A stretch of DNA of 64,000 bases from Desulfosarcina sp. BuS5 (GTDB lineage Bacteria > Desulfobacterota > Desulfobacteria > Desulfobacterales > BuS5), in assembly GCF_028752835.1 (NCBI RefSeq), contig NZ_CP087952.1, positions 973,041 through 1,037,040 of the forward strand, read 5' to 3'. Below are positions 1-64,000 of the stretch, in pieces. The translations under genes were made by a program, and so were the position numbers. Position 1 is the first letter of the stretch. Every line of letters begins with the position of its first letter. The notes under the pieces are model-generated. The model worked only from the letters and a program-made list of their open reading frames with translations. It was not told the DNA's origin and made no database searches.

Positions 1-145
1 TGAGCAATGTACTGTTTGATAAATGGTGCAGATTCAGTTAATAGCATTATGAATGGACTCTTTCAAAATTATTAATATTTTTCAATGGCCGTGATTATAC
101 TCTCAAGCTTAAAATTTAGCTAATCATAAAAACTTGATCATCGAG
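1..145. other. No gene seen
   Basis: AT-rich leader of the window. I see no coding frame or recognisable element before the palindromic cluster that starts at 146. Confidence 0.5.
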
Positions 146-269
146 TGATAGGTTCCCGCTCACGCTCCACCTATCAAGGACGTTGGAGCCGACTGCGATT
201 CTCAGCACTGGCTGAAAAAAAAATGCCTTTTTCAGCCAGTGCCTGCGATTCTCGCGGCTCAACAGCCGC
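146..269. repeat. Stacked palindromic cluster, copy A
   Basis: Three near-perfect hairpins follow one another: a TGATAGGT/ACCTATCA stem, a CACTGGCTGAAAAA/TTTTTCAGCCAGTG stem and a CGCGGCT/AGCCGCG stem. The unit ends directly on a cassette-type GTT boundary at 270. Nearly the same unit occurs at 1076-1202 and 56217-56341, each time directly before a different cassette start. The stems lack the unpaired bases seen in the attC sites, so this is a separate repeat family that sits at cassette junctions. Confidence 0.75.
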
Positions 270-300
270 GTTATGTGCTAACTAAGAGATGAGGTGCAAA

Positions 301-534
301 ATGTATGAAAAATTTATTCAATCTGAACCATCAGTAATGATGGGGAAACCAGTAATTACAGGAACACGAATTTCAGTTGAACTCATTTTAGAAAAGTTAG
401 CTGCTGGTGAAACATTTGAGCAGATTATAGATGCTCATCCTCGGTTAACTAAGGATGCTATTCAAGCAGCCCTCGGTTTTGCGGCAAAAGCTTTAAAAGC
501 TGATGTGATTTACCCTATATCGAGAGTTGCGTAA
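301..534 (+). CDS. DUF433 family protein, putative antitoxin
   Basis: Small protein of 77 residues that matches the DUF433 winged-helix type antitoxin family. The core reads PVITGTRISVELILEKLAAG, followed by a helical tail with the typical hydrophobic spacing. I chose ATG 301 over the in-frame ATG 289 because GAGG lies 8 nt upstream of 301. The stop overlaps the start of the next gene (TAATG), so the two are translationally coupled. Such pairs are widely found as VapBC-like modules: DUF433 is the DNA-binding partner and the PIN-like DUF5615 is the presumed RNase. The pair lies inside a cassette bounded by GTTATGTGC (270) and GCACATAAC (907). The function is inferred from family and pairing only. 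Confidence 0.8.
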   Translation: MYEKFIQSEPSVMMGKPVITGTRISVELILEKLAAGETFEQIIDAHPRLTKDAIQAALGFAAKALKADVIYPISRVA

Positions 535-890
535 TGAATATAATGGCTGATGAATGTGTTGATAGACAGGTTGTTGAAATTCTCAGAGAAGAAGGTCATG
601 ATGTGCTTTATATAGCGGAGATAGATCCAAGTATTTCCGATGACATTGTATTTGAAAGGGCAAATCAACAAAATGCTTTATTGTTAACAGCTGACAAAGA
701 TTTTGGAGAGTTAGTTTTTCGTCAGAATAAAATTTTAAACGGAGTATTGTTTTTTCGTTTGGCTGGATTATCTCAACTTGCAAAAGCTAAAATTATTTCA
801 TCTGTTGTACAAGAACACTCAGATAAGCTTTATCAATCTTTTACGGTGGTTTCTCCTGGAATTGTACGTATTCGTAAAGGAATCAGATAA
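534..890 (+). CDS. DUF5615 PIN-like protein, putative toxin
   Basis: A 118-residue protein of the DUF5615 (PIN-like) family. The N-terminal MADECVD strand and the central LLTADKDFGELV segment supply the acidic residues expected of a PIN-type metal site. It starts inside the stop codon of the DUF433 gene; an alternative start is the ATG at 543 (MADECVD). By analogy to VapC it would be an RNase restrained by the upstream protein. The gene ends 16 nt before the cassette's attC-like site, which is typical compact packaging in an integron cassette. No promoter of its own is evident apart from the cassette's short leader. Confidence 0.8.
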   Translation: MNIMADECVDRQVVEILREEGHDVLYIAEIDPSISDDIVFERANQQNALLLTADKDFGELVFRQNKILNGVLFFRLAGLSQLAKAKIISSVVQEHSDKLYQSFTVVSPGIVRIRKGIR

Positions 891-906
891 TCACTTACAT
901 CTGACC

Positions 907-1003
907 GCACATAACAAAAAAATGGAGCTGACCACAAAAGCCGAGCCGATTTTTCGTTAAATCCAAATATTTCAGCGGCTTTTGTGTCAGCTCATTTTAG
1001 TCG
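907..1003. other. attC-like recombination site (DUF433/DUF5615 cassette)
   Basis: GCACATAAC at 907-915 is the exact reverse complement of the cassette's first bases (270-278). The inner arms pair as ATGGAGCTGACCACAAAAGCC with GGCTTTTGTGTCAGCTCAT. The left arm carries one extra G and one extra C, the extrahelical-base pattern expected of a folded attC. The right boundary near 1003 is approximate because a palindromic cluster is fused to it. Confidence 0.8.
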
Positions 1004-1202
1004 ATAAGTGGACCGTGAGCTCCGCTGCGCTACGCACACGGTCCACTTATCGCGGCTGTCGAGTTCCTCCAACGTCCTTGATAGGTTCCCGCTCACGCTC
1101 CACCTATCAAGGACGTTGGAGCCGACTGCGATTCTCAGCACTGGCTGAAAAAAAATTGCCTTTTTCAGCCAGTGCCTGCGATTCTCGCGGCTCAACAGCC
1201 GC
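1004..1202. repeat. Stacked palindromic cluster, copy B (extended)
   Basis: Contains a perfect CGATAAGTGGACCGTG stem (about 1002-1052), then a CTCCAACGTCCTTGATAGGT stem, then the same two hairpins as in cluster A. It ends on the GTT boundary of the next cassette at 1203. No coding potential is convincing here. The short frames run through palindromes. Confidence 0.7.
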
Positions 1203-1697
1203 GTTGTAAACCTAATCGCAGGCTTAATTTTGAGTTTTATTTTTCACTGTCTGTTTTGCTAACAGCCGTTGCCGGTATTTGCCGGTTATCGCTTTTGCCG
1301 GCGTTTCTTGTTGCTTTTTTGAACGTCAGCTTCGGCAAGCATTTTACATTTTTCACTGTTTCAGCACTCGGTGACATCTCGCCTTGCTTTTTGTGGCTTT
1401 TTTGGTAAAGTCAGCATCGCATCAACAATCATTGTTGCAAAATGCCGCAAACAGCGGTTTACGCTTTGGCAACCGTTTTTTTATTTTCATTATTCCAGCA
1501 TCCGGTTGCATCTCGTCTCGTTTTCTGCAACTATTTCTCAAGGCGTTGCTTATTGTTTTAACTGGTTATGTTGCAAGCGCCACCAAACAACGGTGAGTTA
1601 GCCAACTTTGTATTATTTGCAAACGTTTAATTACGCTTTCGCAAATCCAGCTGCTTTACAAAAAGCAGGTTGTCGCAACCAGGCAGGGGTTTACAAC
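1203..1697 (+). other. Gene-less integron cassette, copy 1
   Basis: A cassette of about 0.5 kb opens with GTTGTAAACC (1203) and closes with GGTTTACAAC (1688). It recurs at 33052-33547 and 57118-57613. Frames of 60-95 codons exist, but they are not conserved between copy 1 and copies 2/3, which differ by scattered substitutions. I therefore see no supported gene. Blocks rich in GCCGG and TTTTTGC suggest structured RNA or a decayed gene. In all three copies the group II intron sits 10 nt after the terminal AAC. Confidence 0.7.
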
Positions 1698-2386
1698 AAA
1701 ACACTACTCGTGCCAAGATAAATCCGAATCGTTGGGATAAGACACAAGGTCTTTGAAACTCGATATTGTTACCAAGTGGGTGCTCGGGAAACGGTTTGTT
1801 TCCTTCATCTCTGCAGGGCTTGCTCTGGCATTGATGTTAAGATAGTCCCACCTGACTAAAGACTAACCAGCAGGTCAGTAGCGAAGTCCACAGGTAAACC
1901 CGGTAACGGGAGTCTGGAGCTGGACGGAGCAAGATTGCAGGCTCTGTATTGAGCCCCGAAAAATGTATGGTTGTGGTCATTGTGATAATCCTGCTTGCAG
2001 GAAAAAGCCGACGCTTTGGAGACAGCGGAAGGCAGCAGTCCTGAATATGCTAAGGCAAGTATTCAGGACACCACCGGGGTCTTAGACCAGGGCATGTACT
2101 CAAAGGGGTAGCTCGGGAACTTGGGAGACCCGGATGTTTCCTTGGGTAAAAAGAACGGTAACAGGAAATCCAGCGCAAGCGAAATCCCGGCGTTGCATAG
2201 GAATGTCCCGCCTTGCAACGAGTCTGCCATTGGCAGAAACACAAACATTAAAAGACGGGCGATACAAGGTATCAGGGGAGGATAGCGAAGAGCGAACGAA
2301 CCTGAGATAAACATTCGGAAGTCTTAGCAGATCATAGTACCGATGATTAAGAATTGAACTATCTTGATCGGAAAGGTGGGGAAGTG

Positions 2387-2915
2387 ATGCCCAAGCGACC
2401 CACTGCAGGGAAGGTGAAGCAGGGTATAACGTTTTTTTTGGCAGGAATTATGGGAGATACACAGAGGTCACAAACCATATCAACAAAAAGCCGAGAAATT
2501 GCAAGAACGGTCGCTTGCAATTCCAGACCGATAGAATGGGGACAACCACCGGTATTAACAGGTGGGTCATCCCTTATCAAAATCGAGCTGCTTGCTCAAA
2601 ATAATCATGAACTGGTATTTACATCAGTAGTCCATCGGATAGACTTTGATTTACTGAAACAATCCTTTCGTAAAATTCGGAAAAGCGAATCTGCAGGAGT
2701 GGACAAGGTTACGGCAAAGGAGTATGCCGAAAATCTTGATCAAAACCTCTATAATCTGTATGAACGACTGCGGAGAGGACAGTACGTTGCGTCTCCTGTA
2801 AAGCGTATCTGGATAGACAAGGAAGGAGGGGAAAAGCGTCCAATTGGCATACCTGTACTTGAGGATAAAATTGTCCAGAAAGCAGCAGCAGCCATATTGA
2901 ATGTCATATTTGACA
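2387..2915 (+). pseudogene. Group II intron reverse transcriptase/maturase, 5' part (I1)
   Basis: N-terminal 176 codons of the intron-encoded protein. The frame is open from ATG 2387 (MPKRPTAGKVKQ), behind the purine-rich GGTGGGGAAG. In this copy a run of eight T (about 2431-2438) keeps that start in frame with the RT body. The reading is cut by the IS4-type insertion after ...LNVIFD and resumes at 12272. Both halves would be needed for RT and splicing activity. Confidence 0.85.
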
Positions 2916-3304
2916 CAGTAGTGTCCGGTTAGGTTTTTGCATGTTATATGGGATAAAAAAATTAGAAAAATGTTCATTTTTTACTTGACAAACCAAATAA
3001 AAATTTTTTATCGTTTTGTTATAAAATATAATTATAACAAGGAGTTAAGACAAAAATGGACATATTCAATATCCCAAAAAAGAATTTTAATCCCCAATCT
3101 CATGCTCGATTTCTCAAACCTTTGCAAAAGATTTTTCCTGACACGCCACAGCTTAAATCCCGAGGTCACAGGCCATTGAAAATGACTTTTGAAGATCAGC
3201 TTCACGCACTGATATTTTTCCATCTACAAGAACATGAATCAGCTCGTGATCTTATTCAACACCTTAAAGAAGACGATTTTGCCAAAGAATGTGTCGCTCC
3301 AGAT

Positions 3305-5573
3305 TCCAGGTAGGAGCATCGGTTACCCGACGCCCCCCCTACAGACCCGTACGTGAAGATTTCCCTCATACGGTTCCTCGGTTCAAATCCTTTTTACCGG
3401 ATTATCAACCAAACAGGCGACACCCCGTTTGGCGTATAACTTTGCAGCCCTTACGGCATCAAATATTATGGACTATTCTGGGTAATGGCAGTGGGTATGT
3501 TGTGCGCAAGTCCTCGAACATTACTTCGCCCTTGTGACTTCTTCGGCTTAACCATCGACGCCATGCTTTCTCAGTATATTCAAACACAACTTCCAGCACT
3601 TTGTAGTTACTTATTACTCCAAAGTACTGGTAAAAACCTCGCAGTTTACTGCAAAGAATCTCATACTGCTCGGCCATTGGCTTATGACGGTTATCCTTGC
3701 ACCATATCCATATTCTCTTCATAAAACGGCTTGAACGCTTTCTTGCCGTCTTTTTCTTTATTACCATGTACCCTTTTAATGATTTTGACCAGTAAAATGT
3801 AAACCCTAAAAAATCAAACGTCCCGTTTCCCTTTCCGCTAATGCGTTTGGAAAATCGAATCAGTTTTGTCTTTTCCGGGTGAAGTGACAGCTCGAACTGT
3901 TCGAACCGCCTGGGTAATACATCCATGACACGCAATGCGTCTTTTTCATACTCGAACCCGAGGATGAAATCATCCGCCCAGCGTATGATGGAGCATCTCC
4001 CTTTCATCCGGGGGATCACTTCTTTCACGTACCAGTCATCTAAAACATAATGAAGAAAGATATTACTGAGCACAGGGGAAATTACTCCTCCCTGTGGAGT
4101 GCCCGTTTCAGAGTACGTCAGGTTGCCTTCCTCCATTACGCCTGCATTCAACCACTTCCCTATCAGGCGAATCATTCCGCCGTCACTTACTCTCCGACGT
4201 ATCATGTCTTTAAGTAACTCGTGATTAATATTGTCAAATAGTCCTGTAATATCTGCGCTTACTATCCAGCTGATATTCTGCTTCAAGCATTGCTCACGTA
4301 AATCTTTGATTGCCATGTGTTGGCTCCGACCTTTTCTGAATGCATGGGAAAAATTGTAAAAATTCCTGTCAAATATGACATTCAATATGGCTGCTGCTGC
4401 TTTCTGGACAATTTTATCCTCAAGTACAGGTATGCCAATTGGACGCTTTTTCCCTCCTTCCTTGTCTATCCAGATACGCTTTACAGGAGACGCAACGTAC
4501 TGTCCTCTCCGCAGTCGTTCATACAGATTATAGAGGTTTTGATCAAGATTTTCGGCATACTCCTTTGCCGTAACCTTGTCCACTCCTGCAGATTTGCTTT
4601 TCCGAATTTTACGAAAGGATTGTTTCAGTAAATCAAAGTCTATCCGATGGACTACTGATGTAAATACCAGTTCAGGATTACTTTGAGCAAGCAGCTCGAT
4701 TTTGATAAGGGATGACCCACCTGTTAACACCGGTGGTTGTCCCCATTCTATCGGTCTGGAATTGCAAGCGACCGTTCTTGCAATTTCTCGGCTTTTTGTT
4801 GATATGGTTTGTGACATCTGTGTATCTCCCATAATTCCTGCCAAAAAAACGTTATACCCTGCTTCACCTTCCCTGCAGTGGGTCGCTTGGGCATCACTTC
4901 CCCACCTTTCCGATCAAGATAGTTCAATTCTTAATCATCGGTACTATGATCTGCTAAGACTTCCGAATGTTTATCTCAGGTTCGTTCGCTCTTCGCTATC
5001 CTCCCCTGATACCTTGTATCGCCCATCTTTTAATGTTTGTGTTTCTGCCAATGGCAGACTCGTTGCAAGGCGGGACATTCCTATGCAACGCCGGGATTTC
5101 GCTTGCGCTGGATTTCCTGTTACCGTTCTTTTTACCCAAGGAAACATCCGGGTCTCCCAAGTTCCCGAGCTACCCCTTTGAGTACATGCCCTGGTCTAAG
5201 ACCCCGGTGGTGTCCTGAATACTTGCCTTAGCATATTCAGGACTGCTGCCTTCCGCTGTCTCCAAAGCGTCGGCTTTTTCCTGCAAGCAGGATTATCACA
5301 ATGACCACAACCATACATTTTTCGGGGCTCAATACAGAGCCTGCAATCTTGCTCCGTCCAGCTCCAGACTCCCGTTACCGGGTTTACCTGTGGACTTCGC
5401 TACTGACCTGCTGGTTAGTCTTTAGTCAGGTGGGACTATCTTAACATCAATGCCAGAGCAAGCCCTGCAGAGATGAAGGAAACAAACCGTTTCCCGAGCA
5501 CCCACTTGGTAACAATATCGAGTTTCAAAGACCTTGTGTCTTATCCCAACGATTCGGATTTATCTTGGCACGA
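3305..5573 (-). mobile_element. Group II intron copy I2 (T7 subtype) inside the IS4 transposase
   Basis: 2269 bp. Comparison with the uninterrupted transposase (GCTCCAGAT|GGAGGGATC at 59533-59550) fixes the ends unambiguously: the intron begins TCGTGCC and ends CTGGA, with no target duplication. It lies antisense to the transposase, so splicing of transposase mRNA cannot restore the gene. This is one of only two copies not associated with an attC. Confidence 0.93.
3459..4844 (-). CDS. Group II intron reverse transcriptase/maturase (I2)
   Basis: A full 461-codon frame, identical in product to the copies in I3, I4 and I6. The domain description is given at the I4 copy. In this T7 subtype the good ATG upstream (MPKRPTAGK) is out of frame, so translation must begin at the TTG or ATG near the start of this frame, or slip on the T run. 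Confidence 0.88.
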   Translation of the reverse strand: MAGIMGDTQMSQTISTKSREIARTVACNSRPIEWGQPPVLTGGSSLIKIELLAQSNPELVFTSVVHRIDFDLLKQSFRKIRKSKSAGVDKVTAKEYAENLDQNLYNLYERLRRGQYVASPVKRIWIDKEGGKKRPIGIPVLEDKIVQKAAAAILNVIFDRNFYNFSHAFRKGRSQHMAIKDLREQCLKQNISWIVSADITGLFDNINHELLKDMIRRRVSDGGMIRLIGKWLNAGVMEEGNLTYSETGTPQGGVISPVLSNIFLHYVLDDWYVKEVIPRMKGRCSIIRWADDFILGFEYEKDALRVMDVLPRRFEQFELSLHPEKTKLIRFSKRISGKGNGTFDFLGFTFYWSKSLKGYMVIKKKTARKRSSRFMKRIWIWCKDNRHKPMAEQYEILCSKLRGFYQYFGVISNYKVLEVVFEYTEKAWRRWLSRRSHKGEVMFEDLRTTYPLPLPRIVHNI

Positions 5574-5765
5574 GGAGGGATCAGTCGTAGCAGTTTTTCC
5601 GAAATTATCAATTCTCGAGGGCTTGAACAGCTTGAATATGTTTTTCAAGCTCTTTGCAGCCAGGCACAAAATGCTTTACCATCAAATTATTCAGATCTCG
5701 GTGTCCTTTCGGCAAGCGTGCATAGCGCAAAAAAAAATTTAGCGTAGGTAAGCAGTCAGCAGTTA

Positions 5766-5789
5766 GGTGCCTGTTTTTTTGCAGGCACC
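5766..5789 (-). terminator. Hairpin downstream of IS66 tnpC
   Basis: GGTGCCTG and CAGGCACC arms flank an A/T run shortly after the tnpC stop. The same hairpin follows the other tnpC copies (about 25880 and 26610). It is a plausible transcription stop for the IS66 operon. Confidence 0.5.
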
Positions 5790-5827
5790 CGGCTGATTAA
5801 TCAGGATGGAAATATTAAAAAGTGATT

Positions 5828-7387
5828 TTATGCTTCAGGATTGTCCGGTTCAATCAGTGCGGATTTATAATTCCACGGCATCCATTTGTCTGGGGATTCT
5901 GACAACTCAGAGGCATGTTCCAGCAGTGCTGTCAGGTAATCAAAAGGATTGGTACCGGATAAATTACAGGTATGAATCAGACTCATGAACAGATCACCTA
6001 CCATGGCACCATGCTCAGTTTTATAAAACAGAGCATTCTTGCGATGCAGAACGACCTTTTTCAAAGCCTGTTCGCAAATATTGTTGTCCAAAGGTACACC
6101 TGGTTCCCTGAGAAAAAGGGTCAACGCCTCCCAATGTTTGAGCATGTAGCCAATAGCCTGGCCCAGCCCGCTGTTGGGCTCCACCAAATGTTGGTCTATT
6201 TGTTTGTGAAACCAGGTGTTGAGCTTTTTCATCAGCGGACCGCTGTTGTCCTGATGAAACCGTAGCCGTTCTTCAGCTTCCATGTTCTGTTCTTTGGTAA
6301 TCTTATCATTTTTATATACCTCTGCGAGGATTTCGAGTACATAACTGCACTCTTCCGGGAAGCTTTGCAGTACGTCAACAAACTGTCTTCGTCCATGTGT
6401 AAGACAATTTGCCAGCAGAGTTTCGAATTCTTTGGGAACATTTCTGGACAGAGCATCACACATCTGAATGGGTGGGCTCAGACCAATACGACGCTTAAGT
6501 AAATCCATCAAGTTTTCTCCGGCATGCTGACGGCCGGTAAAAAACAGTGCAATTTTATGATCATCGGTTTTTGACAGTATACCCGTGGTAAATATACCTT
6601 TACGTTCCGGGTTATTTTCTTTGTTTTCCTTCATCAGGGACAAAACCTTCATAGTGGTGTCATCATTATGAATGATATCGCCCTGAGCGCCCTGACGGAT
6701 AAATTCCTGATAAATCGGAGTAAGTTCCATTGCCATTTGATCGACAATCTCGAACTGTGTCGATGCAGGCAATGGTATGCCAAGACTTTGCTGAAGATCT
6801 TTAAGTCTGTTAAATGGCATACCGGTACCATATTTCAAAAGAGCAATCATGGCCTTGGCTTTTGCATCATATTTGTCTTCACCCACATTTTCAGGTGTCG
6901 ATGCGGTGAAAATTGCTCCACAGAGATTACAGCGTAAACGCTGCATTTCATAGACAGTTCCACTTAATGGAGCGTTTCCGGTGATGCGTATGATTCGCTG
7001 CGGCTCCTTTAATTCATATACCTTGCCCTTTAAACATTCAGGGCAGTTGTCTCCAGGTTTAAGAGTATCATGGAAGACTCTGACTTTTTTTGCCCCGGTA
7101 TAATCTTTAGCAGGTTTGCGGCCATGACCTTTTTTAGCTTTAACAGAATTCTTCTTTTTTGGGTGAGCCTTTGTTTTTCCAGTTTTTTCGGTAGTTGCAC
7201 CAAACAGCATGCGCAACAGCCGTCGTATGGAGGCGGCTTTATTGTCCACACACTGACTTAAAAGGTAGATAGTGTCAGCCATAGCCTTGATGAGTTCATA
7301 GTCCTCAGGTGGCAACAGTTCTTTAACACGCTTTAAAAGAGCATCTAACTGCTTGACGTCCAGGTCTATACGTTCCGGGGTCTTCAC
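5828..7387 (-). CDS. tnpC: IS66 transposase TnpC
   Basis: Catalytic DDE transposase of about 519 residues. It begins with a coiled-coil leucine-zipper-like region (DVKQLDALLKRVKELL), followed by a Lys-rich linker and a zinc ribbon (CPEC...CNLC). The catalytic core has HNDDTTMKVL as the first Asp region, and the C-terminal DNNICEQALK motif is typical of IS66. I place the start at GTG 7387 because it overlaps the upstream stop as GTGA and follows GGGGG. A longer frame to 7441 exists but would run into the upstream gene. It is encoded last in the operon and coupled to the DruA-like gene. Confidence 0.92.
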   Translation of the reverse strand: MKTPERIDLDVKQLDALLKRVKELLPPEDYELIKAMADTIYLLSQCVDNKAASIRRLLRMLFGATTEKTGKTKAHPKKKNSVKAKKGHGRKPAKDYTGAKKVRVFHDTLKPGDNCPECLKGKVYELKEPQRIIRITGNAPLSGTVYEMQRLRCNLCGAIFTASTPENVGEDKYDAKAKAMIALLKYGTGMPFNRLKDLQQSLGIPLPASTQFEIVDQMAMELTPIYQEFIRQGAQGDIIHNDDTTMKVLSLMKENKENNPERKGIFTTGILSKTDDHKIALFFTGRQHAGENLMDLLKRRIGLSPPIQMCDALSRNVPKEFETLLANCLTHGRRQFVDVLQSFPEECSYVLEILAEVYKNDKITKEQNMEAEERLRFHQDNSGPLMKKLNTWFHKQIDQHLVEPNSGLGQAIGYMLKHWEALTLFLREPGVPLDNNICEQALKKVVLHRKNALFYKTEHGAMVGDLFMSLIHTCNLSGTNPFDYLTALLEHASELSESPDKWMPWNYKSALIEPDNPEA

Positions 7388-8265
7388 TGTGTGTCCCCCC
7401 GTAAAAGGCTGCGAAAATTTTTGGCTAATGGATATCCCCAAACAGCCTTTATAGATCGGTTCGGTTTAAATGTTTGATCATTTTTACCCCTGCCGGTGGT
7501 GTCTCCAAGATACTTCCAGTTCGCAGCCTTGTAACAGGTACCGGCAAAACGGGTTTTGTCCACAAAAGTTTCAAGGTACCAGATGGGATGATTGTAGATT
7601 TTACGCCAATCCAGGGCCAAGATTTTTATCATGTGACCAAGAAGATGGGAGGCCAGATGTGGTACGCGCACCCATGGTAGAATTAAAAATCGTGTATTAT
7701 ACGCCAAAAGGTGCAGATTTTTTTTACGCGTCTTCGCATCCCAGCCGATAAACCTGTCCCTGCAGCCTATATGCCTCGCTGCAGAAGACCAGGCAAAACA
7801 TGCTATTGGCCGCCCATCAGTATAAACGATGTATTTCAGCTGTTCGCCCACTGAATGGCAGTAACCCAGATAATGGTAATACTCGATCAGGCTGTTGAAC
7901 ATTTTTTCATGCGGGCTTCTGCGTACCTGGCAAAATTCAAGCGGCCGTATTTTGGCTAATTTTGTTTCCAGTAAAGTTTGATTGATCTGAATTTTTTTAG
8001 GTTTTCTACGTTCTACAAATGGATTATGGGGATTACATTTTTTGTCCGGCAGACGTATGAATCCTGCACGGTGCAGTTCTAACATCATACCCCGACAGAC
8101 CATATCACGCAATGCCCCATTGGCCTGGACCCAATTCCAGGCTATGCACAGTTTTCTGGAAAGCGCCCGGCGGCTGGCATCCGGATTTTGAGCAATAAGC
8201 TCCTTGATAAAAATAATATCTTTGTCAGTAACGACTCTGCCTCTATACGTAAACATGGGCATCAA
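7384..8265 (-). CDS. DruA-like (DUF4338) passenger protein of IS66
   Basis: A 293-residue protein of the DUF4338 family, the same family as DruA of the Druantia anti-phage system. Visible features are an N-terminal helical DNA-binding-like part (SRRALSRKLCIAWNW), a central GYCHSVGEQLKYIVY block and a basic C-terminal half with FVDKTRFAGTCYKAANW. It lies between tnpB and tnpC and is coupled to tnpC, so it moves with the transposon. None of the other Druantia genes is present. Whether it helps transposition or acts in defence is not known. The family call is confident; the role is not. Confidence 0.82.
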   Translation of the reverse strand: MMPMFTYRGRVVTDKDIIFIKELIAQNPDASRRALSRKLCIAWNWVQANGALRDMVCRGMMLELHRAGFIRLPDKKCNPHNPFVERRKPKKIQINQTLLETKLAKIRPLEFCQVRRSPHEKMFNSLIEYYHYLGYCHSVGEQLKYIVYTDGRPIACFAWSSAARHIGCRDRFIGWDAKTRKKNLHLLAYNTRFLILPWVRVPHLASHLLGHMIKILALDWRKIYNHPIWYLETFVDKTRFAGTCYKAANWKYLGDTTGRGKNDQTFKPNRSIKAVWGYPLAKNFRSLLRGDTQ

Positions 8266-8309
8266 ATATCACATTTTTTACTGGAACGCAAGTCATTAAA
8301 TATTTTTTT

Positions 8310-8672
8310 CTATTTTTTTACAGGAATTGGCCGCCACAATGGTGCAACATGAGCCTTTACAGGATTACCGTTCCAGATCAGAAGCTGCAGTTCATGAACG
8401 GCCAGAGGCCTGACCGCCTCACCGGATTTGTTTGGCCACCAGTTGAAACGTCCCTTAGACAGCCTTTTCTGACACATCCAGAATCCTTGGCCATCATACA
8501 TAATGATCTTTATGGCAGTTGCCTTTTTATTACGAAAAATAAAAACATACCCTGAAAATGGATCGGAGCGCAGCACCTGCCGACAAACAGCATTTAGACC
8601 GTCGATACCTTTTCTGAAATCCACCGGGTCTATGGCCAGCAGGATACGCATTTGCGGAGTTATCTGAATCAT
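8310..8672 (-). CDS. tnpB: IS66 accessory protein TnpB
   Basis: IS66 Orf2-like protein of about 120 residues. The signature VDFRKGIDGLNAV and the later QGFWMCQKRLSKGRFNWW motif are characteristic. I chose ATG 8672 because it overlaps the tnpA stop as ATGA; an ATG four codons upstream is also in frame. It is needed together with TnpA and TnpC for transposition in studied IS66 elements, though its biochemical role is unclear. Confidence 0.92.
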   Translation of the reverse strand: MIQITPQMRILLAIDPVDFRKGIDGLNAVCRQVLRSDPFSGYVFIFRNKKATAIKIIMYDGQGFWMCQKRLSKGRFNWWPNKSGEAVRPLAVHELQLLIWNGNPVKAHVAPLWRPIPVKK

Positions 8673-9055
8673 GGCTGACTCCAAAACTGTTGGGTTATAT
8701 TGATCAAGTCAGAACTGTCCGCAATTTGCATTGTCATCCTGGCACCGTTCTGATGTTGCATCTCGATAATGCCCTTGAAAGGCAAAGGGGCTTGGGCTAC
8801 ATCAAGTTCGATGAAAGATGCCGTCGGCACGGACGGATTTGGTGATATATTCTGGACGTAATGCTTTAGCTTGGTATGGTTGAGGCTCAAGGCTTTTGAT
8901 ATACGGTGCAGAGAATAGGCAGGGTATAACGAGGCAGCGGCTTCCCATAATGCTTCCGGAATGGCTTTACCTCTATCCCGGCTGTTACGCCATTGTTTAA
9001 ATTTTTCCCGTACTTCATCCAGACTGTACTCGCCTGAAGGCTGCATAAGATTCAT
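8669..9055 (-). CDS. tnpA: IS66 accessory protein TnpA
   Basis: First gene of the IS66 operon, 128 residues. It has an N-terminal helix-turn-helix-like region (LHRISKALSLNHTKLKHYV) and a C-terminal beta-rich tail. GGAGGATGACCG supplies a strong ribosome site just upstream of the start. It is coupled to tnpB by an ATGA overlap. Confidence 0.9.
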   Translation of the reverse strand: MNLMQPSGEYSLDEVREKFKQWRNSRDRGKAIPEALWEAAASLYPAYSLHRISKALSLNHTKLKHYVQNISPNPSVPTASFIELDVAQAPLPFKGIIEMQHQNGARMTMQIADSSDLINITQQFWSQP

Positions 9056-9817
9056 CGGTCATCCTCCTTATATAATATTACGTGATTTGAATGACCGATA
9101 CTACCTTATTTGAATTTGTTTTTCATGCACGCTTGCCGAAAGGACACAGATCTCGGTGAACTCGTTTCCATTGATGGATCTTTAATTGATGCAGTTCTGT
9201 CCATGTACTGGGCTGATTACAGAAAAGGCGCTAAAAAAGCAAAAGGCCATTTCGGCTTTGATGTCAATCGCAAGATTCCTATAAAAATTCATCTGACAAA
9301 TGGAAATGGCGCTGAACGCCCCTTTGTCAGGTCTATCCTTACAAAAGGCCAAACAGGAATCATGGATCGGGGGTATCAATCACATAAGGATTTTGATCTT
9401 CTTCAGGATGAAAAAAAACATTTTGTTTGCCGCATCAAAGCGAAAACAACAAGAACTATTATCAAAGAGCAGCCTGTTGATCCCGACAGCTATATTTTTT
9501 ATGATGCTGTGGTTCTTCTTGGCACTCCTGGGGTAAACCAGACCAGAAAGCCGGTTCGACTGGTTGGTTATAAAATTGCCGGTGTCAAATATTTTGTGGC
9601 AACTGATCGTTATGATCTTACAGCCGAGCAGGTTGCAACCGTTTATAAGCTTAGATGGGATATCGAAACTTTTTTCAAATGGTGGAAGAAACATTTAAAA
9701 GTGTACCACTTGATTGCTCACAGTAGATATGGCCTGATGGTTCAAATCTGGGGTGTCCAAAAACTCAGTTTTGTGGCTACTTTTTTTGCTCAACTTTTGG
9801 CCCTATCATGAGTGCGA

Positions 9818-10123
9818 TTAATATCTTGGCACATTGTTGGGGTCATGAAATGCAGCATTAAAATTATCTTCCCCAACCAAATCCCGGCATTCTTTGCACT
9901 CCTGCCATATCCCTGAATGGCTGTTATTGTAATGAAAATGGCAGAGACCCTCGTGCTCGTGATGATATTGGCAATAATCTCCACCTTTTATAGATGCAAA
10001 AGAAGTGTCACAGCAAATCCATTGGTCACAACATTTTGTTTTTATTAAAGGAACAGAATCGTTTCCACAAAAGCTACAATGTTTGCCAGGGATTATTTTT
10101 GCTTGCAATCTATCATATGTCAT
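9818..10123 (-). CDS. Cys-rich, probably zinc-binding passenger protein
   Basis: 101 residues with HCSFCG, KCCDQWICCD, CHFHYNNSHSG and CKECRDL: several CxxC/CxxH pairs that should bind one or two zinc ions. There is no signal peptide or membrane segment. It is encoded inside the IS and divergent to the transposase, so it is cargo or a transposition accessory. I recall similar proteins as widespread unnamed proteins in delta-proteobacteria, but know no function. The sequence supports zinc binding only. Confidence 0.65.
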   Translation of the reverse strand: MTYDRLQAKIIPGKHCSFCGNDSVPLIKTKCCDQWICCDTSFASIKGGDYCQYHHEHEGLCHFHYNNSHSGIWQECKECRDLVGEDNFNAAFHDPNNVPRY

Positions 10124-10247
10124 TCAGGCACCTTCAATATTTTCAGTAAAATTTGCGTAGACCATAACAAAATGCCGTCAATAATTCAAAATTGCTGATT
10201 GAAAAAAATTATTATTCCCTATATATTCAAATATTTTAACCAAAAAG

Positions 10248-11899
10248 ATGGTTATTGCTATGAGTAAAGTTTCAAAATTAAAAAAAGTAGAACTGCCTGG
10301 AAAGACAAAGCAGTTGATCGTACTCGTATAATTAAGTATCAGAAAGCTGAGCTGAAACGTACTAAAAATGAACGAAATAAATACAAGTCTGAACTCCGGA
10401 AAAATAGACAAGAATTAGAACAAGAACGTAAAAAGAACACATTGTCGGTTAATAGTAAGGAGGAATTGATTTTTATTTCTTTACGCCTATTTTTGGTCGG
10501 ACACGTTGGATTCAGAGCAATATCAAGAATGTTTGGCATTTTACAAGCATACCTTGGGATAACCAAAATACCGTGCCCTCAAACGATCATTAACTGGGTC
10601 ACCAGATATTCACTATCAAAAATCTGGAACTATAAAGGGCTTTCTTCTGTTTCTTTTGATATGGATAAGATTGTAAATGGTGCTATTTGGATGATAGATA
10701 CCTCAATAGCATTGGGAGCTGGTAAAATTCTTGCTATTTTGGAGCTTAGAACTGATCATTTTAAAAATCATGAAGGTGCTCCAACTCTTGAAAACATCAA
10801 TTGTGTAGCAATTTCAGTGGCGAAATCATGGACTGGAGAATCCATTGCAAATTTTTTACAAAAGGTGATTCTCATCACCGGAAAACCTGCTGCATATTTG
10901 AAAGACGGAGGAATGGACCTCATGAAAGGTGTCAGACTCCTAAATGAAAGAGGATTTTCAAGTTTCTCCATTGATGATATTTCTCATGTTGTTGCCAATC
11001 TATTAAAAAAAGAATATACAAAACATCCTTCGTATGACTGTTTTATCTCTGCTTGCGGACAAGCCTCAAAAAAATTTAAGCAAACAGTACTTGCATTTTT
11101 TGCACCCCCAAAGGTTTCGACAAAAGCTCGATTCATGAATATTCATCGAATGGTGAAATGGGCTGAAATGGTTCTTAAGCACTCACCACGGGGGCGAGTT
11201 TCAAAGGACTCTGTAGTTTCAAAACTTAGGAATTATCTTGGTAAACTTCCTGAATATAAACAGTTTATCAAGCGATTTCTTCGTGATGCATCTCCTCTTT
11301 TAAAAAGCCAGGAAATTCTTAAAGCTCAAGGCTTGAATATGAAAACCTACAAAGAGTGCAAAGAACTTTTAAAAAATATCCCTCAAAGCTCTCAAGTACG
11401 TATCGGTTTTATTACCTGGATGGAAAAACAATTAATAGTCGCTGAATCATTGGGCATGGGCAATACTGGAATGCCTATTTGTTCTGATAATATTGAATCC
11501 CTGTTTGGACTTGGTAAAACACATGGTACAGGAGAAGTAAAAGATGCAAACCGAATTGCACTTCGTTTACCGGCTTTTTGCGGATCTGTGAATAGAGAAT
11601 CCGTTCGGATGGCAATGGGCGTTACAGTAAAGGAACAACAGGAAGTTGAAAATAAGTTGTTGTCTTTAACTCGGCAGCGCCGAAAAATTTTACCAACCCC
11701 CGGAAGCCTTACAGATAGTTTGTCAACTGAGTTTGACTGTGGTTTAACTCTTCTACCGGTGCCAAAAAATGATGAAAAATCAAAAGATGTAACTGATATT
11801 ACAGCAAATTTTGAACAATTAGGTGGGCCCGTAAATAAGTTTACAAAACAACCTTATGCGCCCAATAATGCTGAATATAATAACCGTGCCGCAGCTTAA
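10248..11899 (+). CDS. DDE-type transposase, two frames joined at an A7 run
   Basis: The 485-codon main frame (from 10442) extends upstream, open to 10268, as a Lys/Glu-rich coiled coil without a start codon. A short frame starting at ATG 10248/10260 (MSKVSKLKK) meets it at TTAAAAAAAGT (10278-10288). A -1 slip on A AAA AAA would give a continuous protein of about 545 residues with a typical transposase N-terminus. Candidate catalytic residues are the Asp in MIDTS, the Asp in LKDGGMD and the Glu in SDNIESLFGLGK. Either this is programmed frameshifting, common in ISs, or a one-base loss. The next bases to the IS end carry no gene. Confidence 0.75.
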
Positions 11900-12271
11900 T
11901 AAGCATTTGTTTGACCACATTCAAATATAAATAATGGGTATTATCAACATGTTAATGCTTTGTTTATAAATGGAGCAAATTGACATACATAACTTATATT
12001 CTGAAGGGGGGGCCAAATCCTGAGCAAGCTAATTATGGGGATTTAGACACCCCAGTTCAAATCCTTGCGGGGTTAATAACCTACCTGCTTATGGCCATAT
12101 ACTGCCATGAACAGTTTAATGAACCTGTATCAATAAAGAGGATTCGTCAGCTTAGAAATACCATCCAGAACGAATTACGTACTGACGAAAAAAACGTATG
12201 GTCTAATAATCTGATTATCAAAGAGCAAATGCTATATGCAAAAACTTAACCGGACACTACTGTATTTGACA

Positions 12272-13179
12272 GGAATTTTTACAATTTTTCCCATGCATTC
12301 AGAAAAGGTCGGAGCCAACACATGGCAATCAAAGATTTACGTGAGCAATGCTTGAAGCAGAATATCAGCTGGATAGTAAGCGCAGATATTACAGGACTAT
12401 TTGACAATATTAATCACGAGTTACTTAAAGACATGATACGTCGGAGAGTAAGTGACGGCGGAATGATTCGCCTGATAGGGAAGTGGTTGAATGCAGGCGT
12501 AATGGAGGAAGGCAACCTGACGTACTCTGAAACGGGCACTCCACAGGGAGGAGTAATTTCCCCTGTGCTCAGTAATATCTTTCTTCATTATGTTTTAGAT
12601 GACTGGTACGTGAAAGAAGTGATCCCCCGGATGAAAGGGAGATGCTCCATCATACGCTGGGCGGATGATTTCATCCTCGGGTTCGAGTATGAAAAAGACG
12701 CATTGCGTGTCATGGATGTATTACCCAGGCGGTTCGAACAGTTCGAGCTGTCACTTCACCCGGAAAAGACAAAACTGATTCGATTTTCCAAACGCATTAG
12801 CGGAAAGGGAAACGGGACGTTTGATTTTTTAGGGTTTACATTTTACTGGTCAAAATCATTAAAAGGGTACATGGTAATAAAGAAAAAGACGGCAAGAAAG
12901 CGTTCAAGCCGTTTTATGAAGAGAATATGGATATGGTGCAAGGATAACCGTCATAAGCCAATGGCCGAGCAGTATGAGATTCTTTGCAGTAAACTGCGAG
13001 GTTTTTACCAGTACTTTGGAGTAATAAGTAACTACAAAGTGCTGGAAGTTGTGTTTGAATATACTGAGAAAGCATGGCGTCGATGGTTAAGCCGAAGAAG
13101 TCACAAGGGCGAAGTAATGTTCGAGGACTTGCGCACAACATACCCACTGCCATTACCCAAAATAGTCCATAATATTTGA
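12272..13179 (+). pseudogene. Group II intron reverse transcriptase/maturase, 3' part (I1)
   Basis: Continues the protein begun at 2387, from ...RNFYNFSHAF onward. It retains the catalytic SADITGLFD, QGGVISP and WADD motifs and the maturase X region. An internal ATG at 12322 opens a 285-codon frame. The C-terminus reads LPKIVHNI instead of LPRIVHNI in the other copies, a private substitution. Confidence 0.85.
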
Positions 13180-13333
13180 TGCCGTAAGGGCTGCAAAGTT
13201 ATACGCCAAACGGGGTGTCTCCTGTTTGGTTGATAATCCGGTAAAAAGGATTTGAACCGAGGAACCGTATGAGGGAAATCTTCACGTACGGATCTGTAGG
13301 GGGGGCGTCGGGTAACCGATGCTCCTACCTGGA

Positions 13334-13445
13334 ACCCGACCGCCAACAGCGGTGTTTTTTTTGAAACGCTCTCTTCCGCATAAATGTTGTCGTTTGCGTA
13401 AGGCTTTTTTCCGCATGTTGGCGGCCGGTGAGCTTGTCGTTAGCG
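13334..13445. other. attC body downstream of intron I1
   Basis: CACC-CGA-CCGCCAACA (13333 onward, including the exon C at 1707) pairs with TGTTGGCGGCCGGTG near 13421, leaving one unpaired A in the left arm. The site ends CTTGTCGTTAGCGC, whose GTT opens the next cassette. Between the arms lies a spacer of about 70 nt. Confidence 0.75.
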
Positions 13446-13489
13446 CAAAATCATCTTTAATTTAATTCTGATTAGGGTATAATAAAGAT

Positions 13490-13795
13490 ATGATAGAAAC
13501 TATTCTGTCCCAAAATAAAATTCCTATTCGTTTGACGGATGAGAGGTGGGCACATATTACTGAAGAACACTGTGAATTAGCAGGGATGCGTTTGGAAGTA
13601 TTGGAAGCTATAGAAAACCCATCCAGAATTTTAGCTGGAGGAGAGGAAGAACTTTTGGGTATTCGAGAAATTGAAAAAGGTAAGTTTCTTGTTGTGGTAT
13701 ACCGTGAACTAAACAATGATGGATTTATCATCACTGCTTTTTTAACACGCAGGATAAAATCTCTTAATAGGAGAAAACAGATATGGCCGAAATAG
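13490..13795 (+). CDS. Small protein of a TA-like pair (DUF4258/phage-type toxin fold suspected)
   Basis: 101 residues, no signal peptide. The ...DERWAHITEEHCELAG... opening and the ...GKFLVVVYRELNNDGFIITAFLTRRI... strands resemble small RelE/DUF4258-like proteins that pair with DUF2283 partners. It overlaps the next gene by 13 nt, which indicates coupling. It lies inside the cassette bounded by GTTAGCGC (13439) and GCGCTAAC (14029). The toxin role is inferred from the pairing and not shown. Confidence 0.55.
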   Translation: MIETILSQNKIPIRLTDERWAHITEEHCELAGMRLEVLEAIENPSRILAGGEEELLGIREIEKGKFLVVVYRELNNDGFIITAFLTRRIKSLNRRKQIWPK

Positions 13796-14010
13796 CTATG
13801 CAGAATTATCTAAATTTAATACCCACAGTAAAACAATCTCCAAAGGGATATTTATGGTCATCATATGATTCCGAGGCAGATGTACTTTATATTAATTTCA
13901 AAAAACCAAGTCATGCTACTGATAGTGAACTCACAGATGAAGATATAATTATACGCTATGAAGGTGAAACTATTGTGGGTATTACTATTTTACATGCGAG
14001 CAAACGGTAA
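13783..14010 (+). CDS. DUF2283 family protein, putative antitoxin partner
   Basis: 75 residues with the DUF2283 core: DSEADVLYINF, then an acidic loop (DSELTDEDIIIRYEGETIVGITIL). TAGGAG lies 12 nt upstream of ATG 13783, within the end of the preceding gene. DUF2283 proteins are common second genes in small two-gene modules, and many cassettes carry them. It ends 18 nt before the attC-like site. Confidence 0.75.
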   Translation: MAEIAMQNYLNLIPTVKQSPKGYLWSSYDSEADVLYINFKKPSHATDSELTDEDIIIRYEGETIVGITILHASKR

Positions 14011-14028
14011 AAATTGGTTATTTTAAAT

Positions 14029-14159
14029 GCGCTAACAAATCATTTCAAGGGACAAGCGGGCAGCGCGGTTTTTTGGAGTTTAGTCTTACTGGCCAAGCCC
14101 CAGGTTAATCAAAGTTGATTGCTGCAAATCCCGCTTGCCCCTGAACTCAACCGTTCGGT
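14029..14159. other. attC-like site (DUF2283 cassette)
   Basis: GCGCTAAC (14029-14036) is the reverse complement of the cassette start GTTAGCGC (13439). Inner arms TTCAAGGGACAAGCGGG and CCCGCTTGCCCCTGAA pair with one extra A on the left. The following cassette opens at GTTCGGTC (14153). Confidence 0.8.
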
Positions 14160-14184
14160 CAACATCAAACGATAGGAGATCATA

Positions 14185-14403
14185 ATGAAGGCAGAATTCA
14201 CAGCAATCATAGAAGCCGCACCCGAGGGCGGCTTCTGGGCTATCTGCCCGGAGGTGCCTGGTGCCAATGGACAGGGTGAGACAATAGAGGAAACCAAGGC
14301 TAATTTGCGACAGGCTATTGAGTTGATCTTGGAGGATCGCAAGGCTGACATCCTCCGAGGGCTGCCTGATGACACTATCCAAGATACGGTGATGATTGGA
14401 TGA
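14185..14403 (+). CDS. hicB: HicB-family antitoxin
   Basis: 72 residues with the partial RNase-H-like HicB fold: AIIEAAPEGGFWAICPEVPGANGQGETIEETKANLRQAIELILED. AGGAG lies upstream of ATG 14185. It lacks a long C-terminal DNA-binding domain, as in many short HicB proteins. Its stop overlaps the hicA start (ATGA at 14400-14403). The toxin gene directly downstream is destroyed by an IS3-type element after six codons, so this antitoxin is now orphaned. Confidence 0.85.
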   Translation: MKAEFTAIIEAAPEGGFWAICPEVPGANGQGETIEETKANLRQAIELILEDRKADILRGLPDDTIQDTVMIG

Positions 14404-14418
14404 AGCGACGGGACCTGG
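14400..14418 (+). pseudogene. hicA: hicA toxin start, truncated by IS3-type insertion
   Basis: ATG at 14400 reads MKRRDL, the conserved HicA N-terminus, and is coupled to hicB by an ATGA overlap. The frame then enters IS sequence (GTATAATACTCCCC) and stops. I could not find the rest of hicA downstream of the IS. Confidence 0.7.
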
Positions 14419-14497
14419 TATAATACTCCCCAAAAACTGGACAGTTGTTTAAGGTGTAAAATGAGTATATCCTGATCAACAAAAAGGAGGCTCATCA

Positions 14498-14788
14498 ATG
14501 GGTAAAATTCGAAAAAATTACAGTGCATCATTCAAAGCTAAAGTAGCGCTTGAAACGGTTAAAAAGGAAAAGACGATTTCTCAACTATCTAGTGAATATG
14601 GAGTTCATTCAAATCAAATAAATCAATGGCGAAAGCGTCTATTAGAAGAATTGCCCGATATATTTTCAAAAAAGCGTCAAAAAAAAGAAAAAGACGCTGA
14701 AGAATTCCAGGCGGAGCTTTACCAGCAAATCGGCCAATTAAAGGTCGAATTGGACTGGCTAAAAAAAAAATCTAACCTTCTCAATTGA
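14498..14788 (+). CDS. IS3-family OrfA
   Basis: 96 residues with a helix-turn-helix (FKAKVALETVKKEKTISQLSSEYGVHSNQINQWRKRL) and a C-terminal leucine-zipper-like helix (QLKVELDWLKKK). It binds the IS ends in studied relatives. AGGAGG lies upstream. The frame ends just after an A10 run (14761-14770), where most IS3 elements shift frame to make an OrfAB fusion. Confidence 0.9.
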   Translation: MGKIRKNYSASFKAKVALETVKKEKTISQLSSEYGVHSNQINQWRKRLLEELPDIFSKKRQKKEKDAEEFQAELYQQIGQLKVELDWLKKKSNLLN

Positions 14789-15617
14789 TATAAAGCGTCA
14801 ATACATTGAGCCGAATCATTCTTTGATACCGGTAATGCGCCAGTGTGATCTTTTGGGAATAAACAGATCAACCTATTACTATCAATCCTGCAAAGATGAG
14901 AGCTATAACCTGGCTCTCATGCGATTGATAGACGAAGAATATACCCGATATCCGTTCTACGGTGTTGAAAAAATGACGGCCGTATTAAAGCGACAAGGGC
15001 ACACTGTTAATCCTAAACGAATAAGACGTTTGATGCGGCTTATGGGACTTGAAGCTATATATCCAAAACCAAATTTGAGCAAAGCATCAAAAGAGCATAA
15101 AATTTATCCATACTTGCTGCGAGGCGTTTCCATTGAGCAAGTTGACCAGGTGTGGTCAACGGATATTACCTATATCCGTTTGAATTCAGGTTTTATCTAT
15201 CTTGTAGCAGTGATAGACTGGTTTAGTCGGTATGTCCTGAGCTACGAATTTTCAACCACATTGGATAAGGATTTTTGTATAAAAGCCTTACAGGGTGCCT
15301 TAAAAATTGCAAAACCTAAGATTTTTAACACGGATCAAGGCAGTCAGTTTACCAGTGATGCCTTTACCGGCGTTTTAAAAAAAGCCGATGTGAAGATCAG
15401 CATGGACGGCCGGGGCCGTGCTCTGGATAACATTTTCGTAGAGCGCCTTTGGCGTACCGTGAAATATGAACGTGTTTATCTTCACAATTATGAGACCGTC
15501 AGGGAGGCTATTCAAAACATTGGAGAATATTTTGGCTTTTACAATAATGAACGACTCCATCAATCTTTGGATTACCAGACCCCGGCAGAGATATATTTTA
15601 AAACTTTTCCAGGGTAA
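14763..15617 (+). CDS. IS3-family OrfB, integrase-core transposase
   Basis: The frame is open from the A10 run (KKNLTFSIDIKRQYIEPNHS), so it reads as a continuation of OrfA after a frame change. The first internal start is TTG 14823. It contains the rve core with Asp in WSTDITY, Asp in NTDQGSQF and Glu in FVERLWRT (DDE). The shift needed from OrfA is +1 (or -2) rather than the usual -1. This suggests slippage with a different step or a recent one-base change in the A run. Confidence 0.88.
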   Translation, partial: KKNLTFSIDIKRQYIEPNHSLIPVMRQCDLLGINRSTYYYQSCKDESYNLALMRLIDEEYTRYPFYGVEKMTAVLKRQGHTVNPKRIRRLMRLMGLEAIYPKPNLSKASKEHKIYPYLLRGVSIEQVDQVWSTDITYIRLNSGFIYLVAVIDWFSRYVLSYEFSTTLDKDFCIKALQGALKIAKPKIFNTDQGSQFTSDAFTGVLKKADVKISMDGRGRALDNIFVERLWRTVKYERVYLHNYETVREAIQNIGEYFGFYNNERLHQSLDYQTPAEIYFKTFPG

Positions 15618-15755
15618 TTTCAGAACCACTTTGTATAATTAATTAGAATACCATTAAGTCGTATTGATATTATAAAAAATGTTTCCTGCTGCAAACAAGA
15701 TAAAAGCGTACTATCCAACACATAATCAGTTGGTAGTAGAGTTTGTTTGAATATT

Positions 15756-15815
15756 GCATAACGCTAATCAAATATATAGCGTATTTTTAGGATGATTTTT
15801 TGAATAGCGTTGCAC
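15756..15815. other. Possible attC-like site
   Basis: GCATAACGCTAATCAAA pairs with TTTGAATAGCGTTGC, and the right end GTTGCAC could open a cassette. I found no matching partner sequence for either boundary within reach, since the neighbourhood has been rebuilt by two ISs. Confidence 0.4.
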
Positions 15816-15851
15816 TTAATTCAACATACTATATGTTTTGGAGGTAAAAAA

Positions 15852-16049
15852 ATGAGAGGAGGAAAACGTGCAGGGGCTGGTCGAAAAAAGAAACCAGACC
15901 ATTTGAAACGAGAGCTTGTGACAATTAGATTACCACAGTGGATGATTTCACAGCTCAAGAGGAATGGTCAAATTGGTTATTTAATTGAGAGTCAATTGGC
16001 GAAAAAAGATTTTTTGAATTTGCCGGATGATTACGAAATTGATAGTTAA
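15852..16049 (+). CDS. Small basic protein, unknown
   Basis: 65 residues. It starts MRGGKRAGAGRKKKPDHLKR, a basic GAGRK-type N-terminus, followed by an amphipathic segment (TIRLPQWMISQLKRNGQIGYLIESQLAKK) that could be a ribbon-helix-helix DNA-binding fold. GGAGG lies 9 nt before ATG 15852. It may be an orphan antitoxin-like regulator in a damaged cassette. No partner toxin is visible in the roughly 290 nt up to the next IS, where I see no other gene. Confidence 0.6.
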   Translation: MRGGKRAGAGRKKKPDHLKRELVTIRLPQWMISQLKRNGQIGYLIESQLAKKDFLNLPDDYEIDS

Positions 16050-16340
16050 GATCGGACAAATTAAAGGAAGTAACAGGCAAGATTTATCAGCAATGGTGAT
16101 CAATGTGAGGTTGTAAAAATAATATATTTTGGTGAATGCCCTATTCAACGTGCGGCATAAGTTATAAACATATTAATATTGAATTTTAACAGTATGTTAA
16201 TGAGATACAAAAAAGTTATAAACATTTTATCAATAAGTTATGAACATTTTAGAATGGTATTATTATTTATTAAATCAATTAGTTAAGTTGTTTATGAACA
16301 TTTTTATGATAAACAGAAACATATTTTTTTTATTTACTAT

Positions 16341-17852
16341 CTCAAGTTTTCGAAAAATAGTTCCTGTAAAAATTGACATCTGGCATATTTTTTGCTATGC
16401 GGCCTTTTTCATAGGAGCAGCAACATCCCCATTAATAACAACTAACTCTTTGTATTTCTTACGATTGCGGTTCATGTTAGCCCTGCTGAATTCAACCAGT
16501 TTGTTAACGAAATCCTCATCGGATTGTACTCGCAAGACAAACGCTTCCAAATTTTCGTTTTGCGCTCGGCGAACTATTGAAGGAATCGTTAATGGTTCCT
16601 TTGGCAGTTTTCCAACAGTGCATTGCTTGTAATTCTCCAAATGGAGGAGGAAGTCAATCCAGGACACCAGGTACAACGCTAGTGTTGCGCCTTGTTCACT
16701 CCTGATAGTGGCTCCCTCCATATCGGACAACTGCTTTGCATTCTTGAAAAACTCCTCAATAACCCAGCGGTGGCTATAAACAGAAATGATTTTGGTGGCT
16801 TCCCAGGTGAGACAATTGGTGAGGAGATACTTGATGGTTTGAGTGGCAGGGTCGTGACTTTCAACTATTCGATGTTTGCCAGGTATGGCATTCAAGCGAA
16901 CTGTTGAAGCCTTGGTTATGTAAAGTGCTTTTTCCTTTTGACCTGTTTCCGGGTCGGCAGGAAATCCACAACGAACAAAGGTTGTTATTTTTTCAAAATA
17001 TTTTGCTAATCCAACAAGATCGTATTGATATTTTGCTAATCGTCCCTTTGGAGTTAACTTTGGTTCTTTGCATGATTCTCTTATCTTGAGATTAGCTTTT
17101 ATCTCAAGCACATAGTCAAGATTAAGCCGATTAAGCTCCTTGATAAATGGCGATATTCCAAACCAGGAGTCGGCAAGAACAATACACTTTGGAAACCCTT
17201 TTAATATGGCCCACTCCATCATTTCTACTGCAAGATCATATTTGGTTATGCAGTCACACCGTTTACCGCGTTGCCAAGGCATAAGAGTACCGGTTCCCTT
17301 GTGATATACTCGAAAAGCAATGGGGAATTTGATAAGTGCCCCATCACTATAATAGAGGAAAACAATGCAAGTTGCTTTTAAATTGGTTCCAAGTGCATGA
17401 TCGAACAATATGAAAACACCATGAATCCATTTACAAAATTTGGTATGATGTTTCATGGTATCATCTATGATGAAATAGCCATGAGAAATTTTGTATGTGT
17501 TGAGTGTCTGAAGCAAATAGAGCATTTGCAATTCATCTGTACAAATTTTTGCATTCGAAAAAAGATAGGAAAGTGTGCTCACTGCTTTCTCTTTCAGCAA
17601 CATACAGCTAATTTCAGTAAGATGTAGACGTGACCCTAATATTAATGCTGTAGCAACCAAGGTAAAGTCATACATCTGGGCATTCGTCAGTGCGGGTTGA
17701 AGAAAAGAGAGACCACTTACAACAAAACCAAGCCGTTTGGCACATGGAATTTTCATTTGTTCTCCTTGATGTATATGTGAGAAAAAAAATGAACCAAACT
17801 ATTTTGACACGTTTTGTTAATTTTGTCTACTATTATTTTTCGAAAACTTGAG
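16341..17852 (-). mobile_element. IS with DDE transposase (IS4/IS701/IS1634-like group)
   Basis: 1512 bp, with inverted ends CTCAAGTTTTCGAAAAATA on both sides and the 6-bp duplication TACTAT (16335-16340, 17853-17858). One transposase gene fills it. Confidence 0.85.
16395..17756 (-). CDS. DDE transposase
   Basis: 453 residues. The RNase-H-like core shows Asp in FIIDDTMKHH, Asp in VLADSWFGI and Glu in HRWVIEEFFKNAKQL, the spacing of the IS4 superfamily. The N-terminal domain is helical. It is the only gene of the 1512-bp element. I cannot separate IS701 from IS1634 with confidence; the 6-bp target duplication leans to the latter. The gene looks intact. Confidence 0.85.
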   Translation of the reverse strand: MKIPCAKRLGFVVSGLSFLQPALTNAQMYDFTLVATALILGSRLHLTEISCMLLKEKAVSTLSYLFSNAKICTDELQMLYLLQTLNTYKISHGYFIIDDTMKHHTKFCKWIHGVFILFDHALGTNLKATCIVFLYYSDGALIKFPIAFRVYHKGTGTLMPWQRGKRCDCITKYDLAVEMMEWAILKGFPKCIVLADSWFGISPFIKELNRLNLDYVLEIKANLKIRESCKEPKLTPKGRLAKYQYDLVGLAKYFEKITTFVRCGFPADPETGQKEKALYITKASTVRLNAIPGKHRIVESHDPATQTIKYLLTNCLTWEATKIISVYSHRWVIEEFFKNAKQLSDMEGATIRSEQGATLALYLVSWIDFLLHLENYKQCTVGKLPKEPLTIPSIVRRAQNENLEAFVLRVQSDEDFVNKLVEFSRANMNRNRKKYKELVVINGDVAAPMKKAA

Positions 17853-17858
17853 TACTAT

Positions 17859-18513
17859 TATTTTTTTAATTTTCAGGATTATTTATAGCTCAAAAGCGCA
17901 CCTTAAAAAACCTTGTTTTTTGTCTTGACAATGGGGAGTACCTTAGAATATTGAATTGCCTTTTCAGCATTTACCGCATGCTTTCTTTATTGTAACAGGA
18001 ATTTCCATTATTCTGTCATTAATCAGCGTCTTGGTATTTATAAAAAACAGGTGGTTCTAAAGCGGCATAGCAATGTAAATGCAGCGGAGCGCAAAAAGCA
18101 GCGCCCGCTGATCTGCCGCGACAAATTTGAGTGGGCAGCTTGTGATGCAGATTGTTATGCTTGGCAATCTTTATATCAATAAATTTTATTCATCTCTAAC
18201 GAATTTTTGTAATCGTTCACGGGTTTAAAGGTTAAAGGTTGAAGGTTAATAGCTCAATATTCAGGGTAATAACTTATGGATTCCCGGGCAACCTTCAATA
18301 AGTTCAAAAAATAGTTTACAGTTTGAACGTTTCTCGTTCCCGCGCTCCAGCGTGGGAATGCATACCATACGGGTTTTTACGCTGGAGAATGGGAACCAGA
18401 CGAAAAGCAACATCTACAAAGCGTAAATCAGGTTTGAAGGATGCCCGAATTTCTAATTTCAACGTTCCGTGAACGGTTACGAATTTTTTTATTAAATTAT
18501 GAAGGAGTTAATT
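17859..18513. other. Non-coding stretch with cassette boundary and REP-like palindrome
   Basis: No gene seen. GTTATGCT at 18154 matches AGCATAAC at 26735 and so marks a cassette start. At about 18331-18400 the repeat TCGTTCCCGCGCTCCAGCG with a complementary second half resembles the REP-type palindrome common in benthic sulfur-cycle bacteria. Confidence 0.55.
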
Positions 18514-18979
18514 ATGTTTACAAAACACTGTAGTAAACGAATGGTATATTACCATTTGGTATGTATATGCATTTTATTGGCTACCGGATGTGCATCGCAA
18601 AAAATATGGACATATGGAATTGAACCAGAATCAATTTCACCAGTAATTATTGACAAATCAGTAGCTATACCACCATTTTCTGATCAACGTTTAAATGAAA
18701 ATAATAATATGTTTGCAATGTATTTAATTCCGTTAATGCCTTTTGGATGGCAAACATATAATACACCTGAAGGCGCACAACGACATATGAACAGCGGTAT
18801 TTGGTTTTGGAAACCAAATGAAGATATTGCAAAAGCAGCGGCAGAAGAACTAAATGCTTCTCACATTTTTAAGGAAGCTTTTTTTACATTTAGGGAAAGT
18901 GATGCCCCCCTAATTCTTAAGGGGACCGTTAAATCAACAAAATATAACGGCAAATTATTCAGTTATGGCCTGTCAGTTT
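18514..18979 (+). pseudogene. Lipoprotein gene, 3' end lost at intron I3
   Basis: About 155 codons remain. GAAGGAG lies 7 nt upstream of ATG 18514; a longer in-frame start is 18499. A signal peptide with lipobox (ICILLATGC) is followed by VAIPPFSDQRLNENN and other segments seen in secreted lipoproteins with an ATP-independent periplasmic role. The frame runs into intron I3 at 18980. The sequence on the far side of the intron is not the rest of this gene but an inverted cassette end. The C-terminus is therefore gone from this locus. Function unknown. Confidence 0.7.
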
Positions 18980-21248
18980 TCCAGGTAGGAGCATCGGTTA
19001 CCCGACGCCCCCCCTACAGACCCGTACGTGAAGATTTCCCTCATACGGTTCCTCGGTTCAAATCCTTTTTACCGGATTATCAACCAAACAGGCGACACCC
19101 CGTTTGGCGTATAACTTTGCAGCCCTTACGGCATCAAATATTATGGACTATTCTGGGTAATGGCAGTGGGTATGTTGTGCGCAAGTCCTCGAACATTACT
19201 TCGCCCTTGTGACTTCTTCGGCTTAACCATCGACGCCATGCTTTCTCAGTATATTCAAACACAACTTCCAGCACTTTGTAGTTACTTATTACTCCAAAGT
19301 ACTGGTAAAAACCTCGCAGTTTACTGCAAAGAATCTCATACTGCTCGGCCATTGGCTTATGACGGTTATCCTTGCACCATATCCATATTCTCTTCATAAA
19401 ACGGCTTGAACGCTTTCTTGCCGTCTTTTTCTTTATTACCATGTACCCTTTTAATGATTTTGACCAGTAAAATGTAAACCCTAAAAAATCAAACGTCCCG
19501 TTTCCCTTTCCGCTAATGCGTTTGGAAAATCGAATCAGTTTTGTCTTTTCCGGGTGAAGTGACAGCTCGAACTGTTCGAACCGCCTGGGTAATACATCCA
19601 TGACACGCAATGCGTCTTTTTCATACTCGAACCCGAGGATGAAATCATCCGCCCAGCGTATGATGGAGCATCTCCCTTTCATCCGGGGGATCACTTCTTT
19701 CACGTACCAGTCATCTAAAACATAATGAAGAAAGATATTACTGAGCACAGGGGAAATTACTCCTCCCTGTGGAGTGCCCGTTTCAGAGTACGTCAGGTTG
19801 CCTTCCTCCATTACGCCTGCATTCAACCACTTCCCTATCAGGCGAATCATTCCGCCGTCACTTACTCTCCGACGTATCATGTCTTTAAGTAACTCGTGAT
19901 TAATATTGTCAAATAGTCCTGTAATATCTGCGCTTACTATCCAGCTGATATTCTGCTTCAAGCATTGCTCACGTAAATCTTTGATTGCCATGTGTTGGCT
20001 CCGACCTTTTCTGAATGCATGGGAAAAATTGTAAAAATTCCTGTCAAATATGACATTCAATATGGCTGCTGCTGCTTTCTGGACAATTTTATCCTCAAGT
20101 ACAGGTATGCCAATTGGACGCTTTTTCCCTCCTTCCTTGTCTATCCAGATACGCTTTACAGGAGACGCAACGTACTGTCCTCTCCGCAGTCGTTCATACA
20201 GATTATAGAGGTTTTGATCAAGATTTTCGGCATACTCCTTTGCCGTAACCTTGTCCACTCCTGCAGATTTGCTTTTCCGAATTTTACGAAAGGATTGTTT
20301 CAGTAAATCAAAGTCTATCCGATGGACTACTGATGTAAATACCAGTTCAGGATTACTTTGAGCAAGCAGCTCGATTTTGATAAGGGATGACCCACCTGTT
20401 AACACCGGTGGTTGTCCCCATTCTATCGGTCTGGAATTGCAAGCGACCGTTCTTGCAATTTCTCGGCTTTTTGTTGATATGGTTTGTGACATCTGTGTAT
20501 CTCCCATAATTCCTGCCAAAAAAACGTTATACCCTGCTTCACCTTCCCTGCAGTGGGTCGCTTGGGCATCACTTCCCCACCTTTCCGATCAAGATAGTTC
20601 AATTCTTAATCATCGGTACTATGATCTGCTAAGACTTCCGAATGTTTATCTCAGGTTCGTTCGCTCTTCGCTATCCTCCCCTGATACCTTGTATCGCCCA
20701 TCTTTTAATGTTTGTGTTTCTGCCAATGGCAGACTCGTTGCAAGGCGGGACATTCCTATGCAACGCCGGGATTTCGCTTGCGCTGGATTTCCTGTTACCG
20801 TTCTTTTTACCCAAGGAAACATCCGGGTCTCCCAAGTTCCCGAGCTACCCCTTTGAGTACATGCCCTGGTCTAAGACCCCGGTGGTGTCCTGAATACTTG
20901 CCTTAGCATATTCAGGACTGCTGCCTTCCGCTGTCTCCAAAGCGTCGGCTTTTTCCTGCAAGCAGGATTATCACAATGACCACAACCATACATTTTTCGG
21001 GGCTCAATACAGAGCCTGCAATCTTGCTCCGTCCAGCTCCAGACTCCCGTTACCGGGTTTACCTGTGGACTTCGCTACTGACCTGCTGGTTAGTCTTTAG
21101 TCAGGTGGGACTATCTTAACATCAATGCCAGAGCAAGCCCTGCAGAGATGAAGGAAACAAACCGTTTCCCGAGCACCCACTTGGTAACAATATCGAGTTT
21201 CAAAGACCTTGTGTCTTATCCCAACGATTCGGATTTATCTTGGCACGA
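18980..21248 (-). mobile_element. Group II intron copy I3 (T7 subtype), chimeric flanks
   Basis: 2269 bp, minus orientation. Read along the intron, the 5' exon is GCCAAC + CAAACGCTTC, the standard attC target. The 3' exon is the interior of the lipoprotein gene (AAACTGACAGG). The two flanks do not belong together, so this copy marks a recombination or inversion breakpoint. Confidence 0.9.
19134..20519 (-). CDS. Group II intron reverse transcriptase/maturase (I3)
   Basis: Intact 461-codon frame, same product as in I2, I4 and I6. It lies antisense to the array and cannot serve as a readthrough product of the lipoprotein gene. Confidence 0.88.
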   Translation of the reverse strand: MAGIMGDTQMSQTISTKSREIARTVACNSRPIEWGQPPVLTGGSSLIKIELLAQSNPELVFTSVVHRIDFDLLKQSFRKIRKSKSAGVDKVTAKEYAENLDQNLYNLYERLRRGQYVASPVKRIWIDKEGGKKRPIGIPVLEDKIVQKAAAAILNVIFDRNFYNFSHAFRKGRSQHMAIKDLREQCLKQNISWIVSADITGLFDNINHELLKDMIRRRVSDGGMIRLIGKWLNAGVMEEGNLTYSETGTPQGGVISPVLSNIFLHYVLDDWYVKEVIPRMKGRCSIIRWADDFILGFEYEKDALRVMDVLPRRFEQFELSLHPEKTKLIRFSKRISGKGNGTFDFLGFTFYWSKSLKGYMVIKKKTARKRSSRFMKRIWIWCKDNRHKPMAEQYEILCSKLRGFYQYFGVISNYKVLEVVFEYTEKAWRRWLSRRSHKGEVMFEDLRTTYPLPLPRIVHNI

Positions 21249-21776
21249 GAAGCGTTTGGTTGGCAGCACTGGGGGGGGGGCTGATTGGTCGGAATTACTT
21301 GGTAAATATAAGTACCGTGCCTCAAAAATAAGACATTATTTCCTTTGTAGGCAATGTACAAGTTCCCAAACTTCCCATAGTTCCATTATTTACAGTGGGC
21401 TTCGCACACCTACTCTTTAAAAAAGTCCACTTCCTTATTGGTGGTTCCCGTTACTTACGAACACACCCAAAAATTTGCCGGAGCAGCGAAACTATCAGGC
21501 GTCTGGCGGCGAGTCGCATCAGCCGCATAGAAGCAACGTCAGGAACTTAGGCAGCAGACTGCCGTCTGAGTGTGTTCCCTACACGATTACTAAAAGGGTT
21601 AATCTTTTAAAAACTGAAACTTTTGAAAACCTCGTCAGGCCCCCGAGTCGGGTGGAACGTCTTTGCAAAATTTTTCTAAGGATCGATTATCAGAAACCCA
21701 CAGTTATTAGATTTCTTTTCACAACCTTAAGGCCTATCTATTACTCTTGACTGCCTTTCTTCAATATTGTTTGTTG
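21249..21776 (-). other. Inverted cassette end and unassigned sequence
   Basis: The first 20 bases, read on the minus strand, are an attC R'' plus the intron target. The remainder (to 21776) has no supported gene. GC-rich blocks around 21480-21600 (CGTCTGGCGGCGAG, GGCAGCAGACTGCCGTCTGAG) look structured, as in a second intron or ribozyme type, but I cannot identify them. A G10 run at 21271-21280 is also notable. Confidence 0.5.
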
Positions 21777-22514
21777 TTATGAATCTTTCTCCGATTCATT
21801 CCTTTTTCTAAGAGTTTCTTTGGCAGTAATTGAAATTGATGGATTTTGATGCTCTGAAAGTATTTTCAAAAATGAAACTGGGGTCCATTCATTGTCAGCT
21901 AAAACCAAATCAGCTTGGAAACAATCCATTTCGAGAAGATTTTCACATAGCCAGTCCATTTCACAAATATCAAATTCATAGGCAAATTCGTCAATATCTC
22001 TTGCAATTTGTGATAAAATCTGAGGATCTCCGAAATGAATTAGATAATCCAACTTAGATAAATTCAAATTGGAGATAAACAGGTCGTGTGTTACAAAATC
22101 CTCTATTTTAGACAAAATAAGACTATTCCCCATTTCAATTACGGTAGGCAAATGATTAGCAACAGCTTCTGTCATGAATGTTAAACTATTTGACAATTTT
22201 GTTAATGTTTTTTCATCAGAAATGTCAATCAAAGATTCGAGGTTCTCCTGAGATATGTATGTCAAAAAATATTCATTTTCTAATAATTCATTAAATACAT
22301 TTTTTGAATTGTCCATCAAGAGATTGTAGTATGTTTCATCATCAAGGTTATGTTTACTGGCAATTATTCTTCTTATTCTTGCAGATGGAGATTTAGCTAA
22401 TTCTTCAAAAATGATTGAGTTCTCCTCGGTATCAGGTAATGCCTTAATTATAGCTTCTAAGGATTTTTGATCTAAATCAAATTCACAATCATCTATCAGT
22501 AGTTGGACTCTCAC
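21777..22514 (-). CDS. Hypothetical helical-repeat protein
   Basis: About 245 residues, acidic and Leu/Ile-rich, with repeated segments such as LAKSPSARIRRIIASKHNL and LSEHQNPSISITAKETLRKR that resemble HEAT/variant leucine-rich repeats. There is no signal peptide. The only start in range is GTG 22514, eight bases from the IS66 end at 22523, so the 5' end and promoter are probably lost. It lies in an inverted cassette fragment. Function unknown. Confidence 0.6.
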   Translation of the reverse strand: MRVQLLIDDCEFDLDQKSLEAIIKALPDTEENSIIFEELAKSPSARIRRIIASKHNLDDETYYNLLMDNSKNVFNELLENEYFLTYISQENLESLIDISDEKTLTKLSNSLTFMTEAVANHLPTVIEMGNSLILSKIEDFVTHDLFISNLNLSKLDYLIHFGDPQILSQIARDIDEFAYEFDICEMDWLCENLLEMDCFQADLVLADNEWTPVSFLKILSEHQNPSISITAKETLRKRNESEKDS

Positions 22515-22614
22515 AATTTTTCGTGTCCTTTCGGCAAGCGTGCATGAAAAACAAATTCAAATAAGGTAGTATCGGTCATTCAAATCACGTAATATTATAT
22601 AAGGAGGATGACCG

Positions 22615-23001
22615 ATGAATCTTATGCAGCCTTCAGGCGAGTACAGTCTGGATGAAGTACGGGAAAAATTTAAACAATGGCGTAACAGCCGGGATAGAGG
22701 TAAAGCCATTCCGGAAGCATTATGGGAAGCCGCTGCCTCGTTATACCCTGCCTATTCTCTGCACCGTATATCAAAAGCCTTGAGCCTCAACCATACCAAG
22801 CTAAAGCATTACGTCCAGAATATATCACCAAATCCGTCCGTGCCGACGGCATCTTTCATCGAACTTGATGTAGCCCAAGCCCCTTTGCCTTTCAAGGGCA
22901 TTATCGAGATGCAACATCAGAACGGTGCCAGGATGACAATGCAAATTGCGGACAGTTCTGACTTGATCAATATAACCCAACAGTTTTGGAGTCAGCCATG
23001 A
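22615..23001 (+). CDS. tnpA: IS66 accessory protein TnpA (copy 2)
   Basis: Same 128-residue product as at 8669-9055, with the GGAGGATGACCG ribosome site kept. It opens the plus-strand IS66 operon. Confidence 0.9.
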   Translation: MNLMQPSGEYSLDEVREKFKQWRNSRDRGKAIPEALWEAAASLYPAYSLHRISKALSLNHTKLKHYVQNISPNPSVPTASFIELDVAQAPLPFKGIIEMQHQNGARMTMQIADSSDLINITQQFWSQP

Positions 23002-23360
23002 TTCAGATAACTCCGCAAATGCGTATCCTGCTGGCCATAGACCCGGTGGATTTCAGAAAAGGTATCGACGGTCTAAATGCTGTTTGTCGGCAGGTGCTGC
23101 GCTCCGATCCATTTTCAGGGTATGTTTTTATTTTTCGTAATAAAAAGGCAACTGCCATAAAGATCATTATGTATGATGGCCAAGGATTCTGGATGTGTCA
23201 GAAAAGGCTGTCTAAGGGACGTTTCAACTGGTGGCCAAACAAATCCGGTGAGGCGGTCAGGCCTCTGGCCGTTCATGAACTGCAGCTTCTGATCTGGAAC
23301 GGTAATCCTGTAAAGGCTCATGTTGCACCATTGTGGCGGCCAATTCCTGTAAAAAAATAG
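22998..23360 (+). CDS. tnpB: IS66 accessory protein TnpB (copy 2)
   Basis: Start ATG 22998 overlaps the tnpA stop (ATGA). The product is identical to copy 1 and carries the VDFRKGIDGL signature. Confidence 0.9.
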   Translation: MIQITPQMRILLAIDPVDFRKGIDGLNAVCRQVLRSDPFSGYVFIFRNKKATAIKIIMYDGQGFWMCQKRLSKGRFNWWPNKSGEAVRPLAVHELQLLIWNGNPVKAHVAPLWRPIPVKK

Positions 23361-23404
23361 AAAAAAATATTTAATGACTTGCGTTCCAGTAAAAAATGTG
23401 ATAT

Positions 23405-24286
23405 TTGATGCCCATGTTTACGTATAGAGGCAGAGTCGTTACTGACAAAGATATTATTTTTATCAAGGAGCTTATTGCTCAAAATCCGGATGCCAGCCGC
23501 CGGGCGCTTTCCAGAAAACTGTGCATAGCCTGGAATTGGGTCCAGGCCAATGGGGCATTGCGTGATATGGTCTGTCGGGGTATGATGTTAGAACTGCACC
23601 GTGCAGGATTCATACGTCTGCCGGACAAAAAATGTAATCCCCATAATCCATTTGTAGAACGTAGAAAACCTAAAAAAATTCAGATCAATCAAACTTTACT
23701 GGAAACAAAATTAGCCAAAATACGGCCGCTTGAATTTTGCCAGGTACGCAGAAGCCCGCATGAAAAAATGTTCAACAGCCTGATCGAGTATTACCATTAT
23801 CTGGGTTACTGCCATTCAGTGGGCGAACAGCTGAAATACATCGTTTATACTGATGGGCGGCCAATAGCATGTTTTGCCTGGTCTTCTGCAGCGAGGCATA
23901 TAGGCTGCAGGGACAGGTTTATCGGCTGGGATGCGAAGACGCGTAAAAAAAATCTGCACCTTTTGGCGTATAATACACGATTTTTAATTCTACCATGGGT
24001 GCGCGTACCACATCTGGCCTCCCATCTTCTTGGTCACATGATAAAAATCTTGGCCCTGGATTGGCGTAAAATCTACAATCATCCCATCTGGTACCTTGAA
24101 ACTTTTGTGGACAAAACCCGTTTTGCCGGTACCTGTTACAAGGCTGCGAACTGGAAGTATCTTGGAGACACCACCGGCAGGGGTAAAAATGATCAAACAT
24201 TTAAACCGAACCGATCTATAAAGGCTGTTTGGGGATATCCATTAGCCAAAAATTTTCGCAGCCTTTTACGGGGGGACACACAGTGA
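23405..24286 (+). CDS. DruA-like (DUF4338) passenger protein (copy 2)
   Basis: 293 residues, same product as at 7384-8265. That both IS66 copies keep this gene intact, at the same place and coupled to tnpC by GTGA, argues that it is a regular part of this IS66 subtype and not a chance capture. It starts 44 nt after tnpB. Confidence 0.82.
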   Translation: MMPMFTYRGRVVTDKDIIFIKELIAQNPDASRRALSRKLCIAWNWVQANGALRDMVCRGMMLELHRAGFIRLPDKKCNPHNPFVERRKPKKIQINQTLLETKLAKIRPLEFCQVRRSPHEKMFNSLIEYYHYLGYCHSVGEQLKYIVYTDGRPIACFAWSSAARHIGCRDRFIGWDAKTRKKNLHLLAYNTRFLILPWVRVPHLASHLLGHMIKILALDWRKIYNHPIWYLETFVDKTRFAGTCYKAANWKYLGDTTGRGKNDQTFKPNRSIKAVWGYPLAKNFRSLLRGDTQ

Positions 24287-25842
24287 AGACCCCGGAACGT
24301 ATAGACCTGGACGTCAAGCAGTTAGATGCTCTTTTAAAGCGTGTTAAAGAACTGTTGCCACCTGAGGACTATGAACTCATCAAGGCTATGGCTGACACTA
24401 TCTACCTTTTAAGTCAGTGTGTGGACAATAAAGCCGCCTCCATACGACGGCTGTTGCGCATGCTGTTTGGTGCAACTACCGAAAAAACTGGAAAAACAAA
24501 GGCTCACCCAAAAAAGAAGAATTCTGTTAAAGCTAAAAAAGGTCATGGCCGCAAACCTGCTAAAAATTATACCGGGGCAAAAAAAGTCAGAGTCTTCCAT
24601 GATACTCTTAAACCTGGAGACAACTGCCCTGAATGTTTAAAGGGCAAGGTATATGAATTAAAGGAGCCGCAGCGAATCATACGCATCACCGGAAACGCTC
24701 CATTAAGTGGAACTGTCTATGAAATGCAGCGTTTACGCTGTAATCTCTGTGGAGCAATTTTCACCGCATCGACACCTGAAAATGTGGGTGAAGACAAATA
24801 TGATGCAAAAGCCAAGGCCATGATTGCTCTTTTGAAATATGGTACCGGTATGCCATTTAACAGACTTAAAGATCTTCAGCAAAGTCTTGGCATACCATTG
24901 CCTGCATCGACACAGTTCGAGATTGTCGATCAAATGGCAATGGAACTTACTCCGATTTATCAGGAATTTATCCGTCAGGGCGCTCAGGGCGATATCATTC
25001 ATAATGATGACACCACTATGAAGGTTTTGTCCCTGATGAAGGAAAACAAAGAAAATAACCCGGAACGTAAAGGTATATTTACCACGGGTATACTGTCAAA
25101 AACCGATGATCATAAAATTGCACTGTTTTTTACCGGCCGTCAGCATGCCGGAGAAAACTTGATGGATTTACTTAAGCGTCGTATTGGTCTGAGCCCACCC
25201 ATTCAGATGTGTGATGCTCTGTCCAGAAATGTTCCCAAAGAATTCGAAACTCTGCTGGCAAATTGTCTTACACATGGACGAAGACAGTTTGTTGACGTAC
25301 TGCAAAGCTTCCCGGAAGAGTGCAGTTATGTACTCGAAATCCTCGCAGAGGTATATAAAAATGATAAGATTACCAAAGAACAGAACATGGAAGCTGAAGA
25401 ACGGCTACGGTTTCATCAGGACAACAGCGGTCCGCTGATGAAAAAGCTCAACACCTGGTTTCACAAACAAATAGACCAACATTTGGTGGAGCCCAACAGC
25501 GGGCTGGGCCAGGCTATTGGCTACATGCTCAAACATTGGGAGGCGTTGACCCTTTTTCTCAGGGAACCAGGTGTACCTTTGGACAACAATATTTGCGAAC
25601 AGGCTTTGAAAAAGGTCGTTCTGCATCGCAAGAATGCTCTGTTTTATAAAACTGAGCATGGTGCCATGGTAGGTGATCTGTTCATGAGTCTGATTCATAC
25701 CTGTAATTTATCCGGTACCAATCCTTTTGATTACCTGACAGCACTGCTGGAACATGCCTCTGAGTTGTCAGAATCCCCAGATAAATGGATGCCGTGGAAT
25801 TATAAATCCGCACTGATTGAACCGGACAATCCTGAAGCATAA
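24283..25842 (+). CDS. tnpC: IS66 transposase TnpC (copy 2)
   Basis: Starts at GTG 24283 inside the stop of the passenger gene. It differs from copy 1 by a D-to-N change in the Lys-rich linker (AKNYTG versus AKDYTG). All core motifs are present, so it should be active. Confidence 0.92.
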   Translation: MKTPERIDLDVKQLDALLKRVKELLPPEDYELIKAMADTIYLLSQCVDNKAASIRRLLRMLFGATTEKTGKTKAHPKKKNSVKAKKGHGRKPAKNYTGAKKVRVFHDTLKPGDNCPECLKGKVYELKEPQRIIRITGNAPLSGTVYEMQRLRCNLCGAIFTASTPENVGEDKYDAKAKAMIALLKYGTGMPFNRLKDLQQSLGIPLPASTQFEIVDQMAMELTPIYQEFIRQGAQGDIIHNDDTTMKVLSLMKENKENNPERKGIFTTGILSKTDDHKIALFFTGRQHAGENLMDLLKRRIGLSPPIQMCDALSRNVPKEFETLLANCLTHGRRQFVDVLQSFPEECSYVLEILAEVYKNDKITKEQNMEAEERLRFHQDNSGPLMKKLNTWFHKQIDQHLVEPNSGLGQAIGYMLKHWEALTLFLREPGVPLDNNICEQALKKVVLHRKNALFYKTEHGAMVGDLFMSLIHTCNLSGTNPFDYLTALLEHASELSESPDKWMPWNYKSALIEPDNPEA

Positions 25843-25968
25843 AATCACTTTTTAATATTTCCATCCTGATTGATCAGCCGGGTGCCTGCAAAAAACAGGC
25901 ACCTAACCGCTGACTGCTTACCTACGCCAAATTTTTTTTTGCGCTATGCACGCTTGCCGAAAGGACAC

Positions 25969-26574
25969 AAAGAATTCGAAACTCTGCTGGCAAATTGTCT
26001 TACACATGGACGAAGACAGTTTGTTGACGTACTGCAAAGCTTCCCGGAAGAGTGCAGTTATGTACTCGAAATCCTCGCAGAGGTATATAAAAATGATAAG
26101 ATTACCAAAGAACAGAACATGGAAGCTGAAGAACGGCTGCGGTTTCATCAGGACAACAGCGGTCCGCTGATGAAAAAGCTCAACACCTGGTTTCACAAAC
26201 AAATAGACCAACATTTGGTGGAGCCCAACAGCGGGCTGGGCCAGGCTATTGGCTACATGCTCAAACATTGGGAGGCGTTGACCCTTTTTCTCAGGGAACC
26301 AGGTGTACCTTTGGACAACAATATTTGCGAACAGGCTTTGAAAAAGGTCGTTCTGCATCGCAAGAATGCTCTGTTTTATAAAACTGAGCATGGTGCCATG
26401 GTAGGTGATCTGTTCATGAGTCTGATTCATACCTGTAATTTATCCGGTACCAATCCTTTTGATTACCTGACAGCACTGCTGGAACATGCCTCTGAGTTGT
26501 CAGAATCCCCAGACAAATGGATGCCGTGGAATTATAAATCCGCACTGATTGAACCGGACAATCCTGAAGCATAA
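25969..26574 (+). pseudogene. tnpC C-terminal remnant
   Basis: About 200 C-terminal codons from KEFETLLANCL to the stop, near-identical to the intact tnpC. The catalytic first Asp region is missing. A longer apparent frame from 25870 is an artefact of reading through the IS66 end. Confidence 0.88.
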
Positions 26575-26701
26575 AATCACTTTTTAATATTTCCATCCTG
26601 ATTAATCAGCCGGGTGCCTGCAAAAAAACAGGCACCTAACTGCTGACTGCTTACCTACGCTAAATTTTTTTTTGCGCTATGCACGCTTGCCGAAAGGACA
26701 C
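25969..26701 (+). mobile_element. IS66 remnant (right end of an outer copy)
   Basis: Starts inside tnpC at AAAGAATTCG and runs to a complete IS66 right end at 26701. It is the target into which copy 2 inserted. The left 2.7 kb of this outer element is absent. Confidence 0.88.
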
Positions 26702-26734
26702 AAATAGTTTATGCAGGATTTAGGTTATATTTTG

Positions 26735-26798
26735 AGCATAACGAATAAGGTTAGATTGTGAGAGCGAAGCGAACCACAATCTGAACCGTTTGTTGGAC
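26735..26798. other. attC-like site closing the lipoprotein cassette
   Basis: AGCATAAC (26735) is the reverse complement of the cassette start at 18154. GGTTAGATTGTG pairs with CACAATCTGAACC around a GAGCGAAGCGAAC loop, with one unpaired base. GTTGGAC (26792) opens the next cassette. About 240 nt without any gene follow. Confidence 0.65.
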
Positions 26799-27039
26799 AA
26801 GCCCGGATTATCTTATAGAAAATATCTTTTTGGAAATATGCCGGGATCAGGCGAAGAAGTTGGCGGATGCCGGATGAATTAAGCGGATTTATTTAAAAAA
26901 AGCTGATTTTAAGTCCACAACAGGTTTTTTTAAGAAAAAACAGTTGATTTTTTACGTAATTAGCCATTGCCGAAGAAATCAGTTTTTTTTACTGCCACTA
27001 TTTCAGGTTAAGTATCACATAACAAAAAACCTCCTTTGA

Positions 27040-28122
27040 TTATGTGGGATGAGTTGCCCGTTGTATCTGGGCAGCCGGTATCATCGTGCGAATAATTTCC
27101 ATTCTTGCTCCACAAAACTTACATGTTATTTTCGCTCTTTGTTTGAGCTGCTTGACCATCATGATTGGATTAAATCGCAGGATAAGCTGTAATAATTTGA
27201 TGAGCTTTTTGCTGCATGGATGCAGGAACCCGTAACACCTTACTTTGCGAAAGCCTTTGGGGAGCACATGCTGCATCAACAACCAGAGGAAATATTCTCC
27301 AGTAACAGTTCTATTCTGATATTTGTTGGTTTTGGAATGTAAATATCTGAAAGTGACCATTCCATTTTCACATTTCAAAATATCCTTCTCTTGAATAACG
27401 CCTTTATATAGATATTTACCCAGATAAATTAATGCCTTATCTCCATTGCCGACGTTTTTGCAATCAACAACCCATTTTTTAGGGCAATCTTTTGGTACTC
27501 GTAGATTATGATCAACAATTGCTTTGAGTAATTTGGCTCTAAAAACTTTTGCTAAAGCCTTGTGGCAAAATAAATATTTGCCGGATTTTACCCGCCATAA
27601 CCTGGAATTTTTATTGATGCTGCCGCCAACCATTACAATATGAATATGAGGATGAAATCCGAGTTCTCTTGAATGAGTATGCATAACTGTTGTAAACCCT
27701 GCTATTCCTCGTAGTTTCTTGTCATTTCGGGTAAATGTTTTCAAAAGTTCCTGTATACATTGAAACATCAAGGAATAAATCAGTTTCTGATTCTTCCAGG
27801 CAAGTTTTCGCAACTGCCTTGGGAGTGTAAAGGTGAGCAGATAGTATTGGGCAGGCAGCTGTTTGTTGAGTTGATTTTCAATCCATTGCCGACTTTCATG
27901 ATTCTGGCAATGGGGACAATTTCTATGACCGCAGGAATGGGGTATATAGCTATGTCTTCGACAATTGTCATTAGTGCACCTGGCCAGCATGTGCGGACCA
28001 GATTCTTTTCGGCATTGTTTCATGGCCAACAGCGCTTTTTTATGACTGGGCAAGACGGCGGTCTTATATTTGTTGAAAAACTTCGCTTCAAACTTTTCTA
28101 TAATTGAGGAAAGTAAAATCAT
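27040..28122 (-). CDS. IS91-family (HUH, Y2) transposase
   Basis: 360 residues. The N-terminal zinc-binding region (CTNDNCRRHSYIPHSCGHRNCPHCQ) is followed by the HUH motif (FHPHIHIV) and the paired tyrosines of YLGKYLYKGV, as in the IS91/IS801 rolling-circle transposases. It overlaps the upstream recombinase by 4 nt (ATGA), so the two are expressed together. This pair is a common IS91-type arrangement. The element's own ends were not located; it lies in the cassette bounded by 26792 and 29164. Confidence 0.9.
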   Translation of the reverse strand: MILLSSIIEKFEAKFFNKYKTAVLPSHKKALLAMKQCRKESGPHMLARCTNDNCRRHSYIPHSCGHRNCPHCQNHESRQWIENQLNKQLPAQYYLLTFTLPRQLRKLAWKNQKLIYSLMFQCIQELLKTFTRNDKKLRGIAGFTTVMHTHSRELGFHPHIHIVMVGGSINKNSRLWRVKSGKYLFCHKALAKVFRAKLLKAIVDHNLRVPKDCPKKWVVDCKNVGNGDKALIYLGKYLYKGVIQEKDILKCENGMVTFRYLHSKTNKYQNRTVTGEYFLWLLMQHVLPKGFRKVRCYGFLHPCSKKLIKLLQLILRFNPIMMVKQLKQRAKITCKFCGARMEIIRTMIPAAQIQRATHPT

Positions 28123-28769
28123 TTTATCCCTCCCCAGCCGATATTGAAGCCGTTTATTATCTTGTTTATTGTATGGCAGGAATTGTTTTGCGTTGCAGCG
28201 GTGAGATGGGTATATCCGGCAGTTGTTAATAAACTGACATGGCCTAAGATTTTTTGCAGCTCAATCAAATCAACCCCTGCTTCTAATAAATGCGTTGCGT
28301 AACTGTGGCGTAAGGAATGACAGGATATTTGTTTTTTAAATCCTATTTGCCGGGTGACCATTTTCATTGCAGTTTGGATTCCACCTATCTCCAGGGGGGA
28401 ATCTACCAGATGAGCATTTTTGAGTCCTCTTTTCCGGTTTGGAAAGATGAATAATGGGTGTTTATGAACCAGCCAAAAATTTCTCAGGATACGCAGGGTG
28501 TTTTCCGGAAGTGGCACAAATCTGTCTTTATTGCCTTTGGCGTCACGAATATGCACCCGCATATGACCGGCATCAATATCTCCGACTTTAAGTTTGATGC
28601 CTTCTCCAAGCCGTAATCCCAGGCTGTAGATGGTGAAGAAAAAGACTTTATAGCTTAATTTTCTGGTTGCTGCGAATAATTGATTCGCCTGTTCAATTGT
28701 GACAATATCAGGAATTCTGGTTGTTTTGGGCGGCTTTATCAAGGGGATATCTTCCCATGTTTTTTTCAA
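28119..28769 (-). CDS. Tyrosine recombinase (XerC/D-like) of the IS91-type element
   Basis: 216 residues with the full tyrosine-recombinase set: Arg in LGLRLGEG, HSLRHSYATHLLEAG, and GH...TAGYTH with the nucleophilic Tyr. The same frame stays open upstream to 29021 and encodes a normal SAM-like N-terminal domain (KTIDAYARAIRRIGNYF). The matching start, ATG 29035 (MDTIDYQ), is in another frame, so a one-base shift near 29016 has probably truncated the protein. It lacks the extra helix insert of IntI and is paired with an IS91 transposase, so it is not the integron integrase. Confidence 0.82.
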   Translation of the reverse strand: MKKTWEDIPLIKPPKTTRIPDIVTIEQANQLFAATRKLSYKVFFFTIYSLGLRLGEGIKLKVGDIDAGHMRVHIRDAKGNKDRFVPLPENTLRILRNFWLVHKHPLFIFPNRKRGLKNAHLVDSPLEIGGIQTAMKMVTRQIGFKKQISCHSLRHSYATHLLEAGVDLIELQKILGHVSLLTTAGYTHLTAATQNNSCHTINKIINGFNIGWGGIK

Positions 28770-29163
28770 TATATTGGTGTAGAAGAATTTCAGACCATAT
28801 AAATCAAGTTTAACTGCACTCCATGAATGAGAGTCTAAAAGCTCATGGAAATAATTCAGTAATTGATCCTGGGCAAGATTGTCCAGTTGGCCATCAAAAT
28901 AGTTGCCAATACGTCTTATGGCTCTTGCGTATGCGTCAATGGTCTTTGGCTGCAGGCCTTTAAGCTTTAAATATTTACAATGCTTTCTATAATACTTGTT
29001 AAATTGTGGATCCTTTGGTAATCAATGGTGTCCATTGTAACCTCCTGTTTTTTGGATTGATAATAAGAATTGCTTTATAATTTATCTTTTATCACTCATA
29101 AATACAGAGGTTGCAACATTTTAGTTTATGGACTCGGATGCTTGCTTGCCGCGTAGCGGCTTC

Positions 29164-29180
29164 GTCCAACAAGGCGCTTC
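29164..29180. other. attC R'' and intron target at copy I4
   Basis: GTCCAAC matches the cassette start GTTGGAC (26792). The following 10 nt (AAGGCGCTTC) end at the intron. The rest of this attC is at 31450-31500. Confidence 0.75.
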
Positions 29181-29909
29181 TCGTGCCAAGATAAATCCGA
29201 ATCGTTGGGATAAGACACAAGGTCTTTGAAACTCGATATTGTTACCAAGTGGGTGCTCGGGAAACGGTTTGTTTCCTTCATCTCTGCAGGGCTTGCTCTG
29301 GCATTGATGTTAAGATAGTCCCACCTGACTAAAGACTAACCAGCAGGTCAGTAGCGAAGTCCACAGGTAAACCCGGTAACGGGAGTCTGGAGCTGGACGG
29401 AGCAAGATTGCAGGCTCTGTATTGAGCCCCGAAAAATGTATGGTTGTGGTCATTGTGATAATCCTGCTTGCAGGAAAAAGCCGACGCTTTGGAGACAGCG
29501 GAAGGCAGCAGTCCTGAATATGCTAAGGCAAGTATTCAGGACACCACCGGGGTCTTAGACCAGGGCATGTACTCAAAGGGGTAGCTCGGGAACTTGGGAG
29601 ACCCGGATGTTTCCTTGGGTAAAAAGAACGGTAACAGGAAATCCAGCGCAAGCGAAATCCCGGCGTTGCATAGGAATGTCCCGCCTTGCAACGAGTCTGC
29701 CATTGGCAGAAACACAAACATTAAAAGATGGGCGATACAAGGTATCAGGGGAGGATAGCGAAGAGCGAACGAACCTGAGATAAACATTCGGAAGTCTTAG
29801 CAGATCATAGTACCGATGATTAAGAATTGAACTATCTTGATCGGAAAGGTGGGGAAGTGATGCCCAAGCGACCCACTGCAGGGAAGGTGAAGCAGGGTAT
29901 AACGTTTTT

Positions 29910-31295
29910 TTGGCAGGAATTATGGGAGATACACAGATGTCACAAACCATATCAACAAAAAGCCGAGAAATTGCAAGAACGGTCGCTTGCAATTCCAGAC
30001 CGATAGAATGGGGACAACCACCGGTGTTAACAGGTGGGTCATCCCTTATCAAAATCGAGCTGCTTGCTCAAAGTAATCCTGAACTGGTATTTACATCAGT
30101 AGTCCATCGGATAGACTTTGATTTACTGAAACAATCCTTTCGTAAAATTCGGAAAAGCAAATCTGCAGGAGTGGACAAGGTTACGGCAAAGGAGTATGCC
30201 GAAAATCTTGATCAAAACCTCTATAATCTGTATGAACGACTGCGGAGAGGACAGTACGTTGCGTCTCCTGTAAAGCGTATCTGGATAGACAAGGAAGGAG
30301 GGAAAAAGCGTCCAATTGGCATACCTGTACTTGAGGATAAAATTGTCCAGAAAGCAGCAGCAGCCATATTGAATGTCATATTTGACAGGAATTTTTACAA
30401 TTTTTCCCATGCATTCAGAAAAGGTCGGAGCCAACACATGGCAATCAAAGATTTACGTGAGCAATGCTTGAAGCAGAATATCAGCTGGATAGTAAGCGCA
30501 GATATTACAGGACTATTTGACAATATTAATCACGAGTTACTTAAAGACATGATACGTCGGAGAGTAAGTGACGGCGGAATGATTCGCCTGATAGGGAAGT
30601 GGTTGAATGCAGGCGTAATGGAGGAAGGCAACCTGACGTACTCTGAAACGGGCACTCCACAGGGAGGAGTAATTTCCCCTGTGCTCAGTAATATCTTTCT
30701 TCATTATGTTTTAGATGACTGGTACGTGAAAGAAGTGATCCCCCGGATGAAAGGGAGATGCTCCATCATACGCTGGGCGGATGATTTCATCCTCGGGTTC
30801 GAGTATGAAAAAGACGCATTGCGTGTCATGGATGTATTACCCAGGCGGTTCGAACAGTTCGAGCTGTCACTTCACCCGGAAAAGACAAAACTGATTCGAT
30901 TTTCCAAACGCATTAGCGGAAAGGGAAACGGGACGTTTGATTTTTTAGGGTTTACATTTTACTGGTCAAAATCATTAAAAGGGTACATGGTAATAAAGAA
31001 AAAGACGGCAAGAAAGCGTTCAAGCCGTTTTATGAAGAGAATATGGATATGGTGCAAGGATAACCGTCATAAGCCAATGGCCGAGCAGTATGAGATTCTT
31101 TGCAGTAAACTGCGAGGTTTTTACCAGTACTTTGGAGTAATAAGTAACTACAAAGTGCTGGAAGTTGTGTTTGAATATACTGAGAAAGCATGGCGTCGAT
31201 GGTTAAGCCGAAGAAGTCACAAGGGCGAAGTAATGTTCGAGGACTTGCGCACAACATACCCACTGCCATTACCCAGAATAGTCCATAATATTTGA
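29910..31295 (+). CDS. Group II intron reverse transcriptase/maturase (I4)
   Basis: Reference copy, 461 residues. RT motifs in order: fingers around 60-160 (SAGVDKVT, KKRPIGIPVLEDKIVQ), first catalytic Asp in SADITGLFD (about 198), QGGVISPVLSN (251-261), and the active-site block RWADDF (288-293), where Trp replaces the usual Tyr of YADD. The thumb/maturase X region follows (LRGFYQYFGV, 401-410). The protein ends at ...RIVHNI without an HNH endonuclease domain. It should assist splicing and reverse-transcribe the intron at nicked or single-stranded targets. In this subtype a T7 run puts the well-placed upstream ATG (29877) out of frame. Translation from TTG 29910 or ATG 29922 is assumed. Confidence 0.9.
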   Translation: MAGIMGDTQMSQTISTKSREIARTVACNSRPIEWGQPPVLTGGSSLIKIELLAQSNPELVFTSVVHRIDFDLLKQSFRKIRKSKSAGVDKVTAKEYAENLDQNLYNLYERLRRGQYVASPVKRIWIDKEGGKKRPIGIPVLEDKIVQKAAAAILNVIFDRNFYNFSHAFRKGRSQHMAIKDLREQCLKQNISWIVSADITGLFDNINHELLKDMIRRRVSDGGMIRLIGKWLNAGVMEEGNLTYSETGTPQGGVISPVLSNIFLHYVLDDWYVKEVIPRMKGRCSIIRWADDFILGFEYEKDALRVMDVLPRRFEQFELSLHPEKTKLIRFSKRISGKGNGTFDFLGFTFYWSKSLKGYMVIKKKTARKRSSRFMKRIWIWCKDNRHKPMAEQYEILCSKLRGFYQYFGVISNYKVLEVVFEYTEKAWRRWLSRRSHKGEVMFEDLRTTYPLPLPRIVHNI

Positions 31296-31376
31296 TGCCG
31301 TAAGGGCTGCAAAGTTATACGCCAAACGGGGTGTCGCCTGTTTGGTTGATAATCCGGTAAAAAGGATTTGAACCGA

Positions 31377-31412
31377 GGAACCGTATGAGGGAAATCTTCA
31401 CGTACGGGTCTG
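31377..31412 (+). ncRNA. Group II intron domain V-like hairpin (I4)
   Basis: GAACCGTATGAGG...CACGTACGGGTC has the size and shape of domain V (ACCGTA/TACGG stem, GAAA-type loop). The usual AGC triad position reads AAC. The following stem GTAGG...GCGTCGG/CCGATGC...CCTAC is domain VI-like, without an obvious bulged A. The same sequence is present in every copy, with one change in I1 (TACGGATC). Confidence 0.65.
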
Positions 31413-31449
31413 TAGGGGGGGCGTCGGGTAACCGATGCTCCTACCTGGA

Positions 31450-31500
31450 ACTGGACTGGCATTCCGCTACGCTCCATGCCAGCCAGTGAGCTTAGTCGTT
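31450..31500. other. attC body downstream of intron I4
   Basis: CACTGGACTGGCAT pairs with ATGCCAGCCAGTG with one unpaired A on the left, around the loop TCCGCTACGCTCC. It ends CTTAGTCGTT. Confidence 0.8.
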
Positions 31501-31553
31501 CCAGGCGGCTGCGCCGCCTGGAATCGCGGTGCTTGACGAAGTCAGCACCGCGA
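31498..31553. repeat. Two stacked perfect hairpins at a cassette junction
   Basis: TTCCAGGCGGC/GCCGCCTGGAA and CGCGGTGCT/AGCACCGCG follow each other without unpaired bases. As with clusters A-C they sit between one attC and the next cassette start (TTCGCCA at 31554). Confidence 0.65.
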
Positions 31554-31597
31554 TTCGCCAGTTAAAGCTCTAATTATCTTTTGATGAGCAGGTTAAA

Positions 31598-31888
31598 ATG
31601 AATTATAATTTTGAATGGGATCCATATAAAGCACAGCTTAATCATAAAAAGCATGGTATCCGTTTCGAAGAGGCCGCAACAATTTTTAGAGATCCAGAAG
31701 CATTAACAATATTTGATCCTGATCATAGTAAAATTGAAGACAGATGGATAACAATTGGGATTTCAAAGAAAGGAAGATTGTTGATTGTATGCCATACATT
31801 TCAAGAAGAAAATAAAAATTCGGTGATCATTCGGATATTTTCAAGTCGCAAGGCTATAAAGAAGGAAAGCAGGCTATATGGAGGATAA
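31598..31888 (+). CDS. brnT: BrnT-family toxin
   Basis: 96 residues of the BrnT (DUF497) family, a RelE-like ribonuclease fold. It starts with the typical FEWDPYKAQLNHKKHGIRFEEA and ends with SVIIRIFSSRKAIKKESRLY. The catalytic region is predicted, not tested. It is followed 3 nt later by a BrnA-like antitoxin. The pair fills a cassette bounded by TTCGCCA (31554) and TGGCGAAC (32098). Confidence 0.9.
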   Translation: MNYNFEWDPYKAQLNHKKHGIRFEEAATIFRDPEALTIFDPDHSKIEDRWITIGISKKGRLLIVCHTFQEENKNSVIIRIFSSRKAIKKESRLYGG

Positions 31889-31891
31889 TTT

Positions 31892-32092
31892 ATGAGAAAA
31901 GAATATGATTTTTCTAAAGGGGAAAGAGGAAAGTTTTATCGCCCAGACGTCAAATTGAATTTGCCAATCTATCTTGACGATGAAGTTATTACTTTTATTG
32001 AGAACATAGCGAACAAAAAAGACGTTGATTTATCATTTGTGGCCAATCAATTGCTTCGTAGTAATATGCAATTGGCTGAAGCAATTAAATAA
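31892..32092 (+). CDS. brnA: BrnA-like antitoxin
   Basis: 66 residues. YDFSKGERGKFYRPD is the conserved toxin-binding N-terminus of BrnA-type antitoxins. The rest (LNLPIYLDDEVITFIENIANKKDVDLSFVANQLLRSN) fits a ribbon-helix-helix DNA-binding domain, which would autoregulate the pair. GGAGGATAATTT at the toxin's end provides the ribosome site. Confidence 0.85.
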   Translation: MRKEYDFSKGERGKFYRPDVKLNLPIYLDDEVITFIENIANKKDVDLSFVANQLLRSNMQLAEAIK

Positions 32093-32097
32093 TAATT

Positions 32098-32236
32098 TGG
32101 CGAACAAAGGCATGGAGAGGGACTGGGAAAGTCGGCGACTTTTTTCTCTTTTACAAAGGTCGTCTAAAAGTTATCTTTTTGATTGTTTCCAAGGCTGTAG
32201 CAAGCTTTTCCCAGCCCCTCATGCCAAACGTTCGGC
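32098..32236. other. attC-like site (BrnTA cassette)
   Basis: A long, clear attC. GGCATGGAGAGGGACTGGGAAA pairs with TTTTCCCAGCCCCTCATGCC, and the left arm has an extra G and an extra A. It ends AACGTTCGGC, which opens the next cassette at 32230. Confidence 0.88.
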
Positions 32237-32250
32237 AACCAAAACTGAAA

Positions 32251-32991
32251 ATGAAAAATCTAAGCGAGACTACATTCATGAAAGCCCTGGCTGAAATGGC
32301 CGCGGCATTATTAAAGGACACAGTGGACTCGACACACCCTCGTATCGGCCACTTTACTCGACCCTTCACTAATCAAGAGGAATACCTCAGAGCATGCCTG
32401 ATCTTAGCTGGGGAGGTAAGTGTTGCGTGCGATCAGCTAAACTATGCACTTGCATATCTTTCCGGTTATCAAACTCGTAAAACCTCGGATGGCGAATTGA
32501 TTACCCGCGCGGATTATATAGCCTATCAGTTAGAGAATCTATACCTGCGCTTTGTGATGATTCCTGATCGATCATTGCGACTCACCAATGAGGTTTTCCG
32601 TCTCGGACTTCCTGCGCGTGAGTGTGGAATGCGAACTGTTACGAACAATCAACATTTGAAGGGTACCCCTGTTCGGCCTCGCCTGCGGGCTATCGAAAAA
32701 ATAGTGAAGCCATACCGCAAAATGCGGAACACCATAGCGCATTTAGCCCGATATAATGATCCCGCTCTATCTCGGGTTGAAGTATATTCTGTTCTACAAA
32801 AGGCTGAAGGTCCACCAGATGATTCTGTTCTTGAACGAACACGTCATTTTTACAAGCGTGAGGCGGATACTTACATAGAGGCAAGGCGGAAGGAGTTCGG
32901 ACCAATAGTGAGCGCTCTAATTGGTGAAGTCGAGCGTTTTTTCGAAACATTATTACCACCATTTAGGCGGAACCATTCAGCTCTCAAATGA
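32251..32991 (+). CDS. HEPN-like protein, possible RNase or abortive-infection factor
   Basis: 246 residues from ATG 32251; longer frames to 32179 would cross the attC site. It is mostly helical. The segment RKMRNTIAHLARY contains RNxxxH, the Rx4-6H signature of HEPN RNases, near residue 165. The fold resembles the Cthe_2314-type HEPN family. There is no signal peptide. It is the only gene of a cassette bounded by GTTCGGC (32230) and GCCGAAC (32996), so unlike its neighbours it has no visible antitoxin. HEPN proteins commonly act in RNA cleavage during phage defence; for this one that is inference. Confidence 0.65.
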   Translation: MKNLSETTFMKALAEMAAALLKDTVDSTHPRIGHFTRPFTNQEEYLRACLILAGEVSVACDQLNYALAYLSGYQTRKTSDGELITRADYIAYQLENLYLRFVMIPDRSLRLTNEVFRLGLPARECGMRTVTNNQHLKGTPVRPRLRAIEKIVKPYRKMRNTIAHLARYNDPALSRVEVYSVLQKAEGPPDDSVLERTRHFYKREADTYIEARRKEFGPIVSALIGEVERFFETLLPPFRRNHSALK

Positions 32992-32995
32992 TATA

Positions 32996-33058
32996 GCCGA
33001 ACAAGGCTTTTGCAGCGGAGCGCAAAAAGCGCGCGCCCGCTGAAAAGCAACGTTGTAA
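32996..33058. other. attC-like site (HEPN cassette)
   Basis: A short attC of about 63 nt. GGCTTTTGCAGCGG pairs with CCGCTGAAAAGCA with one extra G on the left. The loop is AGCGCAAAAAGCGCGCG. It is followed by GTTGTAAACC, the start of the gene-less cassette. Confidence 0.85.
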
Positions 33059-33547
33059 ACCTTATCGCAGGCTTAATTTTGAGTTTTATTTTTCACTGTC
33101 TGTTTTGTTAACAGCCGTTGCCGGCATTTGCCGGTTATTGCTTTTGCCGGCATTTTTTGTTGCTTTTTTGAACGTCAGCCTCGGCAAGCATTTTATAAGT
33201 TTCACTGTTTCAGCACTTGGCGACATCTCGCCTTGCTTTTTGCGGCTTTTTTGGTAAAGTCAGCATCGCATCAACAATCATTGTTGCAGAATGCAGCAAA
33301 CAGCGGTTTACGCTTTGGCAACCGTTGTTTTTTATTTTCATTATTCCAGCATCCGGTTGCATCTCGTCTCGCTTTCTGTGACTATTTCTCAAGGCGTTGC
33401 TTATTGTTTTAACTGGTTATGCTGCAAGCGCCGGCAAACAACGGTGAGTTCGCCAACTTTGTATTATTTGCAAGCGTTTAATTACGCTTTCTCAAATCCG
33501 GCTGCTTTACAAAAAGCAGGTCGTCGTATCCGGTAGGGGTTTACAAC
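33052..33547 (+). other. Gene-less integron cassette, copy 2
   Basis: Same cassette as at 1203, with many small differences from copy 1 but nearly identical to copy 3 (57118). A 94-codon frame (33128-33412) exists in copies 2 and 3 only and lacks a ribosome site. I do not call it a gene. Confidence 0.7.
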
Positions 33548-33557
33548 AAAACACTTC

Positions 33558-35827
33558 TCGTGCCAAGATAAATCCGAATCGTTGGGATAAGACACAAGGT
33601 CTTTGAAACTCGATATTGTTATCAAGTGGGTGCTCGGGAAACGGTTTGTTTCCTTCATTTCTGCAGGGCTTGCTCTGGCATTGATGTTAAGATAGTCCCA
33701 CCTGACTAAAGACTAACCAGCAGGTCAGTAGCGAAGTCCACAGGTAAACCCGGTAACGGGAGTCTGGAGCTGGACGGAGCAAGATTGCAGGCTCTGTATT
33801 GAGCCCCGAAAAATGTATGGTTGTGGTCATTGTGATAATCCTGCTTGCAGGAAAAAGCCGACGCTTTGGAGACAGCGGAAGGCAGCAGTCCTGAATATGC
33901 TAAGGCAAGTATTCAGGACACCACCGGGGTCTTAGACCAGGGCATGTACTCAAAGGGGTAGCTCGGGAACTTGGGAGACCCGGATGTTTCCTTGGGTAAA
34001 AAGAACGGTAACAGGAAATCCAGCGCAAGCGAAATCCCGGCGTTGCATAGGAATGTCCCGCCTTGCAACGAGTCTGCCATTGGCAGAAACACAAACATTA
34101 AAAGACGGGCGATACAAGGTATCAGGGGAGGATAGCGAAGAGCGAACGAACCTGAGATAAACATTCGGAAGTCTTAGCAGATCATAGTACCGATGATTAA
34201 GAATTGAACTATCTTGATCGGAAAGGTGGGGAAGTGATGCCCAAGCGACCCACTGCAGGGAAGGTGAAGCAGGGTATAACGTTTTTTTTGGCAGGAATTA
34301 TGGGAGATACACAGAGGTTACAAACCATATCAACAAAAAACCGAGAAATTGCAAGAACGGTCGCTTGCAATTCCAGACCGATAGAATGGGGACAACCACC
34401 GGTGTTAACAGGTGGGTCATCCCTTATCAAAATCGAGCTACTTGCTCAAAATAATCATGAACTGGTATTTACATCAGTAGTCCATCGGATAGACTTTGAT
34501 TTACTGAAACAATCCTTTCGTAAAATTCGGAAAAGCGAATCTGCAGGAGTGGACAAGGTTACGGCAAAGGAGTATGCCGAAAATCTTGATCAAAACCTCT
34601 ATAATCTGTATGAACGACTGCGGAGAGGACAGTACGTTGCGTCTCCTGTAAAGCGTATCTGGATAGACAAGGAAGGAGGGGAAAAGCGTCCAATTGGCAT
34701 ACCTGTACTTGAGGATAAAATTGTCCAGAAAGCAGCAGCAGCCATATTGAATGTCATATTTGACAGGAATTTTTACAATTTTTCCCATGCATTCAGAAAA
34801 GGTCGGAGCCAACACATGGCAATCAAAGATTTACGTGAGCAATGCTTGAAGCAGAATATCAGCTGGATAGTAAGCGCAGATATTACAGGACTATTTGACA
34901 ATATTAATCACGAGTTACTTAAAGACATGATACGTCGGAGAGTAAGTGACGGCGGAATGATTCGCCTGATAGGGAAGTGGTTGAATGCAGGCGTAATGGA
35001 GGAAGGCAACCTGACGTACTCTGAAACGGGCACTCCACAGGGAGGAGTAATTTCCCCTGTGCTCAGTAATATCTTTCTTCATTATGTTTTAGATGACTGG
35101 TACGTGAAAGAAGTGATCCCCCGGATGAAAGGGAGATGCTCCATCATACGCTGGGCGGATGATTTCATCCTCGGGTTCGAGTATGAAAAAGACGCATTGC
35201 GTGTCATGGATGTATTACCCAGGCGGTTCGAACAGTTCGAGCTGTCACTTCACCCGGAAAAGACAAAACTGATTCGATTTTCCAAACGCATTAGCGGAAA
35301 GGGAAACGGGACGTTTGATTTTTTAGGGTTTACATTTTACTGGTCAAAATCATTAAAAGGGTACATGGTAATAAAGAAAAAGACGGCAAGAAAGCGTTCA
35401 AGCCGTTTTATGAAGAGAATATGGATATGGTGCAAGGATAACCGTCATAAGCCAATGGCCGAGCAGTATGAGATTCTTTGCAGTAAACTGCGAGGTTTTT
35501 ACCAGTACTTTGGAGTAATAAGTAACTACAAAGTGCTGGAAGTTGTGTTTGAATATACTGAGAAAGCATGGCGTCGATGGTTAAGCCGAAGAAGTCACAA
35601 GGGCGAAGTAATGTTCGAGGACTTGCGCACAACATACCCACTGCCATTACCCAGAATAGTCCATAATATTTGATGCCGTAAGGGCTGCAAAGTTATACGT
35701 CAAACGGGGTGTCGCCTGTTTGGTTGATAATCCGGTAAAAAGGATTTGAACCGAGGAACCGTATGAGGGAAATCTTCACGTACGGGTCTGTAGGGGGGGC
35801 GTCGGGTAACCGATGCTCCTACCTGGA
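33558..35827 (+). mobile_element. Group II intron copy I5 (T8 subtype), in attC
   Basis: 2270 bp and complete. If the intron is removed, the exons join as ...CACTTC|ACGCGGACAAATT. The left arm TCACGCGGACAAATTTAAG then pairs with CTTTAATTTGCCGGTGA. This supports both the intron ends and the attC identity. Confidence 0.93.
34237..35673 (+). CDS. Group II intron reverse transcriptase/maturase (I5, long form)
   Basis: 478 residues from ATG 34237 behind GGTGGGGAAG. The T8 run at about 34282-34289 joins MPKRPTAGKVKQGITFF to the RT body, which gives the only uninterrupted long-form protein in the window. It differs from the T7 form at a few positions (NNHEL for SNPEL, KSES for KSKS, GEKRP for GKKRP). 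Confidence 0.9.
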   Translation: MPKRPTAGKVKQGITFFLAGIMGDTQRLQTISTKNREIARTVACNSRPIEWGQPPVLTGGSSLIKIELLAQNNHELVFTSVVHRIDFDLLKQSFRKIRKSESAGVDKVTAKEYAENLDQNLYNLYERLRRGQYVASPVKRIWIDKEGGEKRPIGIPVLEDKIVQKAAAAILNVIFDRNFYNFSHAFRKGRSQHMAIKDLREQCLKQNISWIVSADITGLFDNINHELLKDMIRRRVSDGGMIRLIGKWLNAGVMEEGNLTYSETGTPQGGVISPVLSNIFLHYVLDDWYVKEVIPRMKGRCSIIRWADDFILGFEYEKDALRVMDVLPRRFEQFELSLHPEKTKLIRFSKRISGKGNGTFDFLGFTFYWSKSLKGYMVIKKKTARKRSSRFMKRIWIWCKDNRHKPMAEQYEILCSKLRGFYQYFGVISNYKVLEVVFEYTEKAWRRWLSRRSHKGEVMFEDLRTTYPLPLPRIVHNI

Positions 35828-35890
35828 ACGCGGACAAATTTAAGCTACGGTCGTTCCTCCCTCCACTTTAATTTGCCGGTGATTTTGGGT
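35828..35890. other. attC body downstream of intron I5
   Basis: Right part of the attC described under I5. The arms carry an extra G, A and T on the left. The next cassette boundary (GTGATATGCC near 35889) matches GGCATATCA at 36582, one base short of ideal. Confidence 0.75.
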
Positions 35891-35927
35891 GATATGCCCC
35901 CAAAATAATACACAGAGCCATAGCCGT

Positions 35928-35985
35928 AATGTTATAATATGTTATATTTATGTTGATCATTAGATATATTATGTTATATTTTATC
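35928..35985 (+). promoter_or_regulatory. AT-rich repeats upstream of relE, probable operator/promoter
   Basis: ATGTTATATTT occurs twice about 31 nt apart (near 35938 and 35969) directly before the toxin start. Direct repeats here fit autoregulation by the downstream Xre-type antitoxin. Confidence 0.55.
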
Positions 35986-35986
35986 T

Positions 35987-36247
35987 ATGAATGAAATCAT
36001 TTGGCATAACCGAGCACGCAAGCAGATGAAGAGGATTCCTCACCATTACCGGGATGCCATTCATGACAGCGTGGACCAGCTAACAACTTTCCCGGTTTGC
36101 GAACGGCTTGATATTACTGAGCTAAAAAAGCACCGCTATGGGTACCGCTTAAGAGTGGGGCGCTATCGAGTACTATTTAACTATGCCAACATTGTTAAAA
36201 TCATAGAGATACAAGAGGTGAAAAAAAGAGATGAACGCACATACTGA
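35987..36247 (+). CDS. RelE/ParE-family toxin
   Basis: 86 residues with the RelE fold pattern: WHNRARKQMKRIPHHYRDAI, then LKKHRYGYRLRVGRYRVLFNYANIVKIIEIQEVKKRDERTY. The Arg-rich centre and C-terminal Tyr match mRNA-cleaving RelE toxins. It overlaps the antitoxin gene by 17 nt. The toxin comes first, as in higBA-type modules. Confidence 0.88.
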   Translation: MNEIIWHNRARKQMKRIPHHYRDAIHDSVDQLTTFPVCERLDITELKKHRYGYRLRVGRYRVLFNYANIVKIIEIQEVKKRDERTY

Positions 36248-36575
36248 TCCTCAAATAATTACACAAAACGGCAAGCCTTTATTTGTTGTTATCCCTTGGA
36301 ACGAATACCAAGAACTGATTCATAAACAAATTGCACCAGATGAATCTGACGTCTGGTTTCCGAATGAGGTTGTGAAGTCAAATGTTCGAGGGGATAACCT
36401 TATCAAAGCTTGGAGGGAATATTTCAAGCTTACCCAAGCAGAATTGGCAACCAAAGCAGGAATGAAACAGTCGGCTCTGGCCAGGCTGGAAAGCAATAGC
36501 GCCAGCCCAAGAAAAGCCACTCTAATAAAACTGGCGAAAGCCATGGAAATTAGTGTCGAGCAATTAATAGATTGA
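36231..36575 (+). CDS. Antitoxin with Phd-like N-terminus and Xre HTH
   Basis: 114 residues. Residues 1-30 (ITQNGKPLFVVIPWNEYQEL) look like a Phd/YefM-type segment. Residues 55-114 (AWREYFKLTQAELATKAGMKQSALARLESNSASPRKATLIKLAKAM) are a clear Cro/C1-type helix-turn-helix. The mix of the two antitoxin types in one small protein is less usual. It should neutralise the overlapping RelE-type toxin and repress the promoter. Confidence 0.85.
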   Translation: MNAHTDPQIITQNGKPLFVVIPWNEYQELIHKQIAPDESDVWFPNEVVKSNVRGDNLIKAWREYFKLTQAELATKAGMKQSALARLESNSASPRKATLIKLAKAMEISVEQLID

Positions 36576-36581
36576 AAAACA

Positions 36582-36643
36582 GGCATATCAAGTCACTTGT
36601 GCCGACCCAAAAAGCCGGGCGGCACAGTTCTGCTGTTCTGTGC
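36582..36643. other. attC-like site (RelE/Xre cassette)
   Basis: ACTTGTGCCGACCC pairs with GGGCGGCACAGTT with one extra A on the left. The right end GTTCTGTGC (36635) opens the VapBC cassette. Confidence 0.82.
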
Positions 36644-36679
36644 TAAAAAACCACAAATATATTCCCACCGATATATATC

Positions 36680-36723
36680 TTGACAATGCCCCCTTGATAA
36701 TCTATACTAATTAATATAGATTA
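36680..36723 (+). promoter_or_regulatory. vapBC promoter and palindromic operator
   Basis: TTGACA (36680) and TATACT (36703) are spaced by 17 bp, a textbook sigma-70 promoter. AATCTATA...TATAGATT (about 36700-36723) is a palindrome over the -10 box, where a VapB dimer would bind and repress. Confidence 0.75.
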
Positions 36724-36744
36724 ATCTTTAATTTGGAGATCATT

Positions 36745-36993
36745 ATGGACACTGCCAAACTATTTATAAACGGACGTAGTCAAGCTGTACGCTTACCAAA
36801 GTCCTATCGTTTTGAGGGAAAAGAGGTGTATGTCAAAAAAGTATCTGAAGGTGTTTTGCTTTTACCTAAAGACAATACAATCTGGGATGTTTGGGAAAAA
36901 AATTTGAAAAAGTATGACAAGCCATTCATGACAGAGCGAAATCAACCACAATCTCAACAAGAAAGAGAAGGATTGGATGAAATTTTTGATTGA
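36745..36993 (+). CDS. vapB: VapB-family antitoxin
   Basis: 82 residues with an AbrB/SpoVT-type N-terminus ([39 protein letters not shown]) and an acidic, toxin-binding tail. TTGGAG lies 8 nt before ATG 36745, preferred over the in-frame TTG 36733. It overlaps vapC by 17 nt. Confidence 0.9.
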
Positions 36994-37450
36994 CACAAAC
37001 ATTTGCATCTACATCATGAATAATCATCCACCTGAAGTTCTCCAAAAGTTTAAAAGTATAGGTGTGGGTAAGGTGGGGATATCGTCTATAACCGTATCGG
37101 AACTTCATTACGGTGCTTACAAGAGTAATCATATCAAAAAAAATATCAACCGATTGGATGAATTTTTAAGCCCATTTGAAATTTTTTCATATGATGAGAA
37201 TGCTTCAAGATATTACGGAAAAATTCGTTCCCAACTTGAAAAGCAAGGGAATATTATAGGCCCGCTTGACATGCTAATAGCTGCTCATGCATTGAGTAAT
37301 AATTTAATCTTGATTACAAATAATGTTAAAGAATTTATGCGAATAAAATCCCTGCAAGTTGAAAATTGGATAGAAAAACAAGGCACAGAACAATCGCATT
37401 CTCGTGCCAAGATAAATCCGAATCGTTGGGATAAGACACAAGGTCTTTGA
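36977..37450 (+). CDS. vapC: VapC-family PIN toxin, C-terminus extended into an intron remnant
   Basis: PIN-domain RNase. The acidic residues are in FLIDTNI (Asp 6), TVSELHYG (Glu 42) and [12 protein letters not shown] (Asp near 97), with ITNNVKEF at the end of the site. The natural protein should end shortly after [11 protein letters not shown]. Here the reading frame continues through the attC start (37383) and into intron sequence ([15 protein letters not shown]) before stopping. The original stop was presumably lost or lay within the attC. The extra residues are unlikely to disturb the fold. Confidence 0.88.
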
Positions 37451-37810
37451 AATTCGATATTGTTACCAAGTGGGTGCTCGGGGAACAGTATTCTTTCCTT
37501 CATCTCTGCAGGGCTTGCTATGGCATTGATGTTAAGATAGTCCCATCTGACTAAAGACTAACCAGCAGGTCAGTAGCGAAGTCCACAGGCAAAACCGGTA
37601 ACGGGAGTCTGAAGCTGGATAGAGCAAGATTGCAGGCTCTGTATTGAGCCCTGAAAAATGTATAGTTGTGGCCATTGTGATAATCCTGTTTGCAGGAAAA
37701 AGCCGACGCTTTGGATGCAGCGGAAGGCAGCAGTCCTGAATGCGTTATGGCAAGTATTCAGGACACCACCTGGGTCTTAGACCAGGGCATGTTCTCAAAG
37801 GGGTAGCTCG
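37402..37810 (+). mobile_element. Group II intron 5' remnant, diverged
   Basis: Starts TCGTGCC exactly 10 nt after the AAC of GCACAGAAC, the standard target. It then follows the intron 5' region with many substitutions (for example GGGGAACAGTATTC for GGGAAACGGTTTG) and breaks off at GGTAGCTCG. It is an older, truncated insertion lacking RT and 3' end. The rest of the VapBC attC is gone. Confidence 0.88.
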
Positions 37811-37820
37811 TGCAAAAAAT

Positions 37821-37985
37821 GGGATCAAGTCTATGCTTGACCCTTGATGATAAAAGAGAAAAGTTAAACATTGATTTTGTCTTATCAAAAGAGAGTTTCG
37901 AGGCTTAAAAATATAACTGGAAAACTAAAACATACATTTAAAAAGCAGATCAATATTAATAAGGGTCAAACGTAGACTTGACCCC
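37821..37985. repeat. Inverted-repeat element (MITE-like) at the array edge
   Basis: GGGATCAAGTCTATGCTTGA at the left and its imperfect complement (TCAAACGTAGACTTGACCCC) at the right bound about 165 bp without a gene. The right end supplies the last codons and stop of pqiC on the minus strand. Confidence 0.65.
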
Positions 37986-38592
37986 CTGACCTCACAATTT
38001 CATTAACAATGGCACGACTAAGGGTGGCTATGGCCCGGCTTTGGGCCGCAACCAGTGATTCGTAGTTTCCGTCGGCTAAGGGCTCTTTTATAAGGGTATG
38101 CTTTGTCACAAGTTCATTCGCGTTTTTTTGGTTCCATACGGACCAAATCACGTTCAACACAACCTCCTCCCCAAACCGGCCGTCAAACTGCTCCACAGTC
38201 AACTGAATACGGCAGGTCGGGGAAAACTGATCGGTCCAGGGATGTGCCGCCACCCGATCTGTGGGCAGAAGCATGGAAATGTTCCTGGTTAAAACTCGTA
38301 AGAAATTTTCAGAAAACGAGCCGGCCCATCGATGGAACTCGGATACCTCTACACGGTGTTGGCTTTTCCGGGTTACGATCTGCGGCCGATCAAGAAATTT
38401 TGGAAATTTCACCGGCCCCACGCCGATGGCAAGGGTATCCCCGGAAACGGCTTGAGAAATATCCGGTTGCATCCCGGGACAGGGGTTCAGGGTATAATAT
38501 TTCACCGCAGGTGTGGTACTGCACCCGGCAAGTAAAATTACCATAAGGATAAATATCCGGCCAATGTTTCCAAAGCATGTTCTATTTTTCAT
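37966..38592 (-). CDS. pqiC: PqiC-like outer-membrane lipoprotein
   Basis: 208 residues from ATG 38592 (AAAGGA upstream), preferred over TTG 38610. The lipobox is ILLAGC. The body matches the ABC-type transport auxiliary lipoprotein family (DUF330): VKYYTLNP near the start, then IGVGPVKFPKFLDRPQIV. PqiC links the PqiB tunnel to the outer membrane. It overlaps pqiB by 11 nt. The last residues (GGQVYV) are encoded by the end of an inverted-repeat element, so the original C-terminus may have been altered. Confidence 0.88.
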   Translation of the reverse strand: MKNRTCFGNIGRIFILMVILLAGCSTTPAVKYYTLNPCPGMQPDISQAVSGDTLAIGVGPVKFPKFLDRPQIVTRKSQHRVEVSEFHRWAGSFSENFLRVLTRNISMLLPTDRVAAHPWTDQFSPTCRIQLTVEQFDGRFGEEVVLNVIWSVWNQKNANELVTKHTLIKEPLADGNYESLVAAQSRAIATLSRAIVNEIVRSGGQVYV

Positions 38593-40201
38593 TGCGTTTA
38601 TCCTTTCCAAAAATTATGGACTCGGGATGTCGCTCCAGGTAATCCGCCAGTACACTGATACTCCTGGCCGCGTCGGCCAGCTCGCTCAGCGCGCGTTTCA
38701 ATTCGTGACCCGTGGGAGACTCGGCACGCAACAGTCTATCCAGCTTAATCAGGGTAGTTTGAGATTGCTCCAGCGTGGCTGTAGCCGCAGGTGCAACCGT
38801 TTTATCCAGATTTTGCATGAGCCTGGTCAACTGTTCGGTTGACTTATTCAAGTGCGACAGGGTGTCACGAAGGTCGTTGCCGATCTGCTCCAAGGGAAGT
38901 TCTTCCAGCTTATCTACAAAGCGGGTGATCCCTTTTGTGATTTTTTCTATATTCGTCGGAATTGTCGGCAACTCCGGATATTTCCCGTTGTATAAGATCT
39001 TCTGAGGCGGTTCATCCGGATACATGTCCAGATCAATGTAGAGCTGTCCGGTTAGAAGATTACCCTGTCTGAGTTGCGCCCTGAGACCTTTTTCCACAAG
39101 AATCTCGTTTCCACGCTTTATGTCAAAGGCTTGATTGCCGGTCATCGCGACCCGATCCGGTTCTATTTCAATTACCACGGGAATGCGAAAGGCCATGAGT
39201 TCCTGGTCAAACTCCAGTTTTAGATCAACCACTTCTCCCATTTTGATGCCTTTGAATTTCACCGGCGCGCCCACTGAAAGGCCTCCTACCGAACCCTGGA
39301 AGCGCAACAACCAGCGGGTCTTGTTTGCAGAAGTTTTTTTGTAGATATCCTCCCGTCTATCATACATCCTGAAGATCTCACCTTCTTGAGCGGCCTGGCA
39401 GGGTTCTGAATCCTTCGGGTTTTCGAAGGCAATCCCTCCGATCATCATAGTCACAAAGGCTTCCGTGTTCATTTTAAGTCCGTTGGCATCAACGGATACG
39501 TCCAGCCCTCCCGCATTCCAGAAACGTGTATTTTTACAAACACGCTCATGATGTGGAGCATCAATAAAAATTTTGATATCAACGGCTTGTCCGTTTTTTT
39601 CCATCTTGTAACCTACAACCTGGCCCACCTTGATCTGCCGAAAATAGACGGGTTTGCCGATATCCAGGGAAGCCAGTCTTTTCGCCCTAAGTATAAAATG
39701 GCGACCCGGCAGATCCGTGGTTACGATGTGCTGCGTCTCCAGCCCCTTGAAGAAGAGGGCTTTTTTGCCTGGTTTCCCCGGATCCATACCGATGTAAGCT
39801 CCGGAAAAGAGTGTGCCAAGACCGGAAACTCCACTGCCGCCCACCCGGGCTCGAACTACCCAGAAACGGGTGTTTTCCGATAAATGGTCTTTGGTATCTC
39901 GCGTCAACTGAGCCGTTACAATTACTTGCGACAGGTCCGGGCTGATACGGATATCCTCAACTTCACCCACTTCCACGTCTTTGAATTTAATCTTGGTTTT
40001 ACCAGCTTCCAGCCCCTCGGCGCTTTCGAAAGTAATCGTGATGGTGGGGCCTTTTTCCGTTATGGCCTTGTATGCCAGCCAGCCACCGATCAAAAGGGCG
40101 ACCAAGGGCACGATCCAGACAATGGAAACGCTTTTTTTGGTCTGGACAACAGCCTGGGCCACACCCGAAGCACAGGTTTTTTCGATTTGCTGTTCATTCA
40201 T
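38582..40201 (-). CDS. pqiB: PqiB-like MCE protein
   Basis: 539 residues. One N-terminal transmembrane helix (VWIVPLVALLIGGWLAYKAI) is followed by three MCE/MlaD domains (ITFESAEGLEAGKTKIKFKD; a second from about residue 160; SVGGLSVGAPVKFKGIKMG). A C-terminal helical needle ends the protein. The length matches E. coli PqiB (about 546). It forms a periplasm-spanning lipid conduit. I chose ATG 40201 behind GTGAGG; GTG 40213 is also in frame. It overlaps pqiA by 8 nt. Confidence 0.92.
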   Translation of the reverse strand: MNEQQIEKTCASGVAQAVVQTKKSVSIVWIVPLVALLIGGWLAYKAITEKGPTITITFESAEGLEAGKTKIKFKDVEVGEVEDIRISPDLSQVIVTAQLTRDTKDHLSENTRFWVVRARVGGSGVSGLGTLFSGAYIGMDPGKPGKKALFFKGLETQHIVTTDLPGRHFILRAKRLASLDIGKPVYFRQIKVGQVVGYKMEKNGQAVDIKIFIDAPHHERVCKNTRFWNAGGLDVSVDANGLKMNTEAFVTMMIGGIAFENPKDSEPCQAAQEGEIFRMYDRREDIYKKTSANKTRWLLRFQGSVGGLSVGAPVKFKGIKMGEVVDLKLEFDQELMAFRIPVVIEIEPDRVAMTGNQAFDIKRGNEILVEKGLRAQLRQGNLLTGQLYIDLDMYPDEPPQKILYNGKYPELPTIPTNIEKITKGITRFVDKLEELPLEQIGNDLRDTLSHLNKSTEQLTRLMQNLDKTVAPAATATLEQSQTTLIKLDRLLRAESPTGHELKRALSELADAARSISVLADYLERHPESIIFGKDKRNEK

Positions 40202-41423
40202 GGTTTTCCTCACAATTATCCCAGATGAGTCTGGGATCGAAGCTCATGGCTGCGAACATGGTGCTGATCACCACGCCGCAAAAATAGACTGCCGCAGGAC
40301 CGGCTTCGATGCTTGCCAGGGCGCCTAAATTCACCATGGCAACCAGGATGGTCACCACATACACATCCACCATCGACCAGCGGCCCACAACCTCTGCCAT
40401 TCGATAGATTCTCGTACGATCAACGGGTCGCCATCCGGATTTGCGCTGGACCGAAAAACACAAATAACCGAGCGCTAAAAGCTTTAACAACGGCACAAAG
40501 ACACTGGCCGTGAAAATGACCAGCGCAATGGGCCACATGCCTGTAGAAATAAAATAGATGACTCCGCTAAGGATGGTATCGGCCTGCTTTTTCCCCAAAG
40601 AGGTGACAATGGTAATCGGCAGCACGTTGGCCGGAACGTAGAATATTGCAGCTGCCAGGATCAGTGCCCAGGTTCGAGTAATGCTGTTGGGCTTGCGCCG
40701 GTGCAGGTGCGTGCCGCATCGCGGACAGGTCAGAGCATGAACCCCGTGGGAAGGTGAACGGCACAGGAGGTGGCAGGTATGACAGCCGATCAGGTTGGTC
40801 TGTCCACCGGAGATGCCGCGTGCACTCTCTTGAATTTTTATTTTTTCCCACACCACATGCGGATCCAATACCGCCATGGACGCGGCCAGAACAAAGATCA
40901 AGGCCATGAACGCAAACGCGGCTATGCCCGGTACGATCGTGGCCATTTTGCCTAGCTTTACAATGGAAACCAGAATACCCAGCATGAACACTTCCATCAT
41001 GGCCCAGGGCTGCAGGGTTTGGGTGAACCGAAACACTTCCTTCAGCTTCCAGGGGAGGCGGTTCAGCCTGAGCGGTACCAGCACATACAGCAACCCCATC
41101 ATCTGTGCCGCAGGAATGACAATGGTCGTCAACAGTACCACGGTTGCCAAGATCCAGATCCCCTGATGATAAAGCTCCTGGACACCGGTAATCAATATGG
41201 TCTCGTGGACCTTGGCGTTGAGTTTGAAGCCTAAAAAAGGAAAGGCGTTCGCTACTATAAACAAAAGAAGACCCGTCACCGTCAATGCCAGCGTACGCTC
41301 CAAACTGTCGCGTTTGTGCTGATACAACAGCGCACCGCAACGGGAACACTTGGCTGCGCTTCCTTCGGACACAGAGCCAACCCGATGAATTAAATCACAC
41401 TCGTGGCAGGCTATTAACGACAT
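40194..41423 (-). CDS. pqiA: PqiA-like inner-membrane protein
   Basis: 409 residues with two PqiA domains. Each has a rubredoxin-like zinc ribbon (CHECDLIHR...CSRCGALLY and CHTCHLLCR...CPRCGTHLH) followed by about four transmembrane helices. It is the first gene of pqiABC. It presumably hands lipids to PqiB. The preceding 120 nt are non-coding. Confidence 0.93.
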   Translation of the reverse strand: MSLIACHECDLIHRVGSVSEGSAAKCSRCGALLYQHKRDSLERTLALTVTGLLLFIVANAFPFLGFKLNAKVHETILITGVQELYHQGIWILATVVLLTTIVIPAAQMMGLLYVLVPLRLNRLPWKLKEVFRFTQTLQPWAMMEVFMLGILVSIVKLGKMATIVPGIAAFAFMALIFVLAASMAVLDPHVVWEKIKIQESARGISGGQTNLIGCHTCHLLCRSPSHGVHALTCPRCGTHLHRRKPNSITRTWALILAAAIFYVPANVLPITIVTSLGKKQADTILSGVIYFISTGMWPIALVIFTASVFVPLLKLLALGYLCFSVQRKSGWRPVDRTRIYRMAEVVGRWSMVDVYVVTILVAMVNLGALASIEAGPAAVYFCGVVISTMFAAMSFDPRLIWDNCEENHE

Positions 41424-41546
41424 GAATTTTAACCTATATTGAGCGATTTTTTGATTCGTTTTTTTGCAAATCCCATCAAATTTATCAATGGTATCTTGGG
41501 GGCCTTACACTCTTTGTCCCAAACAGAAAAAGCCATTCCCTTATTT

Positions 41547-42239
41547 CTATTGTTTCTTTTGTTCTTGCAATCCACGAAGCTCGTCAAGCCTCTCGCGGAA
41601 GCGCTTCGCCCAGTACTCGAGAGACTGTTTGGTGTCCGTCCATTTGCCACGTAAGAGGAATTTTCCGCCCTGACGACGGTCCACTGCTGCGACCAGGCGC
41701 TCCTTGGTCATGGAGTCGAGGACTTCTATTTCCGTGGCGGCTTCACCGGTTCCCAGGTTTTCACCAGAAACCATTTTGACCGCTCCGGCAGCGACTATCC
41801 CCACAGGAATGATGGAACTCAAGGTATTGCCAATTGGGTTGGACGGATCCACATCGGTAATGGCCACCCGCACCCAGAGCACATCCGGACCGGGTTGATC
41901 GACAACTTCATACCCATCCTTGACCGCTTCGAGCAGGGCATTCTGATAGAAGTCGGCCAACTCCTTGAGAATGGTAGGGTCGGTCTCACGGCTTTCCGCC
42001 GTGGGGTTCAGGAAAACCACGACCCGCTCGAACATCAGTTTGGTATAGGACTTGAAGTCGACACCCGGTTTGAAATAAGTGAGAACAGCACGGTCGTCTT
42101 CCCCTGGCTCCAACTGGCCGTAGTCTTTGAGAAATCCGCTATGCTCCACATCTTTCATGCCGCCAGCCATACAGCCGGCCAGGCCGATAGCCGCAGTTAA
42201 GATTGCTGCAATCTTGAAAAAACGAAATACTCTTTTCAT
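41547..42239 (-). CDS. DUF3313-type lipoprotein
   Basis: 230 residues. Lipobox AIGLAGC at the N-terminus, then SGFLKDYGQLEPGEDD, the opening typical of DUF3313 outer-membrane lipoproteins, and a mixed alpha/beta body. AGGGAGG lies upstream of the start. It lies between pqiA and mlaA and is probably an envelope protein. The specific function is unknown. Confidence 0.82.
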   Translation of the reverse strand: MKRVFRFFKIAAILTAAIGLAGCMAGGMKDVEHSGFLKDYGQLEPGEDDRAVLTYFKPGVDFKSYTKLMFERVVVFLNPTAESRETDPTILKELADFYQNALLEAVKDGYEVVDQPGPDVLWVRVAITDVDPSNPIGNTLSSIIPVGIVAAGAVKMVSGENLGTGEAATEIEVLDSMTKERLVAAVDRRQGGKFLLRGKWTDTKQSLEYWAKRFRERLDELRGLQEQKKQ

Positions 42240-42384
42240 AATTTCCTCCCTTTGTTTTTTGTAATCGATTAACGTGCAAATCCATGATAATTAGTATCAT
42301 TTGTAATGATTTAGAAGCTCAAGGCAAAACCTTGGGTTATTTGTCCGGAAACTGTAAAATTTAAATTGACTTAGGAACGGACTT

Positions 42385-43173
42385 TTATTTTGCAATATCC
42401 ATCTTTCTCTTTTCAAGATAAAGCATACGAACAAGATCATACTCAAAAGGTGAACCTGACTGATAGTAGCGAAACGCCGTGCGATGTCTGGCATCTATAG
42501 ACATAAGGAGACTGATACCTGCCTGCACCTTGGACTTGTTGTTCACATCATCAAGCGCACAATCCAGCACAGCGCGGTGTACTGCCGTATCAACAACAAA
42601 ACCTGTGGTATCACGCAGGGTGGATGGACCAATAATCGGCAAGACAAGATAAGGTCCTGCTCCAACGCTGTAGTAGCCCAGAGTCTGGCCGAAGTCTTCT
42701 TTCTGCACCGGCATGGCCCATTTGGCGGCAGGATCATACATCCCGGCAAGACCGATAGTGGAATTGACCAGGAAACGTCCTGTGGTAATGGCGGTTTTTT
42801 TCCCTTTCAGTTGCAGCAGGTTGTTGGTAAAATTCCGCAGCTCTCCTATATTTTTAAAAATACCGGAGATACGGTCCTCTGCATAATCCGGCATGATCCA
42901 CTCATAGGCGTCGACAACAGGCAGGAATACATATTTATCAAAGTAGTAGTTGAAAACATACATATTCCGGTTAAAGCCTTCCCATGGGTCATAAGCATCG
43001 ATGGCGTAGACGATATCGCTCCGTACAAATTCGCTCACCGGTTTTTTTGCCGGAATAATTGCCAACCCCTCTTCATGACGTGCTACCTGCTTTACTGCAC
43101 AGCCGCTTAAAAGGGCAAGGAGAAGGCCGGGCATCAAGATATTTTTTATTAAATTTATTTTTTGTATTTTCAT
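42385..43173 (-). CDS. mlaA: MlaA (VacJ)-family lipoprotein
   Basis: 262 residues. Lipobox LALLSGC, then the MlaA core: DPWEGFNRNMYVFNYYFDKYV, LRNFTNNLLQLKGK, GRFLVNSTIGLAGMYDPA, QTLGYYSVGAGPYLVLPIIGPSTLRD. It removes misplaced phospholipid from the outer leaflet as part of the Mla pathway. No mlaBCDEF genes are nearby; pqiABC is the neighbouring lipid system. An IS-derived MITE lies 10 nt upstream and may have replaced its promoter. Confidence 0.93.
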   Translation of the reverse strand: MKIQKINLIKNILMPGLLLALLSGCAVKQVARHEEGLAIIPAKKPVSEFVRSDIVYAIDAYDPWEGFNRNMYVFNYYFDKYVFLPVVDAYEWIMPDYAEDRISGIFKNIGELRNFTNNLLQLKGKKTAITTGRFLVNSTIGLAGMYDPAAKWAMPVQKEDFGQTLGYYSVGAGPYLVLPIIGPSTLRDTTGFVVDTAVHRAVLDCALDDVNNKSKVQAGISLLMSIDARHRTAFRYYQSGSPFEYDLVRMLYLEKRKMDIAK

Positions 43174-43183
43174 GGCCTTAATC

Positions 43184-43551
43184 TGGGGTGTCTAAAAAGG
43201 TAACATGTTGATTTGATAATATTTTTTAGACAAATTTCACAAAAAAATTAACGGGATATGGTACCTATTTATAAAAAAATTAAATGAAAACAACGAGTTA
43301 TATTTATATTATTGTTGAAAAAAATAGACGTTCGGTCAACTATTGAAAATGTTGTATGCATTTGATTTTATTGGCTTAAATGATATTTTACTTTAAACAG
43401 TATAAAGGCCTTTTGAAACATACCAATATCAGTTTTTCCTCACTTTTTGGACCCCTTAAATTTTGCTTAAAAGCCTTACGAGAATGAGCCTTGCAAGCAA
43501 TTTTCTTGGGTCCATTTTTGAGCAACTATGTCTGTCGATTTGGACACCCCA
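43184..43551. mobile_element. Non-autonomous (MITE-like) relative of the 9749-12054 IS
   Basis: 368 bp, ends TGGGGTGTCTAAA and TTTGGACACCCCA, duplication GCCTTAATC (43175-43183, 43552-43560). The ends and 9-bp duplication length match the larger IS. There is no coding frame. Confidence 0.88.
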
Positions 43552-43565
43552 GCCTTAATCCCCTA

Positions 43566-44858
43566 TTAGTTTTTAAAAAAATCAATCATGTAGGCCACGT
43601 TGTCTTTATAGTCCATGTTGCCGCAATGGCCTCCACGGGGATAAATTTTTGCCCTTGACCCAAAGACCTGCTTGAAATACTCAACATCACCATCTGCCAG
43701 AATAAAATCATCCATATTTGTCACAAGGCCTATCTTGTTGCTTTTTTTCAAATAGCCTTCAATGGCGCGCAGACTGCTTCTGTCAACAAACTCACGCAAG
43801 GTCAAACCCGGCTCCCCTGCTTTAAAAGCAGGATAGATAATATTTTGCACATAGTCGGCAAAACCATTTCCCCGGGAAATGACTTTGGCATAATCCGTCA
43901 GGGAATCAGTACGGGATAATTTCAGATTCTTCGGCACGATGTAGCCGCTGTTTGTCATAACATCGGAGGTAAAGAGCAGATTGGTCAGGGATATACGGAA
44001 TGCAAAGCCGATCAGTGCCTTTCCGTCCTCAGGGCTGGGCAGAATCTCATCATAGGCTTTATAAAAAAAATCGTAGGAAAGATCGACAAAATCACCCTGC
44101 GCATAGGAGTCAGTGATATTGTTTATCAACTTCGTATAAAAATCATCAAAATGATCCATCCCGCCGGGAATGTTGTCCACCAGCATCTTGTCAAGTTTAA
44201 CAGCGGAATCATAAATGTTCAGGGCAGGATTGATCATCAATACTTTTTTGAAGTTAAAGACTTTTCTCTCCTCGTCTAATTTCGCCACAAAGGCTGCCTG
44301 GGAGCCGCCTAGGCTGTAACCGGTGAGATAAAAATCTGAAATCAGATCCTTCTTCTTGCTTCGCTGCAACATTTTTTCCATGACATTGTACAGATCAGCA
44401 GCATCGGAGCGTATATCCCCGGGCATTCCGGAGCTGGAGGCAGAGACAATAAAATTCGGGTGTGTGGGAGAACTCAGAGCTACAACATGAAAACCGGCCT
44501 TAAAAAAAGCCCTTTGCATCATTTTCATCTTAGCGGAATCATACCCGGCGCCGGTCCCGGCAATCATAAATATAACAGGCGCCTTTTTCTTATGGTAGGC
44601 AACGGCGTAACGCAGCTTTTCGTTGTACCAGAACACCACAGGTACGTCCCGATACGGAAAAATATCAAGGGTTTGATACTGTTTGACCCTGATCTTTTCA
44701 GGCAACACCGCCCTGTCCTTTTTCGGTGTTGACAGAATCGAAGCCTCGATCGGATCTGCTATGGGGTAATCATAGGATGCTGCTTGTCCGGTATAAGGAG
44801 TTGCGAAAAGCAAACTGCACAGCAACAGAAGATACTGCAACTTCTTTATCATTTTCAT
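43566..44858 (-). CDS. Exported alpha/beta hydrolase
   Basis: 430 residues from ATG 44858 (GAGGTGAG upstream); a longer frame to 44900 would overlap the preceding gene. Signal peptide YLLLLCSLLFATPYTGQAA. Hydrolase fold: VIFMIAGTGAGYDS (oxyanion region), GYSLGGSQ as the nucleophile elbow, an acid in MDDFILADGD, and GGHCGN as the probable His. The serine-hydrolase assignment is good; the substrate is unknown. The lipid-related neighbours suggest an esterase or lipase acting in the periplasm. Confidence 0.8.
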   Translation of the reverse strand: MKMIKKLQYLLLLCSLLFATPYTGQAASYDYPIADPIEASILSTPKKDRAVLPEKIRVKQYQTLDIFPYRDVPVVFWYNEKLRYAVAYHKKKAPVIFMIAGTGAGYDSAKMKMMQRAFFKAGFHVVALSSPTHPNFIVSASSSGMPGDIRSDAADLYNVMEKMLQRSKKKDLISDFYLTGYSLGGSQAAFVAKLDEERKVFNFKKVLMINPALNIYDSAVKLDKMLVDNIPGGMDHFDDFYTKLINNITDSYAQGDFVDLSYDFFYKAYDEILPSPEDGKALIGFAFRISLTNLLFTSDVMTNSGYIVPKNLKLSRTDSLTDYAKVISRGNGFADYVQNIIYPAFKAGEPGLTLREFVDRSSLRAIEGYLKKSNKIGLVTNMDDFILADGDVEYFKQVFGSRAKIYPRGGHCGNMDYKDNVAYMIDFFKN

Positions 44859-44896
44859 TTTACTCACCTCATTTTCGATTAAGTTATTTGTTCGGA

Positions 44897-45562
44897 TCAA
44901 TCTGTTTCAGTTCTGCTAAGAAACTTTCCTACCAGTATGGCAATCAGAATGGTCAAATAAAGCTGGCCTGTAATGGCAATAATAAGCGCGACGGATTTCG
45001 CAAAAGCTGAAACAGGTGTGACATCACCATATCCTAACGTTGTCAGGGTAACAAAGCTTAAGTATATAAAATCATGAAACCCCCGGGCAGTCCCCCCGGC
45101 AAAATTAATCGCCCCTGTATCCGTATGATAAAGAAATTTTTGCAGTATTTCCGTCATGGCCAGGAGCACCGCTCCTAATATTCCTATAAGCAGATACCCG
45201 TTGATTGAATTGATTATAATGGTTAGATTGACATTTTTGCTTTTAGCGATATGCCTGACCATAAATACGACAATAAACAGGTTAAAACAAAAAAATGAGA
45301 AGAAAAAGACTAAATCCAATACCTGATTCGTGAAAAAAAGATCAAGCCAGTTTAAAGATATGGTAACTATTCCGGAGGCGATCAGGATTTTTTGAGCTCT
45401 TTTAACAAAATTCAGAGAAAAAGTGCCGAATAACACTATGGACGTAAAAAGCAGGTGTTTCATCAGCACCCTGTATAAAGATAATACGGGAAAGAAAAGG
45501 ATGAAAATCAGCAGGCAAATTAATAAAATTATATTGTTTCTGGTCAGCTGATTTTGCTTCAT
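44897..45562 (-). CDS. Two-pore-type potassium channel-like protein
   Basis: 221 residues with about six transmembrane helices. The last pair encloses the pore loop LSFVTLTTLGYGDVTPVS, whose TLGYGD is the K+ selectivity filter. There is no cytoplasmic RCK domain. It ends just before the hydrolase gene and shares its direction, so it may be co-transcribed. Confidence 0.88.
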   Translation of the reverse strand: MKQNQLTRNNIILLICLLIFILFFPVLSLYRVLMKHLLFTSIVLFGTFSLNFVKRAQKILIASGIVTISLNWLDLFFTNQVLDLVFFFSFFCFNLFIVVFMVRHIAKSKNVNLTIIINSINGYLLIGILGAVLLAMTEILQKFLYHTDTGAINFAGGTARGFHDFIYLSFVTLTTLGYGDVTPVSAFAKSVALIIAITGQLYLTILIAILVGKFLSRTETD

Positions 45563-46073
45563 ATAACTAACCCGGTTAAACCGAAAAAGCGGCGAAAGTT
45601 TTCCCTGGTGTTTTTCGTTAAAGTAATTTGATACAGGCTATCCATCCTTCCATACATATTTTTTTGAGCGAGCCCTTTATTACCATTCCGGCCATCGCCA
45701 CCACAGTTTGTTTTCATCGGCCGGTGGTGTTTCCAGCTTTGTGGGCGTCAGCAAATTTCCCCAGTTTGTTCGATTTTGCATCTTTTCCAGGGTTTCCCCA
45801 GGAACAAAATCCCTTCCTTCACGAATCTGCCAGCCCCCCCCAAGAGCTTTAAACATGGCAATAAAATTCAGTGCAACAGATCCCCTGGTTTCAGTCAGGA
45901 GGTTTTGCTCATGCGTCTGAAATCGTAGACTATCCAATACCCGCTGATAGTCTACCAGCCCTTCCCGGTACTGAATCATGGAAATATCAACCGAACGTGT
46001 AGCTGCTTTTACGCTTTCTGATAAAAATTTTACCTCATCCTGTGACCGCAAAAAGGCCACCATGGCGTCTTCC

Positions 46074-48342
46074 TCGTGCCAAGATAAATCCGAATCGTTG
46101 GGATAAGACACAAGGTCTTTGAAACTCGATATTGTTACCAAGTGGGTGCTCGGGAAACGGTTTGTTTCCTTCATCTCTGCAGGGCTTGCTCTGGCATTGA
46201 TGTTAAGATAGTCCCACCTGACTAAAGACTAACCAGCAGGTCAGTAGCGAAGTCCACAGGTAAACCCGGTAACGGGAGTCTGGAGCTGGACGGAGCAAGA
46301 TTGCAGGCTCTGTATTGAGCCCCGAAAAATGTATGGTTGTGGTCATTGTGATAATCCTGCTTGCAGGAAAAAGCCGACGCTTTGGAGACAGCGGAAGGCA
46401 GCAGTCCTGAATATGCTAAGGCAAGTATTCAGGACACCACCGGGGTCTTAGACCAGGGCATGTACTCAAAGGGGTAGCTCGGGAACTTGGGAGACCCGGA
46501 TGTTTCCTTGGGTAAAAAGAACGGTAACAGGAAATCCAGCGCAAGCGAAATCCCGGCGTTGCATAGGAATGTCCCGCCTTGCAACGAGTCTGCCATTGGC
46601 AGAAACACAAACATTAAAAGATGGGCGATACAAGGTATCAGGGGAGGATAGCGAAGAGCGAACGAACCTGAGATAAACATTCGGAAGTCTTAGCAGATCA
46701 TAGTACCGATGATTAAGAATTGAACTATCTTGATCGGAAAGGTGGGGAAGTGATGCCCAAGCGACCCACTGCAGGGAAGGTGAAGCAGGGTATAACGTTT
46801 TTTTGGCAGGAATTATGGGAGATACACAGATGTCACAAACCATATCAACAAAAAGCCGAGAAATTGCAAGAACGGTCGCTTGCAATTCCAGACCGATAGA
46901 ATGGGGACAACCACCGGTGTTAACAGGTGGGTCATCCCTTATCAAAATCGAGCTGCTTGCTCAAAGTAATCCTGAACTGGTATTTACATCAGTAGTCCAT
47001 CGGATAGACTTTGATTTACTGAAACAATCCTTTCGTAAAATTCGGAAAAGCAAATCTGCAGGAGTGGACAAGGTTACGGCAAAGGAGTATGCCGAAAATC
47101 TTGATCAAAACCTCTATAATCTGTATGAACGACTGCGGAGAGGACAGTACGTTGCGTCTCCTGTAAAGCGTATCTGGATAGACAAGGAAGGAGGGAAAAA
47201 GCGTCCAATTGGCATACCTGTACTTGAGGATAAAATTGTCCAGAAAGCAGCAGCAGCCATATTGAATGTCATATTTGACAGGAATTTTTACAATTTTTCC
47301 CATGCATTCAGAAAAGGTCGGAGCCAACACATGGCAATCAAAGATTTACGTGAGCAATGCTTGAAGCAGAATATCAGCTGGATAGTAAGCGCAGATATTA
47401 CAGGACTATTTGACAATATTAATCACGAGTTACTTAAAGACATGATACGTCGGAGAGTAAGTGACGGCGGAATGATTCGCCTGATAGGGAAGTGGTTGAA
47501 TGCAGGCGTAATGGAGGAAGGCAACCTGACGTACTCTGAAACGGGCACTCCACAGGGAGGAGTAATTTCCCCTGTGCTCAGTAATATCTTTCTTCATTAT
47601 GTTTTAGATGACTGGTACGTGAAAGAAGTGATCCCCCGGATGAAAGGGAGATGCTCCATCATACGCTGGGCGGATGATTTCATCCTCGGGTTCGAGTATG
47701 AAAAAGACGCATTGCGTGTCATGGATGTATTACCCAGGCGGTTCGAACAGTTCGAGCTGTCACTTCACCCGGAAAAGACAAAACTGATTCGATTTTCCAA
47801 ACGCATTAGCGGAAAGGGAAACGGGACGTTTGATTTTTTAGGGTTTACATTTTACTGGTCAAAATCATTAAAAGGGTACATGGTAATAAAGAAAAAGACG
47901 GCAAGAAAGCGTTCAAGCCGTTTTATGAAGAGAATATGGATATGGTGCAAGGATAACCGTCATAAGCCAATGGCCGAGCAGTATGAGATTCTTTGCAGTA
48001 AACTGCGAGGTTTTTACCAGTACTTTGGAGTAATAAGTAACTACAAAGTGCTGGAAGTTGTGTTTGAATATACTGAGAAAGCATGGCGTCGATGGTTAAG
48101 CCGAAGAAGTCACAAGGGCGAAGTAATGTTCGAGGACTTGCGCACAACATACCCACTGCCATTACCCAGAATAGTCCATAATATTTGATGCCGTAAGGGC
48201 TGCAAAGTTATACGCCAAACGGGGTGTCGCCTGTTTGGTTGATAATCCGGTAAAAAGGATTTGAACCGAGGAACCGTATGAGGGAAATCTTCACGTACGG
48301 GTCTGTAGGGGGGGCGTCGGGTAACCGATGCTCCTACCTGGA
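46074..48342 (+). mobile_element. Group II intron copy I6 (T7 subtype) in the efflux gene
   Basis: 2269 bp. The ends are fixed by the reconstructed QEVEDA codons. The target is GGCGTCTTCC|ACTTCCTGAG. The 5' side resembles the attC targets only in its last bases (CTTCC). It has no target duplication and no attC nearby. Confidence 0.92.
46803..48188 (+). CDS. Group II intron reverse transcriptase/maturase (I6)
   Basis: Intact 461-codon frame, same protein as in I4. It lies on the strand opposite to the disrupted efflux gene. Confidence 0.88.
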   Translation: MAGIMGDTQMSQTISTKSREIARTVACNSRPIEWGQPPVLTGGSSLIKIELLAQSNPELVFTSVVHRIDFDLLKQSFRKIRKSKSAGVDKVTAKEYAENLDQNLYNLYERLRRGQYVASPVKRIWIDKEGGKKRPIGIPVLEDKIVQKAAAAILNVIFDRNFYNFSHAFRKGRSQHMAIKDLREQCLKQNISWIVSADITGLFDNINHELLKDMIRRRVSDGGMIRLIGKWLNAGVMEEGNLTYSETGTPQGGVISPVLSNIFLHYVLDDWYVKEVIPRMKGRCSIIRWADDFILGFEYEKDALRVMDVLPRRFEQFELSLHPEKTKLIRFSKRISGKGNGTFDFLGFTFYWSKSLKGYMVIKKKTARKRSSRFMKRIWIWCKDNRHKPMAEQYEILCSKLRGFYQYFGVISNYKVLEVVFEYTEKAWRRWLSRRSHKGEVMFEDLRTTYPLPLPRIVHNI

Positions 48343-49722
48343 ACTTCCTGAGCCGCCCTGAGCACTGTATTCTGATAATTGACAATCAGTTGTTGGAATC
48401 GGGCATCCTGAACACGAACACGGTTCTTGATGCGTCCGTAGTTGAAAATGTTCCAGGTAAAAGCAGGGCCGCCGAAGAATTCGATGCTGTCGGAATCCCA
48501 GAGGTCACCGAATGAGCTGCCTCCGGGAAAGCCTGCTGCCGTTATGTCTGAATCGCTCGACCGTAACCCAATGGAGCCAAAAAGAGAAAAATGGGGATAA
48601 AGCTCTGCCTTTGCAACTCCGATCAGGGCGCTCTGGGCGGCGAGCTGACGTTCTGCAAGGCGTATATCCGGACGCCGGCGCAGCAACTCCGACGGAACCC
48701 CCACTCTTACCTTGGAAGGTACTGCGGGAATCAGCTTTGGCGCTTCCAATACATCCTTTAGTTCACCGGGAAATATCCCAAGCAGAATAGCGAGTCCGTT
48801 CTTGCCCTGGCGCAGGCCGGCTTGTATCCGGGGAATCGTAGCCTGAGTATCTTTCAGCAGAGCTATGGCCTGTTGTACGTCCAGTCCGGTGATCTCTCCT
48901 TCTTTGAAACGCGTTTCCGCGATGTGAAGGGACTGTTCCTGAATTTTTACGTTCGCTCTTGCAATCGCCAGACGCACCTCTTGCGTACGAATAAAGATGT
49001 AAGTACGGGCCACTTCAGCAGTGAGGGTAACCAGGATGTCATCATAGCTTGCGATTGAAGCCTCCAGTTTACCCATGTCGGATTCAACGGCACGGCGGAA
49101 TTTACCCCAGAAGTCCAGTTCCCAGGCAGCGTCAAAACCTAAATCAATATTACTATAATGAAAGTCGGCGCCAGGCTGGGAATTCGCAGTATTTTTGCTC
49201 ACGTCTGTGTAGGTGTAGTTCCCCTTAACCCCCTGCGATTGGGGATAGAGATTCCCGGTAGCGATACCTAAGCGGGCACGGGCTTCCAGGATCCTTATTC
49301 CTGCAATTCTAAGGGGAAGGTTCTGCTGAAAAGCCATATCAACAAGAGTATTGAGAACAGGATCATTAAAGACCGTCCACCATCGCCCACAATCCGCCGA
49401 CTCACTCTTGATGGCAGGATCCTTTTCATCAATCCATTTCTGATGTTCCGGTGTTTCGGGCCTGATATAATCCGGCCCAACCGCGCATCCGGTAAGCAGC
49501 AGCACAAAACTTATAACTGGTCCAAAAATGAGACAGCATTTTTTCATTTTATCGTTCCTTCTTTCCTTAACAGCAGTTAGCTTTTAGCCTTTAGCTTAAA
49601 AAATCAAACAGATAAGATATTCAGCTAAGAGCTAATGGCTAATGGCTTTTTCACAAATCTTTACATAGATAAATAAGCTGAAACTATTGCCGGCATTAAA
49701 AAAAATACTTTTCGGACAGGCA

Positions 49723-52700
49723 CTACTTAGCCGGCGCTTCAACACGGAAAAGCAGGGAATAAAGCGCCGGAACATAGTTAAGTGTAAACATACTGCCGAT
49801 GCCCAGACCGAAGAACATGATGCATGCCATGCCGTAAAAGAGCGGATCATGATTGATGATCAGCGGCGAGAAACCCAGCATGGTTGTTGAAACCGAAAGC
49901 AGAATCGGTCTGAAGCGGCTGACTGCTGAATTGACCACCGCATCATAGGGTGTCTGCCCGTTACGCCGGTTTTCTTCAATTTTATCGATCATCACGATAC
50001 CGTTGTTCACGATAGATCCGGCCAGGGCCAGAAACCCGAGGATGACCATAAATCCAAAGTCGGCCTGCATCAGCAGCAGACCGACGACTGATCCTATAAG
50101 GACCAGCGGCATCGTCAGAATAATGATTGCTGCCCGCCGGATGGAGTTAAACTGCCATACCAGCAAAAACAGAATGCCTCCAAAACACGGCAGCATCCAT
50201 TTCGACAGGTTCTGCATGGCCGTGCCGGAGGATTCCAGTTCACCGCCCATTTCCCAGTAGTGGTTTTTCGGAAATTTGATCTTGTCCAGGGTCGGCTTAA
50301 GGGCTGCAAAAAGCTCGGAAGCCTTCAGCACCTGGTTCTTGGCGCTGATGGTTATGGTGCGCTCCTGATTGTAGCGCTTGATACGGTCCAGCTCACCTTT
50401 GAAGTACAGATCGGCAATCTGGTTGAGCGGCACGTTACCGCCGGATGACGAATAGATGCCAAGGGTGCGCAGGCTGTCAGGGGAATTCCGTTCAGCCTTG
50501 ACACCGCGTCCTACGATGGGGATCTGGACATTTCCCTGATGGTAATCGGTGGCCGTCGAACCGTCGATAAAAAATTTCAGGGTATTGGCCACACCCTGCG
50601 ATGTCACTTCGGCGCGGCGGGCGCGTGCCTGATCAACATCAATTATGGCCGTAAACACCCGGTTGTTCCAATCCTGCATAATATCCTGGGTGCCGGGTAT
50701 CTTTCTAAGCGCGGCCATCAATTGCTCGGCCTGCTCCTGCAACACCTCTATGTTGGGACCGTTTAGCCGTATTTCCATCAGGCCTGTTTCGGTGCCTCCC
50801 AGCCACATGGACTTAACCCTTCCGCGCACATTGGGGAAATTATTTTCCAGGTATAGGTTCGTACGCTTGACAAGTTCAGGCACCTGCTTGTCTGTCTCGG
50901 TATTGACGATTAAAAATGCGGCGAACGGATCCGGATCCATCGGCGACAGTGAAAGGAAAAAACGCGGCCCGCCGTTTCCTACATAGCCGATTGTTCCGGT
51001 GATTTCCGGGTTTTCCTTTTTATCCTGCAGCCAGGCGCTAAGTTCCCTCACGGTCCTGTCGGTCTCCTCGATGCGAGTTCCGGCGGGAAGGTCAAGATAA
51101 ATCAAATACTGGTTTCTGTCCCCGGACGGAAAAAAGGCCTGTGGTATAAATGTAAACGCATATACTGCAACGGCAAATATAGCGGCTGTTACGGCCAGCA
51201 CCAGGAGGCGGTGGCGCAGGGAGAATTGCAGGATCTTGCGATAGATCTGATAAAATTTGCCCTGGTACGGATCACTGGCCTGATGTTTATCGCCGCCGCC
51301 GGCCGGTTTTATCTTCAAAAACCAGTAGCACATGCTCGTGGAAGAAAACATGGAGAAAAACCATGACCCCATCAGCAGAATAATCATCACCGACCCCAGC
51401 GAGGAAGTGTAGTCACCCGTTGAACCAACCTGAAGGAGAATCGGACCAAAGGCGAAAATAGTCGTGAGCGTGCTGGTCAGCAGGGGCACCGCAAGCGAGT
51501 TGCCGGTCTTTAAAACCGCATCCTTGCGCGCCATTCCGCTTTCCATATTCACCTTAATATCATCGGATACCACAATGGCGTTATCCACAAACATGCCCAA
51601 TGCAATAATCATTGTGGCCAGGGACATCCGTTCCATATCGATACCCAGCATGTACATCACCAAAAGCCCGAAAAGCATTACAATGGGAATGAATGATCCG
51701 ACAATCAAACCGGTTCTAAACCCCAGCAGCAGCATAACCACCACCAGGACAATGATCACACTTTCTATCACATTAATGACCATGCCACTGACGGATTTTT
51801 TAATAAGTTCGGGCTGGTAGGTGGCAAAATCAAGCTTGTAGCCCCAGGGCAGTGACTGTTCTATTTCCTTGACATTTTTTGTCAACCGGTCACCGAATTC
51901 TACGGCATCGACACCTCTGACGAGAAAGACACTTAGAACAATGGCCTGATGGCCATTATAGTAGGCGGGGTTGTAGATCGGCTCTACGTATGCCTTCCTG
52001 ATTGTTGCGATGTTGCGCAGCGGAATCGTCGCCTGGGTTCCGGAAACCGGGATGAGAACGTCTCCTATCTCCTTTATGGACATGAATCTGCCCAGGGTCT
52101 CAATGACAAATTCCACATTGTTGATGCCCATTTTGCCACCGGGCAAAAGAATGTTTTGTTCCCGCAGGCTTTTGCCGATGTCTGCTGCCCTGATTCCCAG
52201 TTGTGTAATCTTTGCGTTTGACACTTCGATATAGATACGTTCATCCTGCACACCGGTCATATCGACTTTCATGATACCCTTCATCAGGTTTAGGCGCTCT
52301 CTTATTTCACGGGCGACTTCATACATTTCCGCCATGCTGAATCCGTCGCTCCAAAGCGCGATGGTTGCCACCGACGTATCGCCGAAAGTATCGTTAACCA
52401 TTGGCCCTATGGTTCCGTCAGGCAGTTCGGACTCAACATCATGCATTCTGTTGCGCAACAGTTTCCATGTAGCCGGAAGGTCTTCTGAGGGTATTTCATC
52501 TTTGATGCTTACATGGATCAGGCATTCGCCGACTTTGGATGTGGCATTTTTGATATCATCCACTTCTCCCATGCTCCGGATTTTTTCTTCAATGGGACGG
52601 GTAATCAGGCGCTCTACCTGCTCCACCGGCATACCTGGATATTTTGCGGCCACCACCGCTTCGCGAATCGTAATGAGGGGGTCTTCAAGTTTCGGAAGGT

Positions 52701-52794
52701 TTATAAACGCATATATGCCCCCGACAATTACCAGTAATATGGTCATTATGACGGTTCGAGAATTATTCAGTGCAAATCCGGTAATACCTTTCAT
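49723..52794 (-). CDS. RND efflux pump permease
   Basis: 1023 residues with the twelve-helix RND layout and two large periplasmic loops. It starts with an N-terminal helix (NNSRTVIMTILLVIVGGIYAF). The TM4 motif reads GMFVDNAIVVSDD, so the second of the two Asp residues normally used for proton relay in AcrB is Asn here. The C-terminal half has GFLALAGSIVNNGIVMIDKI. It follows the fusion-protein gene by 73 nt. The substrate is not predictable. The pump lacks an intact outer-membrane partner at this locus. Confidence 0.92.
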   Translation of the reverse strand: MKGITGFALNNSRTVIMTILLVIVGGIYAFINLPKLEDPLITIREAVVAAKYPGMPVEQVERLITRPIEEKIRSMGEVDDIKNATSKVGECLIHVSIKDEIPSEDLPATWKLLRNRMHDVESELPDGTIGPMVNDTFGDTSVATIALWSDGFSMAEMYEVAREIRERLNLMKGIMKVDMTGVQDERIYIEVSNAKITQLGIRAADIGKSLREQNILLPGGKMGINNVEFVIETLGRFMSIKEIGDVLIPVSGTQATIPLRNIATIRKAYVEPIYNPAYYNGHQAIVLSVFLVRGVDAVEFGDRLTKNVKEIEQSLPWGYKLDFATYQPELIKKSVSGMVINVIESVIIVLVVVMLLLGFRTGLIVGSFIPIVMLFGLLVMYMLGIDMERMSLATMIIALGMFVDNAIVVSDDIKVNMESGMARKDAVLKTGNSLAVPLLTSTLTTIFAFGPILLQVGSTGDYTSSLGSVMIILLMGSWFFSMFSSTSMCYWFLKIKPAGGGDKHQASDPYQGKFYQIYRKILQFSLRHRLLVLAVTAAIFAVAVYAFTFIPQAFFPSGDRNQYLIYLDLPAGTRIEETDRTVRELSAWLQDKKENPEITGTIGYVGNGGPRFFLSLSPMDPDPFAAFLIVNTETDKQVPELVKRTNLYLENNFPNVRGRVKSMWLGGTETGLMEIRLNGPNIEVLQEQAEQLMAALRKIPGTQDIMQDWNNRVFTAIIDVDQARARRAEVTSQGVANTLKFFIDGSTATDYHQGNVQIPIVGRGVKAERNSPDSLRTLGIYSSSGGNVPLNQIADLYFKGELDRIKRYNQERTITISAKNQVLKASELFAALKPTLDKIKFPKNHYWEMGGELESSGTAMQNLSKWMLPCFGGILFLLVWQFNSIRRAAIIILTMPLVLIGSVVGLLLMQADFGFMVILGFLALAGSIVNNGIVMIDKIEENRRNGQTPYDAVVNSAVSRFRPILLSVSTTMLGFSPLIINHDPLFYGMACIMFFGLGIGSMFTLNYVPALYSLLFRVEAPAK

Positions 52795-52867
52795 TTTCTG
52801 TTCCTTTTGTTACATGGATGATGAAGATTATGTCAACATTTCACCCTGAATGGATCGGAATTTCCCA

Positions 52868-53953
52868 TTACTGTTTCATAAGTTTGACTTTCAATCCGTC
52901 CGCTAAAAAACTCACGCCGGCCACGGCAATAATCTCTCCGGCCGCAAGGCCCTCGCTCACGATTGCTTTGCCATGCTGTGTGCCACGGACACTGATTAGA
53001 GTTTTTTTGACCGTAGATGTCCTGGGGTCATACACAAAGATATTCCCACGCCTCACATCCGGGGTAGGAAGAATAGCCTGGAGCGGAACCAGGTAGCCGA
53101 TCTGCTGCTCCCTCTCCTTTAGGAAAAGATTTGCTTCAGCGGTCATGCCGGGCCTAACTTGATTCATTGGATCGATCAGTCCCACCTTGACCGGAAAAGC
53201 GTTGGCTTTTACAGCGGCGGAACCGATATAGGAAATCCGGCCTTTTACAGATTGACCGGGCAGCGTGGGAAAGGTAACCGTTGTCGGCGTATCCAGATGT
53301 ATTTGCTGGATCATGGTCTCCGGAACAGCAAGATGCACTTCCAATGCCCCTTTGGCATCAATCTCGAATACTTTCTGTCCAACGTTTCTTTCCTCGTGCG
53401 GCTCCACGGATCGCCACGCGATATAACCATCGTACGGCGATATCAGCATGGTCTTACGTAGATTCCGTTTGGCAAGCTTCAGCTTTGCAATCTGATAATT
53501 CACCTGACTTAGAGCGGCGCTGTAATTATACTTTGCTCTCTCCAGCTTGCTCTCGGATCCCGCGCCCTGTCGGTAAACTCTCTCCTGGCGGTCGTATTCC
53601 TCCTTTGTATTAACAACCTTGGCCTTAGCCTTTACAAGTTCAGCCTGGGCAGCGTTTACGTCCAGCCGGTAGGGTTCTTTATCAAGCACTGCCAGCAATT
53701 GTCCTTTCCTGACGTAATCTCCAATATCAACATTTACAGACTCAACCTTTCCGCTGACCTCAAAACTCAGCGAGGAAGAATCGGTTGCCCTGACAATTCC
53801 GGACAACTTGGATATCTGGCCGGTGGCCGTTTCGGTAACGGTGATGGTCTTAATTGCTCGAATCTCTTCAACGATTTCAGGCTTTTCATTGCATGCCGCT
53901 ATTAAAATCAAACCGAATAACGGCCATAATAGTTTAAAACCCTGTTTCATCAT
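52868..53953 (-). CDS. RND membrane-fusion protein (lipoprotein)
   Basis: About 361 residues from ATG 53953, with GGAGGT just upstream. The apparent 67-codon N-terminal extension to 54154 is not credible because it would precede the lipobox (LILIAAC). Barrel-sandwich halves (SFEVSGKVESVNVDIGDYVRKGQ and MLISPYDGYIAWRSVEPHEERNVGQ) flank a coiled-coil hairpin. It bridges the permease and outer-membrane factor. It is first in a three-gene operon; no adjacent regulator is visible. Confidence 0.92.
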   Translation of the reverse strand: MMKQGFKLLWPLFGLILIAACNEKPEIVEEIRAIKTITVTETATGQISKLSGIVRATDSSSLSFEVSGKVESVNVDIGDYVRKGQLLAVLDKEPYRLDVNAAQAELVKAKAKVVNTKEEYDRQERVYRQGAGSESKLERAKYNYSAALSQVNYQIAKLKLAKRNLRKTMLISPYDGYIAWRSVEPHEERNVGQKVFEIDAKGALEVHLAVPETMIQQIHLDTPTTVTFPTLPGQSVKGRISYIGSAAVKANAFPVKVGLIDPMNQVRPGMTAEANLFLKEREQQIGYLVPLQAILPTPDVRRGNIFVYDPRTSTVKKTLISVRGTQHGKAIVSEGLAAGEIIAVAGVSFLADGLKVKLMKQ

Positions 53954-54220
53954 GTTGTACCTCCATAGAACAATATGTTGTATCGTTGCGTAATGAAATT
54001 GCATTGTAAAGAAGCCAAAAAAATATTTGCCGGATAGGATCGAGCGATATAAATAACACAAGCATGCAAGCAGAACCACCAGACATGTTTGACCTGAAAC
54101 AGTTTCAAGAACAAAAAAAGAAGATGCTATGGGCATTACAGAATTGGTTTCCAAGTTGGGAAAATTAGTATGGTATTATAACATAGGCACTCTGCCATAT
54201 CCAATAAGGTTTAATTTTGA

Positions 54221-54279
54221 GGTCTCGTAAAAAGCTGGTTTATGCGGCGAAGCCGCATAAACCAGCTTTTTACGAGACC
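54221..54279. repeat. Perfect 28-bp-stem palindrome
   Basis: GGTCTCGTAAAAAGCTGG... and its exact complement are separated by GAA. It could act as a terminator in either direction, and is also of the size of a REP/RAYT target. It lies upstream of the efflux operon. Confidence 0.75.
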
Positions 54280-54794
54280 ATCAATTTTAAGGTCCATGAA
54301 AAACTATTCATAGTTATTTATGTCTATATGTCTACTGGCGTACTGGCAAAGGTATTGTACTGAAAGTATTTATAGACTTATAATCAAATTGTAAATGATT
54401 ATTTTTCTGAAATTGCCCTGCGAAAATGATTGACAAATTTTTGCATATGCATCATGCTGCAAACTATGTTGGTATTAGGTCGGAATCTAACCGTGATAGA
54501 GGATCTCCCAAGCAACAATTGTGAAACAACCTTCTGAAATTTATGGTAAAATATTTTTTATTTGAGCACACCGAAAGACAAAGTAATAATGGCTTTGAAA
54601 ATTATTTTGGTCAAAATTAATCTTTCAGATATTTCTTTCGTGCTTGATGTCAAATAAGGAATTCGTCTTGATTGGTTCTCTCAAGCATTGAATTAAGCTG
54701 AAGCAATAACAACACGACTCTGTCCTATGGTAGGGAATTTTTAAGGTATTTGTTGGCTTGCTTTAAAAAAAAAGTTTTGAAAGGGGGTGATGTA
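54280..54794. other. No gene seen
   Basis: About 0.5 kb of AT-rich sequence between the palindrome and the small lipoprotein. I find no frame, repeat or RNA feature that I can support. Confidence 0.5.
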
Positions 54795-55033
54795 ATGAAG
54801 CGACTTGCAATCTTGACTTCTATTATAATAATGATGATGACCATTGGCTGCGCAAGCTACTACAGGATCACCGATCCAGCCACTGGAAAGGACTATTATA
54901 CGGAAACAGTGGAACGTAAAGGGGGGGCGTCACATTCAAAGACGTCAATACTAGTGAAACTGTCACTTTGCAGTCCTCAGAGGTTCTTGAGATTTCCAAG
55001 GACCAATTCAAGGCAAAAGTAGGGACAAAGTAG
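54795..55033 (+). pseudogene. Small lipoprotein gene with a G7 frameshift
   Basis: ATG 54795 follows AAAGGGGGTG. Lipobox MMTIGC, then ASYYRITDPATGKDYYTETVERKGG. At the G7 run (54921-54927) the frame leaves the sensible sequence. With one more G it continues as VTFKDVNTSETVTLQSSEVLEISKDQF and stops at 55033. The gene is either inactivated by a one-base loss, phase-variable at the G run, or affected by a sequencing error. Confidence 0.7.
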
Positions 55034-55118
55034 CGCCACCTGGTTGCCAGAATGGACGCTTGGCGTGTAGAAAGCAGCATATCACCAGACCTCTGGAGGA
55101 CGGTATAGGGACGGTATA

Positions 55119-56204
55119 GGGACGCCTATGATATTATGCGTTTTAACCCTATCAACTCAAATCTGTTTTCTTTTTCAATTTTTTCACCTCTTATGGATGA
55201 ACGACTTACCGCTGATTGGCATATATTCAGCTTTTTTCCAATTTCAATGGTTGTCATGCCGAGCTTTCGATGAGCCCAAAAACATAAAAGACTTCGCGCT
55301 TTAACTGTTGGCGGTGATTTCCCGAAAGCCGTTACCTGCTCAATCTCCATGCCCATCACTTCGGCAACCCGCTGTACTACCCGATTGAAATCATAACCTT
55401 TGGCTCTTAATTCATATTTCTGCTCAAATTCTTCTTCGGCGGCCTTTAAAACATTTTCAACAAAATCACTGTCACCTAAAATGCGTTCATCTCCCTTAAC
55501 ACGTATGCCTGCTTTGCGAAAATCTTTGAGAACCGACCAGCCGCCTATACTCCTTAATAATCCACCACCGGTAAGATCCGACCGTTTACCTGCGCTTATA
55601 CCTTTTGCAATAAACGCTCGATACCCTTTTATTGCCAATCTTTTTTTGCCGGAAAACAGTTTATAAACATAATCGATATTCTGCCATTCCTCACTGGCTT
55701 TATTCATCAGAACACTGTGACCGCACCACTTATATTTATCCAGGCTTTTCATATCTTCCACAAGACCCGCCCTCAACGGGTTTAAGTGGATATAACGCAC
55801 CAATTCCTTTAGATATATATCTTCCTGGCATAAAATCGACTTGTACCTGTTTTGAAAAAGTTGACCGTGGCGAGAGTATTTCTTATTGAACCATACCGCG
55901 TATCCGGTGAGCAAACGACTCATTAACACAGAAACCGGAATCAATCCGGTTTTTAATAATAAGTGGACGTGGTTTGGCATCAAGACCCATGCAAAGCACT
56001 CGGTTTGTGTTTCAGGAATCAAATTATTGAGCCGATTTAAAAAGTTTTTCCGATCATAATCTGATCTGAAAATTTTCTTGCGTTCTATCCCCCTGACAAT
56101 TATATGATGCAGTGCTCCAGGTGCATCTATTCTCGCTTTTCGTGCCATGTTTAAGATGTATCATATAATGATTTCCAAGTAAAGCATAATATCATAGACG
56201 TCCC
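55119..56204 (-). mobile_element. RAYT-type element with inverted ends
   Basis: GGGACGCCTATGATATTATG at the left and CATAATATCATAGACGTCCC at the right form a 21-bp imperfect inverted repeat around one gene. The left end is preceded by two tandem GGACGGTATAG units. Confidence 0.75.
55126..56148 (-). CDS. REP-associated tyrosine transposase (RAYT)
   Basis: 340 residues. The N-terminal Y1 HUH domain has MPNHVHLLLKTG and a candidate catalytic Tyr in FQNRYKSILCQ. The conserved YIHLNPLRAGLV follows. The C-terminal third has a DnaA/Tnp-like helix-turn-helix (GMTTIEIGKKLNICQSAVSRSS). Such domesticated single-strand transposases act on REP palindromes, several of which occur in this window. The gene looks intact. 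Confidence 0.9.
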   Translation of the reverse strand: MARKARIDAPGALHHIIVRGIERKKIFRSDYDRKNFLNRLNNLIPETQTECFAWVLMPNHVHLLLKTGLIPVSVLMSRLLTGYAVWFNKKYSRHGQLFQNRYKSILCQEDIYLKELVRYIHLNPLRAGLVEDMKSLDKYKWCGHSVLMNKASEEWQNIDYVYKLFSGKKRLAIKGYRAFIAKGISAGKRSDLTGGGLLRSIGGWSVLKDFRKAGIRVKGDERILGDSDFVENVLKAAEEEFEQKYELRAKGYDFNRVVQRVAEVMGMEIEQVTAFGKSPPTVKARSLLCFWAHRKLGMTTIEIGKKLNICQSAVSRSSIRGEKIEKENRFELIGLKRIIS

Positions 56205-56216
56205 CTATGCTCCCCC

Positions 56217-56341
56217 TTGATAGGTTCCCGCTCACGCTCCACCTATCAAGGACGTTGGAGCCGACTGCGATTCTCAGCACTGGCTGAAAAAAAAATGCCT
56301 TTTTCAGCCAGTGCCTGCGATTCTCGCGGCTCAACAGCCGC
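56217..56341. repeat. Stacked palindromic cluster, copy C
   Basis: Same unit as cluster A (146-269) and directly before a cassette start, here GTTCGCT at 56342. Confidence 0.75.
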
Positions 56342-56359
56342 GTTCGCTACCGTCATTCA

Positions 56360-56629
56360 TTACTTTTTGAATAGCTCAGAATGGGAACCAGTTCTTTCTA
56401 AATGCAAATCATCGGCTGTGATTCGATAGATGAAGATCCAGTCTGGTTCAATGTAGCAATCGCGGTGGCCTTTCCAGTTTCCAGATAATTGGTGATCTTT
56501 ATACTTTGGTTCCAACAATTGACCTGTAACCAATTTTTCGATGACAGTCCTTAATTTAGCAAGATTTTTATTTTGTTTTTTGATCCTTTTATAGTCTTTT
56601 TTAAATTGAGTTGTGTAATGTAGGTTCAA
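56360..56629 (-). CDS. YafQ/RelE-family toxin
   Basis: 89 residues with the YafQ pattern: YTTQFKKDYKRIKKQNKNLAKL, then KDHQLSGNWKGHRDCYIEPDWIFIYRI and a C-terminal LHLERTGSHSELF that carries the catalytic His region. It overlaps the antitoxin stop by ATGA. The gene points against the cassette's direction. Confidence 0.9.
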   Translation of the reverse strand: MNLHYTTQFKKDYKRIKKQNKNLAKLRTVIEKLVTGQLLEPKYKDHQLSGNWKGHRDCYIEPDWIFIYRITADDLHLERTGSHSELFKK

Positions 56630-56886
56630 CTATCAAGCTCCTGAAATAATTCATCAACAGAGTCAACTTTATGAAGTTCATTCCCATTTTCAGCGTCTCT
56701 AAGTGTTTTAGCTGTAACCTCATTCGGAATCTTTATTTCAAAAGGAATTCCTTTATGTAACGTTATTTGTGAAAGGTACATTGAGATAGCCTCTGACATT
56801 GATATATTTAATGTTTTCAATATCATTTTGGCATTTTGTTTTATCTCGGGATCTACACGGGTTTGAATTATTGCTGTTTTTGCCAT
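56626..56886 (-). CDS. RelB/DinJ-family antitoxin
   Basis: 86 residues. The ribbon-helix-helix N-terminus (TAIIQTRVDPEIKQNAKMILKTLNISMSEAISMYLSQI) is followed by the toxin-binding tail, as in DinJ. It lies upstream of and is coupled to the YafQ-type gene. Since the pair faces away from the array, it must have its own promoter in the 110 nt before 57001. Confidence 0.88.
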   Translation of the reverse strand: MAKTAIIQTRVDPEIKQNAKMILKTLNISMSEAISMYLSQITLHKGIPFEIKIPNEVTAKTLRDAENGNELHKVDSVDELFQELDS

Positions 56887-57000
56887 AGCTTTTTCCTATT
56901 TATGAGACTATATGTGTTAACATTATCATTACAATAAATATACATCTTATTTTCAAGATTTCAAGAACTTTTTTATTGCATTGTAATATCAAAAGCTTGA

Positions 57001-57124
57001 AGCGAACAATTTCATGAACTCCGACCGGGAACTCGGTGCGGCCAATTTCAATAGCTACGTTTGAGTTAAACGTGCCTTTAGCGGCTGCCTTTTTAGTTCC
57101 CGGCGGGTTATATCGACGTTGTAA
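57001..57124. other. attC-like site (RelB/YafQ cassette)
   Basis: AGCGAAC (57001) is the reverse complement of GTTCGCT (56342). AACTCCGACCGGGAACT pairs with AGTTCCCGGCGGGTT with one extra A on the left. The polarity is that of the rest of the array, so the cassette is in normal orientation and only its genes are reversed. Confidence 0.83.
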
Positions 57125-57613
57125 ACCTTATCGCAGGCTTAATTTTGAGTTTTATTTTTCACTGTCTGTTTTGTTAACAGCCGTTGCCGGCATTTGCCGG
57201 TTATTGCTTTTGCCGGCATTTTTTGTTGCTTTTTTGAACGTCAGCCTCGGCAAGCATTTTATAAGTTTCACTGTTTCAGCACTTGGCGACATCTCGCCTT
57301 GCTTTTTGCGGCTTTTTTGGTAAAGTCAGCATCGCATCAACAATCATTGTTGCAGAATGCAGCAAACAGCGGTTTACGCTTTGGCAACCGTTGTTTTTTA
57401 TTTTCATTATTCCAGCATCCGGTTGCATCTCGTCTCGCTTTCTGTGACTATTTCTCAAGGCGTTGCTTATTGTTTTAACTGGTTATGCTGCAAGCGCCGG
57501 CAAACAACGGTGAGTTCGCCAACTTTGTATTATTTGCAAGCGTTTAATTACGCTTTCTCAAATCCGGCTGCTTTACAAAAAGCAGGTCGTCGTATCCGGT
57601 AGGGGTTTACAAC
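57118..57613 (+). other. Gene-less integron cassette, copy 3
   Basis: Nearly identical to copy 2 at 33052-33547 but preceded by a different attC and followed, beyond the intron, by a different attC body. Confidence 0.7.
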
Positions 57614-58302
57614 AAAACACTTCTCGTGCCAAGATAAATCCGAATCGTTGGGATAAGACACAAGGTCTTTGAAACTCGATATTGTTATCAAGTGGGTGCT
57701 CGGGAAACGGTTTGTTTCCTTCATTTCTGCAGGGCTTGCTCTGGCATTGATGTTAAGATAGTCCCACCTGACTAAAGACTAACCAGCAGGTCAGTAGCGA
57801 AGTCCACAGGTAAACCCGGTAACGGGAGTCTGGAGCTGGACGGAGCAAGATTGCAGGCTCTGTATTGAGCCCCGAAAAATGTATGGTTGTGGTCATTGTG
57901 ATAATCCTGCTTGCAGGAAAAAGCCGACGCTTTGGAGACAGCGGAAGGCAGCAGTCCTGAATATGCTAAGGCAAGTATTCAGGACACCACCGGGGTCTTA
58001 GACCAGGGCATGTACTCAAAGGGGTAGCTCGGGAACTTGGGAGACCCGGATGTTTCCTTGGGTAAAAAGAACGGTAACAGGAAATCCAGCGCAAGCGAAA
58101 TCCCGGCGTTGCATAGGAATGTCCCGCCTTGCAACGAGTCTGCCATTGGCAGAAACACAAACATTAAAAGACGGGCGATACAAGGTATCAGGGGAGGATA
58201 GCGAAGAGCGAACGAACCTGAGATAAACATTCGGAAGTCTTAGCAGATCATAGTACCGATGATTAAGAATTGAACTATCTTGATCGGAAAGGTGGGGAAG
58301 TG

Positions 58303-59149
58303 ATGCCCAAGCGACCCACTGCAGGGAAGGTGAAGCAGGGTATAACGTTTTTTTTGGCAGGAATTATGGGAGATACACAGAGGTTACAAACCATATCAAC
58401 AAAAAACCGAGAAATTGCAAGAACGGTCGCTTGCAATTCCAGACCGATAGAATGGGGACAACCACCGGTGTTAACAGGTGGGTCATCCCTTATCAAAATC
58501 GAGCTACTTGCTCAAAATAATCATGAACTGGTATTTACATCAGTAGTCCATCGGATAGACTTTGATTTACTGAAACAATCCTTTCGTAAAATTCGGAAAA
58601 GCGAATCTGCAGGAGTGGACAAGGTTACGGCAAAGGAGTATGCCGAAAATCTTGATCAAAACCTCTATAATCTGTATGAACGACTGCGGAGAGGACAGTA
58701 CGTTGCGTCTCCTGTAAAGCGTATCTGGATAGACAAGGAAGGAGGGGAAAAGCGTCCAATTGGCATACCTGTACTTGAGGATAAAATTGTCCAGAAAGCA
58801 GCAGCAGCCATATTGAATGTCATATTTGACAGGAATTTTTACAATTTTTCCCATGCATTCAGAAAAGGTCGGAGCCAACACATGGCAATCAAAGATTTAC
58901 GTGAGCAATGCTTGAAGCAGAATATCAGCTGGATAGTAAGCGCAGATATTACAGGACTATTTGACAATATTAATCACGAGTTACTTAAAGACATGATACG
59001 TCGGAGAGTAAGTGACGGCGGAATGATTCGCCTGATAGGGAAGTGGTTGAATGCAGGCGTAATGGAGGAAGGCAACCTGACGTACTCTGAAACGGGCACT
59101 CCACAGGGAGGAGTAATTTCCCCTGTGCTCAGTAATATCTTTCTTCATT
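58303..59149 (+). pseudogene. Group II intron reverse transcriptase, 5' part (I7)
   Basis: Long-form start (T8 run) through QGGVISPVLSNIFLH. It is cut just before the WADD block by the IS4-type insertion, so no active polymerase is made. Confidence 0.85.
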
Positions 59150-60458
59150 CAGTAGTGTCCGGTTAGGTTTTTGCATGTTATATGGGATAAAAAAATTAGA
59201 AAAATGTTCATTTTTTACTTGACAAACCAAATAAAAATTTTTTATCGTTTTGTTATAAAATTATAATTATAACAAGGAGTTAAGACAAAAATGGACATAT
59301 TCAATATCCCAAAAAAGAATTTTAATCCCCAATCTCATGCTCGATTTCTCAAACCTTTGCAAAAGATTTTTCCTGACACGCCACAGCTTAAATCCCGAGG
59401 TCACAGGCCATTGAAAATGACTTTTGAAGATCAGCTTCACGCACTGATATTTTTCCATCTACAAGAACATGAATCAGCTCGTGATCTTATTCAACACCTT
59501 AAAGAAGACGATTTTGCCAAAGAATGTGTCGCTCCAGATGGAGGGATCAGTCGTAGCAGTTTTTCCGAAATTATCAATTCTCGAGGGCTTGAACAGCTTG
59601 AATATGTTTTTCAAGCTCTTTGCAGCCAGGCACAAAATGCTTTACCATCAAATTATTCAGATCTCGGTGAACTCGTTTCCATTGATGGATCTTTAATTGA
59701 TGCAGTTCTGTCCATGTACTGGGCTGATTACAGAAAAGGCGCTAAAAAAGCAAAAGGCCATTTCGGCTTTGATGTCAATCGCAAGATTCCTATAAAAATT
59801 CATCTGACAAATGGAAATGGCGCTGAACGCCCCTTTGTCAGGTCTATCCTTACAAAAGGCCAAACAGGAATCATGGATCGGGGGTATCAATCACATAAGG
59901 ATTTTGATCTTCTTCAGGATGAAAAAAAACATTTTGTTTGCCGCATCAAAGCGAAAACAACAAGAACTATTATCAAAGAGCAGCCTGTTGATCCCGACAG
60001 CTATATTTTTTATGATGCTGTGGTTCTTCTTGGCACTCCTGGGGTAAACCAGACCAGAAAGCCGGTTCGACTGGTTGGTTATAAAATTGCCGGTGTCAAA
60101 TATTTTGTGGCAACTGATCGTTATGACCTTACAGCCGAGCAGGTTGCAACCGTTTATAAGCTTAGATGGGATATCGAAACTTTTTTCAAATGGTGGAAGA
60201 AACATTTAAAAGTGTACCACTTGATTGCTCACAGTAGATATGGCCTGATGGTTCAAATCCTTGCGGGGTTAATAACCTACCTGCTTATGGCCATATACTG
60301 CCATGAACAGTTTAATGAACCTGTATCAATAAAGAGGATTCGTCAGCTTAGAAATACCATCCAGAACGAATTACGTACTGACGAAAAAAACGTATGGTCT
60401 AATAATCTGATTATCAAAGAGCAAATGCTATATGCAAAAACTTAACCGGACACTACTG
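59150..60458 (+). mobile_element. IS4-family-type element, copy 2 (intact)
   Basis: 1309 bp, ends CAGTAGTGTCCGG/CCGGACACTACTG, duplication TTCTTCATT (59141-59149, 60459-60467). This uninterrupted copy is the reference used here to resolve the nest at 2916-12262. Confidence 0.95.
59291..60445 (+). CDS. IS4-family-type DDE transposase (intact)
   Basis: 384 residues. An N-terminal helical domain (MDIFNIPKKNFNPQSHARFLKPLQ) is followed by the DDE core: first Asp in LVSIDGSLIDAV, second in GIMDRGYQSHKDF, and Glu in KLRWDIETFFKWWKKHL (the YREK-like region). This is the arrangement of IS4-group transposases. CAAGGAG lies 14 nt before the start. It looks active; near-identical copies lie at 2916 and 61807. 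Confidence 0.92.
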   Translation: MDIFNIPKKNFNPQSHARFLKPLQKIFPDTPQLKSRGHRPLKMTFEDQLHALIFFHLQEHESARDLIQHLKEDDFAKECVAPDGGISRSSFSEIINSRGLEQLEYVFQALCSQAQNALPSNYSDLGELVSIDGSLIDAVLSMYWADYRKGAKKAKGHFGFDVNRKIPIKIHLTNGNGAERPFVRSILTKGQTGIMDRGYQSHKDFDLLQDEKKHFVCRIKAKTTRTIIKEQPVDPDSYIFYDAVVLLGTPGVNQTRKPVRLVGYKIAGVKYFVATDRYDLTAEQVATVYKLRWDIETFFKWWKKHLKVYHLIAHSRYGLMVQILAGLITYLLMAIYCHEQFNEPVSIKRIRQLRNTIQNELRTDEKNVWSNNLIIKEQMLYAKT

Positions 60459-60467
60459 TTCTTCATT

Positions 60468-61057
60468 ATGTTTTAGATGACTGGTACGTGAAAGAAGTGA
60501 TCCCCCGGATGAAAGGGAGATGCTCCATCATACGCTGGGCGGATGATTTCATCCTCGGGTTCGAGTATGAAAAAGACGCATTGCGTGTCATGGATGTATT
60601 ACCCAGGCGGTTCGAACAGTTCGAGCTGTCACTTCACCCGGAAAAGACAAAACTGATTCGATTTTCCAAACGCATTAGCGGAAAGGGAAACGGGACGTTT
60701 GATTTTTTAGGGTTTACATTTTACTGGTCAAAATCATTAAAAGGGTACATGGTAATAAAGAAAAAGACGGCAAGAAAGCGTTCAAGCCGTTTTATGAAGA
60801 GAATATGGATATGGTGCAAGGATAACCGTCATAAGCCAATGGCCGAGCAGTATGAGATTCTTTGCAGTAAACTGCGAGGTTTTTACCAGTACTTTGGAGT
60901 AATAAGTAACTACAAAGTGCTGGAAGTTGTGTTTGAATATACTGAGAAAGCATGGCGTCGATGGTTAAGCCGAAGAAGTCACAAGGGCGAAGTAATGTTC
61001 GAGGACTTGCGCACAACATACCCACTGCCATTACCCAGAATAGTCCATAATATTTGA
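60468..61057 (+). pseudogene. Group II intron reverse transcriptase, 3' part (I7)
   Basis: Continues from YVLDDWYVKEV, with WADD and maturase regions, to the normal stop. An internal ATG (near 60488) opens a frame but would lack the RT fingers and first Asp. Confidence 0.85.
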
Positions 61058-61211
61058 TGCCGTAAGGGCTGCAAAGTTATACGCCAAACGGGGTGTCGCC
61101 TGTTTGGTTGATAATCCGGTAAAAAGGATTTGAACCGAGGAACCGTATGAGGGAAATCTTCACGTACGGGTCTGTAGGGGGGGCGTCGGGTAACCGATGC
61201 TCCTACCTGGA

Positions 61212-61462
61212 ACGCTGACCCCAAGCACGATGGCGTTTTATTAAAAATTATTAATTAAAACCAGCTTCATACCTATTAAGGGTGTTGCAAAGATTGCTAT
61301 TATCGGTAGTTAAAACAAATAGTTACGCCATAATGGAAAAATGGGGTTTTTCTGGGTTAACTAATTGATTTTATTATCAAAGTTTTTTTACTTTGCAACA
61401 CCCTTCTATTATGAAATCTGATTGCTCTACCTGCTTGGGGCATGTGAGCTTGGTCGTTGGAC
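61212..61462. other. attC body downstream of intron I7, with a MITE in its loop
   Basis: Arms at about 61211-61229 and 61428-61448. The loop between them is enlarged by a 128-bp element (61278-61405). The site ends GGTCGTTGGAC, so the downstream gene may itself start a cassette. Confidence 0.75.
61278..61405. mobile_element. Short MITE inside an attC loop
   Basis: 128 bp with perfect 15-bp ends AAGGGTGTTGCAAAG/CTTTGCAACACCCTT and the 5-bp duplication CTATT on both sides. No coding frame. Confidence 0.85.
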
Positions 61463-61806
61463 AAATATAAAATGAAATCTAAAAAGCTCCTTATCTTTAT
61501 TATTCTGTCATGGTTGCTATTAATTACAGCATCCTTTTTGTGGAGTTACACAAGCGCAAGGAATGAGCAAAAAAACATTGCCTTTCAGACCGCAAGAAGT
61601 TTTTTTGAGCACATTGTGATAACCCGCCTCTGGAATGCGCGTCACGGTGGTTTGTATGCCCCGATTACCGAAAAAACATTACCAAACCCATACCTTGATG
61701 TACCGATGAGGGATATTCCGGTAAATGACAATTTGACTCTGACAAAGATAAATCCTGCGTTTATGACCAGACAGATTTCTGAAATTGCCAAAGAACTTGA
61801 TGGCGT

Positions 61807-63114
61807 CAGTAGTGTCCGGTTAAGTTTTTGCATATAGCATTTGCTCTTTGATAATCAGATTATTAGACCATACGTTTTTTTCGTCAGTACGTAATTCGTT
61901 CTGGATGGTATTTCTAAGCTGACGAATCCTCTTTATTGATACAGGTTCATTAAACTGTTCATGGCAGTATATGGCCATAAGCAGGTAGGTTATTAACCCC
62001 GCAAGGATTTGAACCATCAGGCCATATCTACTGTGAGCAATCAAGTGGTACACTTTTAAATGTTTCTTCCACCATTTGAAAAAAGTTTCGATATCCCATC
62101 TAAGCTTATAAACGGTTGCAACCTGCTCGGCTGTAAGATCATAACGATCAGTTGCCACAAAATATTTGACACCGGCAATTTTATAACCAACCAGTCGAAC
62201 CGGCTTTCTGGTCTGGTTTACCCCAGGAGTGCCAAGAAGAACCACAGCATCATAAAAAATATAGCTGTCGGGATCAACAGGCTGCTCTTTGATAATAGTT
62301 CTTGTTGTTTTCGCTTTGATGCGGCAAACAAAATGTTTTTTTTCATCCTGAAGAAGATCAAAATCCTTATGTGATTGATACCCCCGATCCATGATTCCTG
62401 TTTGGCCTTTTGTAAGGATAGACCTGACAAAGGGGCGTTCAGCGCCATTTCCATTTGTCAGATGAATTTTTATAGGAATCTTGCGATTGACATCAAAGCC
62501 GAAATGGCCTTTTGCTTTTTTAGCGCCTTTTCTGTAATCAGCCCAGTACATGGACAGAACTGCATCAATTAAAGATCCATCAATGGAAACGAGTTCACCG
62601 AGATCTGAATAATTTGATGGTAAAGCATTTTGTGCCTGGCTGCAAAGAGCTTGAAAAACATATTCAAGCTGTTCAAGCCCTCGAGAATTGATAATTTCGG
62701 AAAAACTGCTACGACTGATCCCTCCATCTGGAGCGACACATTCTTTGGCAAAATCGTCTTCTTTAAGGTGTTGAATAAGATCACGAGCTGATTCATGTTC
62801 TTGTAGATGGAAAAATATCAGTGCGTGAAGCTGATCTTCAAAAGTCATTTTCAATGGCCTGTGACCTCGGGATTTAAGCTGTGGCGTGTCAGGAAAAATC
62901 TTTTGCAAAGGTTTGAGAAATCGAGCATGAGATTGGGGATTAAAATTCTTTTTTGGGATATTGAATATGTCCATTTTTGTCTTAACTCCTTGTTATAATT
63001 ATATTTTATAACAAAACGATAAAAAATTTTTATTTGGTTTGTCAAGTAAAAAATGAACATTTTTCTAATTTTTTTATCCCATATAACATGCAAAAACCTA
63101 ACCGGACACTACTG
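61807..63114 (-). mobile_element. IS4-family-type element, copy 3 (intact, inverted)
   Basis: 1308 bp with the same ends as the other copies and the duplication TGATGGCGT (61798-61806, 63115-63123). Inserted in the cyclase gene. Confidence 0.95.
61820..62974 (-). CDS. IS4-family-type DDE transposase
   Basis: 384 residues, the same protein as at 59291-60445, intact. It lies antisense to the cyclase gene it interrupts. Confidence 0.92.
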   Translation of the reverse strand: MDIFNIPKKNFNPQSHARFLKPLQKIFPDTPQLKSRGHRPLKMTFEDQLHALIFFHLQEHESARDLIQHLKEDDFAKECVAPDGGISRSSFSEIINSRGLEQLEYVFQALCSQAQNALPSNYSDLGELVSIDGSLIDAVLSMYWADYRKGAKKAKGHFGFDVNRKIPIKIHLTNGNGAERPFVRSILTKGQTGIMDRGYQSHKDFDLLQDEKKHFVCRIKAKTTRTIIKEQPVDPDSYIFYDAVVLLGTPGVNQTRKPVRLVGYKIAGVKYFVATDRYDLTAEQVATVYKLRWDIETFFKWWKKHLKVYHLIAHSRYGLMVQILAGLITYLLMAIYCHEQFNEPVSIKRIRQLRNTIQNELRTDEKNVWSNNLIIKEQMLYAKT

Positions 63115-64000
63115 TGATGGCGTACAATTTCATATTACCAGTCTCAAGCCTATTCGTCCGCAAAACAAGCCGATTGCAAGAGAAAAACAATTTTTAAGAA
63201 AATTTGAACAAGGTGTAAAAGAAAAAGGAGTGTTTATCCAAAAAGGAGGGAAAATATACTATTTTTATATGGGTCCTTTAATAACTAAAAAGGCTTGTTT
63301 GAAATGTCATGCCGGGCAGGGATACAAGGAAGGGGATATCAGAGGTGGTATCAGTGTAACAGTACCTTTCGTTATGAACATCCCACTCTTACCTCTGTTG
63401 ATTGGGCATATTTCCATAGCTTTTATAGGTATACTGGGCATCATCATTGCGGAAAAAAAAATAACTCAAGCTTATGAAACAATACAAAAACAGGCTGTAA
63501 TTGATGCTTTGACAGGGATTCCGAATCGTAGAAGTTTTTCTGAAACTTTATTAAAAGAAATTGGGCGCAGCCATAGAAATCAGAACCCCTTATCCGTTAT
63601 AATGTGCGATATAGATAATTTTAAAATTTATAATGATACTTATGGTCATATCAAAGGAGACATGTGTTTACAAAAAGTAGCTCAAGCGATAAAAGCATGT
63701 ATCAAAAGATCCAGTGATTTCTGTGCTCGCTATGGCGGTGAAGAATTTGTTGTTTTACTGCCCAACACACCTCTTGATGACGCAATTTTTGTTGCGGAGA
63801 TGATACGGTCAGATATTGAAAAAATGAAAATTTTGAGCAAGAATTCCTTGCCGGCAGGAATTGTAACCTTGAGCCTGGGTGTATCAAGCACGGAAGGGAA
63901 CACCGTGTTTGAGCCTGAAACTATAATCAAGAATGCTGATACGGCACTGTACAAGGCCAAAGAACAAGGTCGAAATCAAGTCCAATCTTTTAGAGAAATT

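Follow-up and report, generated by a model that had tools for sequence, protein, structure and literature searches.

A Cthe_2314-like HEPN gene occurs as a recurring one-gene integron cassette

We analysed a 64,000-nucleotide stretch of Desulfosarcina sp. BuS5 (contig NZ_CP087952.1, positions 973,041 to 1,037,040 of the forward strand; hereafter the window) and found that a gene for a HEPN protein of the Cthe_2314-like family (PF18730) lies there, almost certainly, as a single-gene integron cassette. Genes of the same family were found in one-gene cassettes in other bacteria as well. The recurrence of one-gene cassettes for PF18730 appears to be new, whereas the presence of HEPN proteins in integrons, with a proposed role in dormancy, was already known (PMC3710099). 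A recurring cassette that encodes a probable RNase and no antitoxin raises the question of how the cell survives carrying it, and we consider an RNase that is activated conditionally a better reading than a toxin whose antitoxin is missing.

The HEPN gene and its protein family

The HEPN gene (32251..32991, forward strand, ATG to TGA) encodes 246 aa, and the protein matched PF18730 (HEPN_Cthe2314) at residues 88-169 with 35.6 bits against a Pfam cut-off of 27.1. The initial annotation had recognised a HEPN RNase in the string RNTIAH, and the match bears the family assignment out; judged from its sequence, there is very little doubt that the protein belongs to the HEPN family. The start codon is uncertain, being either the ATG at 32251 or the in-frame ATG at 32278. 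No clear Shine-Dalgarno sequence was seen upstream of 32251; several relatives show, by eye, an AGGA- or GAGG-like stretch 5' of the gene.

The RNTIAH codons (32725..32742, forward strand) specify an Rx4H motif, R159-N-T-I-A-H164. Since the pattern R[NDH]x3H also appeared in 117 of 2000 composition shuffles, the evidence lies in the conservation of the motif and not in the string. R159 and H164 were invariant wherever the alignment covers the site, in ten of ten sequences counting the window protein, and the residue after the motif arginine was N or H in each of them, which corresponds to Rx4-6H with a polar residue. Invariance extended to 11 of the 221 well-covered columns (Y45, E95, N96, R100, D106, R107, L109, N133, L145, R159 and H164). 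The reading of RNTIAH as a HEPN signature is thus lifted above chance by the Pfam match and the conservation, weak though the string alone would be, and the check on Arg and His in homologues that had been proposed with it found both residues kept.

All 11 members of the alignment (A4) matched PF18730 at E <= 0.01. The window protein is 18-25% identical to the other ten, and no close relative was found. One aligned sequence, L035, comes from an ORF that stops short of the motif and was left out of the motif count and of the 11 loci used in the cassette test; it had no attC hit. The G269 gene (L029) was included in the cassette test and left out of A4, its RHYKIH, seen by eye, having been left unaligned by MAFFT. 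L003 was dropped before the counts because its match is antisense to a 905-aa ORF, L021, L030 and L054 because they fall below the Pfam cut-off (L030 also lacks Rx4H by eye), and L038 because its reading frame is not intact. L027 and L031 are the same gene and were counted once.

In what was sampled, the PF18730 family is rare and scattered. In the class sample of 389 genomes it exceeded the cut-off in 6, one of which is the genome of the window; it did so in 2 of the 395 genomes of the phylum sample (both also in the class sample), and in 1 of the 321 genomes of the class of Psychrosphaera, which is the Psychrosphaera genome itself. G317 belongs to the same order as the window genome. Three relatives served as queries for a pattern scan across genome contigs, which led to eight named loci, in Desulfobacula, Azohydromonas, Marinobacterium, Psychrosphaera, Pseudomonas bohemica, Rhizobacter and two Paraburkholderia. 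Pattern scans with the window protein alone found no relative in genome or viral contigs, tblastn with the same protein found none among plasmids and phages, alignment-based scans found none in viral contigs, and tblastn with two relatives gave no match on plasmids. The HEPN gene is single-copy in its own genome, and no PADLOC or NCBIfam model matched the protein at E <= 1.

Predicted fold

The AlphaFold model of the window protein (pLDDT 78.1) showed core helices at residues 41-71, 86-115, 141-165 and 191-245, and the model of the Marinobacterium relative (pLDDT 86.6) had the same layout. In both models the third long core helix ends with the motif, and E95 is part of the second; the HEPN survey describes the same placement of the motif (PMC3710099). 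VIA-align matched the HEPN chains 7ae6_A (Z 7.7, rmsd 5.2, 139 aligned) and 2hsb (Z 7.9, rmsd 3.6, 120 aligned). However, designed bundles and other helical proteins reached equal or higher Z values, up to 10.3, and these values fall in the range about which the tool cautions for helical bundles. Foldseek gave no match at E <= 0.001 against the PDB and viral models, and the family profile gave only weak matches to unrelated proteins among PDB sequences (best E 0.03). The structure searches placed HEPN entries among unrelated helical bundles without separating them, and the predicted fold is therefore consistent with HEPN and not decisive.

Cassette borders

The HEPN cassette runs from crossover to crossover over 822 bp (32231..33052, forward strand), as delimited by complementary half-sites and border homology. 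An attC-like site of the upstream BrnT cassette precedes it (32099..32236, forward strand, score 23), and a second attC-like site ends it (32996..33058, forward strand, score 22). Scanning of 31451-33562 gave two hits, with a null mean of 0.10 and none of 40 shuffles yielding as many. The scanner was home-made and not a standard covariance model, and its score threshold was raised from 13 to 18 after looking; at 13, the hits at L026 and L034 did not exceed those in shuffles. The bottom strand of 32095-32238 folded with a z of -4.32 (0 of 200 shuffles as good) and that of 32994-33054 with a z of -2.36 (4 of 200), the top strand of the latter being similar (z -2.34).

The start half-site GTTCGGC (32230) is the exact complement of the end R'' GCCGAAC (32996) at 7 of 7 positions, as expected of one cassette able to circularise. 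The homology of the preceding attC stops at the left border, and that of the other copies of the following cassette begins at the right one. At eight distinct places, one of them beside the HEPN cassette, the shared sequence begins at 33053 or two bases further on, and what precedes it differs. Elsewhere in the same genome (G000:C1:3992125-3992253), an attC 88% identical to the preceding one joins the following cassette directly, which is the arrangement without the HEPN cassette. Rearranged arrays within this one genome thus back the cassette borders independently.

Between the crossovers, the HEPN gene is the only same-strand ORF of at least 50 aa, and three antisense ORFs of 56-90 aa overlap it. 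The flanking attC-like sites and the lack of any other sense ORF of this size confirm the earlier description of a lone cassette gene. The ATG stands 20 bp past the crossover, which leaves no room for a promoter in the cassette. The nearest same-strand promoter-like site is in the preceding attC, and promoter-like sites were not in significant excess (6 versus 3.4 in shuffles, sd 1.9).

Two side observations concern the sites themselves. The attC before the HEPN cassette belongs to a group of long sites with 85-89% identity, members of which occur here and there on the chromosome and a second contig (G000:C1:704558-704687 and 3992125-3992253; G000:C2:56150-56284 and 56984-57106). By eye, the G of the crossover half-site is replaced by A at 31553-31559 of the window (ATTCGCC) and at 7357-7363 of L026 (ATTATAT); cassette starts of this kind may be a sign that the site has lost its ability to recombine.

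Recurrence of the one-gene cassette

When the 11 HEPN loci were examined for start and end half-sites that complement each other, five passed: the window, G013, G768 (Marinobacterium), G769 (Psychrosphaera) and G269. They span Desulfobacterales and Gammaproteobacteria. Random placements in the same loci passed in 85 of 55,000 cases, and because the windows for the test were set with the sequences already read, 5/11 versus 85/55,000 is a contrast and not an exact probability. An ORF control gave 8 passes among 866, made up of four HEPN genes and four other ORFs in the L025, L026, L029 and L034 arrays; the window gene is absent from these passes because the ORF caller starts at an upstream TTG. 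G241 and G317 have the same layout by eye with the start site one base off, and were scored as failures. The remaining four loci, G767 (Azohydromonas), G771 (Rhizobacter), G772 (Paraburkholderia nodosa) and G335, showed no cassette.

Integrase genes accompany several of these arrays. In G769 a full integrase (381.8 bits) is followed by the HEPN gene as the first cassette, in G241 the HEPN gene lies near a full integrase (420.7 bits), and a full integrase stands by the array of G269 (448.5 bits); in G013 only an N-terminal integrase remnant was found (26.3 bits). Enrichment of PF18730 in integron-bearing genomes was considered and discarded: five of the six positives of the class sample carry an integrase over the cut-off, but so do 179 of the 389 genomes of the class sample. 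With integrases this common in the sample, the genome-level association says little, and the evidence is that at the level of the loci. In the accessible parts of the literature on HEPN proteins, Cthe_2314, integrons and anti-phage cassettes, we found no description of PF18730 as recurring one-gene integron cassettes.

Search for a partner gene

No constant partner was found when the surroundings of the 11 HEPN genes were compared out to 3 kb (502 ORFs of at least 40 aa). The matches between loci, 14 rows in all, comprised integron integrases, ORFs that shadow the HEPN gene on the opposite strand, and three unrelated pairs, namely BrnT (G000, the window genome, and G769), a ParE-like toxin by eye (G013 and G241) and a GFA-type enzyme by eye (G768 and G771). 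A partner inside the cassette was rejected, as its other ORFs of at least 50 aa are all antisense, and antisense ORFs recur between loci solely as shadows of the HEPN gene. There is no MNT nucleotidyltransferase beside the HEPN gene in the window, where BrnT and a 66-aa gene lie upstream and an ORF-poor cassette downstream. The nucleotidyltransferase of G013 was likewise discarded as an MNT partner, since it is Lnu(F), with 586.9 bits against a cut-off of 450, and matched MntA with 23.7 bits against 60. This lincosamide nucleotidyltransferase forms the cassette just before the HEPN cassette in that Desulfobacterales genome (L025 6356-7177), near the integrase remnant.

Surroundings in the window

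The preceding cassette carries a BrnT toxin gene (31598..31888, forward strand; PF04365, 93.3 bits) and a 66-aa gene (31892..32092, forward strand) that is presumed by its position to encode a BrnA-type antitoxin and has no Pfam match over the cut-off. A ParE_toxin/HTH pair (35987-36575) and a MazE/PIN pair (36745-37450) sit beyond a group II intron, and an attC scan of 35829-37408 gave 0 hits; these two pairs are thus neighbours, and their membership of the cassette array is not supported. The setting among toxin-antitoxin pairs given in the initial annotation therefore holds for the upstream BrnT cassette, and for the two pairs past the intron only in the sense of vicinity.

The ORF-poor cassette after the HEPN cassette (about 508 bp, 33053..33559/33560, forward strand) is repeated in the genome. 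It had 17 matches there, ten of which cover at least 503 of the 508 bases or start from base 3; these ten full or near-full copies are 92-100% identical. Copies of the unit lie in the window at 33053-33560, 57119-57626 and 1204-1710, and at L024, L045, L046, L047 and L048. At six of eight places the unit is followed directly by one and the same group II intron (GTGCCAAG...), and at the other two by other DNA.

The group II intron to the right of the array (33560..35828, forward strand, ends approximate) contains matches to RF02005 (33692-33939) and RF00029 (35754-35828) and a reverse transcriptase ORF (34204-35673), and its 5' end GTGCC is common to its copies. It starts directly after the stretch TTTACAAC, which complements the start of its cassette, so that the intron apparently lies in or beside the attC of that cassette. 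RF02005 matched eight times in the window, seven times with equal score (positions 1842, 5192, 20867, 29315, 33692, 37537, 46208 and 57758). Several copies carry insertions or are truncated, as judged from their broken reverse transcriptase ORFs.

Three integron integrases exceeded the cut-off in the window genome, none of them in the window, where only sub-cut-off recombinase matches were seen (28191-28970). The array is thus a CALIN, a cassette cluster that has no integrase next to it. CALINs that hold BrnT/A and other toxin-antitoxin cassettes together with group II introns have already been published, and the group IIC-attC introns among the published ones are said to run against the direction of the cassettes (PMC7923331). 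In contrast, the intron copies that flank the present array on either side point in the same direction as the cassette genes.

Comparison with known HEPN systems

The 2013 survey of HEPN proteins lists the Cthe_2314 family with its motif and records no architecture or operon for it (PMC3710099). The window protein belongs to the same family by Pfam, with Rx4-6H conserved in both. The survey entry for the family is silent on integrons, whereas 5 of 11 loci here are one-gene integron cassettes. Another family in the survey, that of 3jrt, was described from integrons and given a proposed role in dormancy (PMC3710099). Both 3jrt and the window protein are thus HEPN proteins of integron cassettes, but the survey treats the 3jrt family as separate; 3jrt was not among the PDB chains matched by the family profile at E <= 10, nor among the 50 VIA-align rows listed in either run. 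A 2025 paper reports that a genomic island of Staphylococcus chromogenes carries a Cthe_2314 HEPN gene.

HEPN-MNT pairs share the HEPN motif and, by prediction, the fold with the window protein, and their chains occur among the structural neighbours of the models; they have an MNT partner, whereas the window cassette has none. A likeness in behaviour may be offered by Tha, an S. aureus phage HEPN protein that is activated by phage tail proteins (PMC11087260). Tha is reported to carry an RNSIMH motif, to be inactive as H270A, and to have no effect on growth when expressed from a plasmid without phage (PMC11087260). By this description, Tha is likened to the window protein as a HEPN protein with RNxxxH that has no usual bound antitoxin gene and would be tolerated until triggered. 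It differs in its size (301 aa, with a separate N-terminal part) and in being prophage-borne with an antisense inhibitor gene, ith. No literature on 'HEPN-TM' was found.

Proposed mode of action and alternatives

We propose that the protein would be a homodimeric, metal-independent endoribonuclease with an active site formed by the R159-H164 pairs of two protomers. Its inactive state would be tolerated at low read-through expression; a signal from infection or stress would switch it on, and the activated protein would then cut cellular RNA and stop growth. The parts of this proposal differ in strength. That the protein is an active RNase is probable, and a conditional switch, rather than a toxin that needs an antitoxin, has a somewhat better than even chance by analogy with Tha. 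A phage as the trigger is plausible and still on the doubtful side. The suggestion of the initial annotation that the RNase may be self-regulated or phage-triggered is neither favoured nor opposed directly by the present findings, Tha being one precedent for it. Taken as a whole, a solo Cthe_2314-like HEPN that acts as a conditionally activated RNase falls just short of an even chance. It draws on the PF18730 match, the conserved motif and its place in the models, the recurrence of the one-gene cassette, the lack of a recurring partner and the Tha precedent. Moreover, the cassette has neither an antitoxin nor a promoter, and a cell could hardly afford an RNase that is always active, which by analogy favours a protein that stays inactive until triggered. 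Against it count the missing PADLOC match, structure searches that fail to set HEPN apart, the possible silence of the gene in this array and the four of 11 loci at which no cassette was seen.

The evidence may also be read in four other ways. The protein could be a plain toxin whose antitoxin, such as a nucleotidyltransferase as in HEPN-MNT, lies elsewhere in the genome, its solitude reflecting a split into two cassettes. HEPN toxins of MNT pairs do appear among the structural neighbours (7ae6, 8xeh and 6m6w), the neighbours in the window are toxin-antitoxin pairs, and the preceding cassette in G013 encodes a nucleotidyltransferase. That enzyme, however, is a lincosamide resistance protein at one of 11 loci, and no other gene recurs beside the HEPN gene, so that we consider a split toxin improbable. 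A shade less probable still is a stress-dormancy RNase with no dedicated trigger, in which expression of the cassette would itself slow growth by RNA cleavage. Without room for a promoter, expression would follow read-through or cassette shuffling, and such a role was proposed in 2013 for the integron family of 3jrt, but the proposal as given in the survey concerns another family and is itself hypothetical there (PMC3710099).

The gene might instead be a silent passenger, intact and unexpressed in a stranded array broken up by group II introns. The window has no full integrase and the region holds introns, no clear ribosome-binding site precedes the gene, unlike in several relatives (by eye), and the number of promoter-like sites is within the shuffle range. 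The array being detached from a full integrase and the gene having no clear ribosome-binding site, the gene may be silent here; yet its reading frame is intact and its catalytic residues are conserved, and we regard a mere passenger as more improbable than either of the two preceding readings. The least probable of the four is a HEPN-like helical protein devoid of RNase activity, for example a binding domain. It would suit the dominance of unrelated helical bundles in the structure searches and the prediction in the survey that some HEPN groups are inactive, but the groups so predicted generally lose part of Rx4-6H (PMC3710099), which here is invariant in 10 of 10 sequences.

A conditionally activated RNase remains our preferred reading. 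A wider version of it, in which PF18730 would comprise solo, antitoxin-free, infection-triggered RNases that sense the trigger themselves and are spread by integrons between Desulfobacterota and Gammaproteobacteria as a portable abortive-infection switch, seems rather unlikely. Resistance genes, together with toxin-antitoxin pairs that stabilise the array, are the best-known contents of integron cassettes, and recent work treats integrons as stores of phage defence. If the HEPN cassette were anti-phage, the defence content of integrons would gain a family without a PADLOC match.

Defence-type neighbours at other loci

Defence-type neighbours were seen at some loci; they form a list without a control, and 6 of the 10 scanned neighbours had no PADLOC match at E <= 1e-5. 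A PD-Lambda-4-like protein is encoded 3.4 kb from the HEPN gene of G767, and a neighbour protein in G335 matches RT-associated primase-like models. G241 holds a two-gene cassette (L026 8226-9252) for a small protein without a Pfam match and a TIR-domain protein, which lies between attC sites at 8099-8185 and 9207-9266 and has complementary half-sites, making it a possible TIR defence cassette. In Paraburkholderia nodosa (G772, L037 7286-9556), the HEPN_Cthe2314 gene has a weak HEPN match (17.1 bits, below the cut-off) on one side and AbiV (141.2 bits) on the other, possibly a HEPN cluster outside integrons.
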